Part shown: one piece after another, positions 1-64,000 of the stretch
Numbering within the stretch: the first letter of the stretch is position 1
Layout of the letters: each line of letters starts with the position of its first letter
Assembly (NCBI RefSeq): GCF_004297265.1
Contig: NZ_SCUT01000040.1
Coordinates: 124,001-188,000, forward strand
Length of the DNA: 64,000 nucleotides
DNA from: Reyranella sp.
GTDB lineage: Bacteria > Pseudomonadota > Alphaproteobacteria > Reyranellales > Reyranellaceae
Direction: 5' to 3'
Notes under the pieces: model-generated
The model's database searches: none
What the model was told of the DNA's origin: nothing
Seen by the model: only the letters and a program-made list of their open reading frames with translations
Position numbers and translations under genes: made by a program

Positions 1-1359
1 ATCGCGCACCATCTCCACCCCTACACCAACTTCAAGAAGCACGAGCAGACCGGTCCCCTGACCATCGTGCGCGGCCGCGGCGTGTACGTCATGGACGACG
101 ACGGCAAGGAATATATCGAGGGCATGGCCGGCCTCTGGTCGGCCGCGCTGGGCTTCAGCAACGAGCGGCTGGCAACCGTCGCCTACGAGCAGATGAAGCA
201 GCTGCCCTTCTACCACGCCTTCAACCAGCGCTCCCATGAGCCCGCGATCAACCTCGCGGAGAAGCTGAAGTCGATGGCGCCGGTCGAGATGTCGAAGGTG
301 TTCTTCGCCAACTCCGGCTCCGAGGCCAACGACACCGTCGTGAAGATGGTGTGGTACATGAACAATGCGCTGGGCCGTCCGCAGAAGAAGAAGATCGTCT
401 CGCGCACCAAGGGCTATCACGGCGTCACCGTGGCCTCCGCGAGCCTGACCGGCCTGCCGGCCAACCATCGTTCGTTCGACCTGCCGATCCAGGGCGTGCT
501 GCACACGACCTGCCCGCACTTCTACCGCTTCGGCGCCGAGGGCGAGACGGAGGAGCAGTTCGCCACGCGCTGCGCGGAGGAGCTCGAGGCGCTGATCATC
601 AAGGAAGGCGGCGCCGAGCAGGTCGCCGCGATGATCTGCGAGCCGGTGATGGGCGCCGGCGGCGTTATCGTGCCGCCCAAGGGTTACTATGAGAAGATCC
701 AGGCAGTCTGCACCAAGTACGACATGCTGTTCGTCGCCGACGAAGTGATCTGCGGCTTCGGGCGCACCGGCAACGTCTGGGGCAGCCAGACGATGAACAT
801 CAAGCCCGACATCCTGACCTGCGCCAAGGCGCTGTCGGCGTCGTTCCTGCCGATCTCGGCGGTGATGGTGAACGAGAAGGTCTACCAGGCGCTGATGAGC
901 GAGAGCGACAAGATCGGCACCTGGGGCCACGGCTTCACCTACTCCGGCCATCCGGTCGCCGCCGCCGTCGCACTCGAGGCGCAGAAGATCTACGACGAGA
1001 CCGACCTGTTCGGTCACGCCAAGCGCATGAGCCCGATCTTCCAGAAGCACATCCAGTCGTTCGCCGATCATCCGCTGGTCGGCGAGGCGATGGGCATCGG
1101 CATGGTGGGCGCCCTAGAGATCGTCGCCGACAAGAAGACCAAGACGCCGTTCGACCTCGTCGCGGTCGGCGCGGGCCTGCGCGTCTACAACCACGCCGTG
1201 GCGCGCGGCCTGTTCATCCGCAACATGGGCGACCGCGTCGCGATCTGCCCGCCGCTGGTCATCAACGAGGCCGAGCTCGGCGACCTGTTCGGCCGCCTGC
1301 GCCAGGCGTTCGACGCCGCCCTGGCCGACCTCAAGTCGGAAGGCCTGTTCAAGGGCTGA
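1..1359 (+). CDS. Class III (omega) aminotransferase, 5' end missing
   Basis: The frame is open from the first base of the window (reading IAHHLHPYTNF...), so the true start lies upstream; the GTG at 67 is internal. The product is a fold-type I PLP enzyme of the class III family that moves an amino group from an omega-amino acid or diamine to pyruvate or another keto acid. Visible marks are the N-terminal GMAGLW segment, the SGSEANDT cofactor-phosphate motif, the FVADEVICGFGRTG stretch with the PLP-binding Asp, and the Schiff-base Lys in TCAKALS (bases 826-828). A small membrane-protein gene follows two bases after the stop. The closest relatives by motif are pyruvate-dependent omega-aminotransferases. 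The substrate cannot be read from the sequence. Confidence 0.9.
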   Translation: MAHHLHPYTNFKKHEQTGPLTIVRGRGVYVMDDDGKEYIEGMAGLWSAALGFSNERLATVAYEQMKQLPFYHAFNQRSHEPAINLAEKLKSMAPVEMSKVFFANSGSEANDTVVKMVWYMNNALGRPQKKKIVSRTKGYHGVTVASASLTGLPANHRSFDLPIQGVLHTTCPHFYRFGAEGETEEQFATRCAEELEALIIKEGGAEQVAAMICEPVMGAGGVIVPPKGYYEKIQAVCTKYDMLFVADEVICGFGRTGNVWGSQTMNIKPDILTCAKALSASFLPISAVMVNEKVYQALMSESDKIGTWGHGFTYSGHPVAAAVALEAQKIYDETDLFGHAKRMSPIFQKHIQSFADHPLVGEAMGIGMVGALEIVADKKTKTPFDLVAVGAGLRVYNHAVARGLFIRNMGDRVAICPPLVINEAELGDLFGRLRQAFDAALADLKSEGLFKG

Positions 1360-1361
1360 CC

Positions 1362-1715
1362 ATGAGCGCCGGTTCCGAGGGCGGCGGCGCGACGGCCGTT
1401 CGCACGCCGCCCTTCGGGACGGGCCAGCGCATTCGCACCCGCGCAATCTGGGCGGTGTCCCTGTTCACCGCCGCGATCCCACCGGCCGTCGTGGGCCTCG
1501 GCATCTCGACGGCCACCGACGACCAGGTGAATGTCGCCCTGCCCCTCGCCCTCCTGTTCTGGGCACTGGGGTTTCTGTTTGCTCTGTGGGCTGCCGTACC
1601 GACGCTGCGGCACTGGGACGGGCTGCCGGCGCAGACGCGCTGGCTGGGCGCCCTTCCTCTTCTCTCGGTCTCGCTTTTCCTCAGCCTCGCGCTCCTCGTT
1701 CCGCTGCTGCGCTGA
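1362..1715 (+). CDS. Small predicted membrane protein, unknown function
   Basis: A 117-residue protein starting at an ATG two bases after the aminotransferase stop, so it is probably translationally coupled. After a Gly/Thr-rich cytoplasmic start it has three hydrophobic segments (about residues 27-50, 58-78 and 92-116), ending LLVPLLR. I recognise no family. Its last five codons and its stop are repeated immediately downstream as an 18-bp tandem duplication. The close spacing and the clean hydrophobic pattern support a real gene, but nothing indicates function. Confidence 0.6.
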   Translation: MSAGSEGGGATAVRTPPFGTGQRIRTRAIWAVSLFTAAIPPAVVGLGISTATDDQVNVALPLALLFWALGFLFALWAAVPTLRHWDGLPAQTRWLGALPLLSVSLFLSLALLVPLLR

Positions 1716-1733
1716 GTTCCGCTGCTGCGCTGA
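1698..1733 (+). repeat. 18-bp perfect tandem duplication over a stop codon
   Basis: The unit GTTCCGCTGCTGCGCTGA occurs at 1698-1715 and again at 1716-1733 without a gap. The first copy encodes the last residues (VPLLR) and stop of the small membrane protein. The second repeats the same codons and stop just outside the gene. Confidence 0.95.
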
Positions 1734-1756
1734 CGGTCACTGCGAACCGTTCTCGT

Positions 1757-1770
1757 TTGACGCACGTCAA
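1757..1770. promoter_or_regulatory. FNR/FixK-type palindrome upstream of hemA
   Basis: TTGACGCACGTCAA is a perfect inverted repeat with five-base arms (TTGAC/GTCAA) and a four-base spacer. It matches the TTGAY-N4-RTCAA form of sites bound by Crp/Fnr-family regulators such as FnrL and FixK. It lies 69 bp before the hemA start in a 123-bp intergenic stretch. hemA is a known FnrL or FixK target in several alphaproteobacteria, which makes the location meaningful. Binding here is inferred from the pattern only. Confidence 0.6.
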
Positions 1771-1838
1771 CGCGACCAATTGTGGCTGCGGGCAAAAGCG
1801 CCTTGCGCCTAGAATGAGTGCGCGGGAGACACCAGCCC

Positions 1839-3062
1839 ATGGACTACGAAGCCTTCTTCAACGGCCATCTGGGCCGCCTTCGCGACGAGGGACGCTATCG
1901 CGTCTTCGCCGAACTGGAACGCATCGTCGGTGCCTTCCCGCGCGCCCGCCTCCATCGCGAGGGCGAATCCCCGCGTGACGTCACGGTCTGGTGCAGCAAC
2001 GACTATCTCGCCATGGGCCAGCATCCCGCGGTAGTCGAGGCCATGCAGGCCGCGATCGGCGCGCAGGGCTCCGGCGCCGGCGGCACGCGCAACATCTCCG
2101 GCACCAACACGCTGCACGCCGCGCTTGAGCGCGAGCTTGCCGACCTTCATGGCAAGGAAGCCGCCCTCGTCTTCACCTCGGGCTATGTCGCCAACGAGAC
2201 GACCCTGCAGACGCTGGGCGCACTACTGCCGGGCTGCGAACTCTATTCCGACGCCTTCAACCACGCCTCGATGATCGCTGGCATCCGCCATTCCGGCGCC
2301 ACGCGCCGCATCTTCCGGCACAACGATCCGCGCCATCTCGAGGAGCTTCTCTCTGCCGCGGATCCTGCGACCCCCAAGATCGTGGCCTTCGAATCGGTCT
2401 ACTCGATGGACGGTGACGTGTCGCCGATCGGCGAGATCTGCGACGTCGCCCATCGCCATGGCGCCCTCACCTATCTCGACGAAGTCCATGCCGTCGGCAT
2501 GTACGGTGCGCGCGGTGCGGGTGTCGCCGAGCGCGACGGCGTGCTCGACAAGGTCGACATCGTCCAGGCGACGCTGGCCAAGGCGTTCGGCGTGGTCGGC
2601 GGCTACATCGCCTCGACGGCGGCCACGGTCGACTTCGTGCGCTCCTGCGGTTCGGGCTTCATCTTCACGACCTCGCTGCCGCCCGCGATCGCCGCTGCGG
2701 CACTGGCCAGCGTGCGCCTCGTGAGCGGCCAGCCGGAACTACGCGCCCGCCACCAGGAGCGCGCCGCGACGTTGAAGCGCCGCCTCGCCGCCGCCGGCCT
2801 CCCGGTGATGCCTTCGACCACGCACATCGTGCCGGTATTCGTGGGCGATGCCGCGCTGTGCAAGCAGGCGAGCGACCTGCTGCTCGACCGGCACTCGATC
2901 TACGTCCAGCCGATCAACTATCCCACCGTGCCACGCGGCACCGAGCGCCTGCGCCTCACGCCGACGCCGATGCATGGCGACGACGACATGACCCGCCTCG
3001 TCGTGGCCCTGCAGGATGTGTGGCAGACACTGGGTCTCGGCTCGCGCGCCGCGGCCGAGTAG
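1839..3062 (+). CDS. hemA: 5-aminolevulinate synthase
   Basis: Condenses succinyl-CoA and glycine to 5-aminolevulinate, the first step of the C4 haem pathway. The ATG at 1839 gives MDYEAFFNGHL, the usual alphaproteobacterial N-terminus, with GGGAG 10 bp upstream; an in-frame GTG at 1818 would only add seven unrelated residues. The 407-residue alpha-oxoamine synthase shows VWCSNDYL, the HASMIAGIRHS segment, the LDEVHAVGMYG motif with the PLP Asp, and the Schiff-base Lys at residue 248 in TLAKAFGVVGGY, the position known for Rhodobacter HemA. An FNR/FixK-like palindrome lies upstream. The gene is convergent with the following MFS gene, the two stops being only four bases apart. Confidence 0.97.
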   Translation: MDYEAFFNGHLGRLRDEGRYRVFAELERIVGAFPRARLHREGESPRDVTVWCSNDYLAMGQHPAVVEAMQAAIGAQGSGAGGTRNISGTNTLHAALERELADLHGKEAALVFTSGYVANETTLQTLGALLPGCELYSDAFNHASMIAGIRHSGATRRIFRHNDPRHLEELLSAADPATPKIVAFESVYSMDGDVSPIGEICDVAHRHGALTYLDEVHAVGMYGARGAGVAERDGVLDKVDIVQATLAKAFGVVGGYIASTAATVDFVRSCGSGFIFTTSLPPAIAAAALASVRLVSGQPELRARHQERAATLKRRLAAAGLPVMPSTTHIVPVFVGDAALCKQASDLLLDRHSIYVQPINYPTVPRGTERLRLTPTPMHGDDDMTRLVVALQDVWQTLGLGSRAAAE

Positions 3063-3066
3063 GTCG

Positions 3067-4281
3067 CTACTCCACCGTCCGCATCGACCACAGGCGCGAG
3101 CGCAGCAGGACGATCGCGATCATCAGCAGCATCGCGATCGCGGGGATCAGCAGCGCGGCCTTGAGGCCCCAGATCGAGCAGATCGTGCCGGTCAGGAAGG
3201 CACCGATCGGGCCGCCGCCGCTCAGGCCCAATTGGAACAGCGACATCAGCCGCGCGCGGTGGGTGGCCGGCGCCACGATCTGCACCACCGTGCGGCTCTG
3301 GGTCATGGTGATGCCGGCGCCCAGGCCCCAGACGAAGATCAGCGCGAGGAACACCGGAAACGGCGGCAGCTGCGCCAGCGACAACAGCACCATGGCGCCG
3401 ACCAGAATCGCGGTGCCGATCAGCCGTCCCCTCAAGGTCAGCCGCCGCGCGAGGCCGACCAGCGACATGCTGGCCACGATGGTCGCGGCCCAGAAGGCCA
3501 GGTTCATGTAGGAGAGTTCGAGGGCGCCGCCGGCATAGTGGTCGCGGATCGCCAGCGGCAGCACCGCCATGAACGGCCCGACATAGAAGACGCCGACGCC
3601 GAAGTTCAGCAGCAGGACCGGCCAGATCTGGTCCGACTTCGCGGCAGCCGACACGCCCTCGCCGACGCTGCGCCAGAATCCCGGATGCTCGGTCTTGGGA
3701 TGGGCGGGCGGATCGGGCAGCCGTCGCACGAAGATGCAGCCCGCCAGCACCATGCCGGAATGCAGCAGCAGAAGCGGCAGCGCGCCGAACCGGTCGGCCA
3801 TCGAGGCGCAGGCGATGCCCAGCAGCTGGCCGCCGAACTGCAGGGCCGTCGCCAGTGCGACCGCCCTGGGCAGGCCGCCCTTGGGCGCCACGACCGGTAG
3901 CAGGGCATCGCGTGTCGGAATCGCGAAGGCGCCAATGGCACCAGCCGCGACGCCATAGGCGATCAAGAGCGGGTAGCTCAGCCCGCCCGACCACAGGACC
4001 AGCGCCAGCGCGAGCGGCGGCAGGGCGTAGACCAGATGGTAGCGAAGCAGCAGCGCACGGGCGTTGCCGCGATCGGCGACCAGTCCGCCCAACGGCAGGA
4101 ACAGCAGCGACGGCGCCATCACGGCCGCCTGCGCAACGCCCACGGCAAAGGCGTCCATATGCAGCACCACGGCCACCAGCCATGGGAACAGCACCATCTG
4201 GATGCCGAGGGGCACGAACCAGCTGCCGAGCCCCGCCAGATAGGCCGGGAAAGCGTTCACAGGGGTCTTGCCTTGCTCCAA
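3067..4281 (-). CDS. MFS transporter, EntS-like
   Basis: An integral inner-membrane protein of about 400 residues with some 12 hydrophobic segments and the MFS loop 2-3 motif GGLVADRGNARALL near residue 65. The halves are separated by a cytoplasmic loop near residue 195 (RRLPDPPAHPKTEHPG). This layout resembles the enterobactin-exporter-like MFS branch, which usually effluxes small molecules; the substrate is unknown. The longest frame begins at a TTG (4281), while a GTG at 4260 (NAFPAYLAGLGSWF) is an equally good start, so the first seven residues are uncertain. It is divergent from the small gene at 4350. Confidence 0.85.
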   Translation of the reverse strand: MEQGKTPVNAFPAYLAGLGSWFVPLGIQMVLFPWLVAVVLHMDAFAVGVAQAAVMAPSLLFLPLGGLVADRGNARALLLRYHLVYALPPLALALVLWSGGLSYPLLIAYGVAAGAIGAFAIPTRDALLPVVAPKGGLPRAVALATALQFGGQLLGIACASMADRFGALPLLLLHSGMVLAGCIFVRRLPDPPAHPKTEHPGFWRSVGEGVSAAAKSDQIWPVLLLNFGVGVFYVGPFMAVLPLAIRDHYAGGALELSYMNLAFWAATIVASMSLVGLARRLTLRGRLIGTAILVGAMVLLSLAQLPPFPVFLALIFVWGLGAGITMTQSRTVVQIVAPATHRARLMSLFQLGLSGGGPIGAFLTGTICSIWGLKAALLIPAIAMLLMIAIVLLRSRLWSMRTVE

Positions 4282-4349
4282 GGCACATCCATCTATATCT
4301 TAAGCACTTAGTGCCCGTTGCTCATGCAATAGTCAAAGGCGCAAAGCCC

Positions 4350-4757
4350 GTGTCGACCTTCAATCGCAACACCCTGGTCAAGGTCCTCGAGATCCTCGAC
4401 AGCAGCCACGCCCAGGAAGCGCTGGCGGCCGCCAAGCTCGCCTCGGCGATGGTGCGCGAAGCCGGCCTCACCTGGGATCAGGTCATCGATGACGCTGTCC
4501 TGCCCCGCGTCGCCGTGCCCTCACCCGGCCAGGAAACCGTCCCTGCCCGCTCGCCCGGCGCCGGTCCCTTCGGCTACCGCCGCGAGCGCGAACTGTCGCC
4601 ACACGAGCAGTTCTTCATGGTGCTGCTGAGCCCGCGCACGCCGGTCGACATCAAGCGCAAGCTGCGCGCTTGGGAAGGCCGGGTCCTCGACGGCGAGATC
4701 ACGCCGCAGGAAAGCGCCGACCTCCAGTTCATGTACCAGAGTTTCGTGGTCGGCTGA
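4350..4757 (+). CDS. Conserved-looking hypothetical protein
   Basis: A 135-residue soluble protein. I start it at the GTG at 4350, with AAAGG 10 bp upstream, because the long open frame further upstream is antisense to the MFS gene. The N-terminal 45 residues (VKVLEILDSSHAQEALAAAKLASAMVREAGL, shown here only as VKVLEILDSSHAQEAL and onward) look like the Ala-rich helix repeat of DUF2786-type proteins. A Pro/Gly-rich linker and a helical C-terminus (LSPHEQFFMVLL, then a WEGRVLDGEITPQE turn) follow. No catalytic motif is seen. The stop is four bases from the convergent GST stop. Function unknown. Confidence 0.6.
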   Translation: MSTFNRNTLVKVLEILDSSHAQEALAAAKLASAMVREAGLTWDQVIDDAVLPRVAVPSPGQETVPARSPGAGPFGYRRERELSPHEQFFMVLLSPRTPVDIKRKLRAWEGRVLDGEITPQESADLQFMYQSFVVG

Positions 4758-4761
4758 CGAA

Positions 4762-5391
4762 TCAGGCGGCGAGCAGGACGCTCTGCTCACGCTCCAGCAC
4801 ACGCTTCACGGCGGGCCTCGCCAGCATGCGGTCCTTCCATGCCGTGTAGTTCGCGAGTTCCGCGACCGGCAGGCCGATACGCTTGCCCCAGCCGTAGAAG
4901 ACCAGCGCGTAGCCGTCGACCACCGAGAATTCGTCGCCCAGGATCCACGTCTTGTCCGCCAGGAGACCGTCGATCTCCTTGAGGTTGGCGTGGAAGTTCT
5001 CGCGACCGACGGTCTTCAGATGATCGAACACGGCGGTGTCCGTGGCAAAGCGCTCGGGACGGCCGATATGGGTGAAGTTCGGGTGTACGGCGTTGGAGAA
5101 CCAGGCCATCAGCGAGATCGCGCGGGCGCGGGCCACGGGATCCTTCGGCATCAGGTGCGGCGCGTATTTCGTGGCGATGTAGTCGAGGATCGCCGTGTTC
5201 TCGACGATCGTCCCCCCGTCCACGACCAGCGCCGGCACGCGTCCGCGCGGATTGACCTTCAGATACTCCGGCGTGCGCTGCTCGCTCTTGGCGAAGGACA
5301 GAGCCTGCGAGTCATACTTCGCCCCGCTCTCCTCGAGACCGATGTGCGAAGCCGTCGAGCAGGCGCCCGGTGCGTAGTAGAGCTTGAGCAT
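4762..5391 (-). CDS. Glutathione S-transferase family protein
   Basis: A cytosolic protein of 209 residues with the N-terminal thioredoxin-like GST domain (MLKLYYAPGACSTASHIGLEE, of which YYAPGACS is the beta-class-like active-site start), the cis-Pro motif GRVPALV near residue 53 and the ENTAILDYIA glutathione-binding segment near 66. An alpha-helical C-terminal domain carries the ILGDEFSVVDGY N-capping motif. The ATG at 5391 fits the family and has GAGG seven bases upstream. The gene follows nicotinate phosphoribosyltransferase by 16 bp on the same strand, so they may share a transcript. Substrate unknown. Confidence 0.92.
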   Translation of the reverse strand: MLKLYYAPGACSTASHIGLEESGAKYDSQALSFAKSEQRTPEYLKVNPRGRVPALVVDGGTIVENTAILDYIATKYAPHLMPKDPVARARAISLMAWFSNAVHPNFTHIGRPERFATDTAVFDHLKTVGRENFHANLKEIDGLLADKTWILGDEFSVVDGYALVFYGWGKRIGLPVAELANYTAWKDRMLARPAVKRVLEREQSVLLAA

Positions 5392-5407
5392 CTTGACCTC
5401 GGGAAGG

Positions 5408-6556
5408 TTAGAGCGGCCTGGCCGCATCGGCCGGGCGGTTACGGTGCAGGAATTCGCGGCCGATCTTCACCCGCTTCTCGCCGTCGTACTCGACGATGTC
5501 GGCGGTGGCGTAGGTTTCGGACCAGTTGGACGGCAGGAACGAGCCCGAGCCCACCACGTCGATCGGCGCCTTGGCCTCGGCCATGACGCGGCACTTGGCG
5601 GGACCGAATCCGGAAGACGCCACGATCTTCACCTTGTCGAAACCGTTGCGGTCGAGCTCGGCCCGCAGGTGGAAGATCGCCGCGGCCGAGACGCCGGTGC
5701 CGACGAGGTAGCGCAGCTCCTCCTCGCTCCGATAGCCGCGGATCGACTCCGGGGAGAAACGCTCGAGCACGGCATATGACGATGCCGGGTCGAGCCCCTC
5801 GACATACCGGCCACCGGTCGTATCGAGGCGCAGCGACAGGTTCCCCTGGGCGGCGAGTTCGGGAAAGCGCCGGCAGACTTCGAGCGAGTCGGAAATCTCG
5901 CGCGCGAAATAGTCGACCAGGACCGTCATGCCTTCGGTCGGGAAGGTCTCGTGGAACATCTCGGCGGCGCGCAAGGTCGAGCCGGCATAGCCGATCAGGG
6001 CGTGCGGCATGGTGCCGAGGCCGTACTCGCGGCCAAAGTAATGGGCCGTGGCGTGGGTGGCGTTGCCGATGAAGCCGACGGCACCGACCTTGCGCTTGGC
6101 GCGGGCCGAGCCCACCGAGGCGGCATAGGCCATCATCTCGGCCATCTCCCGGCCCGCGCAGTGGCGGGCGTCCATGGCGAGGAAGGCCGACTTCGGCATG
6201 TCCGCGCACATGGTCCAGGCGTTGTAGGCCGCCACGCAGGCGGGGCCGAGCTTCTGCAGGAAGATCGTCTCGAGGTCGACCAGATGGAAGAAGGAGCCGG
6301 TGATGTACATCATCGGTTCGCCGGCGCCGACCCACTTGCCCTCGCGATAGCGCATGTCGAGTTCGACCGCGGTGTTGCGGGCACGGCCGGTCTCCTCCAG
6401 CCATTCCAGCGCGAGCCGCGGCGCGAACACCACCGGCCGCCGCATGAAGATCGCGTAGGTGACCGTACAGTCGCCGAACTTGCCGATCACCTGCTTCGAG
6501 CGATTGAAGTAGTGATCGGTGTAGCGTTCGATCTCGCCATTCTCAGGATGCGTCAT
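5408..6556 (-). CDS. pncB: Nicotinate phosphoribosyltransferase
   Basis: Converts nicotinate and PRPP to nicotinate mononucleotide in NAD salvage. The 382-residue protein opens with YTDHYFNRSKQVI, the family N-terminus, and contains MDARHCAGREMAEMMAYAA (residues about 128-146) and the phosphate-binding GFIGNATHATAH. The C-terminal barrel segments are LRLDTTGGRYVEG, VKIVASSGF and IDVVGSGSFLP. It is about as long as the short bacterial form. Start ATG 6556 has GGGGAGG just upstream. It precedes the GST gene on the same strand. The symbol is given at family level, since distant NAPRT paralogues exist. Confidence 0.9.
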   Translation of the reverse strand: MTHPENGEIERYTDHYFNRSKQVIGKFGDCTVTYAIFMRRPVVFAPRLALEWLEETGRARNTAVELDMRYREGKWVGAGEPMMYITGSFFHLVDLETIFLQKLGPACVAAYNAWTMCADMPKSAFLAMDARHCAGREMAEMMAYAASVGSARAKRKVGAVGFIGNATHATAHYFGREYGLGTMPHALIGYAGSTLRAAEMFHETFPTEGMTVLVDYFAREISDSLEVCRRFPELAAQGNLSLRLDTTGGRYVEGLDPASSYAVLERFSPESIRGYRSEEELRYLVGTGVSAAAIFHLRAELDRNGFDKVKIVASSGFGPAKCRVMAEAKAPIDVVGSGSFLPSNWSETYATADIVEYDGEKRVKIGREFLHRNRPADAARPL

Positions 6557-6595
6557 GGCCCTCCCCGGGCTCTCGCGCCAAGCCTCGGACGTCGC

Positions 6596-8041
6596 TCAGA
6601 CGGCCGGGCGGGCCCTTGCGACGGACAGGCGCTCCGCCTTGAGCTGCTCGGCGAGCAGGAATGCGAGTTCGAGCGCCTGGCTGGCGTTCAGCCTGGGATC
6701 GACCAGCGTCTCGTAGCGCTCGTTGAGATTGTCGACCGTGATGTCGGTCGAGCCGCCGATGCACTCCGTGACTTCCTGGCCGGTCATCTCGAAGTGCACG
6801 CCGCCGGGATGGGTGCCCTCGGCGCGGTGCACCGCGAAGAACTCCTTCACCTCGCGCAGGATCGCGTCGAAGGGGCGGGTCTTGCGGCCGTTCGAGGCCG
6901 TGACCGTGTTGCCGTGCATGGGATCGCACGACCACACGACCGTGCGGCCCTCGCGCTTCAGCGTACGGACGAGCGCCGGCAGCTTGTCGGCCACCTTGTC
7001 GGCCCCCATGCGCGCGATGATCACGATGCGGCCCGCCTCGTTCGAAGGGTTCAGCGTGTCGATCAGGCGGAGCAGATCATCGGTCGGAAGCGTCGGACCG
7101 GCCTTGAAGCCGATCGGGTTGCGGACGCCGCGCAGGAACTCGACATGGGCGCCGTCGGGCTGGCGCGTGCGGTCGCCGATCCACAGCATGTGGGCCGAGC
7201 AGTCGTACCAGTCGCCGGACGTCGAGTCGACGCGGGTCAGCGCCTCCTCGTAGGGAAGCAGCAGGGCCTCGTGGCTGGTGAAGAAGTCGGTCTCGGCGAT
7301 CTGCGGCGTCGTCGCGGAGTTCAGGCCGCAGGCGGCCATGAAGTTCAGCGTCTCGTCGAGCCGGGCCGCGAGGTCCTCATAGCGGGCCGACGCGGGCGAG
7401 CTGCGCACGAAGTCGAGGTTCCAGCGGTTGACCTCGTGCAGGTCGGCATAGCCGCCCTGGGCGAAGGCGCGCAGCAGGTTCAGCGTGGCCGCCGACTGGT
7501 TGTAGGCCTGCACCATGCGCTCCGGATCCGGCATGCGCGCAGCGGCCGTGAACTCGATGCCGTTGACGTTGTCGCCTCGATAGGACGGCAGCTCGACGTC
7601 GCCGATCTTCTCGACGTTGGAGGAGCGCGGCTTGGCGAACTGTCCGGCGATGCGGCCAAGCTTCACCACCGGCATGCCGGCGCCATAGGTCAGCACGACC
7701 GCCATCTGCAGCAGCACGCGGAACGTGTCGCGGATATTGTTGGCGGTGAAGTCGACGAAGCTCTCGGCGCAGTCGCCGCCCTGCAGCAGGAAGGCCTCGC
7801 CGTTGGCGATCTTGGCCAGCGCCGTCTTGAGCTTGCGTGCCTCGCCGGCAAAGACCAGCGGCGGATAGCGGCGCAGGCGTGCCTCGGCGTTGGCCAGCGC
7901 GGCGGCGTCCGGATAGACCGGCATCTGCAGCGCCGGCCGGCTGCGCCAGCTGGTCGGGGACCAATTGGCGGCGCTCGACGTGCGGGACTGGCCTTTCGCG
8001 GTTCGCGAATCGGCCCTGGACTGGCCCTGGATCGCGGTCAT
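6596..8041 (-). CDS. aroG: 3-deoxy-7-phosphoheptulonate synthase, class II
   Basis: First enzyme of the shikimate pathway, joining phosphoenolpyruvate and erythrose 4-phosphate. The 481-residue protein is the plant/actinobacterial-like class II form. It has [19 protein letters not shown] at the start, [11 protein letters not shown] (metal and PEP site), [21 protein letters not shown], the GVRNPIGFK segment, [18 protein letters not shown] and [15 protein letters not shown] strong GGAGGA precedes the ATG at 8041. The N-terminal 25 residues are Ser/Arg-rich and probably disordered. The next upstream gene on the strand is gor, 95 bp away. Confidence 0.95.
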
Positions 8042-8136
8042 CGACTCCTCCTCGACCCGCAGGCCGAAGGGGCCGGCGGGGTGGGTGAACCTATACGTGC
8101 TGTGGATAAAAGGCCAGCCGGCAGCCCGGCCCCGTT

Positions 8137-9531
8137 CTACTCCGCGGCTGCCCGGGTCGGGGTCGAATCCGCCCGTGCCGTGCGCATGGTGACGAACTCC
8201 TCGCCGGCCGTCGGGTGGATACCCACGGTGGCGTCGAAATGGGCCTTGGTCGCGCCCGCCTTCATGGCCACGGCGAGTCCCTGGATCAGCTCGGCCGCGT
8301 CGTCACCCACCATGTGGATGCCGACGACCCGGTCGGTCGCGGCCTCGACGATCATCTTCATGAAAGTGCGCTGGTGGCGGCCGGAGACCGTGTACTTCAT
8401 GGGCCGGAACGCCGCCGTATAAATGCGCAATTCACCCAGCTGCAGCTTCGCCTGCTCCTCGGTCAGGCCGACATTGGCCATCTCGGGCTGGCAGAAGACC
8501 GCCGACGGCACGTCGTGGTGGTTGGCCTTGCGTGGCTTCCTGCCAAACTCCGTGTCGGCGAAGCAGTGGCCTTCCATCAGGGCGACGGGCGTCAGGTTGA
8601 TGCGATCGGTGACGTCGCCCACCGCCCAGATGTTGTCGGCGGTCGTTTTCGACCATTCGTCGACCGCTATGGCGCCCGCCTTGTTGAGCTGCACGCCCGC
8701 TTTCTCCAGCCCGATCCCGGACGTGTTGGGCGCGCGGCCAGTCGCGTACATCACGCAATCGGTCTCGAACATGCCGCCCATGGGCGTGTGGACCTCGAAC
8801 GGGCCGCCCTTGCCGTCTTCGCCCTTGGCGACGATCCGGGCGATCTCCATCTCGGTACGCATGCGAATGCCACTGTCCTTCAGGGCCTCGTGCACGAAGG
8901 TGCGGCATTCCTCGTCGAAGCCACGCAGGACGCGATCGCGCCGCAGCACGATGTCGACCTTGGCGCCGAGGCCGTGGAAGATGCCCGCGAATTCGACGGC
9001 GATGTAGCCCGCACCCACGATGGTTATGTGCTTGGGCAGCTCCGGCAGGTGGAACGCGTCGCTCGAGGTGATCGCCAGCTCGCAGCCCGGAATCGAGGGG
9101 ATCACCGGATGGCCGCCGGTTGCGATCAGGATCTTCTCGGCGGTGATCGTCTCCTCGCCCACCTGGATCGTGTGGCGGTCCATCAGACGGCCGCGCCCCA
9201 TGTGCAGCCTCACCCCTGCCCCTTCGAGCAGGCGCAGGTAGAGCGCGTTCAGCCGGTCGACTTCCTTGTTCACGTTGTCGCGCAACGTCGCCCAGGAATG
9301 CGTCGGCGGGGCCACGGTCCAGCCATAGGCCGCCGCGTCCTCGAACTCGTGCGCAAACTTGGAGCCGTACATCAGGAGCTTCTTCGGCACGCAGCCGCGG
9401 ATCACACAGGTGCCGCCGACGCGGTAATCCTCGCAGATTCCGACGCGCGCGCCATGGGTGGCCGCGATGCGCGAGGCGCGCACGCCGCCCGAGCCGGCGC
9501 CAATGACAAAAAGATCGTAATCATAGGCCAT
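8137..9531 (-). CDS. gor: Glutathione-disulfide reductase
   Basis: An NADPH-dependent flavoprotein that keeps glutathione reduced in the cytosol. The 464-residue protein has the FAD dinucleotide motif GAGSGG at residues 11-16, the redox-active disulfide Cys42/Cys47 in [13 protein letters not shown] and the NAD(P) motif GAGYIA near 174. It also has the second FAD motif WAVGDVT and the C-terminal [14 protein letters not shown] with the catalytic His. VPKKL after the second Cys and the absence of a C-terminal mercury or trypanothione extension favour glutathione reductase over related disulfide reductases. It is divergent from the EF-hand gene at 9670. Confidence 0.95.
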
Positions 9532-9669
9532 GGGTTATCCCCAGAGAGAACAAAACCTCAACGCGGCCATAATTCGGTCGCCGGGCAGACTATATCGGGG
9601 CCTAGACGGGCCGGTAAGGGAAATGGCGCGTGTATTGCCGTCTCCTGACACAACTTTAAGGACATTCCC

Positions 9670-10158
9670 ATGCCGAGATTTTCCCTGCTCGTCACCGCTT
9701 TCCTGATGCTGGCGGGCCCCGCCCTCGCCGCTCCCAACGACACGCCCGTGCCCCATCCAGCCCCCGCCGCACCCACGACCCGGCCGGCGCGGATCGACGG
9801 TGGCGTCATGCGCTACGACGCCAACAAGGATGGCGCGGTCACGATCGAGGAATGGAAGACCGGCCAGCAGGCCCGGTTCAAGCGCCTCGATGCGAACGGC
9901 GACGGCAAGCTCAGCAAGGAAGAGCTGTTTGCCCGTACGCCCGCCATCGGCAACAGCGTTCTCCCGACGGACCGCCAGGCCAGCCAGCAATCGAGCTATT
10001 TCCTGCTTCTCGACACCGACAAGGACGCGTTCGTCACCCTGACGGAGTTCATGGCCGGCGCCGAACGCAACTTCGCGCGCTGCGACATCGACAAGAACGG
10101 CCGCATCGATACGGCAGAGTGCCGCCAGGCGCTGCAGCGCAAGCCCGCCGAGCGGTAG
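9670..10158 (+). CDS. Exported EF-hand protein
   Basis: A 162-residue protein with a Sec signal peptide (hydrophobic SLLVTAFLMLAGP, cleavage after ALA near residue 21), then a Pro-rich spacer and four EF-hand-like calcium loops: DANKDGAVTIEE, DANGDGKLSKEE, DTDKDAFVTLTE and DIDKNGRIDTAE. A periplasmic calcium-binding or calcium-sensing role is inferred. AAGGA lies eight bases before the ATG. It resembles the larger EF-hand protein at 16650, and the two bracket the liv operon. A bidirectional terminator separates it from the convergent binding-protein gene. Confidence 0.85.
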   Translation: MPRFSLLVTAFLMLAGPALAAPNDTPVPHPAPAAPTTRPARIDGGVMRYDANKDGAVTIEEWKTGQQARFKRLDANGDGKLSKEELFARTPAIGNSVLPTDRQASQQSSYFLLLDTDKDAFVTLTEFMAGAERNFARCDIDKNGRIDTAECRQALQRKPAER

Positions 10159-10180
10159 GCAGCCGTCCCGCTCCAAGGAA

Positions 10181-10208
10181 AAGGCCGCCGGGCTCCGCCG
10201 GCGGCCTT
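10181..10208. terminator. Bidirectional hairpin terminator
   Basis: A perfect 11-bp stem (AAGGCCGCCGG with CCGGCGGCCTT) and six-base loop lie between the convergent EF-hand and binding-protein genes. Read on the minus strand the stem is followed by TTTTCC. The stem is nearly identical to the terminator at 11590. Confidence 0.8.
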
Positions 10209-10230
10209 CCCTTCGGCTCGGACCGAAAAC

Positions 10231-11451
10231 TCAGGAACCTTCGGCGGACATGATGTCGCCGAACAACTCCCAGGTCTCGCCCTTGAAGCGGGCAAGCTTT
10301 ACCGACTGGATCGGGTAGTAGTCGGTCGGGCTGGTGCTGACGGTAATGCCCGGCAGCAGCAGCGGCACCCTGTACTTCTTGAAGCTGGTGGCCTGCTTCA
10401 TCAGGTCCTCGCGCGTCAGCGTGTCGCCGCACCGCTTCAGCGTCTCTTCCATCAGGGTCGCGACGGCATAGGCGAAGACGTAGTTGCCGTCGTCCTGGCT
10501 GGCGCCTGGCATGTACTTGTTCATCCAGGCACGCCAGGCCTTCATCTCCGCATTGTCGCTCCACTGCTTGTCGGTGGGATCCATCAGATAGAGCGCCGTG
10601 ATCATGCCCTGACTGTTCTCGAGGCCGGCCGGCTTGAGCGTCGAAGCGACCGACGAAGAAACGTTGTTCAGGTACTGGATAGGCTTCCAGCCGATGTCGG
10701 CCACCTTGCGGATGGCCTGGGCAGCGAACTTCGGAATCGCAATGTTGAAGAACACATTGGCGCCGGCATCCTTGAGCTGGATGATTTGGCTGTCGACGGT
10801 CGGGTCGGTCGTCTCATAGGTGACATGCTTGACCACCTTGTTGACGTCCTTGCCGAGTCCTTCCTTGAAGCCTTCCCAATAATCCTTGCCGTAGTCGTCG
10901 TTCTGCATCAGCACGCCGATCTTGGGGTCCTTCACGGTCGCAAGGATGTGCTTGGCGTAGATGACGGCTTCGGTGTGGTAGTCGGGCTGGAAGCCCATCG
11001 TCCACGGGAACTCCTTGTACTTGCCCCACTTGGAGGCGCCGGTCGAAACGTAGAGCTGCGGCACCTTCTTCTGGTTCATGTAGCGGTGGATCGCCGAGTT
11101 GGTCGGCGTGCCCAGCGTGTTGAACAGGCACAGGACCTTGTCCTGTTCCACCATCTGACGGACCACCTCGACTGTCTTGGCCGGATTGTAGCCATCGTCC
11201 ATGGTGACGAACTTGACCATACGTCCGTTGATGCCGCCGCGCTCGTTGACGCTCTTCCAGTAGGCTTCCTCACACTTGCCGATGACGCCGTACGAAGAGG
11301 CTGGCCCGCTGTAGGGATTGGTGTGACCGATCTTGATTTCCTTATCGGTCGCACCGTCGTCGTATTTCTTCTGCGCGAACGCCCGGCCTGACGCCGACAA
11401 GACGGCGGCGGTCGATACGCCGCCCAAAAAGGTACGCCTGTTGGTTTTCAA
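10231..11451 (-). CDS. Periplasmic binding protein, liv-type ABC importer (copy 1)
   Basis: A type I periplasmic binding protein (Peripla_BP_6, 406 residues) for a branched-chain amino acid or similar amide ligand. The N-terminus NRRTFLGG is a twin-arginine motif, followed by a hydrophobic core and AFAQ cleavage site. Ligand-domain marks are IKIGHTNPYSGPASSY, FVTMDDGYNP and VLCLFNTLGTPTN. The start is an unusual TTG at 11451, chosen because GGGAGG lies five bases upstream and there is no ATG nearby. It is about three quarters identical by eye to the next gene, a tandem paralogue. It is the last gene of the liv block and has its own terminator and probably its own promoter. Confidence 0.92.
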   Translation of the reverse strand: MKTNRRTFLGGVSTAAVLSASGRAFAQKKYDDGATDKEIKIGHTNPYSGPASSYGVIGKCEEAYWKSVNERGGINGRMVKFVTMDDGYNPAKTVEVVRQMVEQDKVLCLFNTLGTPTNSAIHRYMNQKKVPQLYVSTGASKWGKYKEFPWTMGFQPDYHTEAVIYAKHILATVKDPKIGVLMQNDDYGKDYWEGFKEGLGKDVNKVVKHVTYETTDPTVDSQIIQLKDAGANVFFNIAIPKFAAQAIRKVADIGWKPIQYLNNVSSSVASTLKPAGLENSQGMITALYLMDPTDKQWSDNAEMKAWRAWMNKYMPGASQDDGNYVFAYAVATLMEETLKRCGDTLTREDLMKQATSFKKYRVPLLLPGITVSTSPTDYYPIQSVKLARFKGETWELFGDIMSAEGS

Positions 11452-11493
11452 TGTTGCCTCCCTTGGGTGAACCGTTTCTTCCCTATTATTGAT

Positions 11494-11521
11494 TCGTTAT
11501 GCGGAATATCGTTACGCAGAA
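11494..11521. promoter_or_regulatory. Imperfect 13-bp direct repeat upstream of binding protein 1
   Basis: TCGTTATGCGGAA at 11494-11506 and TCGTTACGCAGAA at 11509-11521 agree at 11 of 13 positions with a 15-bp period. They lie in the 191-bp gap before binding protein 1. They could be tandem regulator sites, but no regulator is identified. Confidence 0.3.
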
Positions 11522-11589
11522 CGGACGGCTTGGAAAGCAAAAACCCTGACCACCCCAAGGCCTTCGATGCTGCGGTGCGGGATAAACAA

Positions 11590-11618
11590 AAAGGCCGCCG
11601 GGGTCGCCGGCGGCCTTT
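11590..11618 (-). terminator. Rho-independent terminator after binding protein 2
   Basis: A perfect 12-bp stem AAAGGCCGCCGG/CCGGCGGCCTTT with a five-base loop. Read on the minus strand it is followed by TTGTTT, 24 bp after the stop of binding protein 2. It separates the liv operon from the tandem paralogue. Confidence 0.85.
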
Positions 11619-11642
11619 CGTGTCGTCAGGGAAACTCCTGCT

Positions 11643-12860
11643 TCAGGAACCTTCGGCCGACATGACGTCGCCGAACAGATCCCACGTCTCGCCCTTGAAG
11701 CGGGCGAGCTGCACCGACTGGATCGGGTAATAGTCGGTCGGGCTGGTGTTGATCGTGATACCTGGCAGCAGCAGCGGCAGCTTGTATTTCTGGTAGTTGG
11801 CCGCCTGCTTCATGACGTTCTCGCGGGTCAGCGTGTCGCCGCACTTCTTGAGCGTCTCGAGCATCAGATTGGAGACGGCGTAGCCGAACACGTGGTTGGC
11901 GTCCGCCTTGTTGGCACCCGGCATCCACTTGTCCATCCAGGCGACCCACGCCTTGAAGTCGTCGGTATTCTCCCACTGCTTGTCCGTGGGGTCCTTGAGG
12001 TACTGCGCCGTGATGATGCCCTGGCTGTTCTCGAGGCCGGCCGGCTTCATCACCGAGCCCACCGAGGCGGACACGTTGTTGAGGTACTGCGCCGGCTTCC
12101 AGCCGATGTCGGCCGCCTTGCGGATCGCCTGGGCAGCGGCCTTGGGCGTCGCGATGTTGAAGAAGACGTTGGCGCCGGAATCCTTGAGCTGGATCACCTG
12201 GCTGTCGACGGTCGGATCGGTGACCTCGAAGGTCACGTGTTTCACGATCTTGCCGGTCTCCTTGCCCAGACCTTCGCGGAAGCCTTCGTAGTAGTCCTTG
12301 CCGTAGTCGTCGTTCTGCATCAGCACGCCGATCTTGGCGTCCTTGACGTTGGCCAGGATGTGCTTGGCATAGACGACGCCCTCGGTGTGGTAGTCGGGCT
12401 GGAAGCCCATCGTCCACGGGAACTCCTTGGGCTTGCCCCACTTCGACGCGCCGGTGGCGACGTAGAGCTGCGGCACTTTCTTCTGGTTCATGTAGCGATG
12501 GATCGCCGTGTTGGTCGGCGTGCCCAGCGTGTTGAACAGGCAAAGGACCTTGTCCTGCTCGACGAGCTGGCGCACCAGCTCGACCATCTTCGGCGGCGAA
12601 TAGCCGTCGTCGCGCGTGATGAAGTTGATCTTGCGGCCGTTGACGCCGCCCGCCTCGTTCACCGACTTGAAGAACGCCTCGATCGTCTTGCCGATCTGGC
12701 CGTAGGACGACGCCGGTCCGCTATAGGGGCCGGTATGCCCGATCTTGATTTCCTTGTCGGTCGCGCCGTCATCGTACTTCTTCTGCGCGAAGGCCGACTT
12801 CGTGCCCAGCACCGTCAACGCTGACACACCCGCTACAAAACCACGCCTGCTTGTACGCAT
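11643..12860 (-). CDS. Periplasmic binding protein, liv-type ABC importer (copy 2)
   Basis: A 405-residue Peripla_BP_6 protein directly downstream of livM. The ATG at 12860 (MRTSRRGFVAG) has GAGGAAAG upstream and gives a twin-arginine signal SRRGFVAG with AFAQ cleavage; the frame runs open further upstream but that part is antisense-free noise through livM. The mature sequence begins KKYDDGATDKEIKIGHT, the same as copy 1, and the two stay aligned to the shared C-terminus LFGDVMSAEGS. Both should deliver ligand to the LivHM permease, with possibly different specificity. Confidence 0.94.
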   Translation of the reverse strand: MRTSRRGFVAGVSALTVLGTKSAFAQKKYDDGATDKEIKIGHTGPYSGPASSYGQIGKTIEAFFKSVNEAGGVNGRKINFITRDDGYSPPKMVELVRQLVEQDKVLCLFNTLGTPTNTAIHRYMNQKKVPQLYVATGASKWGKPKEFPWTMGFQPDYHTEGVVYAKHILANVKDAKIGVLMQNDDYGKDYYEGFREGLGKETGKIVKHVTFEVTDPTVDSQVIQLKDSGANVFFNIATPKAAAQAIRKAADIGWKPAQYLNNVSASVGSVMKPAGLENSQGIITAQYLKDPTDKQWENTDDFKAWVAWMDKWMPGANKADANHVFGYAVSNLMLETLKKCGDTLTRENVMKQAANYQKYKLPLLLPGITINTSPTDYYPIQSVQLARFKGETWDLFGDVMSAEGS

Positions 12861-12961
12861 TGCTTTCCTCCCAAGTGGACTGACGCCTGCCGGAGCTTCG
12901 TCCGAATTCCGGCCATAAAGAAGGCCGCCTTCCGGCGACTTTCCGACGAACGGGGTCCGGT

Positions 12962-13969
12962 CTATGCCCGCACACCCCGCAGCTTGCGGTAGGCCATGTA
13001 CAGCCCGCCGGCGATGCCCATCGGCATCAGGTAGATGATGGCGATCAGCAGCACGCCGAAGACCGTGTAGGCCGATAGGTCGAACGGCAGGCCGAGATCG
13101 TTGCGGATGAACTGGGTCAGGGATTGCGCCGAGTTGTCGACCAGCACGTAGAAGATGCCGCCCAGCACCGAGCCGAACAACGAACCGATGCCGCCCACCA
13201 CGAGACCGATCAGGAATTTGATCGACAGGAAGATGCCGAAGCTGTCGGGCGCCACGAAGGCGATGGCAGAAGCCGACAGCGCGCCGGCAATGCCGGTATA
13301 GGCCGCGCTGATTCCGAAGGTCACCGTCTTGTAGAGCGCCGTGTCGATGCCCATCGTGTCGGCGGCCAGATACTGGTCGCGGATCGCCATCATGGCCCGG
13401 CCGCTGCGGCTGTTCAGCATGTTCGCCGCGCCCCAGAACAGCACGATCATGACCAGCAGGCAGAAATAGTAGAGCCACTGGTCCTCGCTCAGCGGCAGGC
13501 CGAATGGCACTTCCGGCTTCATCAGCACGATGCCCTGCACGCCGCCGGTCAGACCTTCGAGCCACTTGTATTTCAGGATCTGGGGCACCGCGAGCGCCAG
13601 CGCGAAGGTCGCGAGCGCGAGATAGTGCCCTTCGAGCTTGAGCGCCGGCAGGCCGAACAGGTAGCCGACGATGAAGCACACGATAGCCGCCGCCGGGATC
13701 GTCGCCCAATAGGGCACGTTCAGCTTGTCCATCAGGATGGCGGCGGTGTAGGCGCCCACCGCGTAGAAGGCGCCATGGCCCAGCGAGAACTGCCCGTTGA
13801 ATCCGGTGAGCAGGTTCAGTCCCAGCACCGCGATCGCGGCGATGATCATGGTGCTGACCAGGAACAGCCGATAGTCGGAGACGACCTCCGGAAACACCGG
13901 CTGGAGCAGCGGCACCAGCACCGCGAGCGCGATGACGCCGAGCACCCACTTCTTCGATGAGGCGGCCAT
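12962..13969 (-). CDS. livM: Branched-chain amino acid ABC permease LivM
   Basis: An inner-membrane permease subunit of 335 residues with about ten hydrophobic segments. It has the LivM/LivH signature LNLLTGFNGQFSLGHGAFYAVGAY (core GFNGQFSLGHGAF, near residues 54-66) and the cytoplasmic EAA-like coupling segment around GRAMMAIRDQYLAADTMGID. The C-terminus carries VLLIAIIYLMPMGIAGGL. It starts two bases after the livH stop and pairs with LivH to form the channel. Substrate follows the binding proteins and is assumed to be a branched-chain amino acid or amide. Confidence 0.93.
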   Translation of the reverse strand: MAASSKKWVLGVIALAVLVPLLQPVFPEVVSDYRLFLVSTMIIAAIAVLGLNLLTGFNGQFSLGHGAFYAVGAYTAAILMDKLNVPYWATIPAAAIVCFIVGYLFGLPALKLEGHYLALATFALALAVPQILKYKWLEGLTGGVQGIVLMKPEVPFGLPLSEDQWLYYFCLLVMIVLFWGAANMLNSRSGRAMMAIRDQYLAADTMGIDTALYKTVTFGISAAYTGIAGALSASAIAFVAPDSFGIFLSIKFLIGLVVGGIGSLFGSVLGGIFYVLVDNSAQSLTQFIRNDLGLPFDLSAYTVFGVLLIAIIYLMPMGIAGGLYMAYRKLRGVRA

Positions 13970-13971
13970 GA

Positions 13972-14877
13972 TCAGACCCTCCTCACGACGACCCGGCCGA
14001 ACAGGCCGGCGGGTTTGACCGTCAGGACGAAGATGACGATGATCAGCGCCACCGTGAGCTTCTCGCCGTTGCCGATGATGTAGACGCCGGTCGCCTTCTC
14101 GATCTGGTTGCCGGCATAGGCCACCATGTTCTCGAGGATGCCGACGATGAAGCCGCCGGCCACCGCGCCTGCGGGATTGGAGATGCCGCCGACCAGGGCG
14201 CTCGCAAAGGCATAGAGCAGGATGCCGCCCATCATGTTGGGCTCGAGATAGACGATGTGGGCGACCATGATGCCCGCCACCGCCCCCACCGAGGCCGCGA
14301 GGCCCCAGCCGAGGGCCAGCATCCAGTCGACGCGGACGCCGACCAGCCGTGCCATCTGCGGGTTCTGCGCCGCCGCGCGCATGGCGAGGCCGAGCGGCGT
14401 GTAGCGGAAGAACACGAACAGCAGCCCCAGCACGATCAGCGTGACCAGGACCACGCCCAGCTGATGAGGCCCGATCACGCCGGCAATCCCGAACTCGGCC
14501 TTGGGAAAGGGAGACGGGAATTCCTTGATCAGGTAGCTCCAGAAGGCGCCGGCCATCGAATTGAAGATCGCCAGCAGGCCGATGAACACCACGATGATCG
14601 ACAGGACCGGGGCGTTGTGCAGCGGTCTCAGGATGAGCCGCTCGATCAGCACGCCCATGGCGAAGGAGATCAGCACGGTGAGGATGAAGGCGAGCCAGAA
14701 GCTCATCCCCCAGTCCATGAGCTGCCAGGAGATGTAGGTGCTGAACATCGCCATTTCGCCCTGGGCGAAATTGATGTGGTCGGTCGACACGTAGATCATG
14801 ACCAGCGCGAGAGCCACGCAGGCATAGATGGCGCCGTTGGCGAGGCCGGAGGCGATCTGCTGGAGAAACTGTTCCAT
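13972..14877 (-). CDS. livH: Branched-chain amino acid ABC permease LivH
   Basis: A 301-residue inner-membrane permease with about eight to nine hydrophobic stretches. It begins QQIASGLANGAIYACVALALVMIY, typical of LivH, followed by HINFAQGEMAMFSTY (the family NFAHGE-like motif). The coupling-helix segment is MRAAAQNPQMARLVGV, and GGISNPAGAVAGGFIVGILE follows. It sits between livF and livM in one transcription unit. Confidence 0.93.
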   Translation of the reverse strand: MEQFLQQIASGLANGAIYACVALALVMIYVSTDHINFAQGEMAMFSTYISWQLMDWGMSFWLAFILTVLISFAMGVLIERLILRPLHNAPVLSIIVVFIGLLAIFNSMAGAFWSYLIKEFPSPFPKAEFGIAGVIGPHQLGVVLVTLIVLGLLFVFFRYTPLGLAMRAAAQNPQMARLVGVRVDWMLALGWGLAASVGAVAGIMVAHIVYLEPNMMGGILLYAFASALVGGISNPAGAVAGGFIVGILENMVAYAGNQIEKATGVYIIGNGEKLTVALIIVIFVLTVKPAGLFGRVVVRRV

Positions 14878-14887
14878 TACGTCTGCC

Positions 14888-15600
<713 letters not shown>

Positions 15601-15601
<1 letters not shown>

Positions 15602-16389
15602 TACGCGGTCCCCAGGTAGGCGCGGATCACTTCCGGATCGCGCTGGACTTCGGCGGGCGTGCCGTCGGCAATCTTCCTGCCGAAATCGATCGCGACCACC
15701 TTGTCCGACACCGACATGACGAGGCTCATGTGGTGCTCGACCAGCAGCACGGTGACGTTCTGGAGGTCGCGAACGCGCTTGATCTGGCTCTTCAGCACCT
15801 CGATCTCGTCGTGGTTCAGACCGGCGGCCGGCTCGTCGAGCAGCAGCAGTTTGGGGCTGGACGCGAGCGCGCGGGCAAGCTCGACCCTCTTGCGGATCGG
15901 GAACGGCAGAGGCCCGGCCATGGCGTTGGTGAAGGGCACGAGGTCCATGAACTCGATCAATTCGAGGGAGCGCTTGGTGATCGCCGCCTCCTCGACCTTG
16001 ACCTTGGGAACCCGCAGGGCGTTCTCGAAGAAGCTGGTCGAGCTGACGCTGTGGCAACCGACCTTGACGTTGTCGAGGACCGACATCTTGTCGAACAGCG
16101 CCACGTTCTGGAACGTCCGGCCGATGCCGATCCGGGGAATGGCGTGCCGGGGCCGGTCGAGGATGGTCCGGCCCTCGAACTGCACGTCGCCGCCATTGGG
16201 CGTGTAAAGCCTGCTCAGACAATTGAAAAGGGTCGTCTTGCCGGCGCCATTGGGCCCGATCAGCCCGGCGATCTGGCCGCCAAAGACATCGAAGGTTACG
16301 CCATCGAGGGCGACGATGCCGCCGAACCGGACGGACACGTCGCGCACGCTGAGCAGCGGCGAGCCGCGGGATGAAGATGGTCCTGCCAT
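15601..16389 (-). CDS. livG: Branched-chain amino acid ABC ATPase LivG
   Basis: A 262-residue ATPase and first gene of the liv operon. It has Walker A GPNGAGKTT, the LivG-type insertion RIGIGRTFQNVALFDKMSVLDNV, a degenerate signature (LPFPIRKRVELARAL in place of LSGGQ) and Walker B LLLLDEPAAGLNHDE. The loss of the canonical LSGGQ is seen in some LivG-type proteins and may lie in the non-essential composite site. The promoter should be in the 260-bp divergent region upstream, which carries an inverted repeat. Confidence 0.93.
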
Positions 16390-16484
16390 GTGAATGTCGG
16401 TTTCGCAGGCCAGCGCATTACACGCGCCGACGTGGCGAAATTACCCTGTCCTCCCAAGTACTTGCGACCCTTCTTCGGAGTCTG

Positions 16485-16531
16485 CATTTGAGTTACGATG
16501 GCTCATCCTGCGCGGACGTGCAACTCAAATG
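16485..16531. promoter_or_regulatory. 10-bp inverted repeat in the livG/EF-hand divergent region
   Basis: CATTTGAGTT at 16485-16494 and AACTCAAATG at 16522-16531 are exact inverse copies 27 bases apart. They sit about 95 bp from the livG start and 118 bp from the EF-hand start. The pattern could be a divided operator or an mRNA stem. Confidence 0.4.
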
Positions 16532-16588
16532 GAACAACGCCATGCTTTCGGCGCGATTGCGCCGCAGCATTGCTTTGGTCTGCGGACA

Positions 16589-16617
16589 TTGACACGCCGC
16601 TCTTTGCAACCGATACG
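16589..16617 (+). promoter_or_regulatory. Candidate sigma-70-type promoter of the EF-hand gene
   Basis: TTGACA at 16589-16594, a 17-base spacer and GATACG at 16612-16617. The -35 box is perfect and the -10 box is weak. A start near 16624 would leave a 26-base leader before the ATG at 16650. Confidence 0.45.
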
Positions 16618-16649
16618 AAATCTCCCCTTCCAATAGCGGGCTTACCGCA

Positions 16650-17744
16650 ATGAATCGCATGTTCCGCCCGACCCTCTTCCTGACTGCTGCAGCCTGTTTT
16701 GCCGTCCCGGCCATGGCACAGACTCCGCCGACCCAGGCTTGGCCCCAGAATCGTCCGCCGGCTCAGGCCGCGCCGCCGGCGCCTGCACCGGCGCAGCCCG
16801 CCACGCCCCCCGCCGCTGCGGCGGCTCCCGCTCCCGGCGGTGCGATCCCGCTGCCGCAGTGGTTCATCGACATCGACGTCGACAAGAAGGGCGAGGTCAC
16901 ACGCGCCGACTTCCTGAAGTACCGCATGAAGTCCTTCGAGACTCTCGACACCAACAAGGACAACAAGCTGTCGGTCGAGGAATTCATCAAGGTCGTCGAG
17001 CCGCCGGTGACTCCGGCCGATGCGCCGGGCCTGCCCCCGCTCGAGGAGCGCCGCAGCCGTGCCCGTGCCGAGTTCCAGAACCTCGACACCAACCGCGATG
17101 GCTTCGTCGAGCGCGGCGAAGCCGAGGCGCTGGTCCATTCGGAGTTCAACAACTACGACACCGACCGCGACAACAAGGTCACCGAGCCCGAGGTTCGCCT
17201 GATCATCCAGCGCGCCATGCAGCGCGAAGCGGCCGAACGCCAGCAGGCCGAGGCGCGCCGTCGCCAGGGCATGATGACCCTGAACGAGTTCATGGACATG
17301 CAGCTGCGCCAGGGCGACGAACTCGACAAGAACAAGGACGCGAAGATCAGCGGCGCGGAATACGTCGTCCTGGCCGGCCCCGCGGACGGGCCGCAGGCCA
17401 AGAACCTGCTGCCGTTCGACATGCGCAAGCAGATCGCCATGCGCAAGTTCGCAGAGATCGACACCAACAAGGACGGCCAGATCGATCGCATCGAGCTGAC
17501 GGCCTATGCGCTGAAACAGTTCGGCGAGATCGACCTCAACAAGGATCGCTTCCTCAGCGAGGAAGAATTCAAGAAGGCGCAGGAGGCGGAAGCCGCCAAG
17601 ATCCGTGCCATCGTGCAGACGATGATGCCGGCCCAGCAGCCGGCGCAGCCCCGGCCGGCGCAGCCCCAGCCGCGTGGCGGCCAGCCCGCCCCGGCGCCGC
17701 AGCCCTCGGGCCCGCCGCCCGGCCTGCCGCAGGGCACGCGCTAA
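16650..17744 (+). CDS. Large exported EF-hand protein with Pro-rich ends
   Basis: A 364-residue protein with a Sec signal (FRPTLFLTAAACFAVPAMAQ, cleavage after AMA near residue 24). An Ala/Pro-rich segment (about 25-65) and seven EF-hand-like loops follow: DVDKKGEVTRAD, DTNKDNKLSVEE, DTNRDGFVERGE, DTDRDNKVTEPE, DKNKDAKISGAE, DTNKDGQIDRIE and DLNKDRFLSEEE. A Gln/Pro-rich tail closes the protein. Probably periplasmic or surface calcium binding; function unknown. It is divergent from the liv operon and terminated by a strong hairpin. Confidence 0.87.
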   Translation: MNRMFRPTLFLTAAACFAVPAMAQTPPTQAWPQNRPPAQAAPPAPAPAQPATPPAAAAAPAPGGAIPLPQWFIDIDVDKKGEVTRADFLKYRMKSFETLDTNKDNKLSVEEFIKVVEPPVTPADAPGLPPLEERRSRARAEFQNLDTNRDGFVERGEAEALVHSEFNNYDTDRDNKVTEPEVRLIIQRAMQREAAERQQAEARRRQGMMTLNEFMDMQLRQGDELDKNKDAKISGAEYVVLAGPADGPQAKNLLPFDMRKQIAMRKFAEIDTNKDGQIDRIELTAYALKQFGEIDLNKDRFLSEEEFKKAQEAEAAKIRAIVQTMMPAQQPAQPRPAQPQPRGGQPAPAPQPSGPPPGLPQGTR

Positions 17745-17759
17745 GCGCCCTCGAAATCG

Positions 17760-17793
17760 AAAGCCGCGGGTCCGAAAGGCCCGCGGCTTTTTT
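17760..17793 (+). terminator. Rho-independent terminator of the EF-hand gene
   Basis: AAAGCCGCGGG and CCCGCGGCTTT form an 11-bp stem, and the CC/GG inside a bulged T extends it around a GAAA loop. Six T residues follow at 17788-17793. It lies 16 bp after the stop and just before the convergent glmS stop. Confidence 0.9.
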
Positions 17794-17810
17794 GTGCCTG
17801 CCCGAGAGCA

Positions 17811-19634
17811 CTATTCGACGGTGACGCTCTTGGCGAGATTGCGCGGCTGGTCGACGTCGGTGCCCTTGGCGACGGCCGTGTAGTAGGCCAGCAACTGCAC
17901 CGGGATCGTGTAGAGGATCGGCGCCACCACGGGATCGACCGCCGGCAGGGTGAGCGTGGCGACCGCGTGCGGGCCGAGGCGCGCCACGCCGGCGGCGTCG
18001 CTCAACAGCACCAGCTTGCCGCCGCGCGCCTTCACCTGCTCGAAGTTCGATGCCGTCTTGTCGAACAGCGAATCGTTGGGCGCCACGACCACCACCGGCA
18101 CCAGCTCGTCGATCAGCGCGATCGGCCCGTGCTTCATCTCGCCGGCCGCGTAGCCCTCGGCATGGATGTAGGAAATCTCCTTCAGCTTCAGAGCCCCCTC
18201 AAGGGCGACCGGGAAGGAGGTGCCGCGGCCGAGATAGAGCACGTCGCGCGCTTCGGCCAGCACATGGTCGGCGATCTGCCGGTATTGCGCCTCCATGTTC
18301 ATCGCCTCGTTGATCAGGGCCGGCAGCTCGATGAGCGCGGCCACGTAGCGCGCCTCGTCGGCCGCCGACAGCGTGCCGCGTGCCCGCCCGGCCGCGATCG
18401 CCGCGACCAGCAGGACTGTCTGCTGCGTGGTCGTGGCCTTGGTCGAGCAGACGCTGATCTCGGGACCGGCCAGGGTGTGCAGCACGACATGCGATTCGCG
18501 GGCGATCGCGCTCTCCGGCACGTTCACGACCGAGAGCACGGTCTGCTTCTCAGCCTTGGCGTATCGCACTGCCGCCAGCGTGTCGGCCGTCTCGCCCGAC
18601 TGGGACACCGCGATGCAGACGCCGCCTTCGGGCAGCGGCGGCGCGCGGTAGCGGAACTCGGAGCCCAGCTCGACCTCGACCGGCAGCCGCGCGATCTGCT
18701 CGAACCAGTACTTGGCCACCATGCAGACGTAGAACGCGCCGCCGCAACCCGTCAGGGTGATGCGGCTCACCTTCGTCCAGTCGAACGGCAGCGGCGGCAG
18801 GGCGACCGTCCGGGTCGCCGGGTCGACGTAGCTCTGCAGCGTGTCGCCGATCACCGCCGGCTGCTCGTGAATCTCCTTGAGCATGAAGTGGCGGTGGTTG
18901 CCCTTGCCCATCATGGCGCCGCTGAGACCGGTCTGGCGGATCTCCCGCCTCACCTCCGTGGTGCCCTGGTAGACCTTCGCGCTGTCATGGGTGACCACGA
19001 CCCAGTCCTCGTCCTCGAGGTAGCTGACCCGCTTCGTGAAGGGCGCCAGCGCCAGCGCGTCGGTGCCGATATACATCTCGCCGTCGCCATAGCCAACCGC
19101 CAGCGAGCTGCCGCGGCGCGCGCCCATCAGCAGGTCATGGCGACCGCTGAAGAGCACGGCGAGCGCAAAGGCGCCGCGCAGACGCTCCATCGCCGTGCCC
19201 ATCGCCTGCTCCGGCGACATCTGCCGCTCGAGATACGAGGTGATGAGCTGGGCCACGACCTCGGTGTCGGTGTCGCTGTCGAAGCGGCGGCCCTCGGCCT
19301 CCATCTCCTCCTTCAGCTCCTGGAAGTTCTCGATGATGCCGTTGTGAACGACCGCGACCCGGTCCGTGGCGATCGGATGGGCGTTGCGCTCCGAGGGCTT
19401 GCCGTGCGTGGCCCAGCGCGTGTGGCCGATGCCGATCGTGCCCTTGAGTGGATCGTCCTTCAGCCGCGCCTCGAGGTTCACCAGCTTGCCCTCGGCCCGG
19501 CGCCGGTCGATGTGGCCGTTCACCAGGGTGGCGATGCCCGCCGAATCGTAGCCGCGATATTCGAGCCGCTTCAGCGCGTCGACCAGGAGAGGCGTGACGG
19601 GCGCTTTGCCGATGATGCCGATGATGCCGCACAT
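17811..19634 (-). CDS. glmS: Glutamine-fructose-6-phosphate aminotransferase (isomerizing)
   Basis: Makes glucosamine 6-phosphate from fructose 6-phosphate and glutamine for peptidoglycan and LPS. The 607-residue protein is full length. Cys2 (processed N-terminal nucleophile) is in MCGIIGIIG, with the glutaminase motifs GIGHTRWATHG and HNGIIENF. Two SIS domains carry TGCGGAFYVCMVAKYWFE (first part TGCGGAFY), SQSGETADT and the Lys-containing C-terminus DQPRNLAKSVTVE. It lies downstream of glmU on the same strand. No ribozyme or glmS leader element is seen in the 27-bp gap. Confidence 0.97.
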   Translation of the reverse strand: MCGIIGIIGKAPVTPLLVDALKRLEYRGYDSAGIATLVNGHIDRRRAEGKLVNLEARLKDDPLKGTIGIGHTRWATHGKPSERNAHPIATDRVAVVHNGIIENFQELKEEMEAEGRRFDSDTDTEVVAQLITSYLERQMSPEQAMGTAMERLRGAFALAVLFSGRHDLLMGARRGSSLAVGYGDGEMYIGTDALALAPFTKRVSYLEDEDWVVVTHDSAKVYQGTTEVRREIRQTGLSGAMMGKGNHRHFMLKEIHEQPAVIGDTLQSYVDPATRTVALPPLPFDWTKVSRITLTGCGGAFYVCMVAKYWFEQIARLPVEVELGSEFRYRAPPLPEGGVCIAVSQSGETADTLAAVRYAKAEKQTVLSVVNVPESAIARESHVVLHTLAGPEISVCSTKATTTQQTVLLVAAIAAGRARGTLSAADEARYVAALIELPALINEAMNMEAQYRQIADHVLAEARDVLYLGRGTSFPVALEGALKLKEISYIHAEGYAAGEMKHGPIALIDELVPVVVVAPNDSLFDKTASNFEQVKARGGKLVLLSDAAGVARLGPHAVATLTLPAVDPVVAPILYTIPVQLLAYYTAVAKGTDVDQPRNLAKSVTVE

Positions 19635-19661
19635 GGGATCTGTCTCGACCGAGAGAGGGGA

Positions 19662-21035
19662 CTATTTCTTGCCGGGCCGTTCTGCAGCAGCCTTCTTGAG
19701 GGCCGCGGCGCGGTTCTTCAGTTTCGCACGAAGCGCCGCCGCGCGCCCCTTCTTCGTGACCTGGCGGGCGCGGCCGAAGGCCAGCGCGTTGGCGGGAACG
19801 TCCTCCGTCACGACGCTGCCCGCGGTCACGTTGGCGCCCCTGCCGACCTTGAGCGGCGCCACCAGGGAGCTGTTGGAGCCGATGAACACGTCGGCGCCGA
19901 TGACGGTCCGGTGCTTGCCGTAGCCGTCGTAGTTCACGGCGATCGTGCCGGCTCCGATATTGCTGCCCGCACCGATGTCGGAGTCGCCGAGATAGGCCAG
20001 GTGGTTGGCCTTGGCGCCCTTCGCCATCCGGGTCGCCTTGAGCTCCACGAAATTGCCGATATGGACGCCATCGGCGACCTCCGAGCCCGGCCGGATGCGG
20101 GCGAACGGCCCGACCAGCACGCCCCTGCCGATGCGCACGCCCTCGATATCGCAGAAGGCGTTGATGACGGTATCCGACCCAACAGTCACGCCCGGCCCGA
20201 AACGCACGTTGGGCCCGATCGTGACGTCGGTTCCGAACTTGGTGTCGGCCGACAGCCAGACCGTGCCGGGATCGGTCATGGTGACGCCGCCCGCCATTGC
20301 GGCGGCGCGCAGGCGCTGCTGCAGCGCCTGCTCGGCCGCCGCCAGCTCGGACCGCGAATTGATGCCCAGGAACTCCGCCTCCTCGCCCGCCACGGCGATC
20401 GCCTTGTGGCCAGCCTCGCGCGCCAGGCGCACGGCATCGGTGAGATAGAATTCGCGCTTCACATTGTCGTTGCGGATCGCGTCCAGCAGCGTGGCGATCA
20501 GCTTGCCCTCGATGCACATGACGCCGGAATTGGAGAAGGCGACCGCCCGCTCCTTCGCGTCGGCATCCTTGCTTTCGACGATCTTCACCAGTTCGCCGTC
20601 CTGTTCGATCAGGCGACCGTACGGCGTGGGATCGCGAGCAATGAAGCCCAATACGCCGACGGCGGCCCCGGCCTTGCGGCAGGCCGCGACCAGCTTCCGC
20701 AGGCTGCCCGTCGTGACGAGCGGCGCATCGCCGAACACGATCAGCACAGGCCCGTCATGGCCCTTCAGCGCGCCCAGCGCCGCCTTGGCCGCGTGCCCCG
20801 TTCCCAGCGGCTTGAGCTGCACCACCGTCGGATGGGGCGCGAAAGCCCTGGCCACCTCGGTGGCGCCGGGCGCGACTACCCCCACGATGCGGCTCGGTTT
20901 CAGCGCCGCTGCATTGGCCAGAACGTGGGCCAGCATGGGCCGGTTGGCCAGCCGGTGCAGGACCTTCGGCAGAGCCGACTTCATGCGGGTGCCGGCACCG
21001 GCTGCCAGGATGACCACGGCGATGGGCGATTTCAT
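19662..21035 (-). CDS. glmU: Bifunctional UDP-GlcNAc pyrophosphorylase / glucosamine-1-P acetyltransferase
   Basis: Catalyses the last two steps of UDP-GlcNAc synthesis. The ATG at 21035 gives MKSPIAVVILAAGAGTRMKS, the family start with the LAAGxGTRMKS nucleotide site. The pyrophosphorylase half contains VIFGDAPL-like LIVFGDAPLVT, and the C-terminal left-handed beta-helix has hexapeptide repeats from about residue 250, with YDGYGKHRTVIG near the acetyl-CoA site. Its length of 457 residues is normal. The Lys/Arg-rich C-terminal tail (about 30 residues) is probably disordered. It forms a likely operon with glmS and is divergent from gph. Confidence 0.96.
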   Translation of the reverse strand: MKSPIAVVILAAGAGTRMKSALPKVLHRLANRPMLAHVLANAAALKPSRIVGVVAPGATEVARAFAPHPTVVQLKPLGTGHAAKAALGALKGHDGPVLIVFGDAPLVTTGSLRKLVAACRKAGAAVGVLGFIARDPTPYGRLIEQDGELVKIVESKDADAKERAVAFSNSGVMCIEGKLIATLLDAIRNDNVKREFYLTDAVRLAREAGHKAIAVAGEEAEFLGINSRSELAAAEQALQQRLRAAAMAGGVTMTDPGTVWLSADTKFGTDVTIGPNVRFGPGVTVGSDTVINAFCDIEGVRIGRGVLVGPFARIRPGSEVADGVHIGNFVELKATRMAKGAKANHLAYLGDSDIGAGSNIGAGTIAVNYDGYGKHRTVIGADVFIGSNSSLVAPLKVGRGANVTAGSVVTEDVPANALAFGRARQVTKKGRAAALRAKLKNRAAALKKAAAERPGKK

Positions 21036-21094
21036 GCCCGTCCGATGCCACGGGGCTGGCGGACGGGCAAGGCGGATGTGGTAGAGGAAACTGC

Positions 21095-21799
21095 ATGCAG
21101 ACAGATGCCGCAAAACTCATCGCCGCCCGCTTCGACACGGTCCTCTACGACCTCGACGGCACCCTGATCGACAGCGCCAAGGACATGCAGCTGGCGGTCA
21201 GCAACGTCCTGGCCGACCACGGCCTGCCGCCCGTGACCGAGGACGATGTCCGGATCTTCATGGGCCAGGGCAGCAAGGTGACCATGGGCAAGGCCTTCGC
21301 CAAGCACGGCAAGTCTCTGGACGACGAGGCGCTGACCGCCGTGACGCGTGAGTTCGTGCGCTACTACGAGGCCGACCCGATCAGCCACACCACCGCCTTC
21401 GCCGGCGTCGCCGAGGTGGTCGCTTCCTTCGCCGGGCTCGGCCTCAAGCAGGGCGTCTGCACCAACAAGTTCGAGAAGCCCTCGCGCATGATCCTCGAGC
21501 ATCTGAAGCTGATGCCGCCGATCAGCGACGTGGCCGGCGCCGACAGCTTCCCGGTGCGCAAGCCCGACCCGCGCCACATCCTGATGCTGCTGGAGCGCAT
21601 GGGCGGCGACCCGAAGCGCGCCGTCATGATCGGCGATTCGACGCACGACGCCGAGGCCGCCCGCGGCGCGGGCATCCCGGCGGTGCTGGTGAGCTGGGGC
21701 TACACCGCCAAGCCCGCGAGCGAGCTGGGCGCCGATGCCGTGATCGACCGTTTCGACGCCCTTCCCGAGGCGCTGGCCCGACTCGCATCGGCCCGTTGA
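21095..21799 (+). CDS. gph: HAD-family phosphoglycolate phosphatase
   Basis: Removes phosphate from 2-phosphoglycolate, a product of DNA repair. The 234-residue HAD hydrolase has motif I DLDGTLIDS with the nucleophile Asp near residue 21, a helical cap, motif II in GVCTNK (Thr), the Lys of KPDPRH and motif IV IGDSTHDAEAA. It is the best family match among HAD phosphatases, though the exact substrate is assumed. It is divergent from glmU with 59 bp between starts and is followed by the tRNA-Val gene. Confidence 0.85.
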   Translation: MQTDAAKLIAARFDTVLYDLDGTLIDSAKDMQLAVSNVLADHGLPPVTEDDVRIFMGQGSKVTMGKAFAKHGKSLDDEALTAVTREFVRYYEADPISHTTAFAGVAEVVASFAGLGLKQGVCTNKFEKPSRMILEHLKLMPPISDVAGADSFPVRKPDPRHILMLLERMGGDPKRAVMIGDSTHDAEAARGAGIPAVLVSWGYTAKPASELGADAVIDRFDALPEALARLASAR

Positions 21800-21834
21800 C
21801 GGCCACGCCCACCTGCCCTATACGCGCCCCTTCC

Positions 21835-21909
21835 GGGCGCTTAGCTCAGCGGGAGAGCACACCCTTCACACGGGTGGGGTCGTAGGTTCAATCCCTACAG
21901 CGCCCACCA
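21835..21909 (+). tRNA. tRNA-Val (anticodon CAC)
   Basis: A full cloverleaf can be folded. Acceptor GGGCGCT pairs with AGCGCCC, the D arm is GCTC...GAGC, and the anticodon stem CACCC/GGGTG surrounds loop TTCACAC with anticodon CAC. The T arm is GTAGG TTCAATC CCTAC, with discriminator A and an encoded CCA at 21907-21909. The 3' 41 bases recur at 22814-22854, marking it as an integration site. Confidence 0.95.
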
Positions 21910-21938
21910 TCTATCCTCCGGATATCATTAGATATTTT

Positions 21939-21983
21939 GGTTTCTGCCCTCTCATGCCCTCCTGCATGAGAGGGCACGAAACC
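21939..21983. repeat. 45-bp imperfect palindrome inside the tRNA element
   Basis: GCCCTCTCATG (21946-21956) and CATGAGAGGGC (21965-21975) form an exact 11-bp inverted repeat with an eight-base loop. After a short mismatch the arms extend with GGTTTC (21939-21944) and GAAACC (21978-21983). There is no T-run on either side, so it does not look like a terminator. Its place 30 bp inside the proximal attachment repeat suggests a recombinase-arm or origin-like site, or an RNA hairpin. Confidence 0.8.
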
Positions 21984-22139
21984 GCGTGAACAAGCACGGA
22001 ACATGGGGCAACGCTGGGGCAAGCGATGCCAAAGCGTTCTCATGCGCAACGGTTACGATCTCGCCCGTTGGCGCCGCATAGATCTCATCCGCTTGGTTGC
22101 CCGCAAAGTCAGCACCGCTAGCGACGCCGCTCCGCGTCG

Positions 22140-22649
22140 TCAGCGTGACTGTCGAACCGGCTCTCCCTTACCGATTTCTATCTTTGCCTTGAATTGCTCA
22201 CTTGCTTGTTTGGCAAGCTGGTCGTCGACCTTCCTGCTCGCGCCGGCAATTGAAGCATCATAAGCCCTCTTGAGAACAGCCGGGTCGGCCATCGTGGAAT
22301 TCTTCTCCAGCGCTGCCCTGAACGACTTCGCTCCATCTGGCGTCGGAACAAGGATGGGGAAGGCCTTGCCGCCTATGAGGAGCGTTGCCTCGCCATTTAC
22401 CCTCTGAAGCACCACTGGCTTCGAGCCTCCCGCACCGCCGGTGTTGGCTATAAGCGCTTCAGGAAAACACGCAAATGTGCTTACTTTGACACGCCGATTG
22501 CATTCTTCCATGGACATATCAGGGTAAGGGGCGCAGCTCTCGGAACCATGGACAACGCAACACAGCAAAACAGCATGTGCAGATGTTGCAGACAACGTAG
22601 CCATCGTCGCTGCGGCCGCAAAAGCAATAGTCCTTGCCTTGTTTCCCAT
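22140..22649 (-). CDS. Exported protein of unknown function, cargo of the tRNA element
   Basis: A 169-residue protein starting at ATG 22649 (MGNKARTIAF) behind a GGGGGAG ribosome site. It has a Sec signal peptide with cleavage after SAHA near residue 26. The mature N-terminus is Cys-rich (LLCCVV, ESCAPY, EECNRR, FACFPE), suggesting disulfides in the periplasm. The C-terminal half is helical and charged. I recognise no family. Codon use is visibly less GC-biased than in neighbours, consistent with acquisition on the element. It is the only intact gene between the repeats. Confidence 0.65.
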   Translation of the reverse strand: MGNKARTIAFAAAATMATLSATSAHAVLLCCVVHGSESCAPYPDMSMEECNRRVKVSTFACFPEALIANTGGAGGSKPVVLQRVNGEATLLIGGKAFPILVPTPDGAKSFRAALEKNSTMADPAVLKRAYDASIAGASRKVDDQLAKQASEQFKAKIEIGKGEPVRQSR

Positions 22650-22813
22650 GAACTTTCTCCCCCACCCTTCAACTGGCTGCACGGACATTTCCGGACATTT
22701 TCGCCGTGAAGCAGCTTTCAGGCGCGTACCATGCGGCGGCGTGCCGCGCCACAGGCCGTTGACGCTACCGTTACCCATGCTTGGCCGGCGAGATGACCGC
22801 GGATCAAATCGGC

Positions 22814-22854
22814 CACGGGTGGGGTCGTAGGTTCAATCCCTACAGCGCCCACCA
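22814..22854 (+). repeat. Distal attachment repeat: copy of tRNA-Val 3' end
   Basis: An exact 41-bp copy of tRNA-Val from the anticodon 3' stem through the encoded CCA. It lacks the acceptor 5' strand and D arm, so it is not a second tRNA gene. The normal chromosomal continuation, with a terminator, starts right after it. Confidence 0.92.
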
Positions 22855-22866
22855 CCGGTTTTTAAG

Positions 22867-22898
22867 GGCTCCGAGGCACTTCGCTTCGGAGCCTTTTT
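22867..22898 (+). terminator. Terminator, probably the original one of tRNA-Val
   Basis: GGCTCCGA (22867-22874) pairs with TCGGAGCC (22886-22893), followed by five T residues. It starts 12 bp after the distal tRNA repeat. This is where a tRNA-Val terminator would have stood before the element inserted. Confidence 0.75.
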
Positions 22899-23028
22899 CT
22901 TGGAAATGGGTGCACCCGGCTCATGGGTACGGCAGCCTTGCTGCCTGAAAGTCTTCGGCTGCAGAACGACGACGCCTGGTCACAAGTCAGCCGTAGCGAA
23001 TCCGCACCATGGTCCGGGACCCACGCGC

Positions 23029-24339
23029 TCAGCCGATCTCACGCACTGCCCGCTCGACCGCATCCATGTCGAGCAGCATTGGGCCGGGTACTCCGTCCTC
23101 CACGAGACTTGAAATGTGAAAGGCCTCGTAGCCTCGGATGGAGCTGATCAGCAACTGGTTGACGGCAGGCTTGGTCATGAGCTCGATCAGCCTGGCCCGC
23201 GGATTGGCGTTGAAGAGCATCATGTACAGGGCAAAGCCCGACGGTCCGGCGACATGCGTCGCATTGGCGATGATCGCGACCTGATCCTCGAAATCCATCA
23301 GCTCGGGCTGAAGAATCTCGTAACCTTGCCCACGGAAGAAGGTCTCCGCCTCTTCTTCATTCCGGATGACCGCATCAGGCTTGAGGATGGCCAGCTCCGC
23401 CTCGAAGGCCCGCCGGCTCAGATAGACCTTTTCGGGCGTGCGCCCCTTGTGGGGGCGGATCTGCAGCATCCGCTCCCTCACGTGATCGAAGACGGTGCAC
23501 ATACCGGGCGAGGCCCTGAGGCCCGGCCAGAATTGAGAGGACGGCAGGATGAGCCTGCTGACCCTGACGTCGCAAGTCGCAACGACCCTGATCCGGGACG
23601 GCTGCACGTCAAGCGCCCTCAGGATGGCCAATGCAAAGGGAGGGACGATCAACCGGTCGGCCCAGCTGTGGAACACAAGGGAGATCGAAAGATCAGCCTT
23701 CAGCAGGTACCAGGCGCGCGCCAGCGACTCGAGGAGGAAAGGACCGAAACGGTGGGACCAGCGGCCGAGATAGACACAGGTGTCACGGATGCTGTCGGCC
23801 TCCTCGATCCGGGCCCGATCCAGCACGGGGACATTGATGCGCTTGTTCCAACGATGCTGCGTCAGCGCATCTTGTTCCAGAAACTCGGGCACGATGTGTC
23901 CGTCACTGCGATACACAGCGCCGGAGAAGGCGCGCGGCGGCAACATCGGGTCCCTTTGCCTGGAAAGCAGGGCGGCCGGGATCTCCTCGACCTCGAGGGA
24001 CTGAACTTCCTCCTCCGCCAGCACATGGCGGCTGTCCGGATTGAGGTTGAAGAACGTCAGCCTGCCATCACTCCACCGCCAAACCGGACTGTCCCCGCAT
24101 TGCTGCGGAGTCAGGCGGATTTCCTTCGACCCGGCGGGCCTGGCAAGCTGGCCGAGGGGCCTCAAGGGTTCGGCAACCACTCTTGTCGACCGGGCCAATG
24201 AACGAGGCGCCGCCGGCTCTCGCTCGTCGATTGGTTGAATCGCATCGGCCCTTCTCTTCCTCTTCCTTTCGGCTTTGCGCTTCTGCAGCCGCAGCAACTT
24301 CGCAAAGTTCTGGGCACTGGGAGGTGGCCGATCTGTCAT
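23029..24339 (-). CDS. Glycosyltransferase family 61 (DUF563) protein
   Basis: A 436-residue protein. I use the ATG at 24339 (MTDRPPPSAQ) because GGAG lies seven bases upstream; an ATG at 24384 has no room for a ribosome site. After a basic N-terminus (QKRKAERKRKRR) the GT61 core follows: YLGRWSHRFGPFLLESLARA near the middle, the DVQPSRIRVV stretch, KVYLSRR, and the C-terminal nucleotide-sugar region IIANATHVAGPSGFALYMMLF. Members transfer sugars in surface-polysaccharide or protein glycosylation. It is divergent from a sulfotransferase-like gene, so a shared role in surface-glycan decoration is possible. Confidence 0.8.
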   Translation of the reverse strand: MTDRPPPSAQNFAKLLRLQKRKAERKRKRRADAIQPIDEREPAAPRSLARSTRVVAEPLRPLGQLARPAGSKEIRLTPQQCGDSPVWRWSDGRLTFFNLNPDSRHVLAEEEVQSLEVEEIPAALLSRQRDPMLPPRAFSGAVYRSDGHIVPEFLEQDALTQHRWNKRINVPVLDRARIEEADSIRDTCVYLGRWSHRFGPFLLESLARAWYLLKADLSISLVFHSWADRLIVPPFALAILRALDVQPSRIRVVATCDVRVSRLILPSSQFWPGLRASPGMCTVFDHVRERMLQIRPHKGRTPEKVYLSRRAFEAELAILKPDAVIRNEEEAETFFRGQGYEILQPELMDFEDQVAIIANATHVAGPSGFALYMMLFNANPRARLIELMTKPAVNQLLISSIRGYEAFHISSLVEDGVPGPMLLDMDAVERAVREIG

Positions 24340-24469
24340 CCTGTGTCTCCAGCCTCCGGATGTGTCTCTCTCTACGCTGCTCATCCCTCTATATATACAA
24401 AGAGAAGCGTGGGCGTAGCAAAGTGACCGCCTTTACTCATGGTTGATCGACTGAGTCTCTCTTTCGTGA

Positions 24470-25129
24470 TTGAATGGTTTGACGCAAGGGGAGGCGGTGA
24501 TCGACAGTTCGTTTGCAGGCGCACTCATCAAGAACGGACACAAGACTACTGAGCGCAAGTCCATCATCATCTGCGGCCCTACACGAGGCGGGACGTCGTT
24601 CGCAGCCTCGGTATTCTACCGCTTGGGCGTGCCTTTTAAGCGCGATGCAGACGACAAACTCAGCATTCGCCTTGAGCACTCTGAGTTGCAGCTCGCCTTC
24701 TCGGCGCAGAACTGGAAAATGATGGACAAAACTGTCGAGGACTTCTGTTACCTGCATTTGGTCTGGGGATGGAAGGTGCCGGCGATCGAAAGGCAGCTCG
24801 CGAAGGTGGCGCAGATGATTCCCAATCCGCACGCCGTCATGATTTTCAAGGAGCCGCTGTCGGTCGCCGCTCGAAAGGCGATTGTCCGGAAAAGCGATCT
24901 AGTGCAGCGCCTTCAGGAAGTTGTGAATGCCTACGGGATGATGGCCGCCCTCGCCGCGTCAGCAGAATATCCGCTGCTCCTGATCTCCTACGACAAGGCG
25001 GTCGCGAACCTTCCGGTGTTCCTGAAGGTCGCTGCCCACTACGCGGGTATAGCTTCATACAATGAAAACGCCGTCATCGCGGGAATCCAGGAAGACCAGC
25101 GACGCTACCTGAGAGCAACCCGGACGTAA
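24470..25129 (+). CDS. Sulfotransferase-like P-loop protein
   Basis: A protein of about 210-219 residues with SIIICGPTRGGTSFAASVFYRLG, which fits the PAPS 5'-phosphosulfate-binding loop of sulfotransferases (GPTRGGTSF core at about residues 36-44). HAVMIFKEPLSVAARK and LLLISYDKAVANL follow, and the last resembles the 3'-phosphate-binding strand region. It would sulfate a carbohydrate or other acceptor in the cytosol. The start is uncertain: TTG at 24470 or 24479, or GTG at 24497, where GGGGAGG is only two bases away. Less GC-biased than core genes and divergent from the GT61 gene. Confidence 0.6.
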   Translation: MNGLTQGEAVIDSSFAGALIKNGHKTTERKSIIICGPTRGGTSFAASVFYRLGVPFKRDADDKLSIRLEHSELQLAFSAQNWKMMDKTVEDFCYLHLVWGWKVPAIERQLAKVAQMIPNPHAVMIFKEPLSVAARKAIVRKSDLVQRLQEVVNAYGMMAALAASAEYPLLLISYDKAVANLPVFLKVAAHYAGIASYNENAVIAGIQEDQRRYLRATRT

Positions 25130-25673
25130 CGGCATGGATGTCGTCGCGCGGCGTGCGGGCGAGGCCGAGGAGGCAATGCGGGATGCGATCGTCGCAACGG
25201 TGCGGGTAGTCGAGTACGTTTTCAGCTGGATCAGGGCTCCGGTCGGGCTGGGCAAGGTCAATCCCGGTATGAAGGTCGCCCGTACCATGCACGTCCATCT
25301 GATGGCGCCCCCATTTCTGGACTTGGAAGAACAAGCCCATCGCGGCGCGCCGGCATGGCCGCGCTTCTGGCCCTGACAACGGGGGCCAGCGGGCGTGCCG
25401 TCTCAACCGAGAGGTCGAGGGCCGAGCGCAGGCGCGCATCGGCGAACTGCTCCGCGCCAATGGCATTGCCGCCGCCGAGATCCATTCCAGCCGGCGGTGC
25501 CGCCGCCTCGACGCCGTGACACTCATGAAGCCGGGTAATGTACGCCCGCAGCCTCTACTCAATTCCTTCTTTCAGGATCGGGGCCGCGAAGCCGGGCGGC
25601 CCGCTCGCGGTTCAAGAACGGCTCCCGACCGCCTGTCGGACGGCGGACCTGCCCCCGGCGGACGAAGGCTGCT
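25130..25673. other. 544-bp stretch without a recognisable gene
   Basis: Open frames of 60-160 codons exist on both strands here, but none has a good ribosome site together with a recognisable motif, signal or family resemblance. Base composition returns to the GC-rich norm. It may hold decayed coding sequence at the edge of the accessory region. I see no inverted repeats typical of insertion sequences. Confidence 0.5.
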
Positions 25674-26906
25674 ATGAGCCGGCCACTCCGCCTGTCGCGG
25701 ACACGTGAAATTCCGCGCATGCGCACGATCAAACCGCCGATCTGGCTGCTGATGAGCGCCACCGTTTCCTCGCAGATGGCGCTGACCATTTTCCTCCCGT
25801 CGCTGCCGACCATCGCGATGGACCTGGGTGTCGCCTACGGCACCGCGCAGCTTACGCTCTCGATCTACCTGTTTGCCTTCGCCTTTGCCCAGCTGGCCGT
25901 GGGCCCGCTCTCTGACAATCTGGGCCGACGGCCGTTACTTCTGGCCAGCCTCGTCGTATTCACGATCGGCAGCGTCTGTTGCGCGCTCAGTCCGACGATC
26001 GAGATCCTCATCGCCTCGCGCCTCGTCCAGGCCTGCGGCGCCTGCGGCGGCGTGGTGTTGGGACGCGCCATCGTGCGCGACAGCAGAGCCGGCCCCGAAG
26101 CCCCCCGGGCGATGGGCTACATGGCCTCTTCCATGGCGCTGGCGCCGGCGCTCTCGCCGCTGCTGGGCGGGCAACTCCTCGGCTGGTTCGGCTGGCGCAG
26201 CAATTTCTGGTTCACGGCCGCCTGCGGACTCGCCGTTCTGGTCCTGGTCTGGCGCATCGTTGGCGAGACCGCGCCGAAGGCAGCGCCGCGCACGACCGGC
26301 GTGGTGCCCGACTATCTCGACGGCTTCCGCGCAGTGCTGCGCGAGCGCCGCTTCATCGGTCTCATGATCGCAGCCACCTGCGCCTCGGCCGGCTTCAATG
26401 TCTTCTTCTCGGGCGGCCCCATCCTCTTGATCCAGGTGATGGGCGTGGCCGTCGAAACCTTCGGCTGGTTCACTCTCGCCTGGGCCGGCAACTTCGTCGT
26501 CGGCAGCCTGGTCTCAAGCCGCCTGCAGGGCCGGGTGAAGAGCCTGATCCTGATCCCCGTGGGCCAGGGCATCCTCACCCTGGGCGCCCTGGCGATGGTG
26601 GCGACGGCGGCGCTGGGCCATGTCACGCCGCTCGCACTGATCGTGCCGCTGATCCTGATGGGCTGGGGCAACGGCCTCAACATGCCCAACGCGATGGCGA
26701 ACGCGCTGGTCGCGGTCCCTGCCAACCGCGTCGGCGCGGCCTCGGCGCTGCTGGGCTTCGTACAGATGGTGACCGCCGCGGTGTTGACCCTGCTCGTGGG
26801 TTACGTGCCGCACGATACGCAGATGAACATCGGCATCGGCGTTGCCGTCACCGGCATCGTCGGGTTGGCCGGCTGGTGGACACTGGTGCGCCGGTCACCA
26901 GCCTGA
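25674..26906 (+). CDS. MFS exporter, Bcr/CflA drug-resistance family
   Basis: A 12-segment inner-membrane antiporter of 410 residues. The Bcr/CflA type is indicated by MALTIFLPSLPTIAMDL at the start of helix 1, QLTLSIYLFAFAFAQLAVGPLSDNLGRRPLLL (motif A core GPLSDNLGRRPLLL) and the helix-4 region ASRLVQACGACGGVVLGRAIVRD. ATG 25674 has GAAGG five bases upstream; ATG 25719 is a second possible start just before helix 1. Family members expel drugs or metabolites with proton exchange. Substrate unknown. Confidence 0.9.
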   Translation: MSRPLRLSRTREIPRMRTIKPPIWLLMSATVSSQMALTIFLPSLPTIAMDLGVAYGTAQLTLSIYLFAFAFAQLAVGPLSDNLGRRPLLLASLVVFTIGSVCCALSPTIEILIASRLVQACGACGGVVLGRAIVRDSRAGPEAPRAMGYMASSMALAPALSPLLGGQLLGWFGWRSNFWFTAACGLAVLVLVWRIVGETAPKAAPRTTGVVPDYLDGFRAVLRERRFIGLMIAATCASAGFNVFFSGGPILLIQVMGVAVETFGWFTLAWAGNFVVGSLVSSRLQGRVKSLILIPVGQGILTLGALAMVATAALGHVTPLALIVPLILMGWGNGLNMPNAMANALVAVPANRVGAASALLGFVQMVTAAVLTLLVGYVPHDTQMNIGIGVAVTGIVGLAGWWTLVRRSPA

Positions 26907-26997
26907 CGAGACCTGCGCCGGGCAAGTACGCTTCCGCCGGCTACGGGTCACCGGCTATACGTCCAATCCGCTGCAACCGGACGACATGAGGCCTGGC

Positions 26998-28623
26998 ATG
27001 CAATTCATCAACGGCAAGGAGAGCCTCGTCGTCGATGCGATCGACGGGCTGCTGTGCAGCAGCGGTGGCGCCAACCTGGCGCGGCTCGATGGCTATCCCG
27101 GCATCAAGGTTGTCCTGCGCACCGACCACAAGCCGGGGCGCGTGGCGATCGTCGCGGGCGGCGGATCCGGTCACGAGCCGGCGCATGCCTCCTTCGTCGG
27201 GAAGGGCATGCTGACCGCCGCCGTCTGCGGCGAGGTCTTCGCCTCGCCGTCGGTCGACGCCGTGTTCGCCGCGATCATGGCGGTAACCGGCAAGGGTGGC
27301 TGTCTCGTCATCTTCAAGAACTACACCGGCGATCGCCTGAACTTCGGGCTTGCCGTGGAGCGGGCTCGGGCGCTCGGCAGGAACGTCGAGGTGGTGATCG
27401 TGAAGGACGACATAGCGCTGCCGGACATCCCGCAGCCGCGGGGCATCGCCGGCGTCATGTTCGTCGAAAAGGTCGCCGGTCACTACGCCGAGCAAGGGGC
27501 AAACCTGAAGACCGTCGCCGCGATGGCCCAAAAGGCGGCCGATGAGGTGGTTTCGCTCGGCATCTCGCTGTCTTCCTGCACCCTTCCCGGCATCGGCCGC
27601 GAAGATCGCGTTCCGGACGGCAAGGCCGAGCTCGGCCTTGGCCTTCATGGCGAACCGGGCGCCGACCTGATGAACTTCGAAGGTGCGCGCCAGGCGGCCC
27701 TCGTACTGGTCGACCGCCTCTTCGCCGCGGCGAAGCCCGCCCGCTCCTATGCCCTTCTGGTCAACAATCTGGGCTCCACCACGCCGCTGGAGATGAATCT
27801 GCTGGCCAACGAGGTGCTGGCGAGCCGGCGAGGCGCCAAGGTCAAACTGGTGCTGGGTCCAGCCACGCTGGTGTCCTCCCTCGACATGCACGGCTTCTCC
27901 CTGAGCCTCCTGCCCCTGACACCCGACTTCGAGAAGGCGCTGCTGTCGCCGGCCAGCCCGCTGGTCTGGCCGAAGGTCGGCACCCACGTGAAGCCGCGGC
28001 TCGTGAAACTGCCGCGGGAGCTGAAGAGGAAGCCCATCGGGGCGAGCCGGAACCCCTCGTTGAGCGCCCTGGTCAGCCGGGCCTGCGACATCCTCATCGC
28101 CGCAGAGGGAAAACTCAACGCGCTCGATGCCCGGGTCGGCGATGGAGATACCGGCTCGACCGTCGCCGCCGCCGCCCGTCATCTGCAGACGGCGCTGCCC
28201 TTGATGCCGCTCGCCAGGCTGGACCGATTCTTCGCGGCAACCAGCGAGGCGCTCTCCCGGTCCATGGGAGGATCGTCGGGCGTGCTGCTGGCCATCTTCT
28301 TCTCGGCCGCCGGCCAGTCCGCATCGGGCGGTGCAAGCTGGCAGGACTCGCTTGCAGCCGGGCTTGCGACGATGATGATCCATGGCGGCGCCAAACCCGG
28401 TGATCGCACCATGGTCGATGCCATCGCACCCGCTCTGGGCGCCCTGCCGCAGGGGCTCGACGAAGCCGCGAAAGCCGCCCGTGCCGGTGCCGACGCCACT
28501 GCCCGGATGCCGGCGGCCCGCGCCGGCCGATCCAGCCATGTCCCGGCCTCGCATCTTGAGGGCGTTCCCGATCCGGGGGCGGAGGCCGTAGCGACATTGC
28601 TGGAAGGCCTGGCGAGGGGTTGA
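26998..28623 (+). CDS. dhaK: Dihydroxyacetone kinase, ATP-dependent, fused DhaK-DhaL
   Basis: Phosphorylates dihydroxyacetone (and often related trioses) with ATP. From ATG 26998 (MQFINGKESLV, GAGG upstream) the 541-residue protein has the DhaK domain with GGGSGHEP (His59) and the substrate-binding His217 in GLGLHGEPG. A linker near residue 340 leads to the DhaL nucleotide domain, with Asp residues in ARVGDGDTGST and MGGSSGVL. The fused form uses ATP rather than the PTS, and no dhaM gene is near. The stretch upstream to 26842 is open but unlikely to be coding. Role: glycerol or C3 metabolism. Confidence 0.93.
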   Translation: MQFINGKESLVVDAIDGLLCSSGGANLARLDGYPGIKVVLRTDHKPGRVAIVAGGGSGHEPAHASFVGKGMLTAAVCGEVFASPSVDAVFAAIMAVTGKGGCLVIFKNYTGDRLNFGLAVERARALGRNVEVVIVKDDIALPDIPQPRGIAGVMFVEKVAGHYAEQGANLKTVAAMAQKAADEVVSLGISLSSCTLPGIGREDRVPDGKAELGLGLHGEPGADLMNFEGARQAALVLVDRLFAAAKPARSYALLVNNLGSTTPLEMNLLANEVLASRRGAKVKLVLGPATLVSSLDMHGFSLSLLPLTPDFEKALLSPASPLVWPKVGTHVKPRLVKLPRELKRKPIGASRNPSLSALVSRACDILIAAEGKLNALDARVGDGDTGSTVAAAARHLQTALPLMPLARLDRFFAATSEALSRSMGGSSGVLLAIFFSAAGQSASGGASWQDSLAAGLATMMIHGGAKPGDRTMVDAIAPALGALPQGLDEAAKAARAGADATARMPAARAGRSSHVPASHLEGVPDPGAEAVATLLEGLARG

Positions 28624-28737
28624 GTGCCATTGTCGGCCCGTGCCGTTATCCACAGACTGCGTCGAGTTGCGACGCCCTGGCCCCCGGGCTTCCAGTATCT
28701 TTCACCCCCCTCCCTTCGATAGTCCTCCGAACAAAGA

Positions 28738-29790
28738 ATGACGAACATGCTTTCCCTCCGGCCCGGTGACCGCGTCCCCGACTTCGTTCTGCCGGGACTC
28801 GACGGAAAGCTCCGGAAGTTCGTCTGGTCGTTCAACGGCGACCCGGTCGCCCTGATCGCCGTGACAGATCTCGCGGCCCTCGACGCCGCGCAATTCGCGT
28901 CCCTGCGCGAGGCCTGTGCCGCGGCCTCAACGAAGCTCGTCGTCGTCGCCGGCAATACCGTCGCGGCGTCCGGACCTCTCTGGAAGAAGCTCGGTGCAGT
29001 CCCCGAGGAGCCGCTGCTGCTCTGCGACGATAAGGGGCAGTTCCTGCCGGCACTGCTCTCCCAGGCCGGGGCGGTCTCGTTCGGCCAGGGCATGGGCCTG
29101 CGCCAGAGGGTGATCGTGCTCGATCCGAATCAAAGGGTCGCCACGACATTCGACACCCGCGCCGTGCTGGCGGCCGCCGAGACGATCAAGGGCGTTGCCG
29201 ACTCGGTGCGCGCCGACGGCGGCGCCGACCTGCGCCTGACCACGGCGATGGCGCCGGTCCTGGTCCTGCCGCGCGTCTTCGAGCCGGACTTCTGCACCCA
29301 GCTCATCCGCCTGTGGGGCAAGGGCGATCACAAGGATTCGGGCGTCTCCAGCCGCTACGGCAACGTCAACATGGCCGCGCTGAAACGCACCGAAGATTAC
29401 ACGATCGTCGAGCCGATGATGCTGAAGGCGGTGTCAGACCGCCTCGCCTATCGCATCGGGCCCGAACTCACCAAGGTCTTCGCCTTCGATCGCGAGTTCA
29501 CCTTCGATTCGCATGTCGTGCTGTCCTACAGCGCCGAAGGCCGGCACTTCTTCGCCGCGCATCGCGACAATGGCGCGCCGACGACGGCCGATCGCGCCTT
29601 CGCCGTGTCGCTCAACCTCAACGACGATTTCGAGGGCGGCGAGCTGGTCTTCCCGGAATATGCCGCCGTGAAAGTCAGTCCGCCCGCGGGTGCAGCCGCG
29701 GTCTTCTCCTGCTCGCTGCTGCACGCGGTCGGCCCGGTCACCCGCGGCCGCCGATACGCGCTCACCACCTTCTTCAGACAGAAGCGCTGA
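28738..29790 (+). CDS. Thioredoxin-fold/2OG-Fe(II) oxygenase fusion protein
   Basis: A 350-residue two-domain protein. Residues about 5-155 look like an AhpC/TSA peroxiredoxin-like domain (PGDRVPDFVLPGLDG start, WKKLGA, LLLCDDKG), but no Cys stands at the peroxidatic position (AVTDLAALDA), so it is probably not a peroxidase. Residues about 170-348 are a prolyl-4-hydroxylase-type oxygenase with iron ligands His275 and Asp277 (AAHRDNG) and His329 (SLLHAVGPV), and the 2-oxoglutarate Arg339. The C-terminal domain should hydroxylate a substrate using 2-oxoglutarate and oxygen. The target is unknown. Confidence 0.8.
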   Translation: MTNMLSLRPGDRVPDFVLPGLDGKLRKFVWSFNGDPVALIAVTDLAALDAAQFASLREACAAASTKLVVVAGNTVAASGPLWKKLGAVPEEPLLLCDDKGQFLPALLSQAGAVSFGQGMGLRQRVIVLDPNQRVATTFDTRAVLAAAETIKGVADSVRADGGADLRLTTAMAPVLVLPRVFEPDFCTQLIRLWGKGDHKDSGVSSRYGNVNMAALKRTEDYTIVEPMMLKAVSDRLAYRIGPELTKVFAFDREFTFDSHVVLSYSAEGRHFFAAHRDNGAPTTADRAFAVSLNLNDDFEGGELVFPEYAAVKVSPPAGAAAVFSCSLLHAVGPVTRGRRYALTTFFRQKR

Positions 29791-29798
29791 TTTCCGCC

Positions 29799-30806
29799 TC
29801 AAGCAGCGGGTGCAGGAATCCAGCTCTTCTTCTCACCCGCATAGTAGGCGCCGGGATTGCCGTGCACCGTTGTGCGCCACATCAGCCGGCCCTCGCGCTC
29901 GCCATCGAACCAGGTCGCAGCATGGACGAGGCAGCGATTGTCCCAGATGAGGAGATCGCCCTCGGTCCATTCGTGGGCGTAGCAGAAGCGGCGCTCCGTG
30001 TAGTGCGCCATGATCTCGTCCAGCAGCGCGGCCCCCGCCCCGTGCGGGCCGGGTTCCATACCCACAAACGGCCCCTCGAACCAGTCCATCTGGCCCCATT
30101 CGCAGAGGAAAAGCGAACTCTCCCCCGTCACCGGATGGGTGCGCACGACCGGCTGCGGCTGCGAGCGCTCATGGGGCGCGAAGGCGCGCGGCGTGCGTCC
30201 GGCCAGAGCCGCCTCGCGCGACCGGCCGCTGCCCGGCTGGGCGTGCAGGCCGACCAGGGGCTCGACCTTCTCCTTCAACGCGGGCGGCAGGGCCTCGTAG
30301 GCCAGAATGCCGTTGGCGAACAGGGTCTGGCCGGTATCGCGCTGCGCCGGTGTCACGGCATAGAACAGCGAGATGTCGGGCGGCGGGCGGCGATAGCTCT
30401 GGTCGGTGTGCCAGCCCTTGCGATGGGGATATTGGGTCGGGATCAGACCGTCGGCAGCCAGCGGTGGCTCGGGCCGCTTGGGCGGTGCCTTGCTGACGGG
30501 CGCCATGTTGGAGACGAGCAGGATCTCCGGCACCGAGACATGCACCGACTTCAGGTCCGTGAGCGTGTGGCGATAATCCTCGACCTCCGGACCGAAGACC
30601 CGGCTGAGACGGATGAGCAGATCGGGATCGTCGGAGATGCCGCTCATGCCCTGGATCAGCAGCAATCCCTTCGCCTCGGCCAGCGCCGCCGGGAGGGCCT
30701 TCGGATCGCTTTCGGCCGCCGCGACGATCTTCGCGGCATCGCCTTCGAGCCTCAGCGTCGCGCCAAAGGAAGCGCCGGGCAGCGGTGCCTCGCGCGTGAT
30801 GTTCAT
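29799..30806 (-). CDS. TauD/TfdA-family 2-oxoglutarate dioxygenase
   Basis: A 335-residue Fe(II)/2OG dioxygenase. Iron ligands are His133 and Asp135 in KGWHTDQSY and His295 in NRCLVHAATW, and Arg311 in MWRTTV is the probable 2OG ligand. This family cleaves or hydroxylates small acids such as taurine, 2,4-D or carnitine precursors; the substrate is not evident. Its ATG overlaps the stop of the MlrC-like gene by four bases (ATGA), so the two are coupled. Confidence 0.9.
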   Translation of the reverse strand: MNITREAPLPGASFGATLRLEGDAAKIVAAAESDPKALPAALAEAKGLLLIQGMSGISDDPDLLIRLSRVFGPEVEDYRHTLTDLKSVHVSVPEILLVSNMAPVSKAPPKRPEPPLAADGLIPTQYPHRKGWHTDQSYRRPPPDISLFYAVTPAQRDTGQTLFANGILAYEALPPALKEKVEPLVGLHAQPGSGRSREAALAGRTPRAFAPHERSQPQPVVRTHPVTGESSLFLCEWGQMDWFEGPFVGMEPGPHGAGAALLDEIMAHYTERRFCYAHEWTEGDLLIWDNRCLVHAATWFDGEREGRLMWRTTVHGNPGAYYAGEKKSWIPAPAA

Positions 30807-32314
30807 GGACGTTGCCCCGCGTAAGGATCGTTGACGCCGTCGAGCGGCCAGATCGGCCGACGCAGCTTGGTGAACTTCAGCCGCGAGATGTCCGGTGAGC
30901 AGATGCCGCCGGAATCGACCAGCACGATCTCGCGGGCGATCGGCGCATAGGCGGCGCGGAAGTGCTGGACGCTCTTCACCACGACGACGCTCTTGCGCCG
31001 CGGGTCGATGCCCTGGCTCAGGAAGACCTGCAGATCGATGGTCTGGATGCGGTTGGAGATGGTGACCACGTCGATGCCGCCGATGCGCAGCACCGCGGTC
31101 GGCCCCATCGAGGTCTCGACCCCCGCATTCATCGGACCGTCGTTCTTGAACGAACCGTCGGACAGCATCTTCACGATCGCCCGAGCCTTCACCGGCGCGC
31201 CCATCGAGGGATCGGTATGGCCGCCCAGCTCGACGTCGATCTCCGCGCCCACGCCGGCCTTGATGGCCTGCTGCACCGTGCCGGGATCGTAGATCGTGCC
31301 GAAGGCTACGTTCTGCACATCCGCGTCGATCAGCGCCTGCAGTACCGGCGTCGTGTCGTTGTAGCCGCCGCCGCCCGGATTGTCGGTGCCGTCGGCCACG
31401 ACCAGCGGGCCGTCCTTGCCGACGCCCGCCTTGGCCGCGGCGATGGCGTCGGACACCGGCCGGAAGTCCGAGGAGTTCTCGTCGCGGCGCTTCCAGATCT
31501 CATCGAGGATCGCAGCCGCCACTTCCTTGGCGCGCTTCTCGGCAGCCGGCTCGTGGCTCACGGCGATCGACGGACCGGTGTAGGGGATGTCTGCCCAGGT
31601 GAAGCCCGCCTGGATACTGACCACGTTGATGCCCGGCTCCTTCTCGAAGGCGTCGGCCTTGGCCAGCAGGTCGCGCATCAGGCCGGGCTGCGTGGTCTTG
31701 CCGGAATCCGCGCCCTGCAGCATCGCCGGTTGGACCAGCAGGCACTTCGGCTTCTTCCGGCCCTCCAGCGTCTCCTGGACCAGCGCCGCAGCCTGCACCG
31801 CGCGGTCGTAGCCATCGATGTGCGGATAGGTGCGATAGCTCACCAGCGCGTTGGCATGCTTGGCCATCTTCACCGTGGCATTGGCATGCAGGTCGAGCGT
31901 GGCGACGACCGGGATGTCCGGCCCGACGATGGCGCGCAACGCCTCGAGCAGCGCGCCTTCGGCATCGTCTTCTGTTTCCGTCACGGCGGCGCCATGCAGC
32001 GAAAGGCAGATCGCGTCGAGCTTGCCGCCCTTCTTCGCCGCATTGAGGATCAGGTCGCGGATATGCTCCCACGTCTCCCTGGTGAGCTTGCCCGAGGGCG
32101 TCGCATTGGCCGCCGCCGCCCAGACCGGCTCCCAACCGTACTTCTTCATCGAGTCGATGTAGCCGCCGACCTCGTTCCTGGTGCCGCTGAAGCGCGGCAC
32201 CATCTCCTCGCCCTCGATCAGCCAGCGCTTACGGTAGTCCTCCAGCGTCGTCTTGAGTTTGCTGAAGGTATTGGTCTCATGCATGAACTGCGCGATCAGG
32301 ACGCGGTACGCCAT
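30803..32314 (-). CDS. M81 family metallopeptidase (MlrC-like)
   Basis: A 503-residue protein of the microcystinase C family. ATG 32314 (MAYRVLIAQFMHETNTFS) has AGGAG upstream. The probable zinc ligands lie in TLDLHANATVKM and SYRTYPHIDGYD, with further conserved runs ADGTDNPGGGGYNDTT (core DNPGGGGYND) and ELGGHTDPSMG. The C-terminal DUF1485 part carries VVVKSVQHFRAAYAP. MlrC hydrolyses linear peptides, while most relatives are uncharacterised amidohydrolases. It is the first gene of a pair with the TauD-like dioxygenase. Upstream lies a multi-hairpin repeat. Confidence 0.9.
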   Translation of the reverse strand: MAYRVLIAQFMHETNTFSKLKTTLEDYRKRWLIEGEEMVPRFSGTRNEVGGYIDSMKKYGWEPVWAAAANATPSGKLTRETWEHIRDLILNAAKKGGKLDAICLSLHGAAVTETEDDAEGALLEALRAIVGPDIPVVATLDLHANATVKMAKHANALVSYRTYPHIDGYDRAVQAAALVQETLEGRKKPKCLLVQPAMLQGADSGKTTQPGLMRDLLAKADAFEKEPGINVVSIQAGFTWADIPYTGPSIAVSHEPAAEKRAKEVAAAILDEIWKRRDENSSDFRPVSDAIAAAKAGVGKDGPLVVADGTDNPGGGGYNDTTPVLQALIDADVQNVAFGTIYDPGTVQQAIKAGVGAEIDVELGGHTDPSMGAPVKARAIVKMLSDGSFKNDGPMNAGVETSMGPTAVLRIGGIDVVTISNRIQTIDLQVFLSQGIDPRRKSVVVVKSVQHFRAAYAPIAREIVLVDSGGICSPDISRLKFTKLRRPIWPLDGVNDPYAGQRP

Positions 32315-32340
32315 TTCTCTACTCCTAGTCTTCCATCCCT

Positions 32341-32461
32341 CCTCCCCATTCAAATGGGGAGGTGCCCCTTCATCGGGGCGGAGGGGTCATGCTCTTTCGT
32401 GCGCTTCCTGACCCCTCCGTCGGCATGAGACGCCGACTCCTCCCCCGATGACGGGGGAGGA
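32341..32461. repeat. Multi-hairpin palindromic intergenic repeat
   Basis: Within 121 bp three inverted repeats occur: CCTCCCCATT/AATGGGGAGG (32341-32350, 32353-32362), GAGGGGTCA/TGACCCCTC (32381-32389, 32409-32417) and TCCTCCCCC/GGGGGAGGA (32438-32446, 32453-32461). The architecture resembles the dispersed palindromic elements of rhizobial-type genomes. It lies between the CMD gene stop and the MlrC-like gene start and may also end transcription. Confidence 0.75.
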
Positions 32462-32470
32462 TTTTGTCAA

Positions 32471-33019
32471 CTACAGCTTCGCCGTCTTGAGCCACTCCGC
32501 CTGGCCTTCTTCGCCCTCGACACCCGTGGTTTCGAGAAAGCGACAGACCATCATGTAATAGCCGATGGTCAGGGTGAGCTCGACCAGTGCTCCCGGCGTC
32601 AGGAAGGCCTGCACAGCCTTCAGCGTCTTGTCCGAGGCACGGACGTTGCGCACCACGTCGTCGGTGAAGCGCAGCACGGCCTTTTCATTGTCGTCGAAGG
32701 CCGGGGCTTCGATGGTGGCGTCACGCAGGGCGGCGATCTTCTCCTCGCTCACGCCGACCTCGCGGCCGATGCGCTCGTGCTGGAACACCTCGTAGGCGGT
32801 GCGGCTCAGGCGGCCGACGCGGATGATGGCCAGCTCGCGCAGCACCGGATTCAATTCGCAGCGATAGAGCAACCCGTTGCCCATGCGCAGGAAGCCTTTT
32901 GCGCCCTGCTCGGAGTTGGCCAGCATCCGGTAGATGTTGAGCATGGGATTGAGCTTGCCGAGCAGCTCGGCATGCTTGCCCGTGGCGTTTTCGACTTCGT
33001 AGTACGGAATGCGCGGCAT
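32471..33019 (-). CDS. Carboxymuconolactone decarboxylase family protein
   Basis: A 182-residue all-helical AhpD-like protein. ATG 33019 (MPRIPYYEVE) has GGAGAGG upstream. Conserved parts are RELAIIRVGRLSRTAYEVFQH, where the family often has a CxxC pair; here no Cys pair is present (SRTAYEVFQHE), so a peroxidase-type redox reaction is doubtful. The C-terminus LVELTLTIGYYMMVCRFLETTGVE is typical. It stands between an ECF/anti-sigma pair and the MlrC gene on the same strand. Function unknown. Confidence 0.85.
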   Translation of the reverse strand: MPRIPYYEVENATGKHAELLGKLNPMLNIYRMLANSEQGAKGFLRMGNGLLYRCELNPVLRELAIIRVGRLSRTAYEVFQHERIGREVGVSEEKIAALRDATIEAPAFDDNEKAVLRFTDDVVRNVRASDKTLKAVQAFLTPGALVELTLTIGYYMMVCRFLETTGVEGEEGQAEWLKTAKL

Positions 33020-33090
33020 TGGGGTCCTCTCCTCAGGCCGCAAACCTGAAGGGAAGCCCTTGCGCGGTCAACGTGCTCCGTTGGGCCGCT

Positions 33091-33756
33091 TCAGATCCAG
33101 CCGCGGCTGACCAGCGGATTGAGCCAGCGGCCCCAGGGACCGGTCAGCACGATGGGATTCTCGACGACGATGAGAGCGATACACGGCTCGCCCGGATCGG
33201 CGATCGGCTCGTGACGCTGTGCGCCCGGCCCGACCGCGAAATCGCCGACGCCGTAATTGCCGGTCTCGTCCGTGTATCCGCCCTGGAGGACGACCGTGTA
33301 CTCATAACCGGCATGCTTGTGCTCCGGCAGGCCGCGCCCGGCCTCCAGCCGCAGCAGCGAAACGCGGTGGAAGTCCCCGGGCAGGTCGAGCCGGATCTCG
33401 TCGAACTTTCCCATCACCCGGCGCCAGTCCATGCCGGGCCGCAGGTGCGGCACCAGGGGCGCCGGCGCCCAGCCGAAGGTGGAATGACGGCGGTCCGCAG
33501 CGGCCGGTGGTGACTCCACGGGCACCTCGTCGAGGCGCGCCAGCACCTGGTCCAGTGCCGTAGCATCCTTTTCGCCGAAATCCGGCACCGGTTCGCGCTC
33601 GAGCAGCGCCCCGCCCACGGCGTTCAGCCGGTCGACCGTGCGCTGCGACGATGGATCCAACGCAACGTGCAGGGCCACGGCGAGGGCCGGCCCGCCCGGC
33701 AGGGTCCCCGCGGCATAATCCAGCAGAAGTTCATCGGGCGCCGGATGGCGGCTCAT
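33091..33756 (-). CDS. ChrR-family anti-sigma factor with altered zinc site
   Basis: A 221-residue two-domain anti-sigma factor. The N-terminal anti-sigma domain keeps His4 and His30, but the two Cys ligands of the zinc site are replaced by Asp34 and Ser37 (ALHVALDPSSQR in place of HxxxCxxC). The C-terminal cupin keeps its metal set His146, His148, Glu152 and His182 (PEHKHAGYEYTVVLQGG). In Rhodobacter ChrR releases the sigma factor RpoE in response to singlet oxygen. Here sensing or zinc binding may differ. The ATG overlaps the sigma gene stop by four bases, so the pair is translationally coupled. Confidence 0.88.
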   Translation of the reverse strand: MSRHPAPDELLLDYAAGTLPGGPALAVALHVALDPSSQRTVDRLNAVGGALLEREPVPDFGEKDATALDQVLARLDEVPVESPPAAADRRHSTFGWAPAPLVPHLRPGMDWRRVMGKFDEIRLDLPGDFHRVSLLRLEAGRGLPEHKHAGYEYTVVLQGGYTDETGNYGVGDFAVGPGAQRHEPIADPGEPCIALIVVENPIVLTGPWGRWLNPLVSRGWI

Positions 33757-34310
33757 GACTCGTCTCTCTCCAGGGCTTCCCGCAGGCGTCCCAATGCCAG
33801 ACGGATGCGCGATTTCACCGTTCCCAGGGGCAGCTTCAGCTCCTCGGCGATGGCCGTGTGGGTCTTGTCCTCGAAGAATGCCTTCTCGATCACGACCAGC
33901 TGATCGGCCGACAGTCCCCCGAGCAACGCCTTCACCCGCGTATACGTCTGCCCTGCGAGAACGGATTTGTCGGCGTCGCCGTCTTCCGGTGCAAAAACCG
34001 TCAGCCAGTCATCCGTGTCGATCGCCGGTCGGTTGTTGCGCCGCAGATGGTCGATCCGCTTGTTGCGGGCGATGGTGAAGACCCAGGTGGCCGCCGAGGC
34101 CTTCGTCCGGTCGAAGCTGGCAGCCTTGCGCCAGACCATGATCAAGGCTTCCTGCGCGACCTCCTGCGCCGCTTCGGGATCGGCGCCGCCCCGAACGATG
34201 AACGCCTTCACGCGGGGCGCGAAATGCTGGAACAGGCGTGCAAAAGCGGCGCGATCCTGGCGGGTCGCGATGGCTTCGATCAGGTCCGCGGCCTCATCGG
34301 CTGACAGCAT
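33753..34310 (-). CDS. ECF-type RNA polymerase sigma factor, RpoE/ECF11-like
   Basis: A 185-residue group IV sigma factor. Region 2 shows RLFQHFAPRVKAFIVRGG, AQEVAQEALIMVW and TWVFTIARNKRIDHLRR. Region 4 shows LSADQLVVIEKAFFEDKTHTAIAEELKLPLGTVKSRIRLALGRL (helix-turn-helix core HTAIAEELKLPLGTVKSR). Coupling to a ChrR-type anti-sigma gene is the arrangement of the alphaproteobacterial singlet-oxygen regulon. Eleven bases separate its start from the M20 peptidase stop upstream. Confidence 0.93.
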   Translation of the reverse strand: MLSADEAADLIEAIATRQDRAAFARLFQHFAPRVKAFIVRGGADPEAAQEVAQEALIMVWRKAASFDRTKASAATWVFTIARNKRIDHLRRNNRPAIDTDDWLTVFAPEDGDADKSVLAGQTYTRVKALLGGLSADQLVVIEKAFFEDKTHTAIAEELKLPLGTVKSRIRLALGRLREALERDES

Positions 34311-34320
34311 CGCCGCGAGC

Positions 34321-35715
34321 TTAGCCCGGCCGGCCCTGCGCGCCCAAATCCCAGAACAGGCCCGTCATCAAGCGCAATCCGTCCCGGGCGACCGGCGCCA
34401 GCAGATGCTCGTCCGGCGCGTGCTGCGAGCAGGCGGCGTAGGAATGCGGCACCCAGACGGTCGGCAGGCCGAGAATGTCGGTGAACACCTCGTTCGGCAG
34501 CGAACCGCCGAGATTGGGCAGCATGTTGGGCTTCTGGCCGGCCGTCTTCTCGATCGAACTGGAGGCAAATTTCGCCCAGGGATTTTCGGGATCGAGGCGC
34601 GTGGCGTTCATGATCACGTCGCGGGCCTGCTCGATCTCGATCATGCCGAACCCGTGCTTCTCCAGATGCCGGCGCAGCGCCGGGATGATGTCGTGCGGAT
34701 CGGTGCCGACGACGAAGCGCAGCTGGCAGTAGGCGACGGCGCTGGGCGGGATCGCATTCACCGGCCGATCGGGGTTGCCGGTCTTGAAGGCCAGGACCTC
34801 GAAGCTGTTCCAGCCGAACACGCGCTCGACGGGCGTGAGCGATTTCTCGCCCCAATCCTCGTTGATCTCGGGAGCGCCCTCGCCCGCATCGACATGGGCA
34901 TCGGCAAGCGCCGCCCGGATCGAATTGGTCAGCGTCTTGGGCCGCCACTCCGGCACTTTGATCTGGCCGCGCTCGTCGGTGATGGTCGCCAGCGCATGGG
35001 CCATGATGATGCCGGGATTGGCCAGCAGGCCACCCCAGTTGCCCGAATGGTGCCCGCCCTCGCGCAGGGTGAGCGAGAGGTTGAAGTTCAGCGTGCCGCG
35101 CGTGCCGCCGAAGATGGTAGGCCGGCGATGGTCGAGCCGCGGCCCGTCGGAGCCGATCAGCGCGTCGGCCTTGAGGGCCTCCTTGTTGGCCTTGCAAAAG
35201 TCCGCCAGGCCGGGCGAGCCCGTCTCCTCGCCGGTCTCGATCAGGATCGTCGAATTGAAGCCCAGCGAGCCGCGCTCCTGCATGACCGAGGCCAGAGCGG
35301 CAATGTTGATGGTGTGCTGCCCCTTGTTGTCGGCTGTGCCGCGGCCATACATCTTGTCGCCCTCGATCACGATCTTCCACGGCGACAGGCCCGAGCGCCA
35401 CTGCTCCTCCTGGCCGCGGATCACGTCGCCATGGCCATAGGTCAGCACGGTCGGCTTGGACGGGTCCTCGACCCGGCGCGCGATCAGGAACGGGCCGTAC
35501 TCGCTCCGCGGGTTGGGCAGCACGGTGCAGTCGTAGCCCAGCTTTTTCAGCGACTCGGTCATCTCGCCGGAGACGTATTGCTGCAGGGCGGGCATGGAGC
35601 CCTGTTCCTGGCTGGTCGTGGGAATGGCGACCCGCCGCTGCAGCTCCTCGAGGAAGCCGCCGTCGTCGAAATATTTCTCTGCGCGGGCGATCGCGCCATC
35701 CCGTGTCCCGGTCAT
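34321..35715 (-). CDS. M20 family metallopeptidase
   Basis: A 464-residue cytosolic di-zinc amidohydrolase. The zinc and catalytic residues appear in VLTYGHGDV (His, Asp), YGRGTADNKGQHT (bridging Asp), LIETGEETGSPGL (Glu pair) and PHSYAACSQHAPDEH near the C-terminus. The dimerisation domain occupies about residues 205-330, with LREGGHHSGNWGG. This M20 subgroup includes dipeptidases and acyl-amino acid hydrolases. It is divergent from the Fe-alcohol dehydrogenase with 54 bp between starts. Confidence 0.92.
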   Translation of the reverse strand: MTGTRDGAIARAEKYFDDGGFLEELQRRVAIPTTSQEQGSMPALQQYVSGEMTESLKKLGYDCTVLPNPRSEYGPFLIARRVEDPSKPTVLTYGHGDVIRGQEEQWRSGLSPWKIVIEGDKMYGRGTADNKGQHTINIAALASVMQERGSLGFNSTILIETGEETGSPGLADFCKANKEALKADALIGSDGPRLDHRRPTIFGGTRGTLNFNLSLTLREGGHHSGNWGGLLANPGIIMAHALATITDERGQIKVPEWRPKTLTNSIRAALADAHVDAGEGAPEINEDWGEKSLTPVERVFGWNSFEVLAFKTGNPDRPVNAIPPSAVAYCQLRFVVGTDPHDIIPALRRHLEKHGFGMIEIEQARDVIMNATRLDPENPWAKFASSSIEKTAGQKPNMLPNLGGSLPNEVFTDILGLPTVWVPHSYAACSQHAPDEHLLAPVARDGLRLMTGLFWDLGAQGRPG

Positions 35716-35769
35716 GCTTTTCCTTGCCTGGTTTCGTCGTCACGATAGCAAAATAACCGGAGGAAGAGC

Positions 35770-36915
35770 ATGACCGCGTCGGGCCGCGTCGTTTTCAGCA
35801 GGATGGAAGAAGTCATCTTCGGACGGCCCGCCGCCGAGGCCTTGTCGGAACTGGTCGAGCGCCAGGGCGCGAACCGCGTATTCCTGATGGTGAGCGGCAC
35901 GCTCAACCGCGAGACCGACGAGATCGAGAAGCTGCGCCGGGCGCTGGGCAACAAGTGCGTCGGTACATTCGACCGGATGCCAGCCCATTCGCCGCGCGCC
36001 GCCGTGGTCGCCGCCGCCGAGCAGGCGCGCGCCGCCGGCGCCGACCTGATCGTCACCCTGGGCGGCGGCTCCATCACCGATGCCGCCAAGGCCGTCCAGC
36101 TCTGCCTCGCCAACGACGTGCGCACGCCCGAGGACATGGACCGGATCCGCGGCGGCTCGGACGTGAAGCCGCCCACCGTGCGCCAGATCTCGATCCCGAC
36201 CACGCTCTCGGCCGGCGAATTCTCCGCCATCGCCGGCGTCACCAACGAGGCCACCAAGGTGAAGGAGATGTTCCGCCATCCCCTCACCATCCCACAGGCC
36301 GTGATCCTCGATCCGGAGGTCACGCGTCACACACCGATGTGGCTGCTGCTCTCGACCGGCATCCGCGCGATCGATCACTGCGTCGAGGGCGTCTGCTCCA
36401 ACGAATCGACGGAGTTCAGCAACGCCTCCTCCCTGCACGGCCTGTCGCTGCTGGCGCGCGGCCTTCCCCGGGTGAAGGCCGATCCCTCCGACATGGCGGC
36501 ACGGCTCGACTGCCAGACCGGCTCGTGGCTCTCGATGGCCGGCATCGCAGCCGGCGTGCCGATGGGCGCCAGCCACGGCATCGGCTACGTGCTGGGCGCC
36601 GTGTTCGACGTCCCGCACGGCCACACCTCCTGCATCATGCTTCCCTCGGTCATGCGCTGGAACAAGCCGGCCAACGCCGACCGCCAGGCTCTGATCTCGG
36701 CGGCGATGGGCTATCCCGGCGAGGACGCCGGCGACGTGCTCGACCGCTTCATCCGCGACCTCGACATGCCGCGCCGCCTTGCCGATGTGAAGATCGGCCG
36801 CGAGCATTTCGACCGCATCGCCGAGCAGGCGATGGGCACCCCCTGGATCCCCCGTAATCCGCGCCCGATCCCGACGCCCGCCGAAGTGAGGGAGATATTG
36901 GAACTGGCCGCCTGA
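35770..36915 (+). CDS. Iron-containing alcohol dehydrogenase
   Basis: A 381-residue type III dehydrogenase. It has the NAD-binding LGGGSITDAAKA near residue 97 and metal ligands Asp and His in STGIRAIDHCVEG, then His residues in GASHGIGY and DVPHGHTS. The overall pattern, including PTTLSAGEFSAIAGVT, is close to maleylacetate reductase and lactaldehyde-type enzymes. The ATG has GGAGGAAG directly upstream. A hairpin with a T-run follows the stop at about 40 bp. Confidence 0.9.
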   Translation: MTASGRVVFSRMEEVIFGRPAAEALSELVERQGANRVFLMVSGTLNRETDEIEKLRRALGNKCVGTFDRMPAHSPRAAVVAAAEQARAAGADLIVTLGGGSITDAAKAVQLCLANDVRTPEDMDRIRGGSDVKPPTVRQISIPTTLSAGEFSAIAGVTNEATKVKEMFRHPLTIPQAVILDPEVTRHTPMWLLLSTGIRAIDHCVEGVCSNESTEFSNASSLHGLSLLARGLPRVKADPSDMAARLDCQTGSWLSMAGIAAGVPMGASHGIGYVLGAVFDVPHGHTSCIMLPSVMRWNKPANADRQALISAAMGYPGEDAGDVLDRFIRDLDMPRRLADVKIGREHFDRIAEQAMGTPWIPRNPRPIPTPAEVREILELAA

Positions 36916-36955
36916 GCCGCTTTCGCGGTATCCAGGCACCGCAAACCCGGGAATC

Positions 36956-36976
36956 GCTCCCCCGAGGGGGCATTTT
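36956..36976 (+). terminator. Weak terminator after the Fe-alcohol dehydrogenase
   Basis: GCTCCC (36956-36961) pairs with GGGGGC (36966-36971), one T-G pair included, with loop CCGA and a following ATTTTT. A run of short TTTCGTT-like units follows to about 37012. Confidence 0.5.
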
Positions 36977-37037
36977 TCGTTTCGTTAGTTTCGTCTATTT
37001 CGTTTATTCCGTTTGTGCCCCTGACAATGCCGCCTGG

Positions 37038-37886
37038 TCAGTCCCATTTGCGGTCGAGGAAGCGCTTCACGTCGTCGGTGAACTGCTGCGGCGCCTGGAG
37101 CATCGAGAAGTGGCTGACTTCGGGCTGGAGCAGCAGCCCCGCGTTGGGGATCGCCCCGGCCATGAACTCGGTGTTCTCGCGCTTGATCGCCTCGTCGTGA
37201 TCGGCGTCGACGATCCAGGTATGGACCTTGATGCCGGCAAGGTCCTGCGCCGTCCAGTTGGGCTGCGTCGCCCACATCCGGCTGATCTCTTCGACGAAGC
37301 TCTTGTACTGGTTGGGTGTGGCCGAGAGCGCCTCGTACTCCTTCTCGCCCCGCGCAATGAACGCCATGAACACGGGGCTCTTGTCGACGTCCTTGACGCC
37401 GCTCGGATCTGAATTGGCAGCGAAGGCGAAGAGCCGCGACACCCGCTGCGGATGGGTCATGGCCATGCTGAGCCCGATGATGGCGCCGTCGCTCCAGCCC
37501 ACCACCGCGGCCTGAGGCACGCCGAGATGGTCCATCAGGCCGATCACGTCCGAGGCCATCAGCGCGTAGCCGTAGGGCCGGGCGTCGCGCGTGCTGCGTC
37601 CATGACCGCGGCTGTCCATGACGATCACCCGGTGGGTTTTCGCCAGTTCGGGAACCTGGTGACCCCAGTAATTCGAGTTGGCGAGCCCGCCGTGCAACAG
37701 GATCACCGGCGGCCCGCTTCCGTAGGTCGCGTACCAGATCGAGATGCCGTTGACCGGCGCATGGCCGCTGCTCACGGCCGGCGGCAACGAAGGCGTGGGC
37801 GGCAGGGTCATCCAGCGGGGCACCGGCTGGGCCGAGACGGACGAGGCGACGAAGGCAAGGAGGAGGCTGAGCAGAAAGGCGCGCAT
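37038..37886 (-). CDS. Exported alpha/beta hydrolase
   Basis: A 282-residue protein with a Sec signal (MRAFLLSLLLAFVASSVSA, cleavage before QPVPR). The fold marks are the oxyanion HGG in VILLHGGLANSNYWG, the RGHGRS loop, the nucleophile elbow GWSDGA (Ser near residue 129), the acid in IVDADHDE and the catalytic His in EVSHFSM. It is likely a periplasmic esterase or lactonase. A Lys-free, Pro-rich spacer follows the signal. It lies 56 bp after the agmatinase-family gene on the same strand. Confidence 0.88.
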   Translation of the reverse strand: MRAFLLSLLLAFVASSVSAQPVPRWMTLPPTPSLPPAVSSGHAPVNGISIWYATYGSGPPVILLHGGLANSNYWGHQVPELAKTHRVIVMDSRGHGRSTRDARPYGYALMASDVIGLMDHLGVPQAAVVGWSDGAIIGLSMAMTHPQRVSRLFAFAANSDPSGVKDVDKSPVFMAFIARGEKEYEALSATPNQYKSFVEEISRMWATQPNWTAQDLAGIKVHTWIVDADHDEAIKRENTEFMAGAIPNAGLLLQPEVSHFSMLQAPQQFTDDVKRFLDRKWD

Positions 37887-37942
37887 GCCCTCAGGATAGC
37901 GCCACCACCCCAGCGGGCGCCATCGCCAGACAGCGGGAACCG

Positions 37943-38917
37943 TCAGAGCCGCCCCTTCCGCTTCGCCACCGATTCGGAGAGCAGGCAGAGGATTTCCCAC
38001 ATCATCGTGACGCCGACGAGGGCGGTATTGCCGCTCATGTCGAAGGGCGGCGAGACCTCGACGACGTCGCCGCCGACCAGATCGAGGCCACGCAGGCCGC
38101 GCAGCATGCGCTGCGCCTCGTGCGGCGTGTAGCCGCCGATCTCGGGGGTGCCGGTGCCGGGCGCGTAAGCCGGATCGAGGCCGTCGACGTCGAAGCTGAC
38201 ATAGGCCGGGCCGGTGCCGACGACGCGGCGTGCCTCCGCGATCACCTTCTCGACGCCCAGGTCGAAATACTCCTCGATGGTGATGACCCGCATGCCCTGG
38301 TCGACGGCCCACTGGTTGTCGTCGGCCTTGTAGAGCGAGCCGCGGATGCCGATCTGCACCACGCGCTTCGGATCGAGCAGCCCCTCCTCCACCGCGCGGC
38401 GGAACGGCGTGCCGTGCGTGTACTTGAAGCCGCCGAAATAGGTGTCCCAGGTGTCGCTGTGGGCGTCGAAATGGACCATGCCGAGCGGCGGCAGGCCTTT
38501 GCGGATGCCGCGCATGATCGGAAGAGTAATGAGGTGGTCGCCGCCGGCCGACAGCGGCACCACACCGGCAGCATGGAGCTTGGCGTAATACCGCTCGATG
38601 CGATCGAGCGAATCGTCGAGGCTGGCCGGATTGACCGGCGCGTCGCCCAGGTCGCCGCACTTCGCCAGCTCGTAGGGCGCGACGCGCGTGACGTGGTGGA
38701 TGCGCCGCATCATCGTCGAGAGGTCGCGCATCTGGCGCGGGCCGTGGCGCGCGCCGGGACGGTTGGTCGTGCCGCCATCCCACGGCACGCCGACCATGCC
38801 GATCTCGACCTCCGCGGGATCACGGAACAGCGGCAGGCGCATGAAGGTGGCGACGTCGCCGAAACGCGGCACCACGGTGCCGGCGACCGGCTGGGGGAAT
38901 TCCTGGCTCTTGGTCAT
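37943..38917 (-). CDS. speB: Agmatinase / guanidino-acid ureohydrolase family
   Basis: A 324-residue binuclear manganese hydrolase that releases urea from agmatine or a guanidino acid. Metal ligands are His128 (GGDH), Asp151, His153 and Asp155 (FDAHSDT), and Asp243 and Asp245 (SFDVDGLDP). VPWDGGTTNRPGARHGPR is the family substrate-loop region. Neighbours include a class III aminotransferase and a DAO-type oxidase, consistent with polyamine or guanidino compound breakdown. The exact substrate (agmatine, guanidinobutyrate or guanidinopropionate) cannot be decided. Confidence 0.87.
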   Translation of the reverse strand: MTKSQEFPQPVAGTVVPRFGDVATFMRLPLFRDPAEVEIGMVGVPWDGGTTNRPGARHGPRQMRDLSTMMRRIHHVTRVAPYELAKCGDLGDAPVNPASLDDSLDRIERYYAKLHAAGVVPLSAGGDHLITLPIMRGIRKGLPPLGMVHFDAHSDTWDTYFGGFKYTHGTPFRRAVEEGLLDPKRVVQIGIRGSLYKADDNQWAVDQGMRVITIEEYFDLGVEKVIAEARRVVGTGPAYVSFDVDGLDPAYAPGTGTPEIGGYTPHEAQRMLRGLRGLDLVGGDVVEVSPPFDMSGNTALVGVTMMWEILCLLSESVAKRKGRL

Positions 38918-38943
38918 TCCCCCAATGTAAGCCGTTACGGCGC

Positions 38944-40272
38944 CTACAAAAGGGCCTTTCGTGCCGCAACGAACTCCTCGACGGCCGCCACGAACCGGTC
39001 GCCCTCGGCGTCGCCGATCATGACGTTCAGCGCCACGAAGCCGCGCCGGGCGATCCAGATGCCTGCGGCGCTCATGTCGAAGAAGAACAGCTCCTTCACG
39101 TCCTGGTTCGACGAGGCGATGTCGGCCGCCGTCCTGATCGGCCGGGCGGTGGCGTGCGCCGTCATCATCGAGCCGATGCCGGAGAACTGGAAGGCGACGC
39201 CGGCTGATCGGCAGATCGCGTTCAGCCGCTCGCGAATCTTGTCGCCGCGATCGTTCAGCGTCTTGGCCGCCTCGGCCGTGTAGACCTCGCCATAGCCCGC
39301 GACGCCCGCCGCCATGGTGAGCGCATTGTTGTTGAAGGTGCCGGCATGGGGCAGCGCGTCCGGCTTGGTCGGGTCGAACAGCTCCATGATCTCGCGCTTG
39401 CCGCCGAAGGCGCCGAACGACATGCCGCCGCCGATATACTTGCCCAGCGTCGTCATGTCGGGCGTGATGCCGTACCTGGCCTGCAGGCCGCCTGGCGAGA
39501 GGCGCGAGGTCATGACCTCGTCGAAGATCATGGTGATGCCGCGCGCCTTCGTCTCTTCGCGCACCGCCTTCAGGAACTCGACGTCACCCGGCAGGCAGCC
39601 ATGGCTGCCCTGCATCGGCTCCAGCAGCACGGCAAACAGCTCCTCGCCGTGCTTGGCCAGCAGGGCCTTGGTGCCTTCGATGTCGTTGTAGGGCGCCACC
39701 ACGTATTCGTAGGGCATATTCACCGGGCTGCCGCCGCTCACGAAATAGAGCACGCCGCCGTGATAGCCGCCGTGGAACACCATGACCTTGGTGGCCTTGG
39801 TGCGGCCCTTGCGCTGGGCGAAGACGCGGGCGCCGGCGAGCGCCATGACGTTGCCCTCGGTGCCGGAGTTGGTGAAGCGCACCAGGTCGATCGACGGCAT
39901 GCGGTCGGCGATCAGCTTGGCGAGCTTGCCTTCGTTCTCGTTGCGGCCGCCATAATTCCAGCCGTGGTTCAGCGCGCGGTCGATGGCGGCGCGGATCACC
40001 GGATGGGAGTGGCCGTAGATGCCGGCCGTGTATTCGCCCAGTACATCGATGTATTCGTGGCCGTCGGCATCCCAAAGCCGGCAGCCCTCGCCGCGCACGA
40101 CGGTCAGCGGGAACGGCGAATTGTGCAGGGTGGTGCGGGTGTTGCCGCCCGGCATGGCCACGCAGGCATCCTGGTGGCGGGCGAAGCTCTTGGGATTGCG
40201 GTCGACATAGGCCTGCTTGGCCTCGGCCAGGGCAGATTGCAGATCCGAATTCACCAGCGCTTGATCGGGCAC
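38944..40272 (-). CDS. Class III aminotransferase, GSA-aminotransferase-like
   Basis: A 442-residue PLP enzyme. The GTG at 40272 is preferred because GAGGAGAG lies just upstream; an ATG at 40305 has none. Motifs are TNSGTEGNVMALAGAR, FHGGYHGG, MIFDEVMTSRLSPGG and the Schiff-base Lys in TLGKYIGGGMSFGAFGG (core GKYIGGG). It resembles glutamate-1-semialdehyde aminomutase, but the region outside the motifs and its catabolic neighbours point to an aminotransferase on an amino acid or amine. Adjacent DAO-type oxidase and ureohydrolase genes share the strand. Confidence 0.9.
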   Translation of the reverse strand: MPDQALVNSDLQSALAEAKQAYVDRNPKSFARHQDACVAMPGGNTRTTLHNSPFPLTVVRGEGCRLWDADGHEYIDVLGEYTAGIYGHSHPVIRAAIDRALNHGWNYGGRNENEGKLAKLIADRMPSIDLVRFTNSGTEGNVMALAGARVFAQRKGRTKATKVMVFHGGYHGGVLYFVSGGSPVNMPYEYVVAPYNDIEGTKALLAKHGEELFAVLLEPMQGSHGCLPGDVEFLKAVREETKARGITMIFDEVMTSRLSPGGLQARYGITPDMTTLGKYIGGGMSFGAFGGKREIMELFDPTKPDALPHAGTFNNNALTMAAGVAGYGEVYTAEAAKTLNDRGDKIRERLNAICRSAGVAFQFSGIGSMMTAHATARPIRTAADIASSNQDVKELFFFDMSAAGIWIARRGFVALNVMIGDAEGDRFVAAVEEFVAARKALL

Positions 40273-40301
40273 GTCACTCTCCTCGCGTGAGGCTGCGAGT
40301 A

Positions 40302-41444
40302 TCACACGACGTTCAGCTCGCGGATAGGCCGGCCCAATTCAATGCGGTCATAACCAAAAGTATTGAGGTCGAGCGTCCGGTAGTCGCCGTGCACGATCAG
40401 CTCGGCGACCGCGCGGCCCACGGCCGGCGATTGCTGGATGCCATGGCCGGAAAAGCCCGTCGCGAAGATCAGGGTCTCGACCCTGGGATGGCGGCCGACG
40501 ATGCCGTTCTGGTCGAACGTGTTGTATTCGTAGTAGCCGGCCCAGCTATTCACGACCCTGGCTGCCTCGAAGGCCGGCACCCTCGCCGCCAGTGTGGGCC
40601 AGAGCATCTCGTCCCACTCCTCGTGCTGGACCTCGAGCGGCGCACCGGGCGGGTCGTTGCCGTCAGCCGGCGTCGTGCCCGCCAGATAGAACCGCCCTTC
40701 CGGCCGGAACCAGGTGCCGGACGGATCGATGGTGAGCGGCGTGAGGCCGGGCGCCTCGCGCACGTCGAACACGAAGACCGAACGTCGGCGCGGCTCCACG
40801 GGCAGCGCGACGCCCGATCGTCCCGCCACCTCGCCCGACCAGGGTCCGGCCGCCAGCACGACGGTACGGGCGTCCAGCCGGCCGCCTTCCTTCAGGTCGA
40901 CGCCGCCGGCATCGAATGACACGACCTCGTCGGCAATGTAGGTCGCGCCGAGATCTCGCGCCGTGCGCCGGAACCCCTGCATCAGCGAGGGTCCGTCGAA
41001 CCAGCCTTCGTTGGCCGTCCCGTGCGATGCCAGTGCCAGCCCCTCCTCCGAGATCCAGGGAAAGCGGGCCTTCAAGCCCGCCGGATCGAGCAGCTCGACC
41101 GCGCATCCCTCACCCCTCTGCACCGCATGATTGGCCCACAGGACGGCCTCACCCGCCGGGCTCGCGAGGAAGAGATAACCCGGCTCCTTCAGCCCCAGAT
41201 CGACGCCCAGCAACTCCTTCGCGTGCCGCAGGAAGCCGATGCCAAACCGCGACAGGTGGATGTTCAGCGGCGTGGAAAACTGCTGCCGGATCGAGCTCGC
41301 CGACAGGGCCGAGGAAGCGCGCGCATAGGCCGGATCGCGCTCGACCACCGTCACGGTCCCCGTGAACGCCGTATCGGACTTCAGATGGTACGCGACCGAC
41401 GATCCCATCGCCCCGCCCCCGATCACCACGACATCTGACTTCAT
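40302..41444 (-). CDS. FAD-dependent DAO-family amino acid oxidase/dehydrogenase
   Basis: A 380-residue flavoprotein. It opens with VVVIGGGAMGSSVAYHL, the dinucleotide-binding motif, and ends with FATGFSGHGIQQSPAVG, typical of sarcosine-oxidase and glycine/D-amino acid dehydrogenase relatives. Oxidises a secondary or D-amino acid to the imine. It is divergent from a 66-codon gene with only 14 bp between starts. Confidence 0.9.
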   Translation of the reverse strand: MKSDVVVIGGGAMGSSVAYHLKSDTAFTGTVTVVERDPAYARASSALSASSIRQQFSTPLNIHLSRFGIGFLRHAKELLGVDLGLKEPGYLFLASPAGEAVLWANHAVQRGEGCAVELLDPAGLKARFPWISEEGLALASHGTANEGWFDGPSLMQGFRRTARDLGATYIADEVVSFDAGGVDLKEGGRLDARTVVLAAGPWSGEVAGRSGVALPVEPRRRSVFVFDVREAPGLTPLTIDPSGTWFRPEGRFYLAGTTPADGNDPPGAPLEVQHEEWDEMLWPTLAARVPAFEAARVVNSWAGYYEYNTFDQNGIVGRHPRVETLIFATGFSGHGIQQSPAVGRAVAELIVHGDYRTLDLNTFGYDRIELGRPIRELNVV

Positions 41445-41458
41445 CGCCCGCCCGGCCT

Positions 41459-41659
41459 ATGCTCGCATTCGTGAGAGCGCTTTATACCGCCATCCTCTAT
41501 TTCGGCAGCTTCCTCGTGATCGGCTGGCTGGGAAAGCTCGTCATCACTCGATGGATGACACGGCACGGCGCGACGCTGTCCGAGGTCAACGACCAGTTCG
41601 GCGCGAGCGCCGGAAAACGCCGCCGCTTCCTCCTGGGCTTCTGGCGCAACGAGAACTGA
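41459..41659 (+). CDS. Small single-pass membrane protein
   Basis: A 66-residue protein. Residues 3-28 are hydrophobic (VRALYTAILYFGSFLVIGWLG core), followed by a basic, polar tail (RWMTRHGATLSEVNDQFG, then KRRRFLLGFWRNEN). The hydrophobic then positive pattern suggests one helix with the tail in the cytoplasm. It has no clear ribosome site and lies three bases from the convergent PrpF-like stop. Likely real because no better frame covers the gap. Function unknown. Confidence 0.45.
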   Translation: MLAFVRALYTAILYFGSFLVIGWLGKLVITRWMTRHGATLSEVNDQFGASAGKRRRFLLGFWRNEN

Positions 41660-41662
41660 CGA

Positions 41663-42832
41663 TCAGTCGCCCCGCACCCGCACCCACCCCTCCATCAGGC
41701 GGCGGGCGGAGCGGCTCATCATGACTTTGGCGACGGTCCACTGACCGCCCTCCTCGCGGGCTTCGGCGCCGACGTTGAGGGTGCCCGAGGGATGGCCGAA
41801 GCGGATGCGGCCGTCGGCTCCGACAGGAGCCACGCGGCTCACGATCGTGCCGGGGATCGCCGCGGCCGCCGCGATGGCGACGGCGCCGGTGCCGGTCATA
41901 GCGTGGTGCAGGACACCCATCGAGAAGATGCGGGCCAGCAGGTCGATGGCGTTCGCCTCGATGCGCTTGCCGTCGGAAGCCGTGTAGGCGGCGGGCTTGG
42001 CCACGAAGGCGAGCTTGGGCGTGTGCGGGCGCTTCTCGGTCGCTTCCTGCGGCGTGGCGACGAGACCCATCGCGACGGCGCCGAGCGCGCGAACGGCCTC
42101 GACGCGCTTCAGCAGGTCCTTGTCGCCGTTAATGCCGCCCTGCAGTTCCGTGCCATGGAGGCCAAGGCTCGCCGCACCGACGAAGATCGTCGGATTGCCG
42201 GCATTGATCAGCGTCGCCTCCAGCGTGCCGACGCCCGGCACATCGAGCACGTCGATGCGATTGCCGGTCGGGAACATCGCGCTACCGCCCGCGCCGTCGG
42301 CGCCCTCCTCGTCGGCGGCAGGATCGAGGAACTCGACCTTCACCTCGGCCGCGGGAAAGGCCACGCCGTCCAGCTCGAAGTCGCCCAGCTCCTGCACCTC
42401 GCCGCCCTGCATCGGCACGTGGTTCACGATGACCTTCTCGATATTGGCCTGCCAGATCCGCACCGTCGCGATGCCGTCGGCCGGCCCCTCGACCAGGCCC
42501 ATGCCCAGCGCGCAGGCACCGACGGCGGCGCTCAGGTTGCCGCAATTGCCCGACCAGTCGATGACCGGCGCATCGATCGCCACCTGGCCGAAGCGATAGT
42601 CGACGTCGCAGCCCTCGCGCTCCGACTTCGACAGGATCACGACCTTGCTTGTGCTGGAGGTCGCGCCCCCCATGCCGTCGGTATGCTTGCCGTAGCGGTC
42701 CGGACTGCCGATCACGCGCAGCAGCAGCCGGTCGCGCGCCGCGGGATCGGACGGCAGGTCGTGGGCCAGGAAGAACACGCCCTTGCTGGTGCCGCCGCGC
42801 ATGTAGACGGCGGGAATGCGAAGCTGATTCAT
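41663..42832 (-). CDS. PrpF-like isomerase (2-methylaconitate/4-oxalomesaconate family)
   Basis: A 389-residue protein of the PrpF family (diaminopimelate-epimerase fold). It starts at ATG 42832 with IPAVYMRGGTSKGVFF, the hallmark N-terminus with the active-site Lys region GTSKG. It continues with DGMGGATSSTSKVVI, DWSGNCGNLSAAVGACA and the C-terminal HPSGTLNVGAE. Family members move a double bond in methylaconitate or oxalomesaconate-like acids. It directly follows the phosphonate-type ABC permease (20 bp), and two ICL/PEP-mutase proteins lie nearby. Confidence 0.9.
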   Translation of the reverse strand: MNQLRIPAVYMRGGTSKGVFFLAHDLPSDPAARDRLLLRVIGSPDRYGKHTDGMGGATSSTSKVVILSKSEREGCDVDYRFGQVAIDAPVIDWSGNCGNLSAAVGACALGMGLVEGPADGIATVRIWQANIEKVIVNHVPMQGGEVQELGDFELDGVAFPAAEVKVEFLDPAADEEGADGAGGSAMFPTGNRIDVLDVPGVGTLEATLINAGNPTIFVGAASLGLHGTELQGGINGDKDLLKRVEAVRALGAVAMGLVATPQEATEKRPHTPKLAFVAKPAAYTASDGKRIEANAIDLLARIFSMGVLHHAMTGTGAVAIAAAAAIPGTIVSRVAPVGADGRIRFGHPSGTLNVGAEAREEGGQWTVAKVMMSRSARRLMEGWVRVRGD

Positions 42833-42852
42833 GGCGCGATGTTCGCGCGGAA

Positions 42853-44541
<1,689 letters not shown>

Positions 44542-44554
44542 GAGTGAGCTCCCC

Positions 44555-45622
44555 TCACGCGAAGATCCTGACCCGGTCGGGCGGCAGAGCAATGTCGAGC
44601 TTCGTGCCGATGTCGACGCCGAGGTCGCGGATCAGGTTGCTGGAGAAGTCGGCGGTCACGGAGACGTCGGAGGTCGCCCTCGCCTTCAGCGTCGCGCGGC
44701 AGAAGGCGCCGACGAAATCCAGCTCCGCCACCTCGACGGGCACGCGGTTGGCGATGTCGGCCGGCAGGTCGCGCACGCGCACGTCCTCGGGCCGGATGCA
44801 GAGGCTCACCTTCTGGCCGGGCGCCAGCCCGTCCTGCACCGGGCAGGCGAAATCGACGCCAGCCACCCGCACCCTGTCCGGCGCCATCAGGGTCCCGGCG
44901 AGGAAGTTCATCGAGCCCACGAAGTCGGCCACGAAGGCCGTCGCGGGCCGGCGGTAGATCTCCTGCGGCGTGCCGACCTGCTCGATGGCGCCGTGGTTCA
45001 TGACCACGATGCGGTCGGCCATGGTCAGCGCCTCTTCCTGGTCGTGCGTCACCATGATGGTGGTGACGCCCAGCGTCCGCTGCAGCGCCTTGATCTCGTG
45101 GCGGAGCCTCAGCCGCACCCGCGCGTCGAGGGCCGACAGCGGCTCGTCGAGCAGCAGCAGCCCCGGCGAGGTCGCGAGCGCGCGGGCCAGCGCCACCCTC
45201 TGCTGCTGGCCGCCCGAGAGCTGGGCGGGATATTTCGGACCGGCGTCGGGCAGGCCGACCAGCACCAGCAGCTCGGCGACGCGCCTGGCGATCGCACCCT
45301 TGTTCTGTCGCCGGTTCACCAGCCCGTAGCCGACATTGTCGGCGACGCTGAGGTTGGGAAACAGCGCATAGGACTGGAAGACGATGCCGAAGTCGCGCTG
45401 CGCCGGCGGCAGCGCCGACACGTCCCGCCCCTTCTGGCGGATCGTGCCGGAGGTCTGCGGATCGAGCCCGGCAATGGCCCGCAAGAGGGTAGTCTTTCCG
45501 CAGCCCGAGGGGCCGAGGAAGCAGACGAACTCGCCTTCGATGACGTCGAGCGAGACGTCGCCGAGAGCGGTGAAGGTGCCGAACTGCTTCGAGAGGCTGC
45601 GAACTTCGAGATAATTGGCCAT
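44555..45622 (-). CDS. ABC ATPase, putative 2-aminoethylphosphonate importer
   Basis: A 355-residue ATPase with a C-terminal regulatory TOBE domain. It has Walker A GPSGCGKTT, Q-loop FGIVFQSYALFPN, signature LSGGQQQRVALARAL, Walker B LLLLDEPLSALD and the switch His in VTHDQEEA. The C-terminal 110 residues form the OB-like domain (LCIRPEDVRV). Length and layout match FbpC-type and PhnT2-type proteins. ATG 45622 is favoured over 45637, which lies inside a palindromic repeat. Confidence 0.9.
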   Translation of the reverse strand: MANYLEVRSLSKQFGTFTALGDVSLDVIEGEFVCFLGPSGCGKTTLLRAIAGLDPQTSGTIRQKGRDVSALPPAQRDFGIVFQSYALFPNLSVADNVGYGLVNRRQNKGAIARRVAELLVLVGLPDAGPKYPAQLSGGQQQRVALARALATSPGLLLLDEPLSALDARVRLRLRHEIKALQRTLGVTTIMVTHDQEEALTMADRIVVMNHGAIEQVGTPQEIYRRPATAFVADFVGSMNFLAGTLMAPDRVRVAGVDFACPVQDGLAPGQKVSLCIRPEDVRVRDLPADIANRVPVEVAELDFVGAFCRATLKARATSDVSVTADFSSNLIRDLGVDIGTKLDIALPPDRVRIFA

Positions 45623-45632
45623 GGCAATCACT

Positions 45633-45680
45633 GTCATCCTGAGGGAAGCGAAGGATCCTTCGGCTCCGCCTCAGGATGAC
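45633..45680. repeat. Palindromic intergenic repeat between ATPase and binding protein
   Basis: GTCATCCTGAG (45633-45643) and CTCAGGATGAC (45670-45680) are exact inverse copies, with the 14-bp palindrome CGAAGGATCCTTCG (45649-45662) in the loop. This is the layout of a widespread alphaproteobacterial REP-like element. It could also act as a terminator or attenuator inside the ABC operon. Confidence 0.8.
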
Positions 45681-45705
45681 AACAAGGCATCGATGCCTCG
45701 CGGCC

Positions 45706-46752
45706 TCATTTAGCCTTTGGTGCGGACTTGCCGTCGTAGCGCTTCGTCCACTCCGCCAGAATGCGGTCGCGGTTCTTGGCCATCCACTCGACGTCGTTCT
45801 TCACCATCACCTTCTCGAGGTTCGGCGGATAGTTCGGCGGTGTGTTGGCGACGCCCGGATAGGCGACGATCGGATAGGTCTTGGCGTAAAGCTCGTTGGC
45901 CTTCTTGGTGACGGCCCAGTCGGCGAGCTTCTTGGCGGCGTCGAGGTTCTTGGTGCCCTTGACGATCGCGGTGACCTCGAGTTCCCAGCCCAGGCCCTCC
46001 TTCGGGATCACCAGTTCGAGCGGCGCGCCCTTGGTCTTCTCCGAGGCGCCGCGGGTATCGAGGCCGATGCCGATCAGGCGTTCGCCCTTGGCGGCCTGCA
46101 CGCAGGGCGCGGAGCCCGAGTGGATGTACTGCGCGATGTTCTGGTGGAGGGCGTCCATGTACTTCCAGCCCGCTTCCTCGCCCATGATCTGCAGCCAGGC
46201 CGCGATGGTGAGGTAGCCGGTGCCCGACGAGGCCGGGTTCGGCATCACGATCGAGTCCTTGTATTCCGGCTTGATCAGGTCGGCCCAGCTCGTCGGAACC
46301 GGCTTGTTGCCCTTCTTGCCTTCCGCCGTGTTGAAGCAGACCAGCGAGAGATAGGCGTCCATGCCCACCCAGGTCTGGGGCGACTTGCCGCTCAGGAACA
46401 TCGGGTTGAGCGCGGTCGAACCGGCCGGCGTGTAGGGCTCGAGCATGCCCATCGAGGCCATCAGGCCCACGTTGGAGGCGGCGAGGCCCCAGATGATGTC
46501 GGCGCGGGGATTGTCCTTCTCGGCCATCAGCTTGGCGGCAACGACACCCGTCGAATCGCGAACCCAGGCGATCTCGATCGTGGGATTGTCGGCCTCGAAG
46601 GCCTTCTTGAACGGGTCGAGCTGGTCGTTCTCCAGCGCGGTATAGACGGTGAGCCTGGTCTTCTGAGCGAAGGCCGGCGACGCCAGGCCGAACACGGCAA
46701 GTGCGGCGGCGCCCGCCAAGGTGGCGCGCCTCAAGATGGTGCGATCAATCAT
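45706..46752 (-). CDS. Periplasmic binding protein, putative 2-aminoethylphosphonate importer
   Basis: A 348-residue protein with a Sec signal (ATLAGAAALAVFGLASPAFA, cleavage before QKTRL). The class of iron/phosphonate binding proteins is shown by LTVYTALENDQLDPFKKAFE and by the WVRDSTGVVAAKLMAEKDNP stretch, followed by MPNPASSGTGYLTIAAWLQ and ETLGWELEVTAIVKG-type lobe 2. No Tyr pair typical of ferric-binding proteins was confirmed. Together with the fused permease it fits the putative 2-aminoethylphosphonate (PhnS2) type. It is first in its operon; a MarR gene lies 105 bp upstream on the same strand. Confidence 0.87.
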   Translation of the reverse strand: MIDRTILRRATLAGAAALAVFGLASPAFAQKTRLTVYTALENDQLDPFKKAFEADNPTIEIAWVRDSTGVVAAKLMAEKDNPRADIIWGLAASNVGLMASMGMLEPYTPAGSTALNPMFLSGKSPQTWVGMDAYLSLVCFNTAEGKKGNKPVPTSWADLIKPEYKDSIVMPNPASSGTGYLTIAAWLQIMGEEAGWKYMDALHQNIAQYIHSGSAPCVQAAKGERLIGIGLDTRGASEKTKGAPLELVIPKEGLGWELEVTAIVKGTKNLDAAKKLADWAVTKKANELYAKTYPIVAYPGVANTPPNYPPNLEKVMVKNDVEWMAKNRDRILAEWTKRYDGKSAPKAK

Positions 46753-46839
46753 TTCGTTAGTCCCCCTAAGTCTTCCAGCCCCTGTCGAACGCCTGCTGCT
46801 ACAGGCCGTTCATGACCTTTATGTTACACTTCCCGCATA

Positions 46840-46851
46840 CGCGTGCACGCG
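46840..46851. promoter_or_regulatory. 12-bp perfect palindrome between MarR gene and binding protein
   Basis: CGCGTGCACGCG is its own inverse. It lies in the 105-bp gap, close to the MarR stop, upstream of the importer operon. A regulator site is possible; palindromes of this size also occur by chance in GC-rich DNA. Confidence 0.3.
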
Positions 46852-46857
46852 GCCTTC

Positions 46858-47328
46858 TCAACCTTCCCCAGACAATTTATTGCCGACGGCAACCAGCCAT
46901 CGCCGGACGACCTGCTCCTCGTCCCGCCCGAGCAGTCCCGAAAGCCGCCCCTCGATCTCCATGACCCGCGCCCGGCAGCGCTTCAGCAGCGCCTCACCCC
47001 GGGCCGTCGCATGGAGCCTCAGGATGCGGCCGTGCACGGCATCGGCCGACTTCCCCACCAGTTCCGCCCTGACCAGATTGCGGACGATCACATTGATCGT
47101 CTGCGGCGTCAGGAAGGTGAGCCTAGCAAGCTCCGCGCCAGAGATGCCGGGATAGTTCACGACCATGGTCAGCACGGCGAACTGCGGCGGCGTGACGTCG
47201 AGATCCGCCAGCGCCTTCTCCATCGCCCCGCGCACCGCCGCATGGGCCTGCCGGACCAGGTAACCCAGATGTCCTTCCGGGCCACGCTTGCCCTCCCCCG
47301 GGCGTGGGATCGTGCTCTTGCGAGTCAT
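46858..47328 (-). CDS. MarR-family transcriptional regulator
   Basis: A 156-residue dimeric winged helix-turn-helix protein. The helix-turn-helix is GISGAELARLTFLTPQTINVIVRNL (core ELARLTFLTPQTIN, about residues 65-78), and the wing region is GRILRLHATARGEALLKRC. It lies between the importer operon and an ICL/PEP-mutase gene on the same strand, nine bases after the latter, so they may be cotranscribed. A ligand cannot be deduced. Confidence 0.92.
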   Translation of the reverse strand: MTRKSTIPRPGEGKRGPEGHLGYLVRQAHAAVRGAMEKALADLDVTPPQFAVLTMVVNYPGISGAELARLTFLTPQTINVIVRNLVRAELVGKSADAVHGRILRLHATARGEALLKRCRARVMEIEGRLSGLLGRDEEQVVRRWLVAVGNKLSGEG

Positions 47329-47337
47329 GTCAGCCGC

Positions 47338-48153
47338 CTAGTGGCGAAAAACCTTCTTCAGCTCGCTGGTCGGCATCGTGTCGCGCATCCACTGGAAGCT
47401 GCCGGCTTTCATATCGTTGGCGCCCTTCATGAAGGCCGCCAGCGCCAGTCGGGACAGCGCGCCGCCGACGCTGATCCGCTTCACGCCGGTGGCCGCGATC
47501 TGCTCGGCCGTCAGGTCGGGATCGCCCGCACTCATCACCACGTTCAGTGGCTTCCCCAGCTCCGACGCCACGGTCCGCATCGTCGCGAGGTCGTGGAGGC
47601 CCGGCGCATAGAGCACGTCGGCGCCGGCCTTCTCGAAGGCCTGCAGGCGCCGGATCGTGTCGTCGAGGTCCTTCACGCCGCGGATCAGGTTCTCCGCCCG
47701 CGCGGTGAAGGTGAAGGGCACGTCGAGCGACCGCGCCATCTCGGCACCGGCCGCCACGCGCTCCACGGCGTGGCTGAAGTCGTAGATCTTCTCGCCGCTC
47801 CAGTCCTCGATCGAGCCACCCACGATGCCGACGGCGGCCGCGTCGCGCAGGATGGTGGCGGCTTCCCTGGGATCGTCGGCATAGCCGTTCTCCAGATCGG
47901 CGTTCACCGGGAGGTCGGTGGCGCTCGCGATCACGCGGCAGTTCTCGATCAGCTCCTCGCGGCTCACCGCATTGTCGCCGTCGACGCGGCCCAGCGCGTT
48001 CGACATGCCGAGGCTGGTCGTGGCCAGCGCCTCGAAGCCCAGCGACTGCAACAGCTTGGCCGTGCCCGCGTCCCAGGGATTGGGGAGAAGCAGCAGGCCG
48101 GGCCGCTCGTGCAGCTCGCGAAACACCCGTCCCTTTTCCGCCTGCGTGCGCAT
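47338..48153 (-). CDS. ICL/PEP mutase superfamily protein (copy A)
   Basis: A 271-residue TIM-barrel protein of the isocitrate lyase/phosphoenolpyruvate mutase superfamily. Marks are LLLPNPWDAGTAKLL, LPVNADLENGY (metal-binding Asp, Glu region), GIVGGSIED and the FTARAEN segment. It lacks the KKCGH loop of (methyl)isocitrate lyases and the EDK...KxNS loop of PEP mutase (it reads EDWSGEKIYDF), so C-C lyase or P-C bond activity of those types is not supported. It starts at ATG 48153 and is divergent from the hydratase gene. A paralogue lies at 52583. Confidence 0.88.
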   Translation of the reverse strand: MRTQAEKGRVFRELHERPGLLLLPNPWDAGTAKLLQSLGFEALATTSLGMSNALGRVDGDNAVSREELIENCRVIASATDLPVNADLENGYADDPREAATILRDAAAVGIVGGSIEDWSGEKIYDFSHAVERVAAGAEMARSLDVPFTFTARAENLIRGVKDLDDTIRRLQAFEKAGADVLYAPGLHDLATMRTVASELGKPLNVVMSAGDPDLTAEQIAATGVKRISVGGALSRLALAAFMKGANDMKAGSFQWMRDTMPTSELKKVFRH

Positions 48154-48186
48154 CTCGACTCCTCCGCTTTCTGCTAAGGAACACCG

Positions 48187-48966
48187 ATGGACATGACAGC
48201 GCAACGGGAACTCGCCCGCCTCCTCGCCTCCCTGCGCCGCGATCGGCGCAGCCAGAGCGGCCTCGCCCCGCATCTCGTGCCACCGGACAAGGCCACGGCC
48301 TACCGGATCGCCGGCATGGTCGCCGAGGAACTGGGCTGGCCGGTGCGGGGCTGGAAGATCGCGGCGATGAAGGAGGAGATGCAACAGGCGCTGCGGACCG
48401 ACTCGCCGATCTACGGCCGCGTCTACTTCGTGACGGAGACACCGTACAGCGCCGCGCTTGCAAAGCTTGCAAGCCCGATCCCCGAGGTGGAGTACCAGGC
48501 GAAGCTCGGCTGCGACCTGCCGCCGCGAGAGAAGCCGTACACAGTGGAGGAAGTGACCGACGCGGTCGCCTCGCTTCATCCCGGGCTCGAGCTGGCGGAG
48601 TGCCGTTTCATCCACGACGCGGCCTTCCCGCCGCTGCCGGCCATCCTGGCCGACGGCGCCGGCTCCGGCACGATCGTCTACGGCCCCGCCATCGCGGACT
48701 GGCGGAACCGCGACGTCCCGGGCCAGGAAGCCACGCTCTCGTCCAACGGCCGCCTGCGCCGCAAGGGAACGGCGGCGGCCGCGCTCGACCATCCGATGGT
48801 CCCGCTCACCTGGCTCGCCAACGAACTGTCGCGCACCGGCGTCGGCCTGAAGGAAGGCCAGATGGTCAGCACCGGCACCCTCACCGGCATGCTCGGGCCC
48901 AAATCAGGGGAGACCTACGTGGCCGATTTCGGCCCGTTCGGCTCGGTTACGGTCGCAATCACCTGA
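48187..48966 (+). CDS. 2-keto-4-pentenoate hydratase-like (FAH superfamily)
   Basis: A 259-residue protein similar to MhpD-type hydratases. VRGWKIAA, the PEVEYQAKLGCDLPP metal-ligand stretch (Glu pair), HPGLELAECRF, LADGAGSGTIVYGP and GQMVSTGTLTGM are characteristic. It hydrates 2-hydroxypentadienoate-like products of aromatic cleavage or acts on related acids. Divergent from ICL/PEPM copy A with 33 bp between starts. No aromatic ring-cleavage genes are near, so the substrate is open. Confidence 0.85.
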   Translation: MDMTAQRELARLLASLRRDRRSQSGLAPHLVPPDKATAYRIAGMVAEELGWPVRGWKIAAMKEEMQQALRTDSPIYGRVYFVTETPYSAALAKLASPIPEVEYQAKLGCDLPPREKPYTVEEVTDAVASLHPGLELAECRFIHDAAFPPLPAILADGAGSGTIVYGPAIADWRNRDVPGQEATLSSNGRLRRKGTAAAALDHPMVPLTWLANELSRTGVGLKEGQMVSTGTLTGMLGPKSGETYVADFGPFGSVTVAIT

Positions 48967-49029
48967 AGATGCCCGACAACCGCTTTAGGATCTTTTGGTG
49001 AGGAATCCTCGGCCATCCACCCGGAAGGC

Positions 49030-49500
49030 CTAGTGCAGTCGGGGCGGCCACGGCCATCGGTAGACGTCCTTCTTGACCACCCGCCCCTCTGCAAAACAAA
49101 GGAGCAGGACGTCCTTATGCCGGTCGATATAGCGGTCATACAGTTCGCAGGTATGGATCGGGTGCCCCAATGCTGACGTCACCTGCTCTGCCGAGAGGCC
49201 TAAGGGCAGCTCAGGCAAATCCATCTTTATATGGTCTGCCTTCTTACCGGACCCGCCTGCCCCACTGACGGTTCGCCCATTCTCGAAGTCGACGTACAGT
49301 TCGTAATCTGTGCGATCAAATACCCATCGCGAGACATTGCGTGCGCCGATTTCGCTCTCGCTCATGGCTTTCCGTGCATCCTCCTCCGTGTCGCCAGCTT
49401 GTATTTTGTCGAATGCGTCCAAAGGTTCGGCGCCAAGGCTCGCGGTGCCGATGGCCGCGGCACTCGCCGCCAGGACGAACTTGAATCGCCACCTTCTCAT
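49030..49500 (-). CDS. Exported hypothetical protein, BamE/OmlA-like repeat
   Basis: A 156-residue protein with a Sec signal (FVLAASAAAIGTASLGA, cleavage near residue 24). Two segments, AFDKIQAGDTEEDARKAMSE and LGLSAEQVTSALGHP, have the I-x-x-G-x-T/S and A-L-G-x-P pattern of the SmpA/OmlA (BamE-like) fold. No lipobox Cys is present, so it is not an obvious lipoprotein. The coding sequence is less GC-rich than neighbouring genes. Function unknown. Confidence 0.65.
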   Translation of the reverse strand: MRRWRFKFVLAASAAAIGTASLGAEPLDAFDKIQAGDTEEDARKAMSESEIGARNVSRWVFDRTDYELYVDFENGRTVSGAGGSGKKADHIKMDLPELPLGLSAEQVTSALGHPIHTCELYDRYIDRHKDVLLLCFAEGRVVKKDVYRWPWPPRLH

Positions 49501-49536
49501 GCGATCACCGCTGACGCCGATCGCCGTGACAAGAGA

Positions 49537-51021
49537 TCAACGCGAGAACACCATCGCCTTGTCGCGCAGCGACCCGTGGCGCAGCGTGATCAGGTCGAGC
49601 ACGTAGTTCTGGTAGAGCTTCCACGGCCGCTTGCTGCCCTGCTTGGGCTGGTGCGGCAGGGCGCGCTGGATGTAGCCGGACGAGAAATTGACCCACGGCT
49701 CTTCTGTCAGCGTCGGGTCGCTGTTGTGCGGTGTCGCCTGCCTGAAGCCCTTGCGGTCCATGTAGTTCAGCAGGCGGCAAACATATTCGCAGACCAGGTC
49801 GGCCTTCAGCGTCCACGAGGCGTTGGTATAACCGAACACCGCGGCGAGGTTGGGCACGTCGGAATACATCATGCCCTTGTAGATCATGGTGTCCGAAGGC
49901 TTGACCGGCTTGCCGTCGACCACCAGCTTCGCGCCGCCCAGCGGCTGCACGACCAGGCCGGTCGCCGTCACCACCACGTCGGCTTCGAGTTCGGTACCCG
50001 ACTTCAGCTTGATGCCCTTCTCCGTGAAGGTCTCGATCGTGTCGGTCACGACCGATGCCTTCTTCTTGCGGATGGCACGGAAGAGATCGGCGTCCGGCAC
50101 CAGGCAGAGCCGCTGATCCCAGGGATTGTATTTCGGCGTGAAGTGCGTGGCGACGTCATAGTCCGGCCCCAGCATCTGGCGCACGCCGCCCAGGATCAGG
50201 CTCTTCACCTTCTCCGGCTTGCGCTTGCACATCTGGTAGAAATACATGCCCATCAGCACGTTTTTCCAGCGCGTCGCCATGTAGGCGAGCTTGAGCGGCA
50301 GCCGGCGCCGCATCTTGTTGGCAAACGGGTCCTGCGCCGGGCGCGCCACCACATAGGTCGGCGAGCGCTGCAGCATGGTGACGTGAGCGGCGGTCTCCGC
50401 CATCGACGGCACGACCGTAACCGCGGTGGCGCCGCTGCCGATCACCACGACCTTCTTGCCGGCATAGTCGAGATCCTGCGGCCAGTGCTGCGGATGCACG
50501 ACCCGGCCCTTGAAGTCGGCGATGCCGGGGAACTCCGGGAGGTAGCCGGCCTCATAGCGATAGTAGCCGCTGCACATGCACAGGAAGTTGCAGGAAATGA
50601 ATACGCGCTCCGGCCCGCGCTCGATTTCGACCGTCCATCTCGCGTCCGGCGTCGACCAGGAGGCGCCAACGACGCGATGGCCGTAGCGAATGTGGCGATC
50701 GATACCGTGATCGCTCGCGACCTCGCGGATGTAGCTCAGGATCGACGGCCCGTCGGCGATCGCCTTGGCATCCTTCCATGGCCGGAAACGATAGCCCAGC
50801 GTGTACATGTCGGAGTCCGAGCGGACACCGGGATAGCGGAACAGGTCCCAGGTGCCGCCGCTGGCGGCGCGCCCTTCGAGGATCGCATAGCGCTTGCCCG
50901 GACAGTTCTTCTGCAGATGCCAGGCGGCGCCGATGCCCGAAAGCCCGGCGCCGACGATCAGCACGTCGAAATGTTCAGTTGCTGTGCCGTGCGCCGCTGC
51001 CGGCGAGATGATGGTATCCAT
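49537..51021 (-). CDS. Flavin-containing Baeyer-Villiger-type monooxygenase
   Basis: A 494-residue FAD/NADPH monooxygenase. It has GAGLSG (residues 25-30), FRYPGVRSDSDMYTLGY, the Baeyer-Villiger fingerprint FKGRVVHPQHWP (residues 170-181) and the NADPH motif GSGATA. It would insert oxygen into a ketone or oxidise a heteroatom. It is downstream of RidA on the same strand (52 bp). Substrate unknown. Confidence 0.92.
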   Translation of the reverse strand: MDTIISPAAAHGTATEHFDVLIVGAGLSGIGAAWHLQKNCPGKRYAILEGRAASGGTWDLFRYPGVRSDSDMYTLGYRFRPWKDAKAIADGPSILSYIREVASDHGIDRHIRYGHRVVGASWSTPDARWTVEIERGPERVFISCNFLCMCSGYYRYEAGYLPEFPGIADFKGRVVHPQHWPQDLDYAGKKVVVIGSGATAVTVVPSMAETAAHVTMLQRSPTYVVARPAQDPFANKMRRRLPLKLAYMATRWKNVLMGMYFYQMCKRKPEKVKSLILGGVRQMLGPDYDVATHFTPKYNPWDQRLCLVPDADLFRAIRKKKASVVTDTIETFTEKGIKLKSGTELEADVVVTATGLVVQPLGGAKLVVDGKPVKPSDTMIYKGMMYSDVPNLAAVFGYTNASWTLKADLVCEYVCRLLNYMDRKGFRQATPHNSDPTLTEEPWVNFSSGYIQRALPHQPKQGSKRPWKLYQNYVLDLITLRHGSLRDKAMVFSR

Positions 51022-51073
51022 GTCGACTTCATTGCCGAAAGAATTCCGACTGGCAACTCGCCTTTCCGCAAGC

Positions 51074-51445
51074 CTACAGCGCCGCGGTGATGATGATCTC
51101 GATCAGGTCGCCTTCGGGCATGACGGACTGGACGAAGGAGCGGACCGGGCCGTGGTTGGCCGGCATCCAGGTGGCCCATGCCTCGTCGAAGGCCGGCTTG
51201 TTGTCGTGATCGGTCACGACGATCTCGGCCTTCACGATGCGCGTCCGGTCGAGGCCGGCGTCCTTCAGGTAGCCGTCGATGACGCCCAGTGCGCCCAAGG
51301 TCTGGACGCGGATGTCCTGCGTGCGGTCCGGCGACGTCGCCACGCCCCACAGAAAGCCGCCGCCGCCCGGCAGCCGGTAGACCGCGACCGAGGATTTGGC
51401 CGGTACCCTCGGATTGGGGACGCGCGTGATGTCGCTTCTGCTCAT
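51074..51445 (-). CDS. RidA/YjgF/Rid family protein
   Basis: A 123-residue trimeric Rid-fold protein. RidA hydrolyses reactive enamines and imines. The usual Arg that binds carboxylate is normally in the CNRxR-type segment near residue 105; here the corresponding part is PVRSFVQSVMPEGDLIEIIITAAL, with Arg present but the order changed, so it may belong to a divergent Rid subgroup. It is divergent from a rhodanese gene. Confidence 0.85.
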   Translation of the reverse strand: MSRSDITRVPNPRVPAKSSVAVYRLPGGGGFLWGVATSPDRTQDIRVQTLGALGVIDGYLKDAGLDRTRIVKAEIVVTDHDNKPAFDEAWATWMPANHGPVRSFVQSVMPEGDLIEIIITAAL

Positions 51446-51559
51446 GTTTCAATCACCCTCGAGAACAGTCGCCACTATGCGTCCGGCGCCATCGCCGACC
51501 AATGACTTCGACGCGGCCATGTTATGCTCTACCGTCACTCGAACGCGAGGGAGGATGTC

Positions 51560-51940
51560 ATGGCCACCAACGTCAAGCAGATGATCGAAGCAGCCAATGC
51601 CGCGGTGCCGCGGGTCACACCGGCAGAGGCCAAGGAGATGATCGCCAGGGGCAACACGCTGGTCGTCGACGTGCGCGACGCGGCCGAGGTTGCCAACAGC
51701 GGCAAGGTCGCGGGCGCGGTCCATGTCTCGCGCGGCATGCTGGAATTCCGTGCCGACCCCGAATCGCCCGCGCACGACAAGGCATTCGACAAGAACAAGA
51801 CGGTGATCGTCTACTGCGCCTCGGGCGGCCGCTCGGCCCTCAGCGGCAAGGTGCTGAAGGATTTCGGGTACGCCAACGTCTTCAACCTCGGCGCCTTCAA
51901 GGACTGGGTCGAGAGTGGCGGCGCGGTCGACAAGGCCTGA
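51560..51940 (+). CDS. Rhodanese-like sulfurtransferase domain protein
   Basis: A 126-residue single-domain rhodanese. ATG 51560 has GGAGG upstream. TLVVDVRDAAEVANSGKVAGAVHVSRG is the family core; the active-site Cys86 is in VYCASGGRSAL, keeping the loop of sulfur carriers. The product is cytosolic. It is convergent with the downstream membrane-protein gene, with three bases between stops. Confidence 0.92.
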   Translation: MATNVKQMIEAANAAVPRVTPAEAKEMIARGNTLVVDVRDAAEVANSGKVAGAVHVSRGMLEFRADPESPAHDKAFDKNKTVIVYCASGGRSALSGKVLKDFGYANVFNLGAFKDWVESGGAVDKA

Positions 51941-51943
51941 GGC

Positions 51944-52573
51944 CTATTTGCCGTCGTCGAACTTGAGCTGCTGGATCGCCGTCATCAACTTGGAGATCTG
52001 GGTGCGCTGGGCTTCGTCGAGCGGCTTGTCGTCCGGCAGCGGCTGCAGCAGCAATTCGACATCTTCGAGCTGCTTCACGAGATTGTAGGCCCTGTTGGTC
52101 TTCTCCTTCTCCGTGCCGGCAAGCAACGGATAGACCGAGAGATAGAGCGAGGCGAGGCTGCGGTTCTGCAGCTCCGGCGTGACCGGGATCGCACTCTTGA
52201 ACACGCCGCTCAGTGCCGCTTTCGCGTCGCCCACCGTGGTGGCGCGACGAAGCAGGAAGCTCATGCCGTCCAGCCGATGCTCGATCTCGAAGCGATGGCT
52301 GATCAGGTCCGCCCGGTTCTTCTGATCGATCTCATGCTGATGCTGCACCTGCTGCAGGAAGGCCGCGCCGCCGGTGAGGACGACCGAGGACAACAGCCAC
52401 ATGCCCACCGAGCTGTTCAGGAACTCGTAGAGTTTGGAGCCGAATCCCGGCGGAGCCGGAGGGGGCGGCGGCTCGGGCGCGGGCCGGGCGGACTCCTCTT
52501 CCAGGGATTTGCGGATCGAATGGCGATAGCGCTCCTCGGCCGCGATGCGCTTCATCTCGTCTTCAGTCAGCAT
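51944..52573 (-). CDS. Single-pass membrane protein with helical domain, unknown
   Basis: A 209-residue protein. A charged N-terminus (MLTEDEMKRIAAEERYRHS, then SLEEESARP) is followed by a run of Pro residues (APEPPPPPAPPG), one membrane segment (SSVGMWLLSSVVLTGGAAFL, residues about 54-73) and a long helical C-terminal region rich in Gln, Asp and Leu. No domain is recognised. It follows ICL/PEPM copy B by nine bases on the same strand. Confidence 0.6.
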   Translation of the reverse strand: MLTEDEMKRIAAEERYRHSIRKSLEEESARPAPEPPPPPAPPGFGSKLYEFLNSSVGMWLLSSVVLTGGAAFLQQVQHQHEIDQKNRADLISHRFEIEHRLDGMSFLLRRATTVGDAKAALSGVFKSAIPVTPELQNRSLASLYLSVYPLLAGTEKEKTNRAYNLVKQLEDVELLLQPLPDDKPLDEAQRTQISKLMTAIQQLKFDDGK

Positions 52574-52582
52574 CTCGGCACT

Positions 52583-53407
52583 CTACTCCTTCATGAACGC
52601 ATTGAGGTCGCCCGTCGGGATCGCACGGTCGAGATAGCCGAAAGCGCCCTTCTCTTTCACCTCTGTCGCCGCATCGATCAGACCCGTCATGGCGGCGCGA
52701 TAGAGCGAGGTGGCGAGGCTGATGCGCTTCACGCCCGCAGCCTCGAGCTCGGCCTTGCTGAACGATTTTCCCTTGATGCCGACCATGAAGTTGAAGGGCT
52801 TGCGGAGCGCACCGCAAACCTTCTTGACCGACGCCAGGTCGGGCAGGCCCGGCGCGAACAGGACATCGGCACCTGCGGCCTCATAGGCCTGCAGGCGCTT
52901 GATCACGTCGCCGAGATCCGGCTTGCCACGCAGGAAGCCTTCGGCGCGCGCCGAAAGGACGAAGGGTACCGGCAGCGAACGCGCCGCCTCGACCGCCGCC
53001 TTGATGCGCGCCGTCGCCGTTTCGATGTCGAACAGCGGCTGGTCCGGATTGCCGGTCGCATCCTCGATCGAGCCGCCGACCAGCCCGACGCCTGCTGCCT
53101 GCCGGATCGTCTCGGCCGCATCCTCGGGCAGGTCGCCGAAGCCCTTCTCGAGGTCGGCCGCCACCGGCAGGTCGGTCGCGTTCACGATCAGCCGTGCATT
53201 CGCCAGGGCCTCTTCGCGCGTCACCTTGCCGTCACGCTTGCCCAGCACGCCCGCCTTGGCTCCACTCGAACTCGCCAGGGCCTCGAAGCCCAGCCCCGCC
53301 AGAATCCGTGCCGAACCCGCATCCCAGGGATTGGCGATGACGAATGCGCCCGGCCTCTCATGGAGCACCCGGAACTTACGGGCCTTCTCGGCCTGGCTGA
53401 CGCTCAT
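52583..53407 (-). CDS. ICL/PEP mutase superfamily protein (copy B)
   Basis: A 274-residue paralogue of the 47338 gene. ATG 53407 has GGGGAAGGG upstream. Shared marks are FVIANPWDAGSARIL, LPVAADLEKGFGD, GLVGGSIED and LSARAEGFL. As in copy A the catalytic KKCGH (lyase) and EDK...KxNS (mutase) loops are missing; it reads EDATGNPDQPLFD. Function could be a lyase with other chemistry, for example of oxaloacetate or dimethylmalate type, but this is not shown by the sequence. Confidence 0.87.
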   Translation of the reverse strand: MSVSQAEKARKFRVLHERPGAFVIANPWDAGSARILAGLGFEALASSSGAKAGVLGKRDGKVTREEALANARLIVNATDLPVAADLEKGFGDLPEDAAETIRQAAGVGLVGGSIEDATGNPDQPLFDIETATARIKAAVEAARSLPVPFVLSARAEGFLRGKPDLGDVIKRLQAYEAAGADVLFAPGLPDLASVKKVCGALRKPFNFMVGIKGKSFSKAELEAAGVKRISLATSLYRAAMTGLIDAATEVKEKGAFGYLDRAIPTGDLNAFMKE

Positions 53408-53521
53408 GGAACCCTTCCCCTGTTCGACCAATCGGCGGAGTTTGTCTCGCCCGCTCTCTGCAGGGCAATCGAGATTATTTCAACGCTGCCTCTTGTCTCG
53501 CCGTTCGGCCGCGGTAGGGCA

Positions 53522-53737
53522 TGCGAATATCTGGTGAAGCGCCGGATGATCGGCGGCTTCGCCATCCTCGCCTGGCCGGTCCGCTACGGCGACACCGGCG
53601 TGATGACCTTCATGGTCAACCAGGAAGGCGTCGTATACGAGCGGTATCACGGCCCCGAGACGGCGGCCAAGGCCGCCGCGATCACCGTCTATAATCCGGA
53701 CAAGAACCGGGACAAGGCCACCATGACGCCGCCGTGA
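53522..53737 (+). pseudogene. 3' remnant of a DUF2950 gene
   Basis: The 71-codon open end reads CEYLVKRRMIGGFAILAWP and continues with GVMTFMVNQEGVVYE, the conserved C-terminal part of DUF2950 proteins (family form: GGFALVAYPAxYG...GVMTFxVNxxGxVYxKDLG). About two thirds of a usual DUF2950 gene is missing, and the preceding bases do not continue it. No start codon with a ribosome site fits. It is read as a decayed gene between ICL/PEPM copy B and phnY, pointing away from both. Confidence 0.7.
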
Positions 53738-53746
53738 CGGCGGTCG

Positions 53747-55213
53747 CTAGGCCGGCCAGGGCAGCGACCAGGTCTTCACGTTGGTGAAGCTCTTCATCGC
53801 CTCGAGCACGCCTTCCTTGTAGCCGAGGCCCGAATCCTTGATGCCGCCGAACGGCGACATCTCGATGCGGTAGCCCGGCACTTCCCAGACGTTCACCGTG
53901 CCGACCTGCAGCTCGTCGACGAACTTGGTGATGTAGTCGAGACGGTCGGTGCAGACGCCGGACGACAGGCCGTAGGCCGTGCCGTTCGAAACCCGGATCG
54001 CGTGTTCGATGTCCTTCACGCGGATGATCGGGATCGCGGGACCGAACGTCTCCTCACGCACCAGCTCGGCCTGCGGATCGACATGGTCGACCACCGTCGG
54101 CGGGAAGAGCGCGCCGCGGCGATCATTACCGTGCAGCAACTTCGCGCCGTGCTTCGCCACCGCTTCGCTCACCCGGTTCTGGAACAGCGTGGCCGCGCGC
54201 TCGTGGATCACGGTGCCGACATCGGTCTCGGGATCGAGGGGATCGCCGGCCTTTAGTCTCTTCGCCTTGGCGAGCACCCGCTCGACGAAGGCGTCGGCCA
54301 CCTTGTCGACGACCAGGATGCGCTTCACGGCGGTGCAGCGCTGGCCCGAATTCTTGGTGGCGCCGGCAACTGCCAGATCGGCCGCCTTGTCGAGGTCGGC
54401 ATCCTCCATGACGATCAGCGGATCGTTGCCGCCCAGTTCGAGGACGATTCGCTTGTAGCCTGCCTTCTCGGCGATGTACTTGCCGACGCGGACCGAGCCC
54501 GTGAAGGTCACGAGATCGGCGCGCGGGTCGACGATCATCGCGTCGCCGATGTCGGACGGATTGCCGGTGATCACCGACAGCATTTCCGGCGGCAGGCCCG
54601 CTTCGTAAAGCGTGTCGGCGAGGAACAGCGCCGTGAGCGGCGTCAGTTCGGTCGGCTTCAGCACGACGCAGTTATTGGTCGCAAAGGCCGGCGCCAGCTT
54701 GTGCGCCACCATGTTGAGCGGATGGTTGAACGGCGTGATCGCCGAGATGGCGTTCAACGGCTGGCGCAGGGTGAAGATCTTGCGCGACTTGCCGTGCGGG
54801 GTGAGGTCGCAGGAAAAGGTTTGCCCGTCGTCCAGCATGCAGAGCTGGCCGGCGAAGGTGAATACGTCGTAGGCGCGGCCGACCTCATAGAGCGAATCCT
54901 TGAGGCAGAGGCCCGACTCCAGCGTGATCAGGCGCGACAGCTCTTCCTTGCGCGAGACCAGGAGATCGGCGGTCTTGAGCAGGATCTGCTGGCGCTGATA
55001 GCGCGTCAGCCTGGGCTTGTAGTCGTGGGCAATCTGGAAGGCCTCGGCGACCAGCTCGGGCGTGGCGCGCGGCACGGTGCCGACCAGGCGATTGTCCCAG
55101 GGGAAGCGCACTTCGAGGCGCGCCTTGGTCTCGACCTTCTTGCCGGCGATGCGGAGATATTCGTGCCGGACGTCAGAGCCGGCCCGTTCGCTCGAACTTG
55201 TGATGGTGTCCAT
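53747..55213 (-). CDS. phnY: Phosphonoacetaldehyde dehydrogenase
   Basis: Oxidises phosphonoacetaldehyde to phosphonoacetate with NAD. The 488-residue aldehyde dehydrogenase has the catalytic Cys293 in [11 protein letters not shown], the general base Glu259 in VLELGGNDP, and the NAD region [16 protein letters not shown]. The PhnY assignment rests on the overall similarity and on its place directly after phnA and phnW. It begins nine bases after the phnA stop. The three enzymes match the described PhnW-PhnY-PhnA route in Sinorhizobium meliloti. Confidence 0.93.
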
Positions 55214-55222
55214 GGAACTCTC

Positions 55223-56479
55223 TCAGGCGACGAGGTTGAGGGCGAGGTCGAAGGCGTCGAAGTTGCGCCAGCGATGCGAACCCGTATCGGCGTTCGCGAG
55301 CTTGCGGTTGCACAGCAGCGGCACCCGCTGCTCGGACACGCCGCCATGGCTGCGCAGCGGCTCGGTCAGGCCCGAGAGATCGTGCCGCGAGGCCGAGGTC
55401 CCCAGTACCTTGTGCTTGGTCGATACGACGATGAGGTCGCCCAGGCGATCGGCCGGCAGCTCGAATCTCGCCGCGGCCTCTTCCTTGGTGAGCGCCGCCT
55501 CGATGCCCGGCATGGCCTTGAGCTTGGCAGCCCACTCCTTCGGGTTGTCGCAATAGACGACGGCGAAGGACCCGAGCGCGCCGTGATGCACCACGTAGGG
55601 ATCGGTGATCGGCAGGATGACGCGCGCCTTGTCCTTGCCCACCCAGCCGTCGAACAGGTCCTGCAGGTAGATCACGTCCGGCTGGCCATCGCCGCCGAAC
55701 TTCGCATTCATGCCATGGTCGGCGGTGACGACGATGGTGCAGCCCATGGCGTCGAGCTTGGCCAGATAACCGTCCATCATCGCGTAGAAGGCATTCGCGA
55801 CCGGCGTGCCGGGCGCGTGCTTGTGCTGGATGTAGTCGGTGGTCGACAGGTACATGATCTGCGGCCGGTCGCGATCCATCAGCTTGACGCCGGCGGCGAA
55901 CACGAACTCCGAGAGGCCGGCGCTGTAGACGTCGGGCACGCCCATGCCGACCAGCTCGTTCACATGGTCGATTCCGTTGTCGGCCAGAGTCGCCTTGTCG
56001 GACTTCTCCGACGAGAAAGAGCAGGCCTTACCGGCACCCAGCTCGAGGCCCTTGCCCAGAAGGCCGCGCAACTTGTCCTTGGCGGTGACGACGGCGATGC
56101 GGCAGCCGGCGCGCTGGAAGGCCGGGAACAGCGTCTCCACCCGCAGGAACTTCGGATCGTTCATCATCACTTCCTTGCCCGTCTCCGGATCGAGGAAGTA
56201 GTTGCCGCAGATGCCATGGACCGCCGGAGGACGGCCGGTGACGATCGACAGGTTGTTGGGGTTGGTGAAGCTCGGCACCACGCAGTCGCCGATGAGGTTG
56301 GTACCCTCCTTCAGGACCTTGCCGAACCACGGCGCCTGGCCGGCCTCGACGGCGCGCTCGATATAGCCCGGCTCCGAGCCGTCGACGCAGACCACGACGA
56401 CGGGCTGGCGGGGCAGACGATAGGTGCGGCCGTTGACGGAAATGTCGCCGCCGCTGACGTTGATGCTGTCGGGTGCCAT
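55223..56479 (-). CDS. phnA: Phosphonoacetate hydrolase
   Basis: Splits phosphonoacetate into acetate and phosphate; a two-metal enzyme of the alkaline-phosphatase superfamily, 418 residues. Probable ligands and nucleophile: Asp33 (CVDGSEP), Thr in VPSFTNPNNLS (near residue 70), Asp and His in STTDYIQHKHAPG, the Asp-His pair in TADHGMNAK and a His in LRSHGGVSE. These match the pattern known from S. meliloti PhnA. It lies between phnW and phnY. Confidence 0.95.
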   Translation of the reverse strand: MAPDSINVSGGDISVNGRTYRLPRQPVVVVCVDGSEPGYIERAVEAGQAPWFGKVLKEGTNLIGDCVVPSFTNPNNLSIVTGRPPAVHGICGNYFLDPETGKEVMMNDPKFLRVETLFPAFQRAGCRIAVVTAKDKLRGLLGKGLELGAGKACSFSSEKSDKATLADNGIDHVNELVGMGVPDVYSAGLSEFVFAAGVKLMDRDRPQIMYLSTTDYIQHKHAPGTPVANAFYAMMDGYLAKLDAMGCTIVVTADHGMNAKFGGDGQPDVIYLQDLFDGWVGKDKARVILPITDPYVVHHGALGSFAVVYCDNPKEWAAKLKAMPGIEAALTKEEAAARFELPADRLGDLIVVSTKHKVLGTSASRHDLSGLTEPLRSHGGVSEQRVPLLCNRKLANADTGSHRWRNFDAFDLALNLVA

Positions 56480-56490
56480 GTTTCGTTCCC

Positions 56491-57642
56491 CTATTCTGCC
56501 GCCAGTGCCGGACCGCCGTTGGTGACCCGCATCTCGTCCAGCACCTCGCGGACCGCCGCCAGGGCGCCGCGCATGTGTTCGGCGTTGAGCCGGCCTATGC
56601 AGCCCATGCGGAACGAATCCGCGACGGTGAGCTTGCCCGGGTAGATCACGTAGCCGCGGTCCTTGAGCCCGTCATAGAAATCCTGGAAGACGAACTTCGG
56701 ATCGGTCGGCATGTGGAAGGTGACGATGATCGGCGCCTGCAGGTCGTTCGGCAACAGCGTCCTGAAACCCATGGCGCGCATGCCGTCGATCAGGACCTTG
56801 GCATTCTCGCGATAGCGCTTGCCCCGGCCCGCCACGCCGCCCTCGGCCGCGTGTTCCTCGATCGCCTTGCCCAGCGCCACGATGACATGGATCGGCGGCG
56901 TGAAACGGTATTGGCCTGTCTTGGCGAAGCCCTCGGCCTGGTCGAACAGGTCGAGCACCAGCGTGGTCGCGTTGCCCTTGCATTCGGCGAGGGCGGCATT
57001 GCGGCATACGACGAAGCCGAGGCCCGGCACGCCTTCCAGACACTTGTTTGAGGAGGCCGCGAGCGCGTCATAGTGGACGGTACGGGCATCGATCTCGATC
57101 GCGCCGAAGGCCGACATCGAATCGACCAGCAGGCGGCGGCCCTGCTTCCTCACCAGGGCGGCAAGCTCGGCGATGGGATTGAGGATGCCCGAGGTGGTCT
57201 CGCAATGGACCGCGAAGACGTGGGTGATCGCCTTGTCGTCAGCAAGAATCTTCTCGAGCTTGGCGAGATCAGGGGGCGTGTCTTCCGGCGTCTCGTAGGT
57301 CGCGACGGCGCGCCCGGCAATCTCGGCGATCTTCTTCGCCCGCTGCCCGTAGGCGCCGTTGATGACGACCAGCAGCTTGCCGGTCTTGGGCACGAAGGTC
57401 GTGATCATCGCCTCCACGGCGAAAGTGCCTGATCCCTGCACCGGCACGGTGACGTGCGTGCCCTGGCCACCGGCCAGTTCGACGATCTTCTCCAGCACCA
57501 TCTTGTTGATGGCGATGAATCCCTGATCGCGCGAGCCCCAGTCGTGGACCATGGCCTGCTTCACGCTGGCCGAGGTGGTGAGCGGGCCGGGCGTCAGCAG
57601 CAGCGGATCGCCGGTTTCGGAGGCAGCAGGCTTGGTTTTCAT
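56491..57642 (-). CDS. phnW: 2-aminoethylphosphonate-pyruvate transaminase
   Basis: Transfers the amino group of 2-aminoethylphosphonate to pyruvate, giving phosphonoacetaldehyde and alanine. ATG 57642 (MKTKPAASETG) starts a 383-residue fold-type I aminotransferase with LLTPGPLTTSASVKQAM, VPVQGSGTFAVEAM, DSMSAFGAIEID and the PLP Lys200 in ASSNKCLEGVPG. First gene of the phnWAY unit and divergent from a LysR regulator. The frame is open for another 55 codons upstream but these cover the divergent promoter region and the regulator. Confidence 0.96.
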   Translation of the reverse strand: MKTKPAASETGDPLLLTPGPLTTSASVKQAMVHDWGSRDQGFIAINKMVLEKIVELAGGQGTHVTVPVQGSGTFAVEAMITTFVPKTGKLLVVINGAYGQRAKKIAEIAGRAVATYETPEDTPPDLAKLEKILADDKAITHVFAVHCETTSGILNPIAELAALVRKQGRRLLVDSMSAFGAIEIDARTVHYDALAASSNKCLEGVPGLGFVVCRNAALAECKGNATTLVLDLFDQAEGFAKTGQYRFTPPIHVIVALGKAIEEHAAEGGVAGRGKRYRENAKVLIDGMRAMGFRTLLPNDLQAPIIVTFHMPTDPKFVFQDFYDGLKDRGYVIYPGKLTVADSFRMGCIGRLNAEHMRGALAAVREVLDEMRVTNGGPALAAE

Positions 57643-57715
57643 GGCGCGGATGATCGGCTCGCTGTGTCTATCCGTCCAGTATATAATCCATATGTTAACT
57701 ATTGGTTTCTCATAT
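57643..57715. promoter_or_regulatory. AT-rich divergent promoter region of phnW and LysR gene
   Basis: In the 73 bp between the two starts, about 45 bases (57678-57718) are strikingly AT-rich, with TATATAAT near 57682, CATATG and GTTAAC palindromes and CATATATG at the LysR start. LysR-type regulators usually bind such shared regions next to their target. The exact site is not certain. Confidence 0.5.
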
Positions 57716-58582
57716 ATGACGCCCACCCAGCTCCGCGCCTTCCACCTCGTGGCCGAGGCCGGCTCCTTCTCCGCCGCCGCCCGCGCCTCCGGTCTCAGCC
57801 AGCCCAACCTTTCGGGCCAGGTGACGGCCCTGGAGAAGGCCTACGGAGTCCGCCTGTTCGACCGGCGCGGCCGCAGCGTGACGCCGACCGAGACCGGCCG
57901 TCAGCTCCACGGCGTTACGACGCGCCTGTTCGCCCTTCAGGACGAAGCGCAGGCCCTGCTCCAGGGCGAACAGGCCCTGACGCGCGGCCATCTCCGCATC
58001 GCCGCCGACTCCGCGCACCATGTCGTGCCGATCATGGCCGCGCTGCGCCAAAGGGCCGGCGGGCTCACCTTCGCACTCTCGATCGACAATTCGGCCGTCG
58101 TATTGGAGCGCCTGCTGCGCCACGAGGCCGATGTCGCGGTGATGGCCAAGAGCCTCTCCGATCCGCGCCTGCACGCCGTTCGGTTGCGCACCGACCGGCT
58201 GGTCCTGTTCGCGCCGGCCAGCCATGCCCTCGGCAAACGCGGCCGCACGCCCCTCTCGGCACTGGCCGGCCAGGAGCTGGTGCTGCGCGAGCGCGGGTCG
58301 ATCACGCGCGAAGTGCTTGAACAGGCGATGGCAGCCGCCGATATCAGGCCGGCGTCGATCGTCGAGGTGCAGACCCGCGAAGGCGTGCGCGAGGCGGTTG
58401 CGGCCGGGTTCGGCGTCGGCGCGGTGTTCGCGAGCGAACTCGGCGAGGATCGCCGTTTCCGCCGCATCACCATCACCGATCAGGATCTGGCGGTCGCGGA
58501 ATATGCCGTGTGCCTGCAGGAGCGTCGGAGGGTCGCGCTCGTTCGTGCTTTCATGGACGAAGCGACGAAACTTGCGTCGTAA
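57716..58582 (+). CDS. LysR-family regulator, probable phn activator
   Basis: A 288-residue regulator. ATG 57716 (MTPTQLRAFHLV) is preferred over 57692 and matches the family start. The winged helix-turn-helix is GSFSAAARASGLSQPNLSGQVTALEKAYGVRLFDRRGRSVTPT (core SAAARASGLSQPNLSGQV), followed by a type 2 periplasmic-fold effector domain from about residue 90. Divergence from phnW suggests control of phosphonate breakdown with a phosphonate or its product as effector. The Na+/phosphate symporter gene follows. Confidence 0.9.
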   Translation: MTPTQLRAFHLVAEAGSFSAAARASGLSQPNLSGQVTALEKAYGVRLFDRRGRSVTPTETGRQLHGVTTRLFALQDEAQALLQGEQALTRGHLRIAADSAHHVVPIMAALRQRAGGLTFALSIDNSAVVLERLLRHEADVAVMAKSLSDPRLHAVRLRTDRLVLFAPASHALGKRGRTPLSALAGQELVLRERGSITREVLEQAMAAADIRPASIVEVQTREGVREAVAAGFGVGAVFASELGEDRRFRRITITDQDLAVAEYAVCLQERRRVALVRAFMDEATKLAS

Positions 58583-58587
58583 CAAAA

Positions 58588-58605
58588 CTGTCAAAAAACT
58601 TTCGT
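58588..58605 (+). promoter_or_regulatory. Pho-box-like site before the Na+/phosphate symporter
   Basis: CTGTCAA-AAAA-CTTTCGT matches the PhoB consensus of two CTGTCAT heptamers with four-base spacing at 6 of 7 and 5 of 7 positions. It starts six bases after the LysR gene stop and 50 bp before the symporter start. Phosphate-starvation control is therefore plausible but untested. Confidence 0.4.
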
Positions 58606-58637
58606 CATCGGACAACGAGGCGTAGGATTCCGCAATC

Positions 58638-60323
58638 ATGAATGGCGTCGACACGATCCTGAATATCCTCGGCAGCGTCTGCCTGCTGCTGTGGGGCGTG
58701 CGCATGGTGCGCACGGGATTGACGCGCGCCTTCGGCGCTTCGCTGCGCCGTGCCATCGGCGCCTGCTCGCGCAACCGCGTCTCGGCCTTCGCGGGCGGCG
58801 TCGTGCTGACCGGCGTTCTGCAGTCCAGCACCGCCACCGCCCTGCTGCTCGCCTCCTTCGCCGGGCGCGGGCTGATCTCGCTCTCGATCGGCCTCGCGGT
58901 GATGCTGGGCGCCAATGTCGGCACGACGCTGACGGCGCAAATCCTCTCCTTCCCGCTCGGCTGGATCTCGCCGCTGATGATCGCGGGCGGCGTCATCGCC
59001 TTCCTGTCGAACAGTTCGGACCGGGCGCGTCATCTCGGCAGGGTCGCCATCGGCCTCGGCCTGATGCTGCTGTCGCTGCACCTCCTGGAAGCCGCCGCCC
59101 TCCCGCTGCGTTCCGCCCCGGCCTTCGTGGCCGTACTGGAAGGCCTGCAGGACGAGTATGTCATGGCCGTTCTGGTTGCCACAGGCGCCACCTGGCTGAT
59201 CCATTCCAGCCTGTCGACGGTGCTGCTGGTCATGTCGTTTGCCGCGAGCGGCATCATCGATCCGAAGCTCGGCATGGCGATGGTGATCGGCGCCAATATC
59301 GGCGGCGCGGTCGCCCCCTACTTCGACCAAGCCTCCACCGATGTCGAGGCACGGCGCCTGCCGCTCGGCAACCTCATCACGCGTGTGGCAGTCGGCCTCG
59401 CGCTGCTGCCGTTCCTCGGCCACCTTCACCAGTGGCTGTTGATGATCGATCCGGCGCCCGGCCGCCTGCTGGTCAACTTCCACACGGCCTTCAGCGTGAT
59501 CGCCGGCATCGTCTTCCTGCCGCTGACCGATCCGATGGCCGCGCTGTGCCGACGCCTGGTGCCCGACCGGCCGCAGACCGACGACCCCGGCAAGCCGCGC
59601 AGCCTCGACCCCAACGTGCTCGACACGCCGGCCGAAGCGCTGGGCTGTGCCATGCGCGAGACGCTCAATCTCGGTGACCGGGTCGCCGACATGCTGCGCC
59701 AGACGATGGAGGTGTTCGAGAAAAACGACGCCCGCGCGATGAAGGCGATCGAGGCGGCAGACGATGCCGTCGACAGCCTCTACGAGGCGATCAAGCTCTA
59801 TCTGATCCAGACCTCGCGCACGGAACTGGGCGAAGAGGACGGCAAGCGCTACGTCGAGATCCTGACCTTCGTCACCAACCTCGAACATGCCGGCGACATC
59901 ATCGACAAGAACCTGATGGAACTCGCCGCCAAGAAGATCAAGAACCGCTACGCCTTCTCGACCGAGGGCACGGCGGAGCTGCGCGCCTTCCACGCCCGCG
60001 TGCTCGACAATCTGCGGCTGGCGCTGAACGTCTTCACGACCCGCGACATCACCCTTGCCCGCCGGCTGGTGGCCGAAAAGGCGGCGATCCGTGAGGCCGA
60101 GGCGCACGCCGCCGACAGCCACTATGCACGTCTGCGCGAAGGCCGGCCGGAATCGATCGAGACCAGCTCGATCCACATGGACGTGATCCGCGACCTGAAG
60201 CGCATCAACGGCCACTTCACAACCGTGGCCTATCCGATCCTCGAGGCCGCCGGCGAACTGGCCGAGACTCGCCTCAAGACGACGACGGATCAGCCCCTGA
60301 TCCGCAGCCCGCTCGGATCGTAG
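58638..60323 (+). CDS. Na+/phosphate symporter (PNaS family) with PhoU-like tail
   Basis: A 561-residue inner-membrane transporter. Two inverted repeats carry the family motifs GVLQSSTATALL with GANVGTT, and LIHSSLSTVLLV with GANIGGA. Eight to nine hydrophobic segments occupy about residues 5-310. The cytoplasmic C-terminal 210 residues form a PhoU-like helical domain (NLGDRVADMLRQTMEVFEKND, then LEHAGDIIDKNLMELA). It may import phosphate, or handle that released by PhnA. It overlaps the downstream flavoprotein gene tail to tail by 34 bp. Confidence 0.92.
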   Translation: MNGVDTILNILGSVCLLLWGVRMVRTGLTRAFGASLRRAIGACSRNRVSAFAGGVVLTGVLQSSTATALLLASFAGRGLISLSIGLAVMLGANVGTTLTAQILSFPLGWISPLMIAGGVIAFLSNSSDRARHLGRVAIGLGLMLLSLHLLEAAALPLRSAPAFVAVLEGLQDEYVMAVLVATGATWLIHSSLSTVLLVMSFAASGIIDPKLGMAMVIGANIGGAVAPYFDQASTDVEARRLPLGNLITRVAVGLALLPFLGHLHQWLLMIDPAPGRLLVNFHTAFSVIAGIVFLPLTDPMAALCRRLVPDRPQTDDPGKPRSLDPNVLDTPAEALGCAMRETLNLGDRVADMLRQTMEVFEKNDARAMKAIEAADDAVDSLYEAIKLYLIQTSRTELGEEDGKRYVEILTFVTNLEHAGDIIDKNLMELAAKKIKNRYAFSTEGTAELRAFHARVLDNLRLALNVFTTRDITLARRLVAEKAAIREAEAHAADSHYARLREGRPESIETSSIHMDVIRDLKRINGHFTTVAYPILEAAGELAETRLKTTTDQPLIRSPLGS

Positions 60324-62761
60324 GGCGCGCGCAGCGAGACCCTCGCTGCGTGCCGCTTGCCGGCCAGATCGACTTCGAAACGGCCGCCTTCCAGCCAGGC
60401 CACGTCGATCGCCTCGCCATCGCCGCGCTTCGCGTAGCCAAGGCCGACCGAGGCGCCGAGCGTGTGGCCGTAGCCTGCCGAGGTGAGATCGCCGACCGGC
60501 CTGCCGTCCCGCAGCAGCGCCTCGCCCCCCCACAGGAGCGGTTCGCCATCCTCCAGCACGACCGAGACGAGCCGCCGGGCCAGCGGCCTGGCTTTGGCTT
60601 CCACGAGTGCCTTCTGGCCGATAAAGCCGCCCGGCTTGCCGAGGTTCACCGTCCAGCCGAGGCCCGCCTGGAAGGGCGTGTCGTCGGGCGTCAGCTCGCG
60701 GCCCCAGGCGCGGTAGCCCTTCTCCAGGCGCAGCGTCTCGATGGCGTAGTAGCCGGCATCGCGCAGGCCGAGTCCAGCGCCCGCCTCGTGCAGCGTCTCG
60801 AACACCGTGACGGCGAATTCGACGGGCACGTAGAGTTCCCATCCCAGCTCGCCCATGTAGGTCCGGCGCGAAGCCAGGACCGTGGCGTAGCCGATGCCGA
60901 TCTCGCGGATCGTCGCGAAGGGAAAGCCTTCGTTCGAGAGGTCGGCCCGGCTCACCTTCTGGAGCAGCGCGCGGCTCTTCGGTCCCATGACGGAGAGCAC
61001 GGTCCAGCCCGACGTCACGTCGGTCAGGATGGCGTGGGCGTCCGCCGGCATGTGCCGGCCCAGCCAATCCATGTCGCGGACTGGCTGGGCGGAGCCTGTG
61101 ATGACCAGGAACTTGTCGCGCGCCAGCCGGGCGACGGTGACGTCGCTCTCGAAGGTGCCGCGCTCGTTCAGCACACCGGTATAGACGGTGCGGCCGACCG
61201 GTACGGCGACGTCGTTGGCGCACAGGCGCTGCAGCACGGCCTCGGCATCGCGGCCCTGCACCAGCAGCTTGCCGAACGAGGTCTCGTCGGTAATCGTCAC
61301 GTCTTCGCGCGTCGCGCGGTGCTCGGCGGCGACCGCATCGAACCAACCGCCTGGGGCGCCGCGGCCCCAGCCATAACGCATCTCGGGCGCCTTGCCTTCG
61401 CCCGCGAACCAGTTGGGCCGCTCCCAGCCCATCTTGTTGCCGAACCAGGCGCCGCGCGCCTTGAGGCGGTCGTAGAGCGGCGAGCGGCGGAACGGGCGGC
61501 CGCTCTCCTGCTCGCGCTGCGGCCACGGCATCTTGTAGTGCAGGCCCAGCGTCTCGGCGACCCGGCTGCGCAGCCAGGCATCATTGCCGTGGAAGCCCGC
61601 GAAGCGCCTTATGTCGACCGGCCAGAGGTCCATCGTCGGTTCGCCCGCGACGATCCATTCCGCCAGTGCCATGCCGGCGCCGCCCGAACTCGCAATGCCC
61701 ATGGAGTTGAACCCGGCGCCGACGTAGAAGCCGCGCAGCTGCGGCGCCTCGCCGAGAATGTAGTTCATGTCCGGCGTGAAGCTTTCGGGCCCGTTCATGA
61801 AGGTCTTGATGCCGGTCTTCTCGAGCGACGGCACGCGGATCAGCGCATTGTCCATCAGGATCTGGAACTGGTCCCAGTCGTCGGGGAGCATCCCGAACTC
61901 GAAATCGTCGGGGATGACGTCCTTGTTCCAGGGCTTGGCCTCGGGCTCGAAGCCGCCCATCAGCAGGCCGCCGACCTCTTCCTTGAAATAGATGTAGCCG
62001 TCGGGATCGCGCATGACCGGCAGGTCGCGCGGCACGTTCTCCATCTTCTCCGTGACGATGTACATGTGCTCGCAGGAATAGAGCGGCACCGTCACGCCGA
62101 CCATGCGGCCGAGCTGGCGTGCCCACTGGCCACCGCAATTGACGACGATCTCGGCCTTGATTGGGCCTTCCGTCGTTTGCACGCCGGTGACGCGCGGCCC
62201 CGATGGGCCGTCCTCGGTGTCGATCGCCGTGACGCGCACCTTCTCGAGGATGCGGACGCCGCCGTTGCGCGCGCCCTTGGCCAGGGACTGCGTGATGTCG
62301 GCCGGGTTGGCCTTGCCGTCGCCCGGCAGCCACACCGCGCCGACGAGATCGTCGGTGCGCATGATCGGATACTTGTCGCCGGCTTGTTGCGGCGTCAGCG
62401 GCTCGCAGACGACACCCTGCGCATTGGCCATGGCGGCGGAGCGGCGCAGCAGGGTCATGCGCTCCTCGGTGCGCGCCACGATGAGCGATCCGGATTCCTT
62501 CCAGCCAGTGGCGAGACCGGTTTCGGCCTCGAGCTTCGAATAGAGCTCGGTGCTGTAGCGGATCAGCCGCGTCAGGTTTTGGACGCTGCGCAACTGGCCC
62601 ACGAGGCCGGCCGCATGCCAGGTCGTGCCGCCGCTCAGCCGCCCCTGCTCCAGCAGCACGATGTCCTTCCAGCCGTGCTTGGCGAGGTGATAGGCGGTCG
62701 AGCAGCCCATGATGCCGCCGCCGATGATGACGACGCGGGCCTGGGTTGGAAACGCGGCCAT
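60290..62761 (-). CDS. FAD-GcvT dehydrogenase, dimethylglycine/sarcosine dehydrogenase-like
   Basis: An 823-residue two-part enzyme. The N-terminal DAO-type FAD domain has VVIIGGGIMGCSTAYHL and His49 in TTWHAAGLVG, the residue that binds FAD covalently in dimethylglycine and sarcosine dehydrogenases. From about residue 430 a GcvT-like folate domain follows (ITDETSFGKLLVQGRD, TYMGELGWELYVP, IETLRLEKGYRAWGRELTPDDTP). It oxidises an N-methyl amino acid and passes formaldehyde to tetrahydrofolate. Its ATG overlaps the stop of the next gene upstream by one base (TGATG). Confidence 0.92.
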   Translation of the reverse strand: MAAFPTQARVVIIGGGIMGCSTAYHLAKHGWKDIVLLEQGRLSGGTTWHAAGLVGQLRSVQNLTRLIRYSTELYSKLEAETGLATGWKESGSLIVARTEERMTLLRRSAAMANAQGVVCEPLTPQQAGDKYPIMRTDDLVGAVWLPGDGKANPADITQSLAKGARNGGVRILEKVRVTAIDTEDGPSGPRVTGVQTTEGPIKAEIVVNCGGQWARQLGRMVGVTVPLYSCEHMYIVTEKMENVPRDLPVMRDPDGYIYFKEEVGGLLMGGFEPEAKPWNKDVIPDDFEFGMLPDDWDQFQILMDNALIRVPSLEKTGIKTFMNGPESFTPDMNYILGEAPQLRGFYVGAGFNSMGIASSGGAGMALAEWIVAGEPTMDLWPVDIRRFAGFHGNDAWLRSRVAETLGLHYKMPWPQREQESGRPFRRSPLYDRLKARGAWFGNKMGWERPNWFAGEGKAPEMRYGWGRGAPGGWFDAVAAEHRATREDVTITDETSFGKLLVQGRDAEAVLQRLCANDVAVPVGRTVYTGVLNERGTFESDVTVARLARDKFLVITGSAQPVRDMDWLGRHMPADAHAILTDVTSGWTVLSVMGPKSRALLQKVSRADLSNEGFPFATIREIGIGYATVLASRRTYMGELGWELYVPVEFAVTVFETLHEAGAGLGLRDAGYYAIETLRLEKGYRAWGRELTPDDTPFQAGLGWTVNLGKPGGFIGQKALVEAKARPLARRLVSVVLEDGEPLLWGGEALLRDGRPVGDLTSAGYGHTLGASVGLGYAKRGDGEAIDVAWLEGGRFEVDLAGKRHAARVSLRAPYDPSGLRIRG

Positions 62762-63933
62762 CAGAGCCTCCCTGCGACGGCGGCCTCGTACATCCTGCGC
62801 ATCTCCGGCACGCCGGCCTTGACCGGGTTGCCGCCGGCCGTCGGATCGACCGCGGCCATCTCCGAGAATTTTTCGAGATGCTCGGCCTTCACGCCGAGCT
62901 CGGCCAGCGTATGGGGAATGCCCGCTTCACGCCGCAGGTCGAGCGTCCACTGCTGGAAGCCCTCGAAGGTCGGCGTGCGAAGGTTGAGCCAGCGCGCCAG
63001 GCGCACGATCTTGTCCTCGATGGCCGCACGATTGAACTGGATCACGTAGGGCATGACGACGGCATTCGTCAGCCCATGATGCGTATCCAGAACGGCCCCC
63101 ACCGGATGCGACAGCGCATGGATGGCCCCCAGTCCCTTCTGGAAGGCCGTCGAGCCCATCTGCGACGCTGCCAGCATATGCCCGCGGGCCTCGATATCGC
63201 GGCCGTCTCTGACCGCGCGGGCGAGGTTCTCCTTCACCAGTCGCATGCCCTCGACGGCGATACCCTCGGCATAGGGGTGGTAACCCGGTGCACAATAAGC
63301 CTCCAGGCAATGGCAGAAGGCATCCATGCCGGTGCCTGCTGTCAGCCTAGCCGGCAAGCCGATCGTCAGCTCCGGGTCGGCGATCACGAGCTGCGGCATC
63401 ATTTTCGGATGAAAGATGATCTTCTTCGTCTTGGTCGCGGGATCGGTGATCACCACCGCTCGGCCCGTCTCCGAACCGGTGCCGGCCGTGGTCGGTACGG
63501 CGATCGACGGACAGATGCCGGCCGGATTGGCGCGCGTGTACCAGTCGCCGACATCCTCGAAATCCCATAGGGGTCGCGTTTGACCCGCCATGAAGGCAAC
63601 GGCCTTGCCGGTATCGATGCCTGACCCGCCGCCCCAGGCGATGACGCCGTCATGCTTGCCCGCCCGCAGCACACGGACGCCGGCCTCGACATTGGCCAGC
63701 ACCGGGTTGGGCTTTACGTCGCTGAACACCGCAACCTCGATGCCCGCCTTGCGCAGCGACAGGGTCGCGCTGGAGACCATCGAGAGCCTCGCCAGGCCCG
63801 GATCGGTAACCAGCAGCGGCCGCCGGAGCCCGACCTCCTTGCAGGCATCGGCAAGTTCGCGGATGCGGCCGGCGCCGAAGCGGATCGAGGTCGGGAAGTT
63901 CCAGTTGCCGAAGAGCGGCATCGCGGACGACAT
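62761..63933 (-). CDS. Iron-containing alcohol dehydrogenase
   Basis: A 390-residue type III dehydrogenase starting at ATG 63933 (MSSAMPLFGNWNFPT). It has GVIAWGGGSGIDTGKAVAF for NAD, then metal ligands in GTGMDAFCHCLEAY (Asp, His), GAIHALSHPVGA (His) and DTHHGLTNA (His). It is sandwiched between a glutamine-synthetase-family gene and the FAD-GcvT gene, each with one-base start-stop overlap. Substrate not evident. Confidence 0.92.
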   Translation of the reverse strand: MSSAMPLFGNWNFPTSIRFGAGRIRELADACKEVGLRRPLLVTDPGLARLSMVSSATLSLRKAGIEVAVFSDVKPNPVLANVEAGVRVLRAGKHDGVIAWGGGSGIDTGKAVAFMAGQTRPLWDFEDVGDWYTRANPAGICPSIAVPTTAGTGSETGRAVVITDPATKTKKIIFHPKMMPQLVIADPELTIGLPARLTAGTGMDAFCHCLEAYCAPGYHPYAEGIAVEGMRLVKENLARAVRDGRDIEARGHMLAASQMGSTAFQKGLGAIHALSHPVGAVLDTHHGLTNAVVMPYVIQFNRAAIEDKIVRLARWLNLRTPTFEGFQQWTLDLRREAGIPHTLAELGVKAEHLEKFSEMAAVDPTAGGNPVKAGVPEMRRMYEAAVAGRL

Positions 63934-64000
63934 CAGATGATTTCCATGTAGCGGTCGAGTTCCCAATCCGTGATGGCCTTGCGGAACTCACGCTCTTCCC
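63933..64000 (-). CDS. C-terminus of a glutamine-synthetase-family protein (partial)
   Basis: The last 21 codons inside the window read EEREFRKAITDWELDRYMEI-I, ending at a TGA that overlaps the next ATG by one base. The segment TDWELDRYME is the conserved end of GlnT/PuuA-type glutamine synthetases such as gamma-glutamylmethylamide or gamma-glutamylpolyamine synthetases. The rest lies outside the window. Its place fits a methylamine or amine oxidation operon. Confidence 0.7.
   Translation of the reverse strand, partial: EEREFRKAITDWELDRYMEII

Follow-up and report, generated by a model that had tools for sequence, protein, structure and literature searches.

Our analyses support the view that the 945-base insert at the 3' end of the tRNA-Val(CAC) gene of a Reyranella sp. 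is most likely foreign DNA, placed there by a recombinase that the insert does not itself encode. It is probably a reduced, non-autonomous integrative element, resembling a cis-mobilizable element (CIME), lodged within an accretion hotspot. The insert belongs to the window, i.e. the whole 64,000-nucleotide stretch of DNA analysed here (contig NZ_SCUT01000040.1, positions 124,001 to 188,000), and its features are collected in Table 1. This explanation is favoured by an empty site and same-site elements in related species, a left module common to several of these elements, integrases found at the same tRNA in relatives and the foreign composition of the cargo gene, whereas the lack of an actor integrase, the unlike right ends of the elements, the resemblance of the left module to plain flanks and the occurrence of its sequence doublet mostly away from integrases count against it.

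The tRNA gene is intact, and the 41 bases that end it were found again downstream as an exact copy in direct orientation, with a start-to-start spacing of 945 bp and 904 bp between the two copies; by alignment, the proximal core begins at the third base of the anticodon. The first-pass annotation of this DNA had described this repeat, which was confirmed by repeat comparison. A scan of the 6,020,389-bp window genome (25-nt core, at most one mismatch) detected these two copies and none at other loci, and a chance origin is excluded because the repeat is a 41-mer with only two genomic copies. The exactness of the repeat had furthermore been taken as a sign of recent insertion. This argument is weak, since the distal copies at the same site in other species are equally identical or nearly so, and nothing in the present data dates the event.

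Table 1. Features of the tRNA-Val(CAC) insert; positions are those of the window.
Feature	Position	Strand	Basis and remarks
tRNA-Val(CAC), intact; 3' part is the attachment site	21835..21909	+	ARAGORN
Proximal att core (attL), final 41 bases of the tRNA with CCA	21869..21909	+	Exact repeat, alignment
Left module, about 135 bp	21910..22044	+	Common to the G017 and G008 elements; putative arm
Hairpin of 45 nt, 19-bp stem	21939..21983	+	-35.2 kcal/mol, z -8.4
Direct doublet TGGGGCAACGCTGGGGCAA	22004..22022	+	Presumed integrase arm-type site
Cargo gene, 169 aa from best start, orphan	22140..22649	-	ORF; N-terminal signal peptide by eye
Distal att core (attR), identical to the final 41 bases of the tRNA	22814..22854	+	Exact repeat, alignment
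Terminator-like hairpin with T-run, 14 bp	22864..22896	+	-24.8 kcal/mol, z -5.3; 9 bp past the distal repeat

The empty site that the first-pass annotation had proposed to look for in relatives was found in five species (G029, G035, G040, G049 and G059), in which the tRNA is joined directly to the sequence that lies behind the distal copy in the window. The match across this junction amounts to 83-96% over 87-91 bp, repeat included, and a separate match spans the upstream gene and the tRNA. Apart from their left end, the 904 bp themselves were found in none of the remaining 100 genomes of the relatives set. Among 65 genomes of the genus, a second copy of the tRNA-Val 3' end was identified in the window genome (G000) and in G008, G017, G003 and G035. 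The spacing between att copies is 3846 bp in G017, 769 bp in G008 (39/41 positions identical) and 404 bp in G003, while the distal fragment of G035 lies on a separate contig (C256). In the alignment all five repeats start within the anticodon loop or stem, and the anticodon loop is one of the places at which tyrosine integrases that target tRNA genes are known to cross over (PMC4383910). For the G008 element an uninserted form is also available, in G025, which continues into the same downstream gene. The two tRNA-Val copies of G103, considered as a further element, were rejected as overlapping contig ends of one locus.

An AhpC/2OG-oxygenase gene follows tRNA-Val at a distance of about 20-70 bp in many species of the genus. 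Within the clade to which the window belongs, it is separated from tRNA-Val by other genes, which vary from species to species. The tRNA-Val(CAC) 3' end of Reyranella thereby looks like an accretion hotspot. A histidine-phosphatase gene, whole in G008, G025, G031 and G017, is matched in the window (25318-25599) over about half its length at 52%, the window copy looking decayed or replaced.

Some occupants of the site are larger than the insert described here. The 3.8-kb element of G017 holds the C-terminal fragment of an integrase with an HNH-like ORF and a Hint/intein-like fragment beside it (L035:5814-6919), and possible remnants of integrase elements were seen by eye behind tRNA-Val in G049, G029 and G059. 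One way in which the proposed reduction could have come about is in-place decay, in which a larger, integrase-bearing island lost its middle and became immobile, and we give this course a little less than an even chance. The decaying appearance of the G017 element at the same site, the commonness of possible remnants at tRNA-Val and the known origin of CIMEs by such loss (PMC5704250) all speak for it.

Searches for the recombinase itself gave a mixed outcome. Neither the ORFs nor a profile search revealed an integrase in the 904 bp, as had been stated in the earlier annotation. Seven PF00589 matches were detected in the window genome, none of them on the 211-kb contig of the insert and three at most a few kb away from other tRNA genes. 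An integrase whose attachment core matches the 41 bp was sought in that genome and not found, so that no actor is in hand; a close relative of the tRNA-Val integrases of G040 and G035 and a third copy of the tRNA-Val core were likewise not detected there. Those two relatives carry their integrases directly at the tRNA: in G040 a tyrosine integrase of 367 aa (PF00589, 5.6e-13; L074:758-1861) lies directly behind tRNA-Val, and in G035 a shorter ORF of 275 aa (L085:180-1007) is 63% identical to it over 283 positions. Both are convergent with tRNA-Val, with their 3' ends about 30 bp off and a terminator in between. In both proteins the motif that usually reads HxxR reads HTMK.

The presence of tyrosine integrases at this tRNA in relatives also bears on an origin without any integrase, in which ordinary recombination or replication slippage would have duplicated the tRNA 3' half locally, together with its flank, and the cargo would have been captured later. 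The sequences that follow the two copies in G008 are weakly related past the tRNA (score 29, against a best of 25 in 1000 shuffles), as such a duplication would predict, but the common start of all five repeats in the anticodon loop or stem and the unrelated content of the inserts join the integrases in making it very improbable.

Returning to the reduced integrative element as the favoured explanation, the elements were compared with each other by blastn. Among those of G000, G008, G017 and G003, the sole similarity resides in the first 114-135 bp of the G000, G017 and G008 elements (87% identity between G000 and G017, 77% between G000 and G008 and 78% between G008 and G017). Past this left module their contents are unrelated, the right ends have nothing in common past the core, and the G003 element is devoid of the module. 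Such a pattern bears on the decay of a larger island, in which independent events should give differing left breakpoints, whereas the common blocks of G000, G008 and G017 end alike, 114-135 bp from the tRNA. It favours a little the other course open to a reduced element, in which the insert is a passenger mobilised in trans, consisting of the att core and the left arm only, moved by helper integrases and swapping single genes: a common left module is then expected with unrelated cargo, as seen in three species. We nevertheless consider this passenger origin rather unlikely, given that a common right-arm module is lacking and that the G003 element is without the left one.

The left module, which contains a hairpin and a TGGGGCAA doublet, is presumed to be an attachment arm. 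It may in part be derived from the host instead, because it partly resembles plain tRNA-Val flanks of relatives, the hairpin being present in G025 and, more weakly, in G043. A similarity between the left module of G000 and the flank of G031 had been noticed by eye, but 27 of 1000 shuffles scored at least as high and homology is not claimed. A doublet similar to TGGGGCAACGCTGGGGCAA, AGGGGCAAAGCAGGGGCAA, occurs towards the right end of the element in G017. Across 385 alphaproteobacterial genomes, TGGGGCAA doublets with a 2-4 bp spacing gave 13 exact matches (L153-L164) against none for the reversed control; no obvious integrase was seen within 1.5 kb of these 13 doublets, several of which lie inside genes, and the idea of the doublet as a general integrase arm was consequently dropped, its matches being mostly away from integrases. 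Contig C127 of G035 (L107, 1-470) harbours a 37-bp piece of the left module with the doublet, a fragment from the C-terminus of an integrase and what seems to be an IS end, adjoining an enoyl-CoA hydratase gene; no tRNA-Val copy is found on that contig. In public collections the left junction matched no viral contig, and among public genome contigs it matched those of relatives and one from Saprospiraceae, the latter being ascribed to chance.

A single likely gene, preceded by what looks by eye like a ribosome site (GGGGGAG), occupies the 904 bp, in agreement with the one exported protein of the first-pass annotation. Judged by its signal peptide, assigned by eye, the product is probably exported or secreted; the description of this protein as Cys-rich is a modest claim, referring to a few cysteines close to the N-terminus. 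The composition of the gene sets it apart from its surroundings, with a GC content of 55% and a GC3 of 56% vs a GC content of 66% for the window and GC3 values of 77-93% in three neighbouring genes. No family was assigned to the protein in Pfam, PHROGs or NCBIfam, nor did the remaining 100 genomes of the relatives set, plasmids or viral contigs yield a relative. In 385 genomes of the class two marginal matches were obtained (32-33% identity; E 8e-4 and 9e-4 per genome), which is about the chance expectation over that number of genomes.

Each of the four small tRNA-Val inserts (those of G000, G008 and G003 and the G035 fragment) encodes a single protein in which a signal peptide or lipobox is recognisable by eye, and these four proteins look mutually unrelated, in what is a small sample. 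They correspond to the cargo gene of the window, L036:7608-8240 (G008), the L037 insert (G003) and L091 (G035 C256). The G008 cargo had been taken by eye for an SNase-like nuclease, which neither Pfam nor a PDB sequence search supported. For a passenger mobilised in trans, this recurrence of small inserts with one such protein each is a point in favour, as is the occurrence of helper-type integrases at the same tRNA in relatives. On the other hand, an identical cargo unit was never found twice in the relatives set, and the window genome offers no helper and no visible transfer route; that no unit recurs and no helper is present favours decay of a larger island. A broader proposal would see in these inserts a Reyranella family of miniature, integrase-less tRNA-Val cassettes, built on the logic of MITEs with a tyrosine integrase, in which the left module of about 135 bp and the tRNA 3' end would suffice in cis, each cassette delivering one gene for an envelope or secreted protein and being moved by the integrases of larger islands. 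We regard this proposal as speculative and unlikely.

On the two hairpins of the locus the first-pass view is weaker. The 45-bp palindrome reported earlier is real and forms a strong hairpin, but it is not peculiar to the insert, since a hairpin also stands behind tRNA-Val in relatives that have no second tRNA copy, clearly in G025 and more weakly in G043. Similarly, the distal hairpin with its T-run, previously interpreted as the displaced terminator of the tRNA, is real but may not belong to the tRNA itself. In G029, G035, G040, G049 and G059, tRNA-Val is directly followed by a related terminator. Because it separates tRNA-Val from the 3' end of the tyrosine integrase in G035 and G040 (its relatedness in G035 being established by a shuffle test), the hairpin beyond attR may instead mark the left boundary of an older integrase island. 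The reading as the tRNA's own terminator still stands, because a similar terminator occurs in G022 and G038, where the native AhpC/2OG gene lies downstream and there is no island. Taken as a whole, the first-pass view of an element integrated at tRNA-Val without an integrase gained from the empty sites and same-site inserts of relatives, while its points on the tRNA terminator and the palindrome emerged weaker. Neither of the two findings named there as refuting it was obtained, the 904 bp being missing from relatives and the repeat from other loci of the genome.

Under the explanation preferred here, a tyrosine integrase, encoded elsewhere or once in the element, would have recombined an attP containing the tRNA 3' half with the tRNA gene, through a crossover in or near the anticodon loop, rebuilding the tRNA on the left and leaving the 41-bp fragment on the right. 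The integrase gene would subsequently have been lost, or would never have been in the unit, and what remains would be the left attachment module with its hairpin and GGGGCAA doublet, one exported-protein gene and attR. We infer that the change ran towards reduction, and the unit so bounded might still be excisable. In different Reyranella species, different islands and mini-elements would have accumulated between tRNA-Val and the genes that formerly adjoined it.

CIMEs are defined as remnants of integrative and conjugative or mobilizable elements (ICEs or IMEs) which retain attL and attR and are without integration or transfer genes (PMC5704250). As far as testable, the insert fits this definition: it is bounded by attL and attR with exact 41-bp cores in direct orientation and an intact tRNA, it has a single orphan gene in 904 bp and neither integrase nor transfer genes, and it resides in an accretion site with other elements. 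It differs in being very small (0.9 kb, one gene) and in its occurrence in Reyranella. Regarding an ancestry from an ICE or IME, the same-site element of G017 keeps an integrase fragment, but no conjugation gene or site-sharing ICE or IME was identified. With Islander-type islands the insert shares the regenerated tRNA, the displaced 3' fragment in direct orientation and the anticodon-loop crossover subsite (PMC4383910), but it fails to qualify as one because an integrase gene inside the island, which the insert lacks, is their defining feature (PMC4383910). Tycheposons of Prochlorococcus and others are comparable in having cargo beside a tRNA, at a site of gain and loss based on tyrosine recombinases; they are described as tRNA-bounded cargo transposons of 4-200 kb, with a tyrosine recombinase in the examples considered (PMC10872708), as opposed to 0.9 kb and none in the insert. 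A literature search for genomic islands at tRNA genes of Reyranella retrieved no paper.

Remnant or hitchhiking elements at tRNA genes are of an already known kind, here encountered as different small inserts at the same spot in several related species. Our results highlight the 3' end of tRNA-Val(CAC) in Reyranella as a fast-changing insertion site, which provides a very small att-bounded insert together with relatives in which the site is empty, occupied by integrase-bearing elements or filled with other cargo. Should such units be mobile, a tRNA site could receive single genes that bring no mobility gene along, and they would escape island finders that rely on an integrase.
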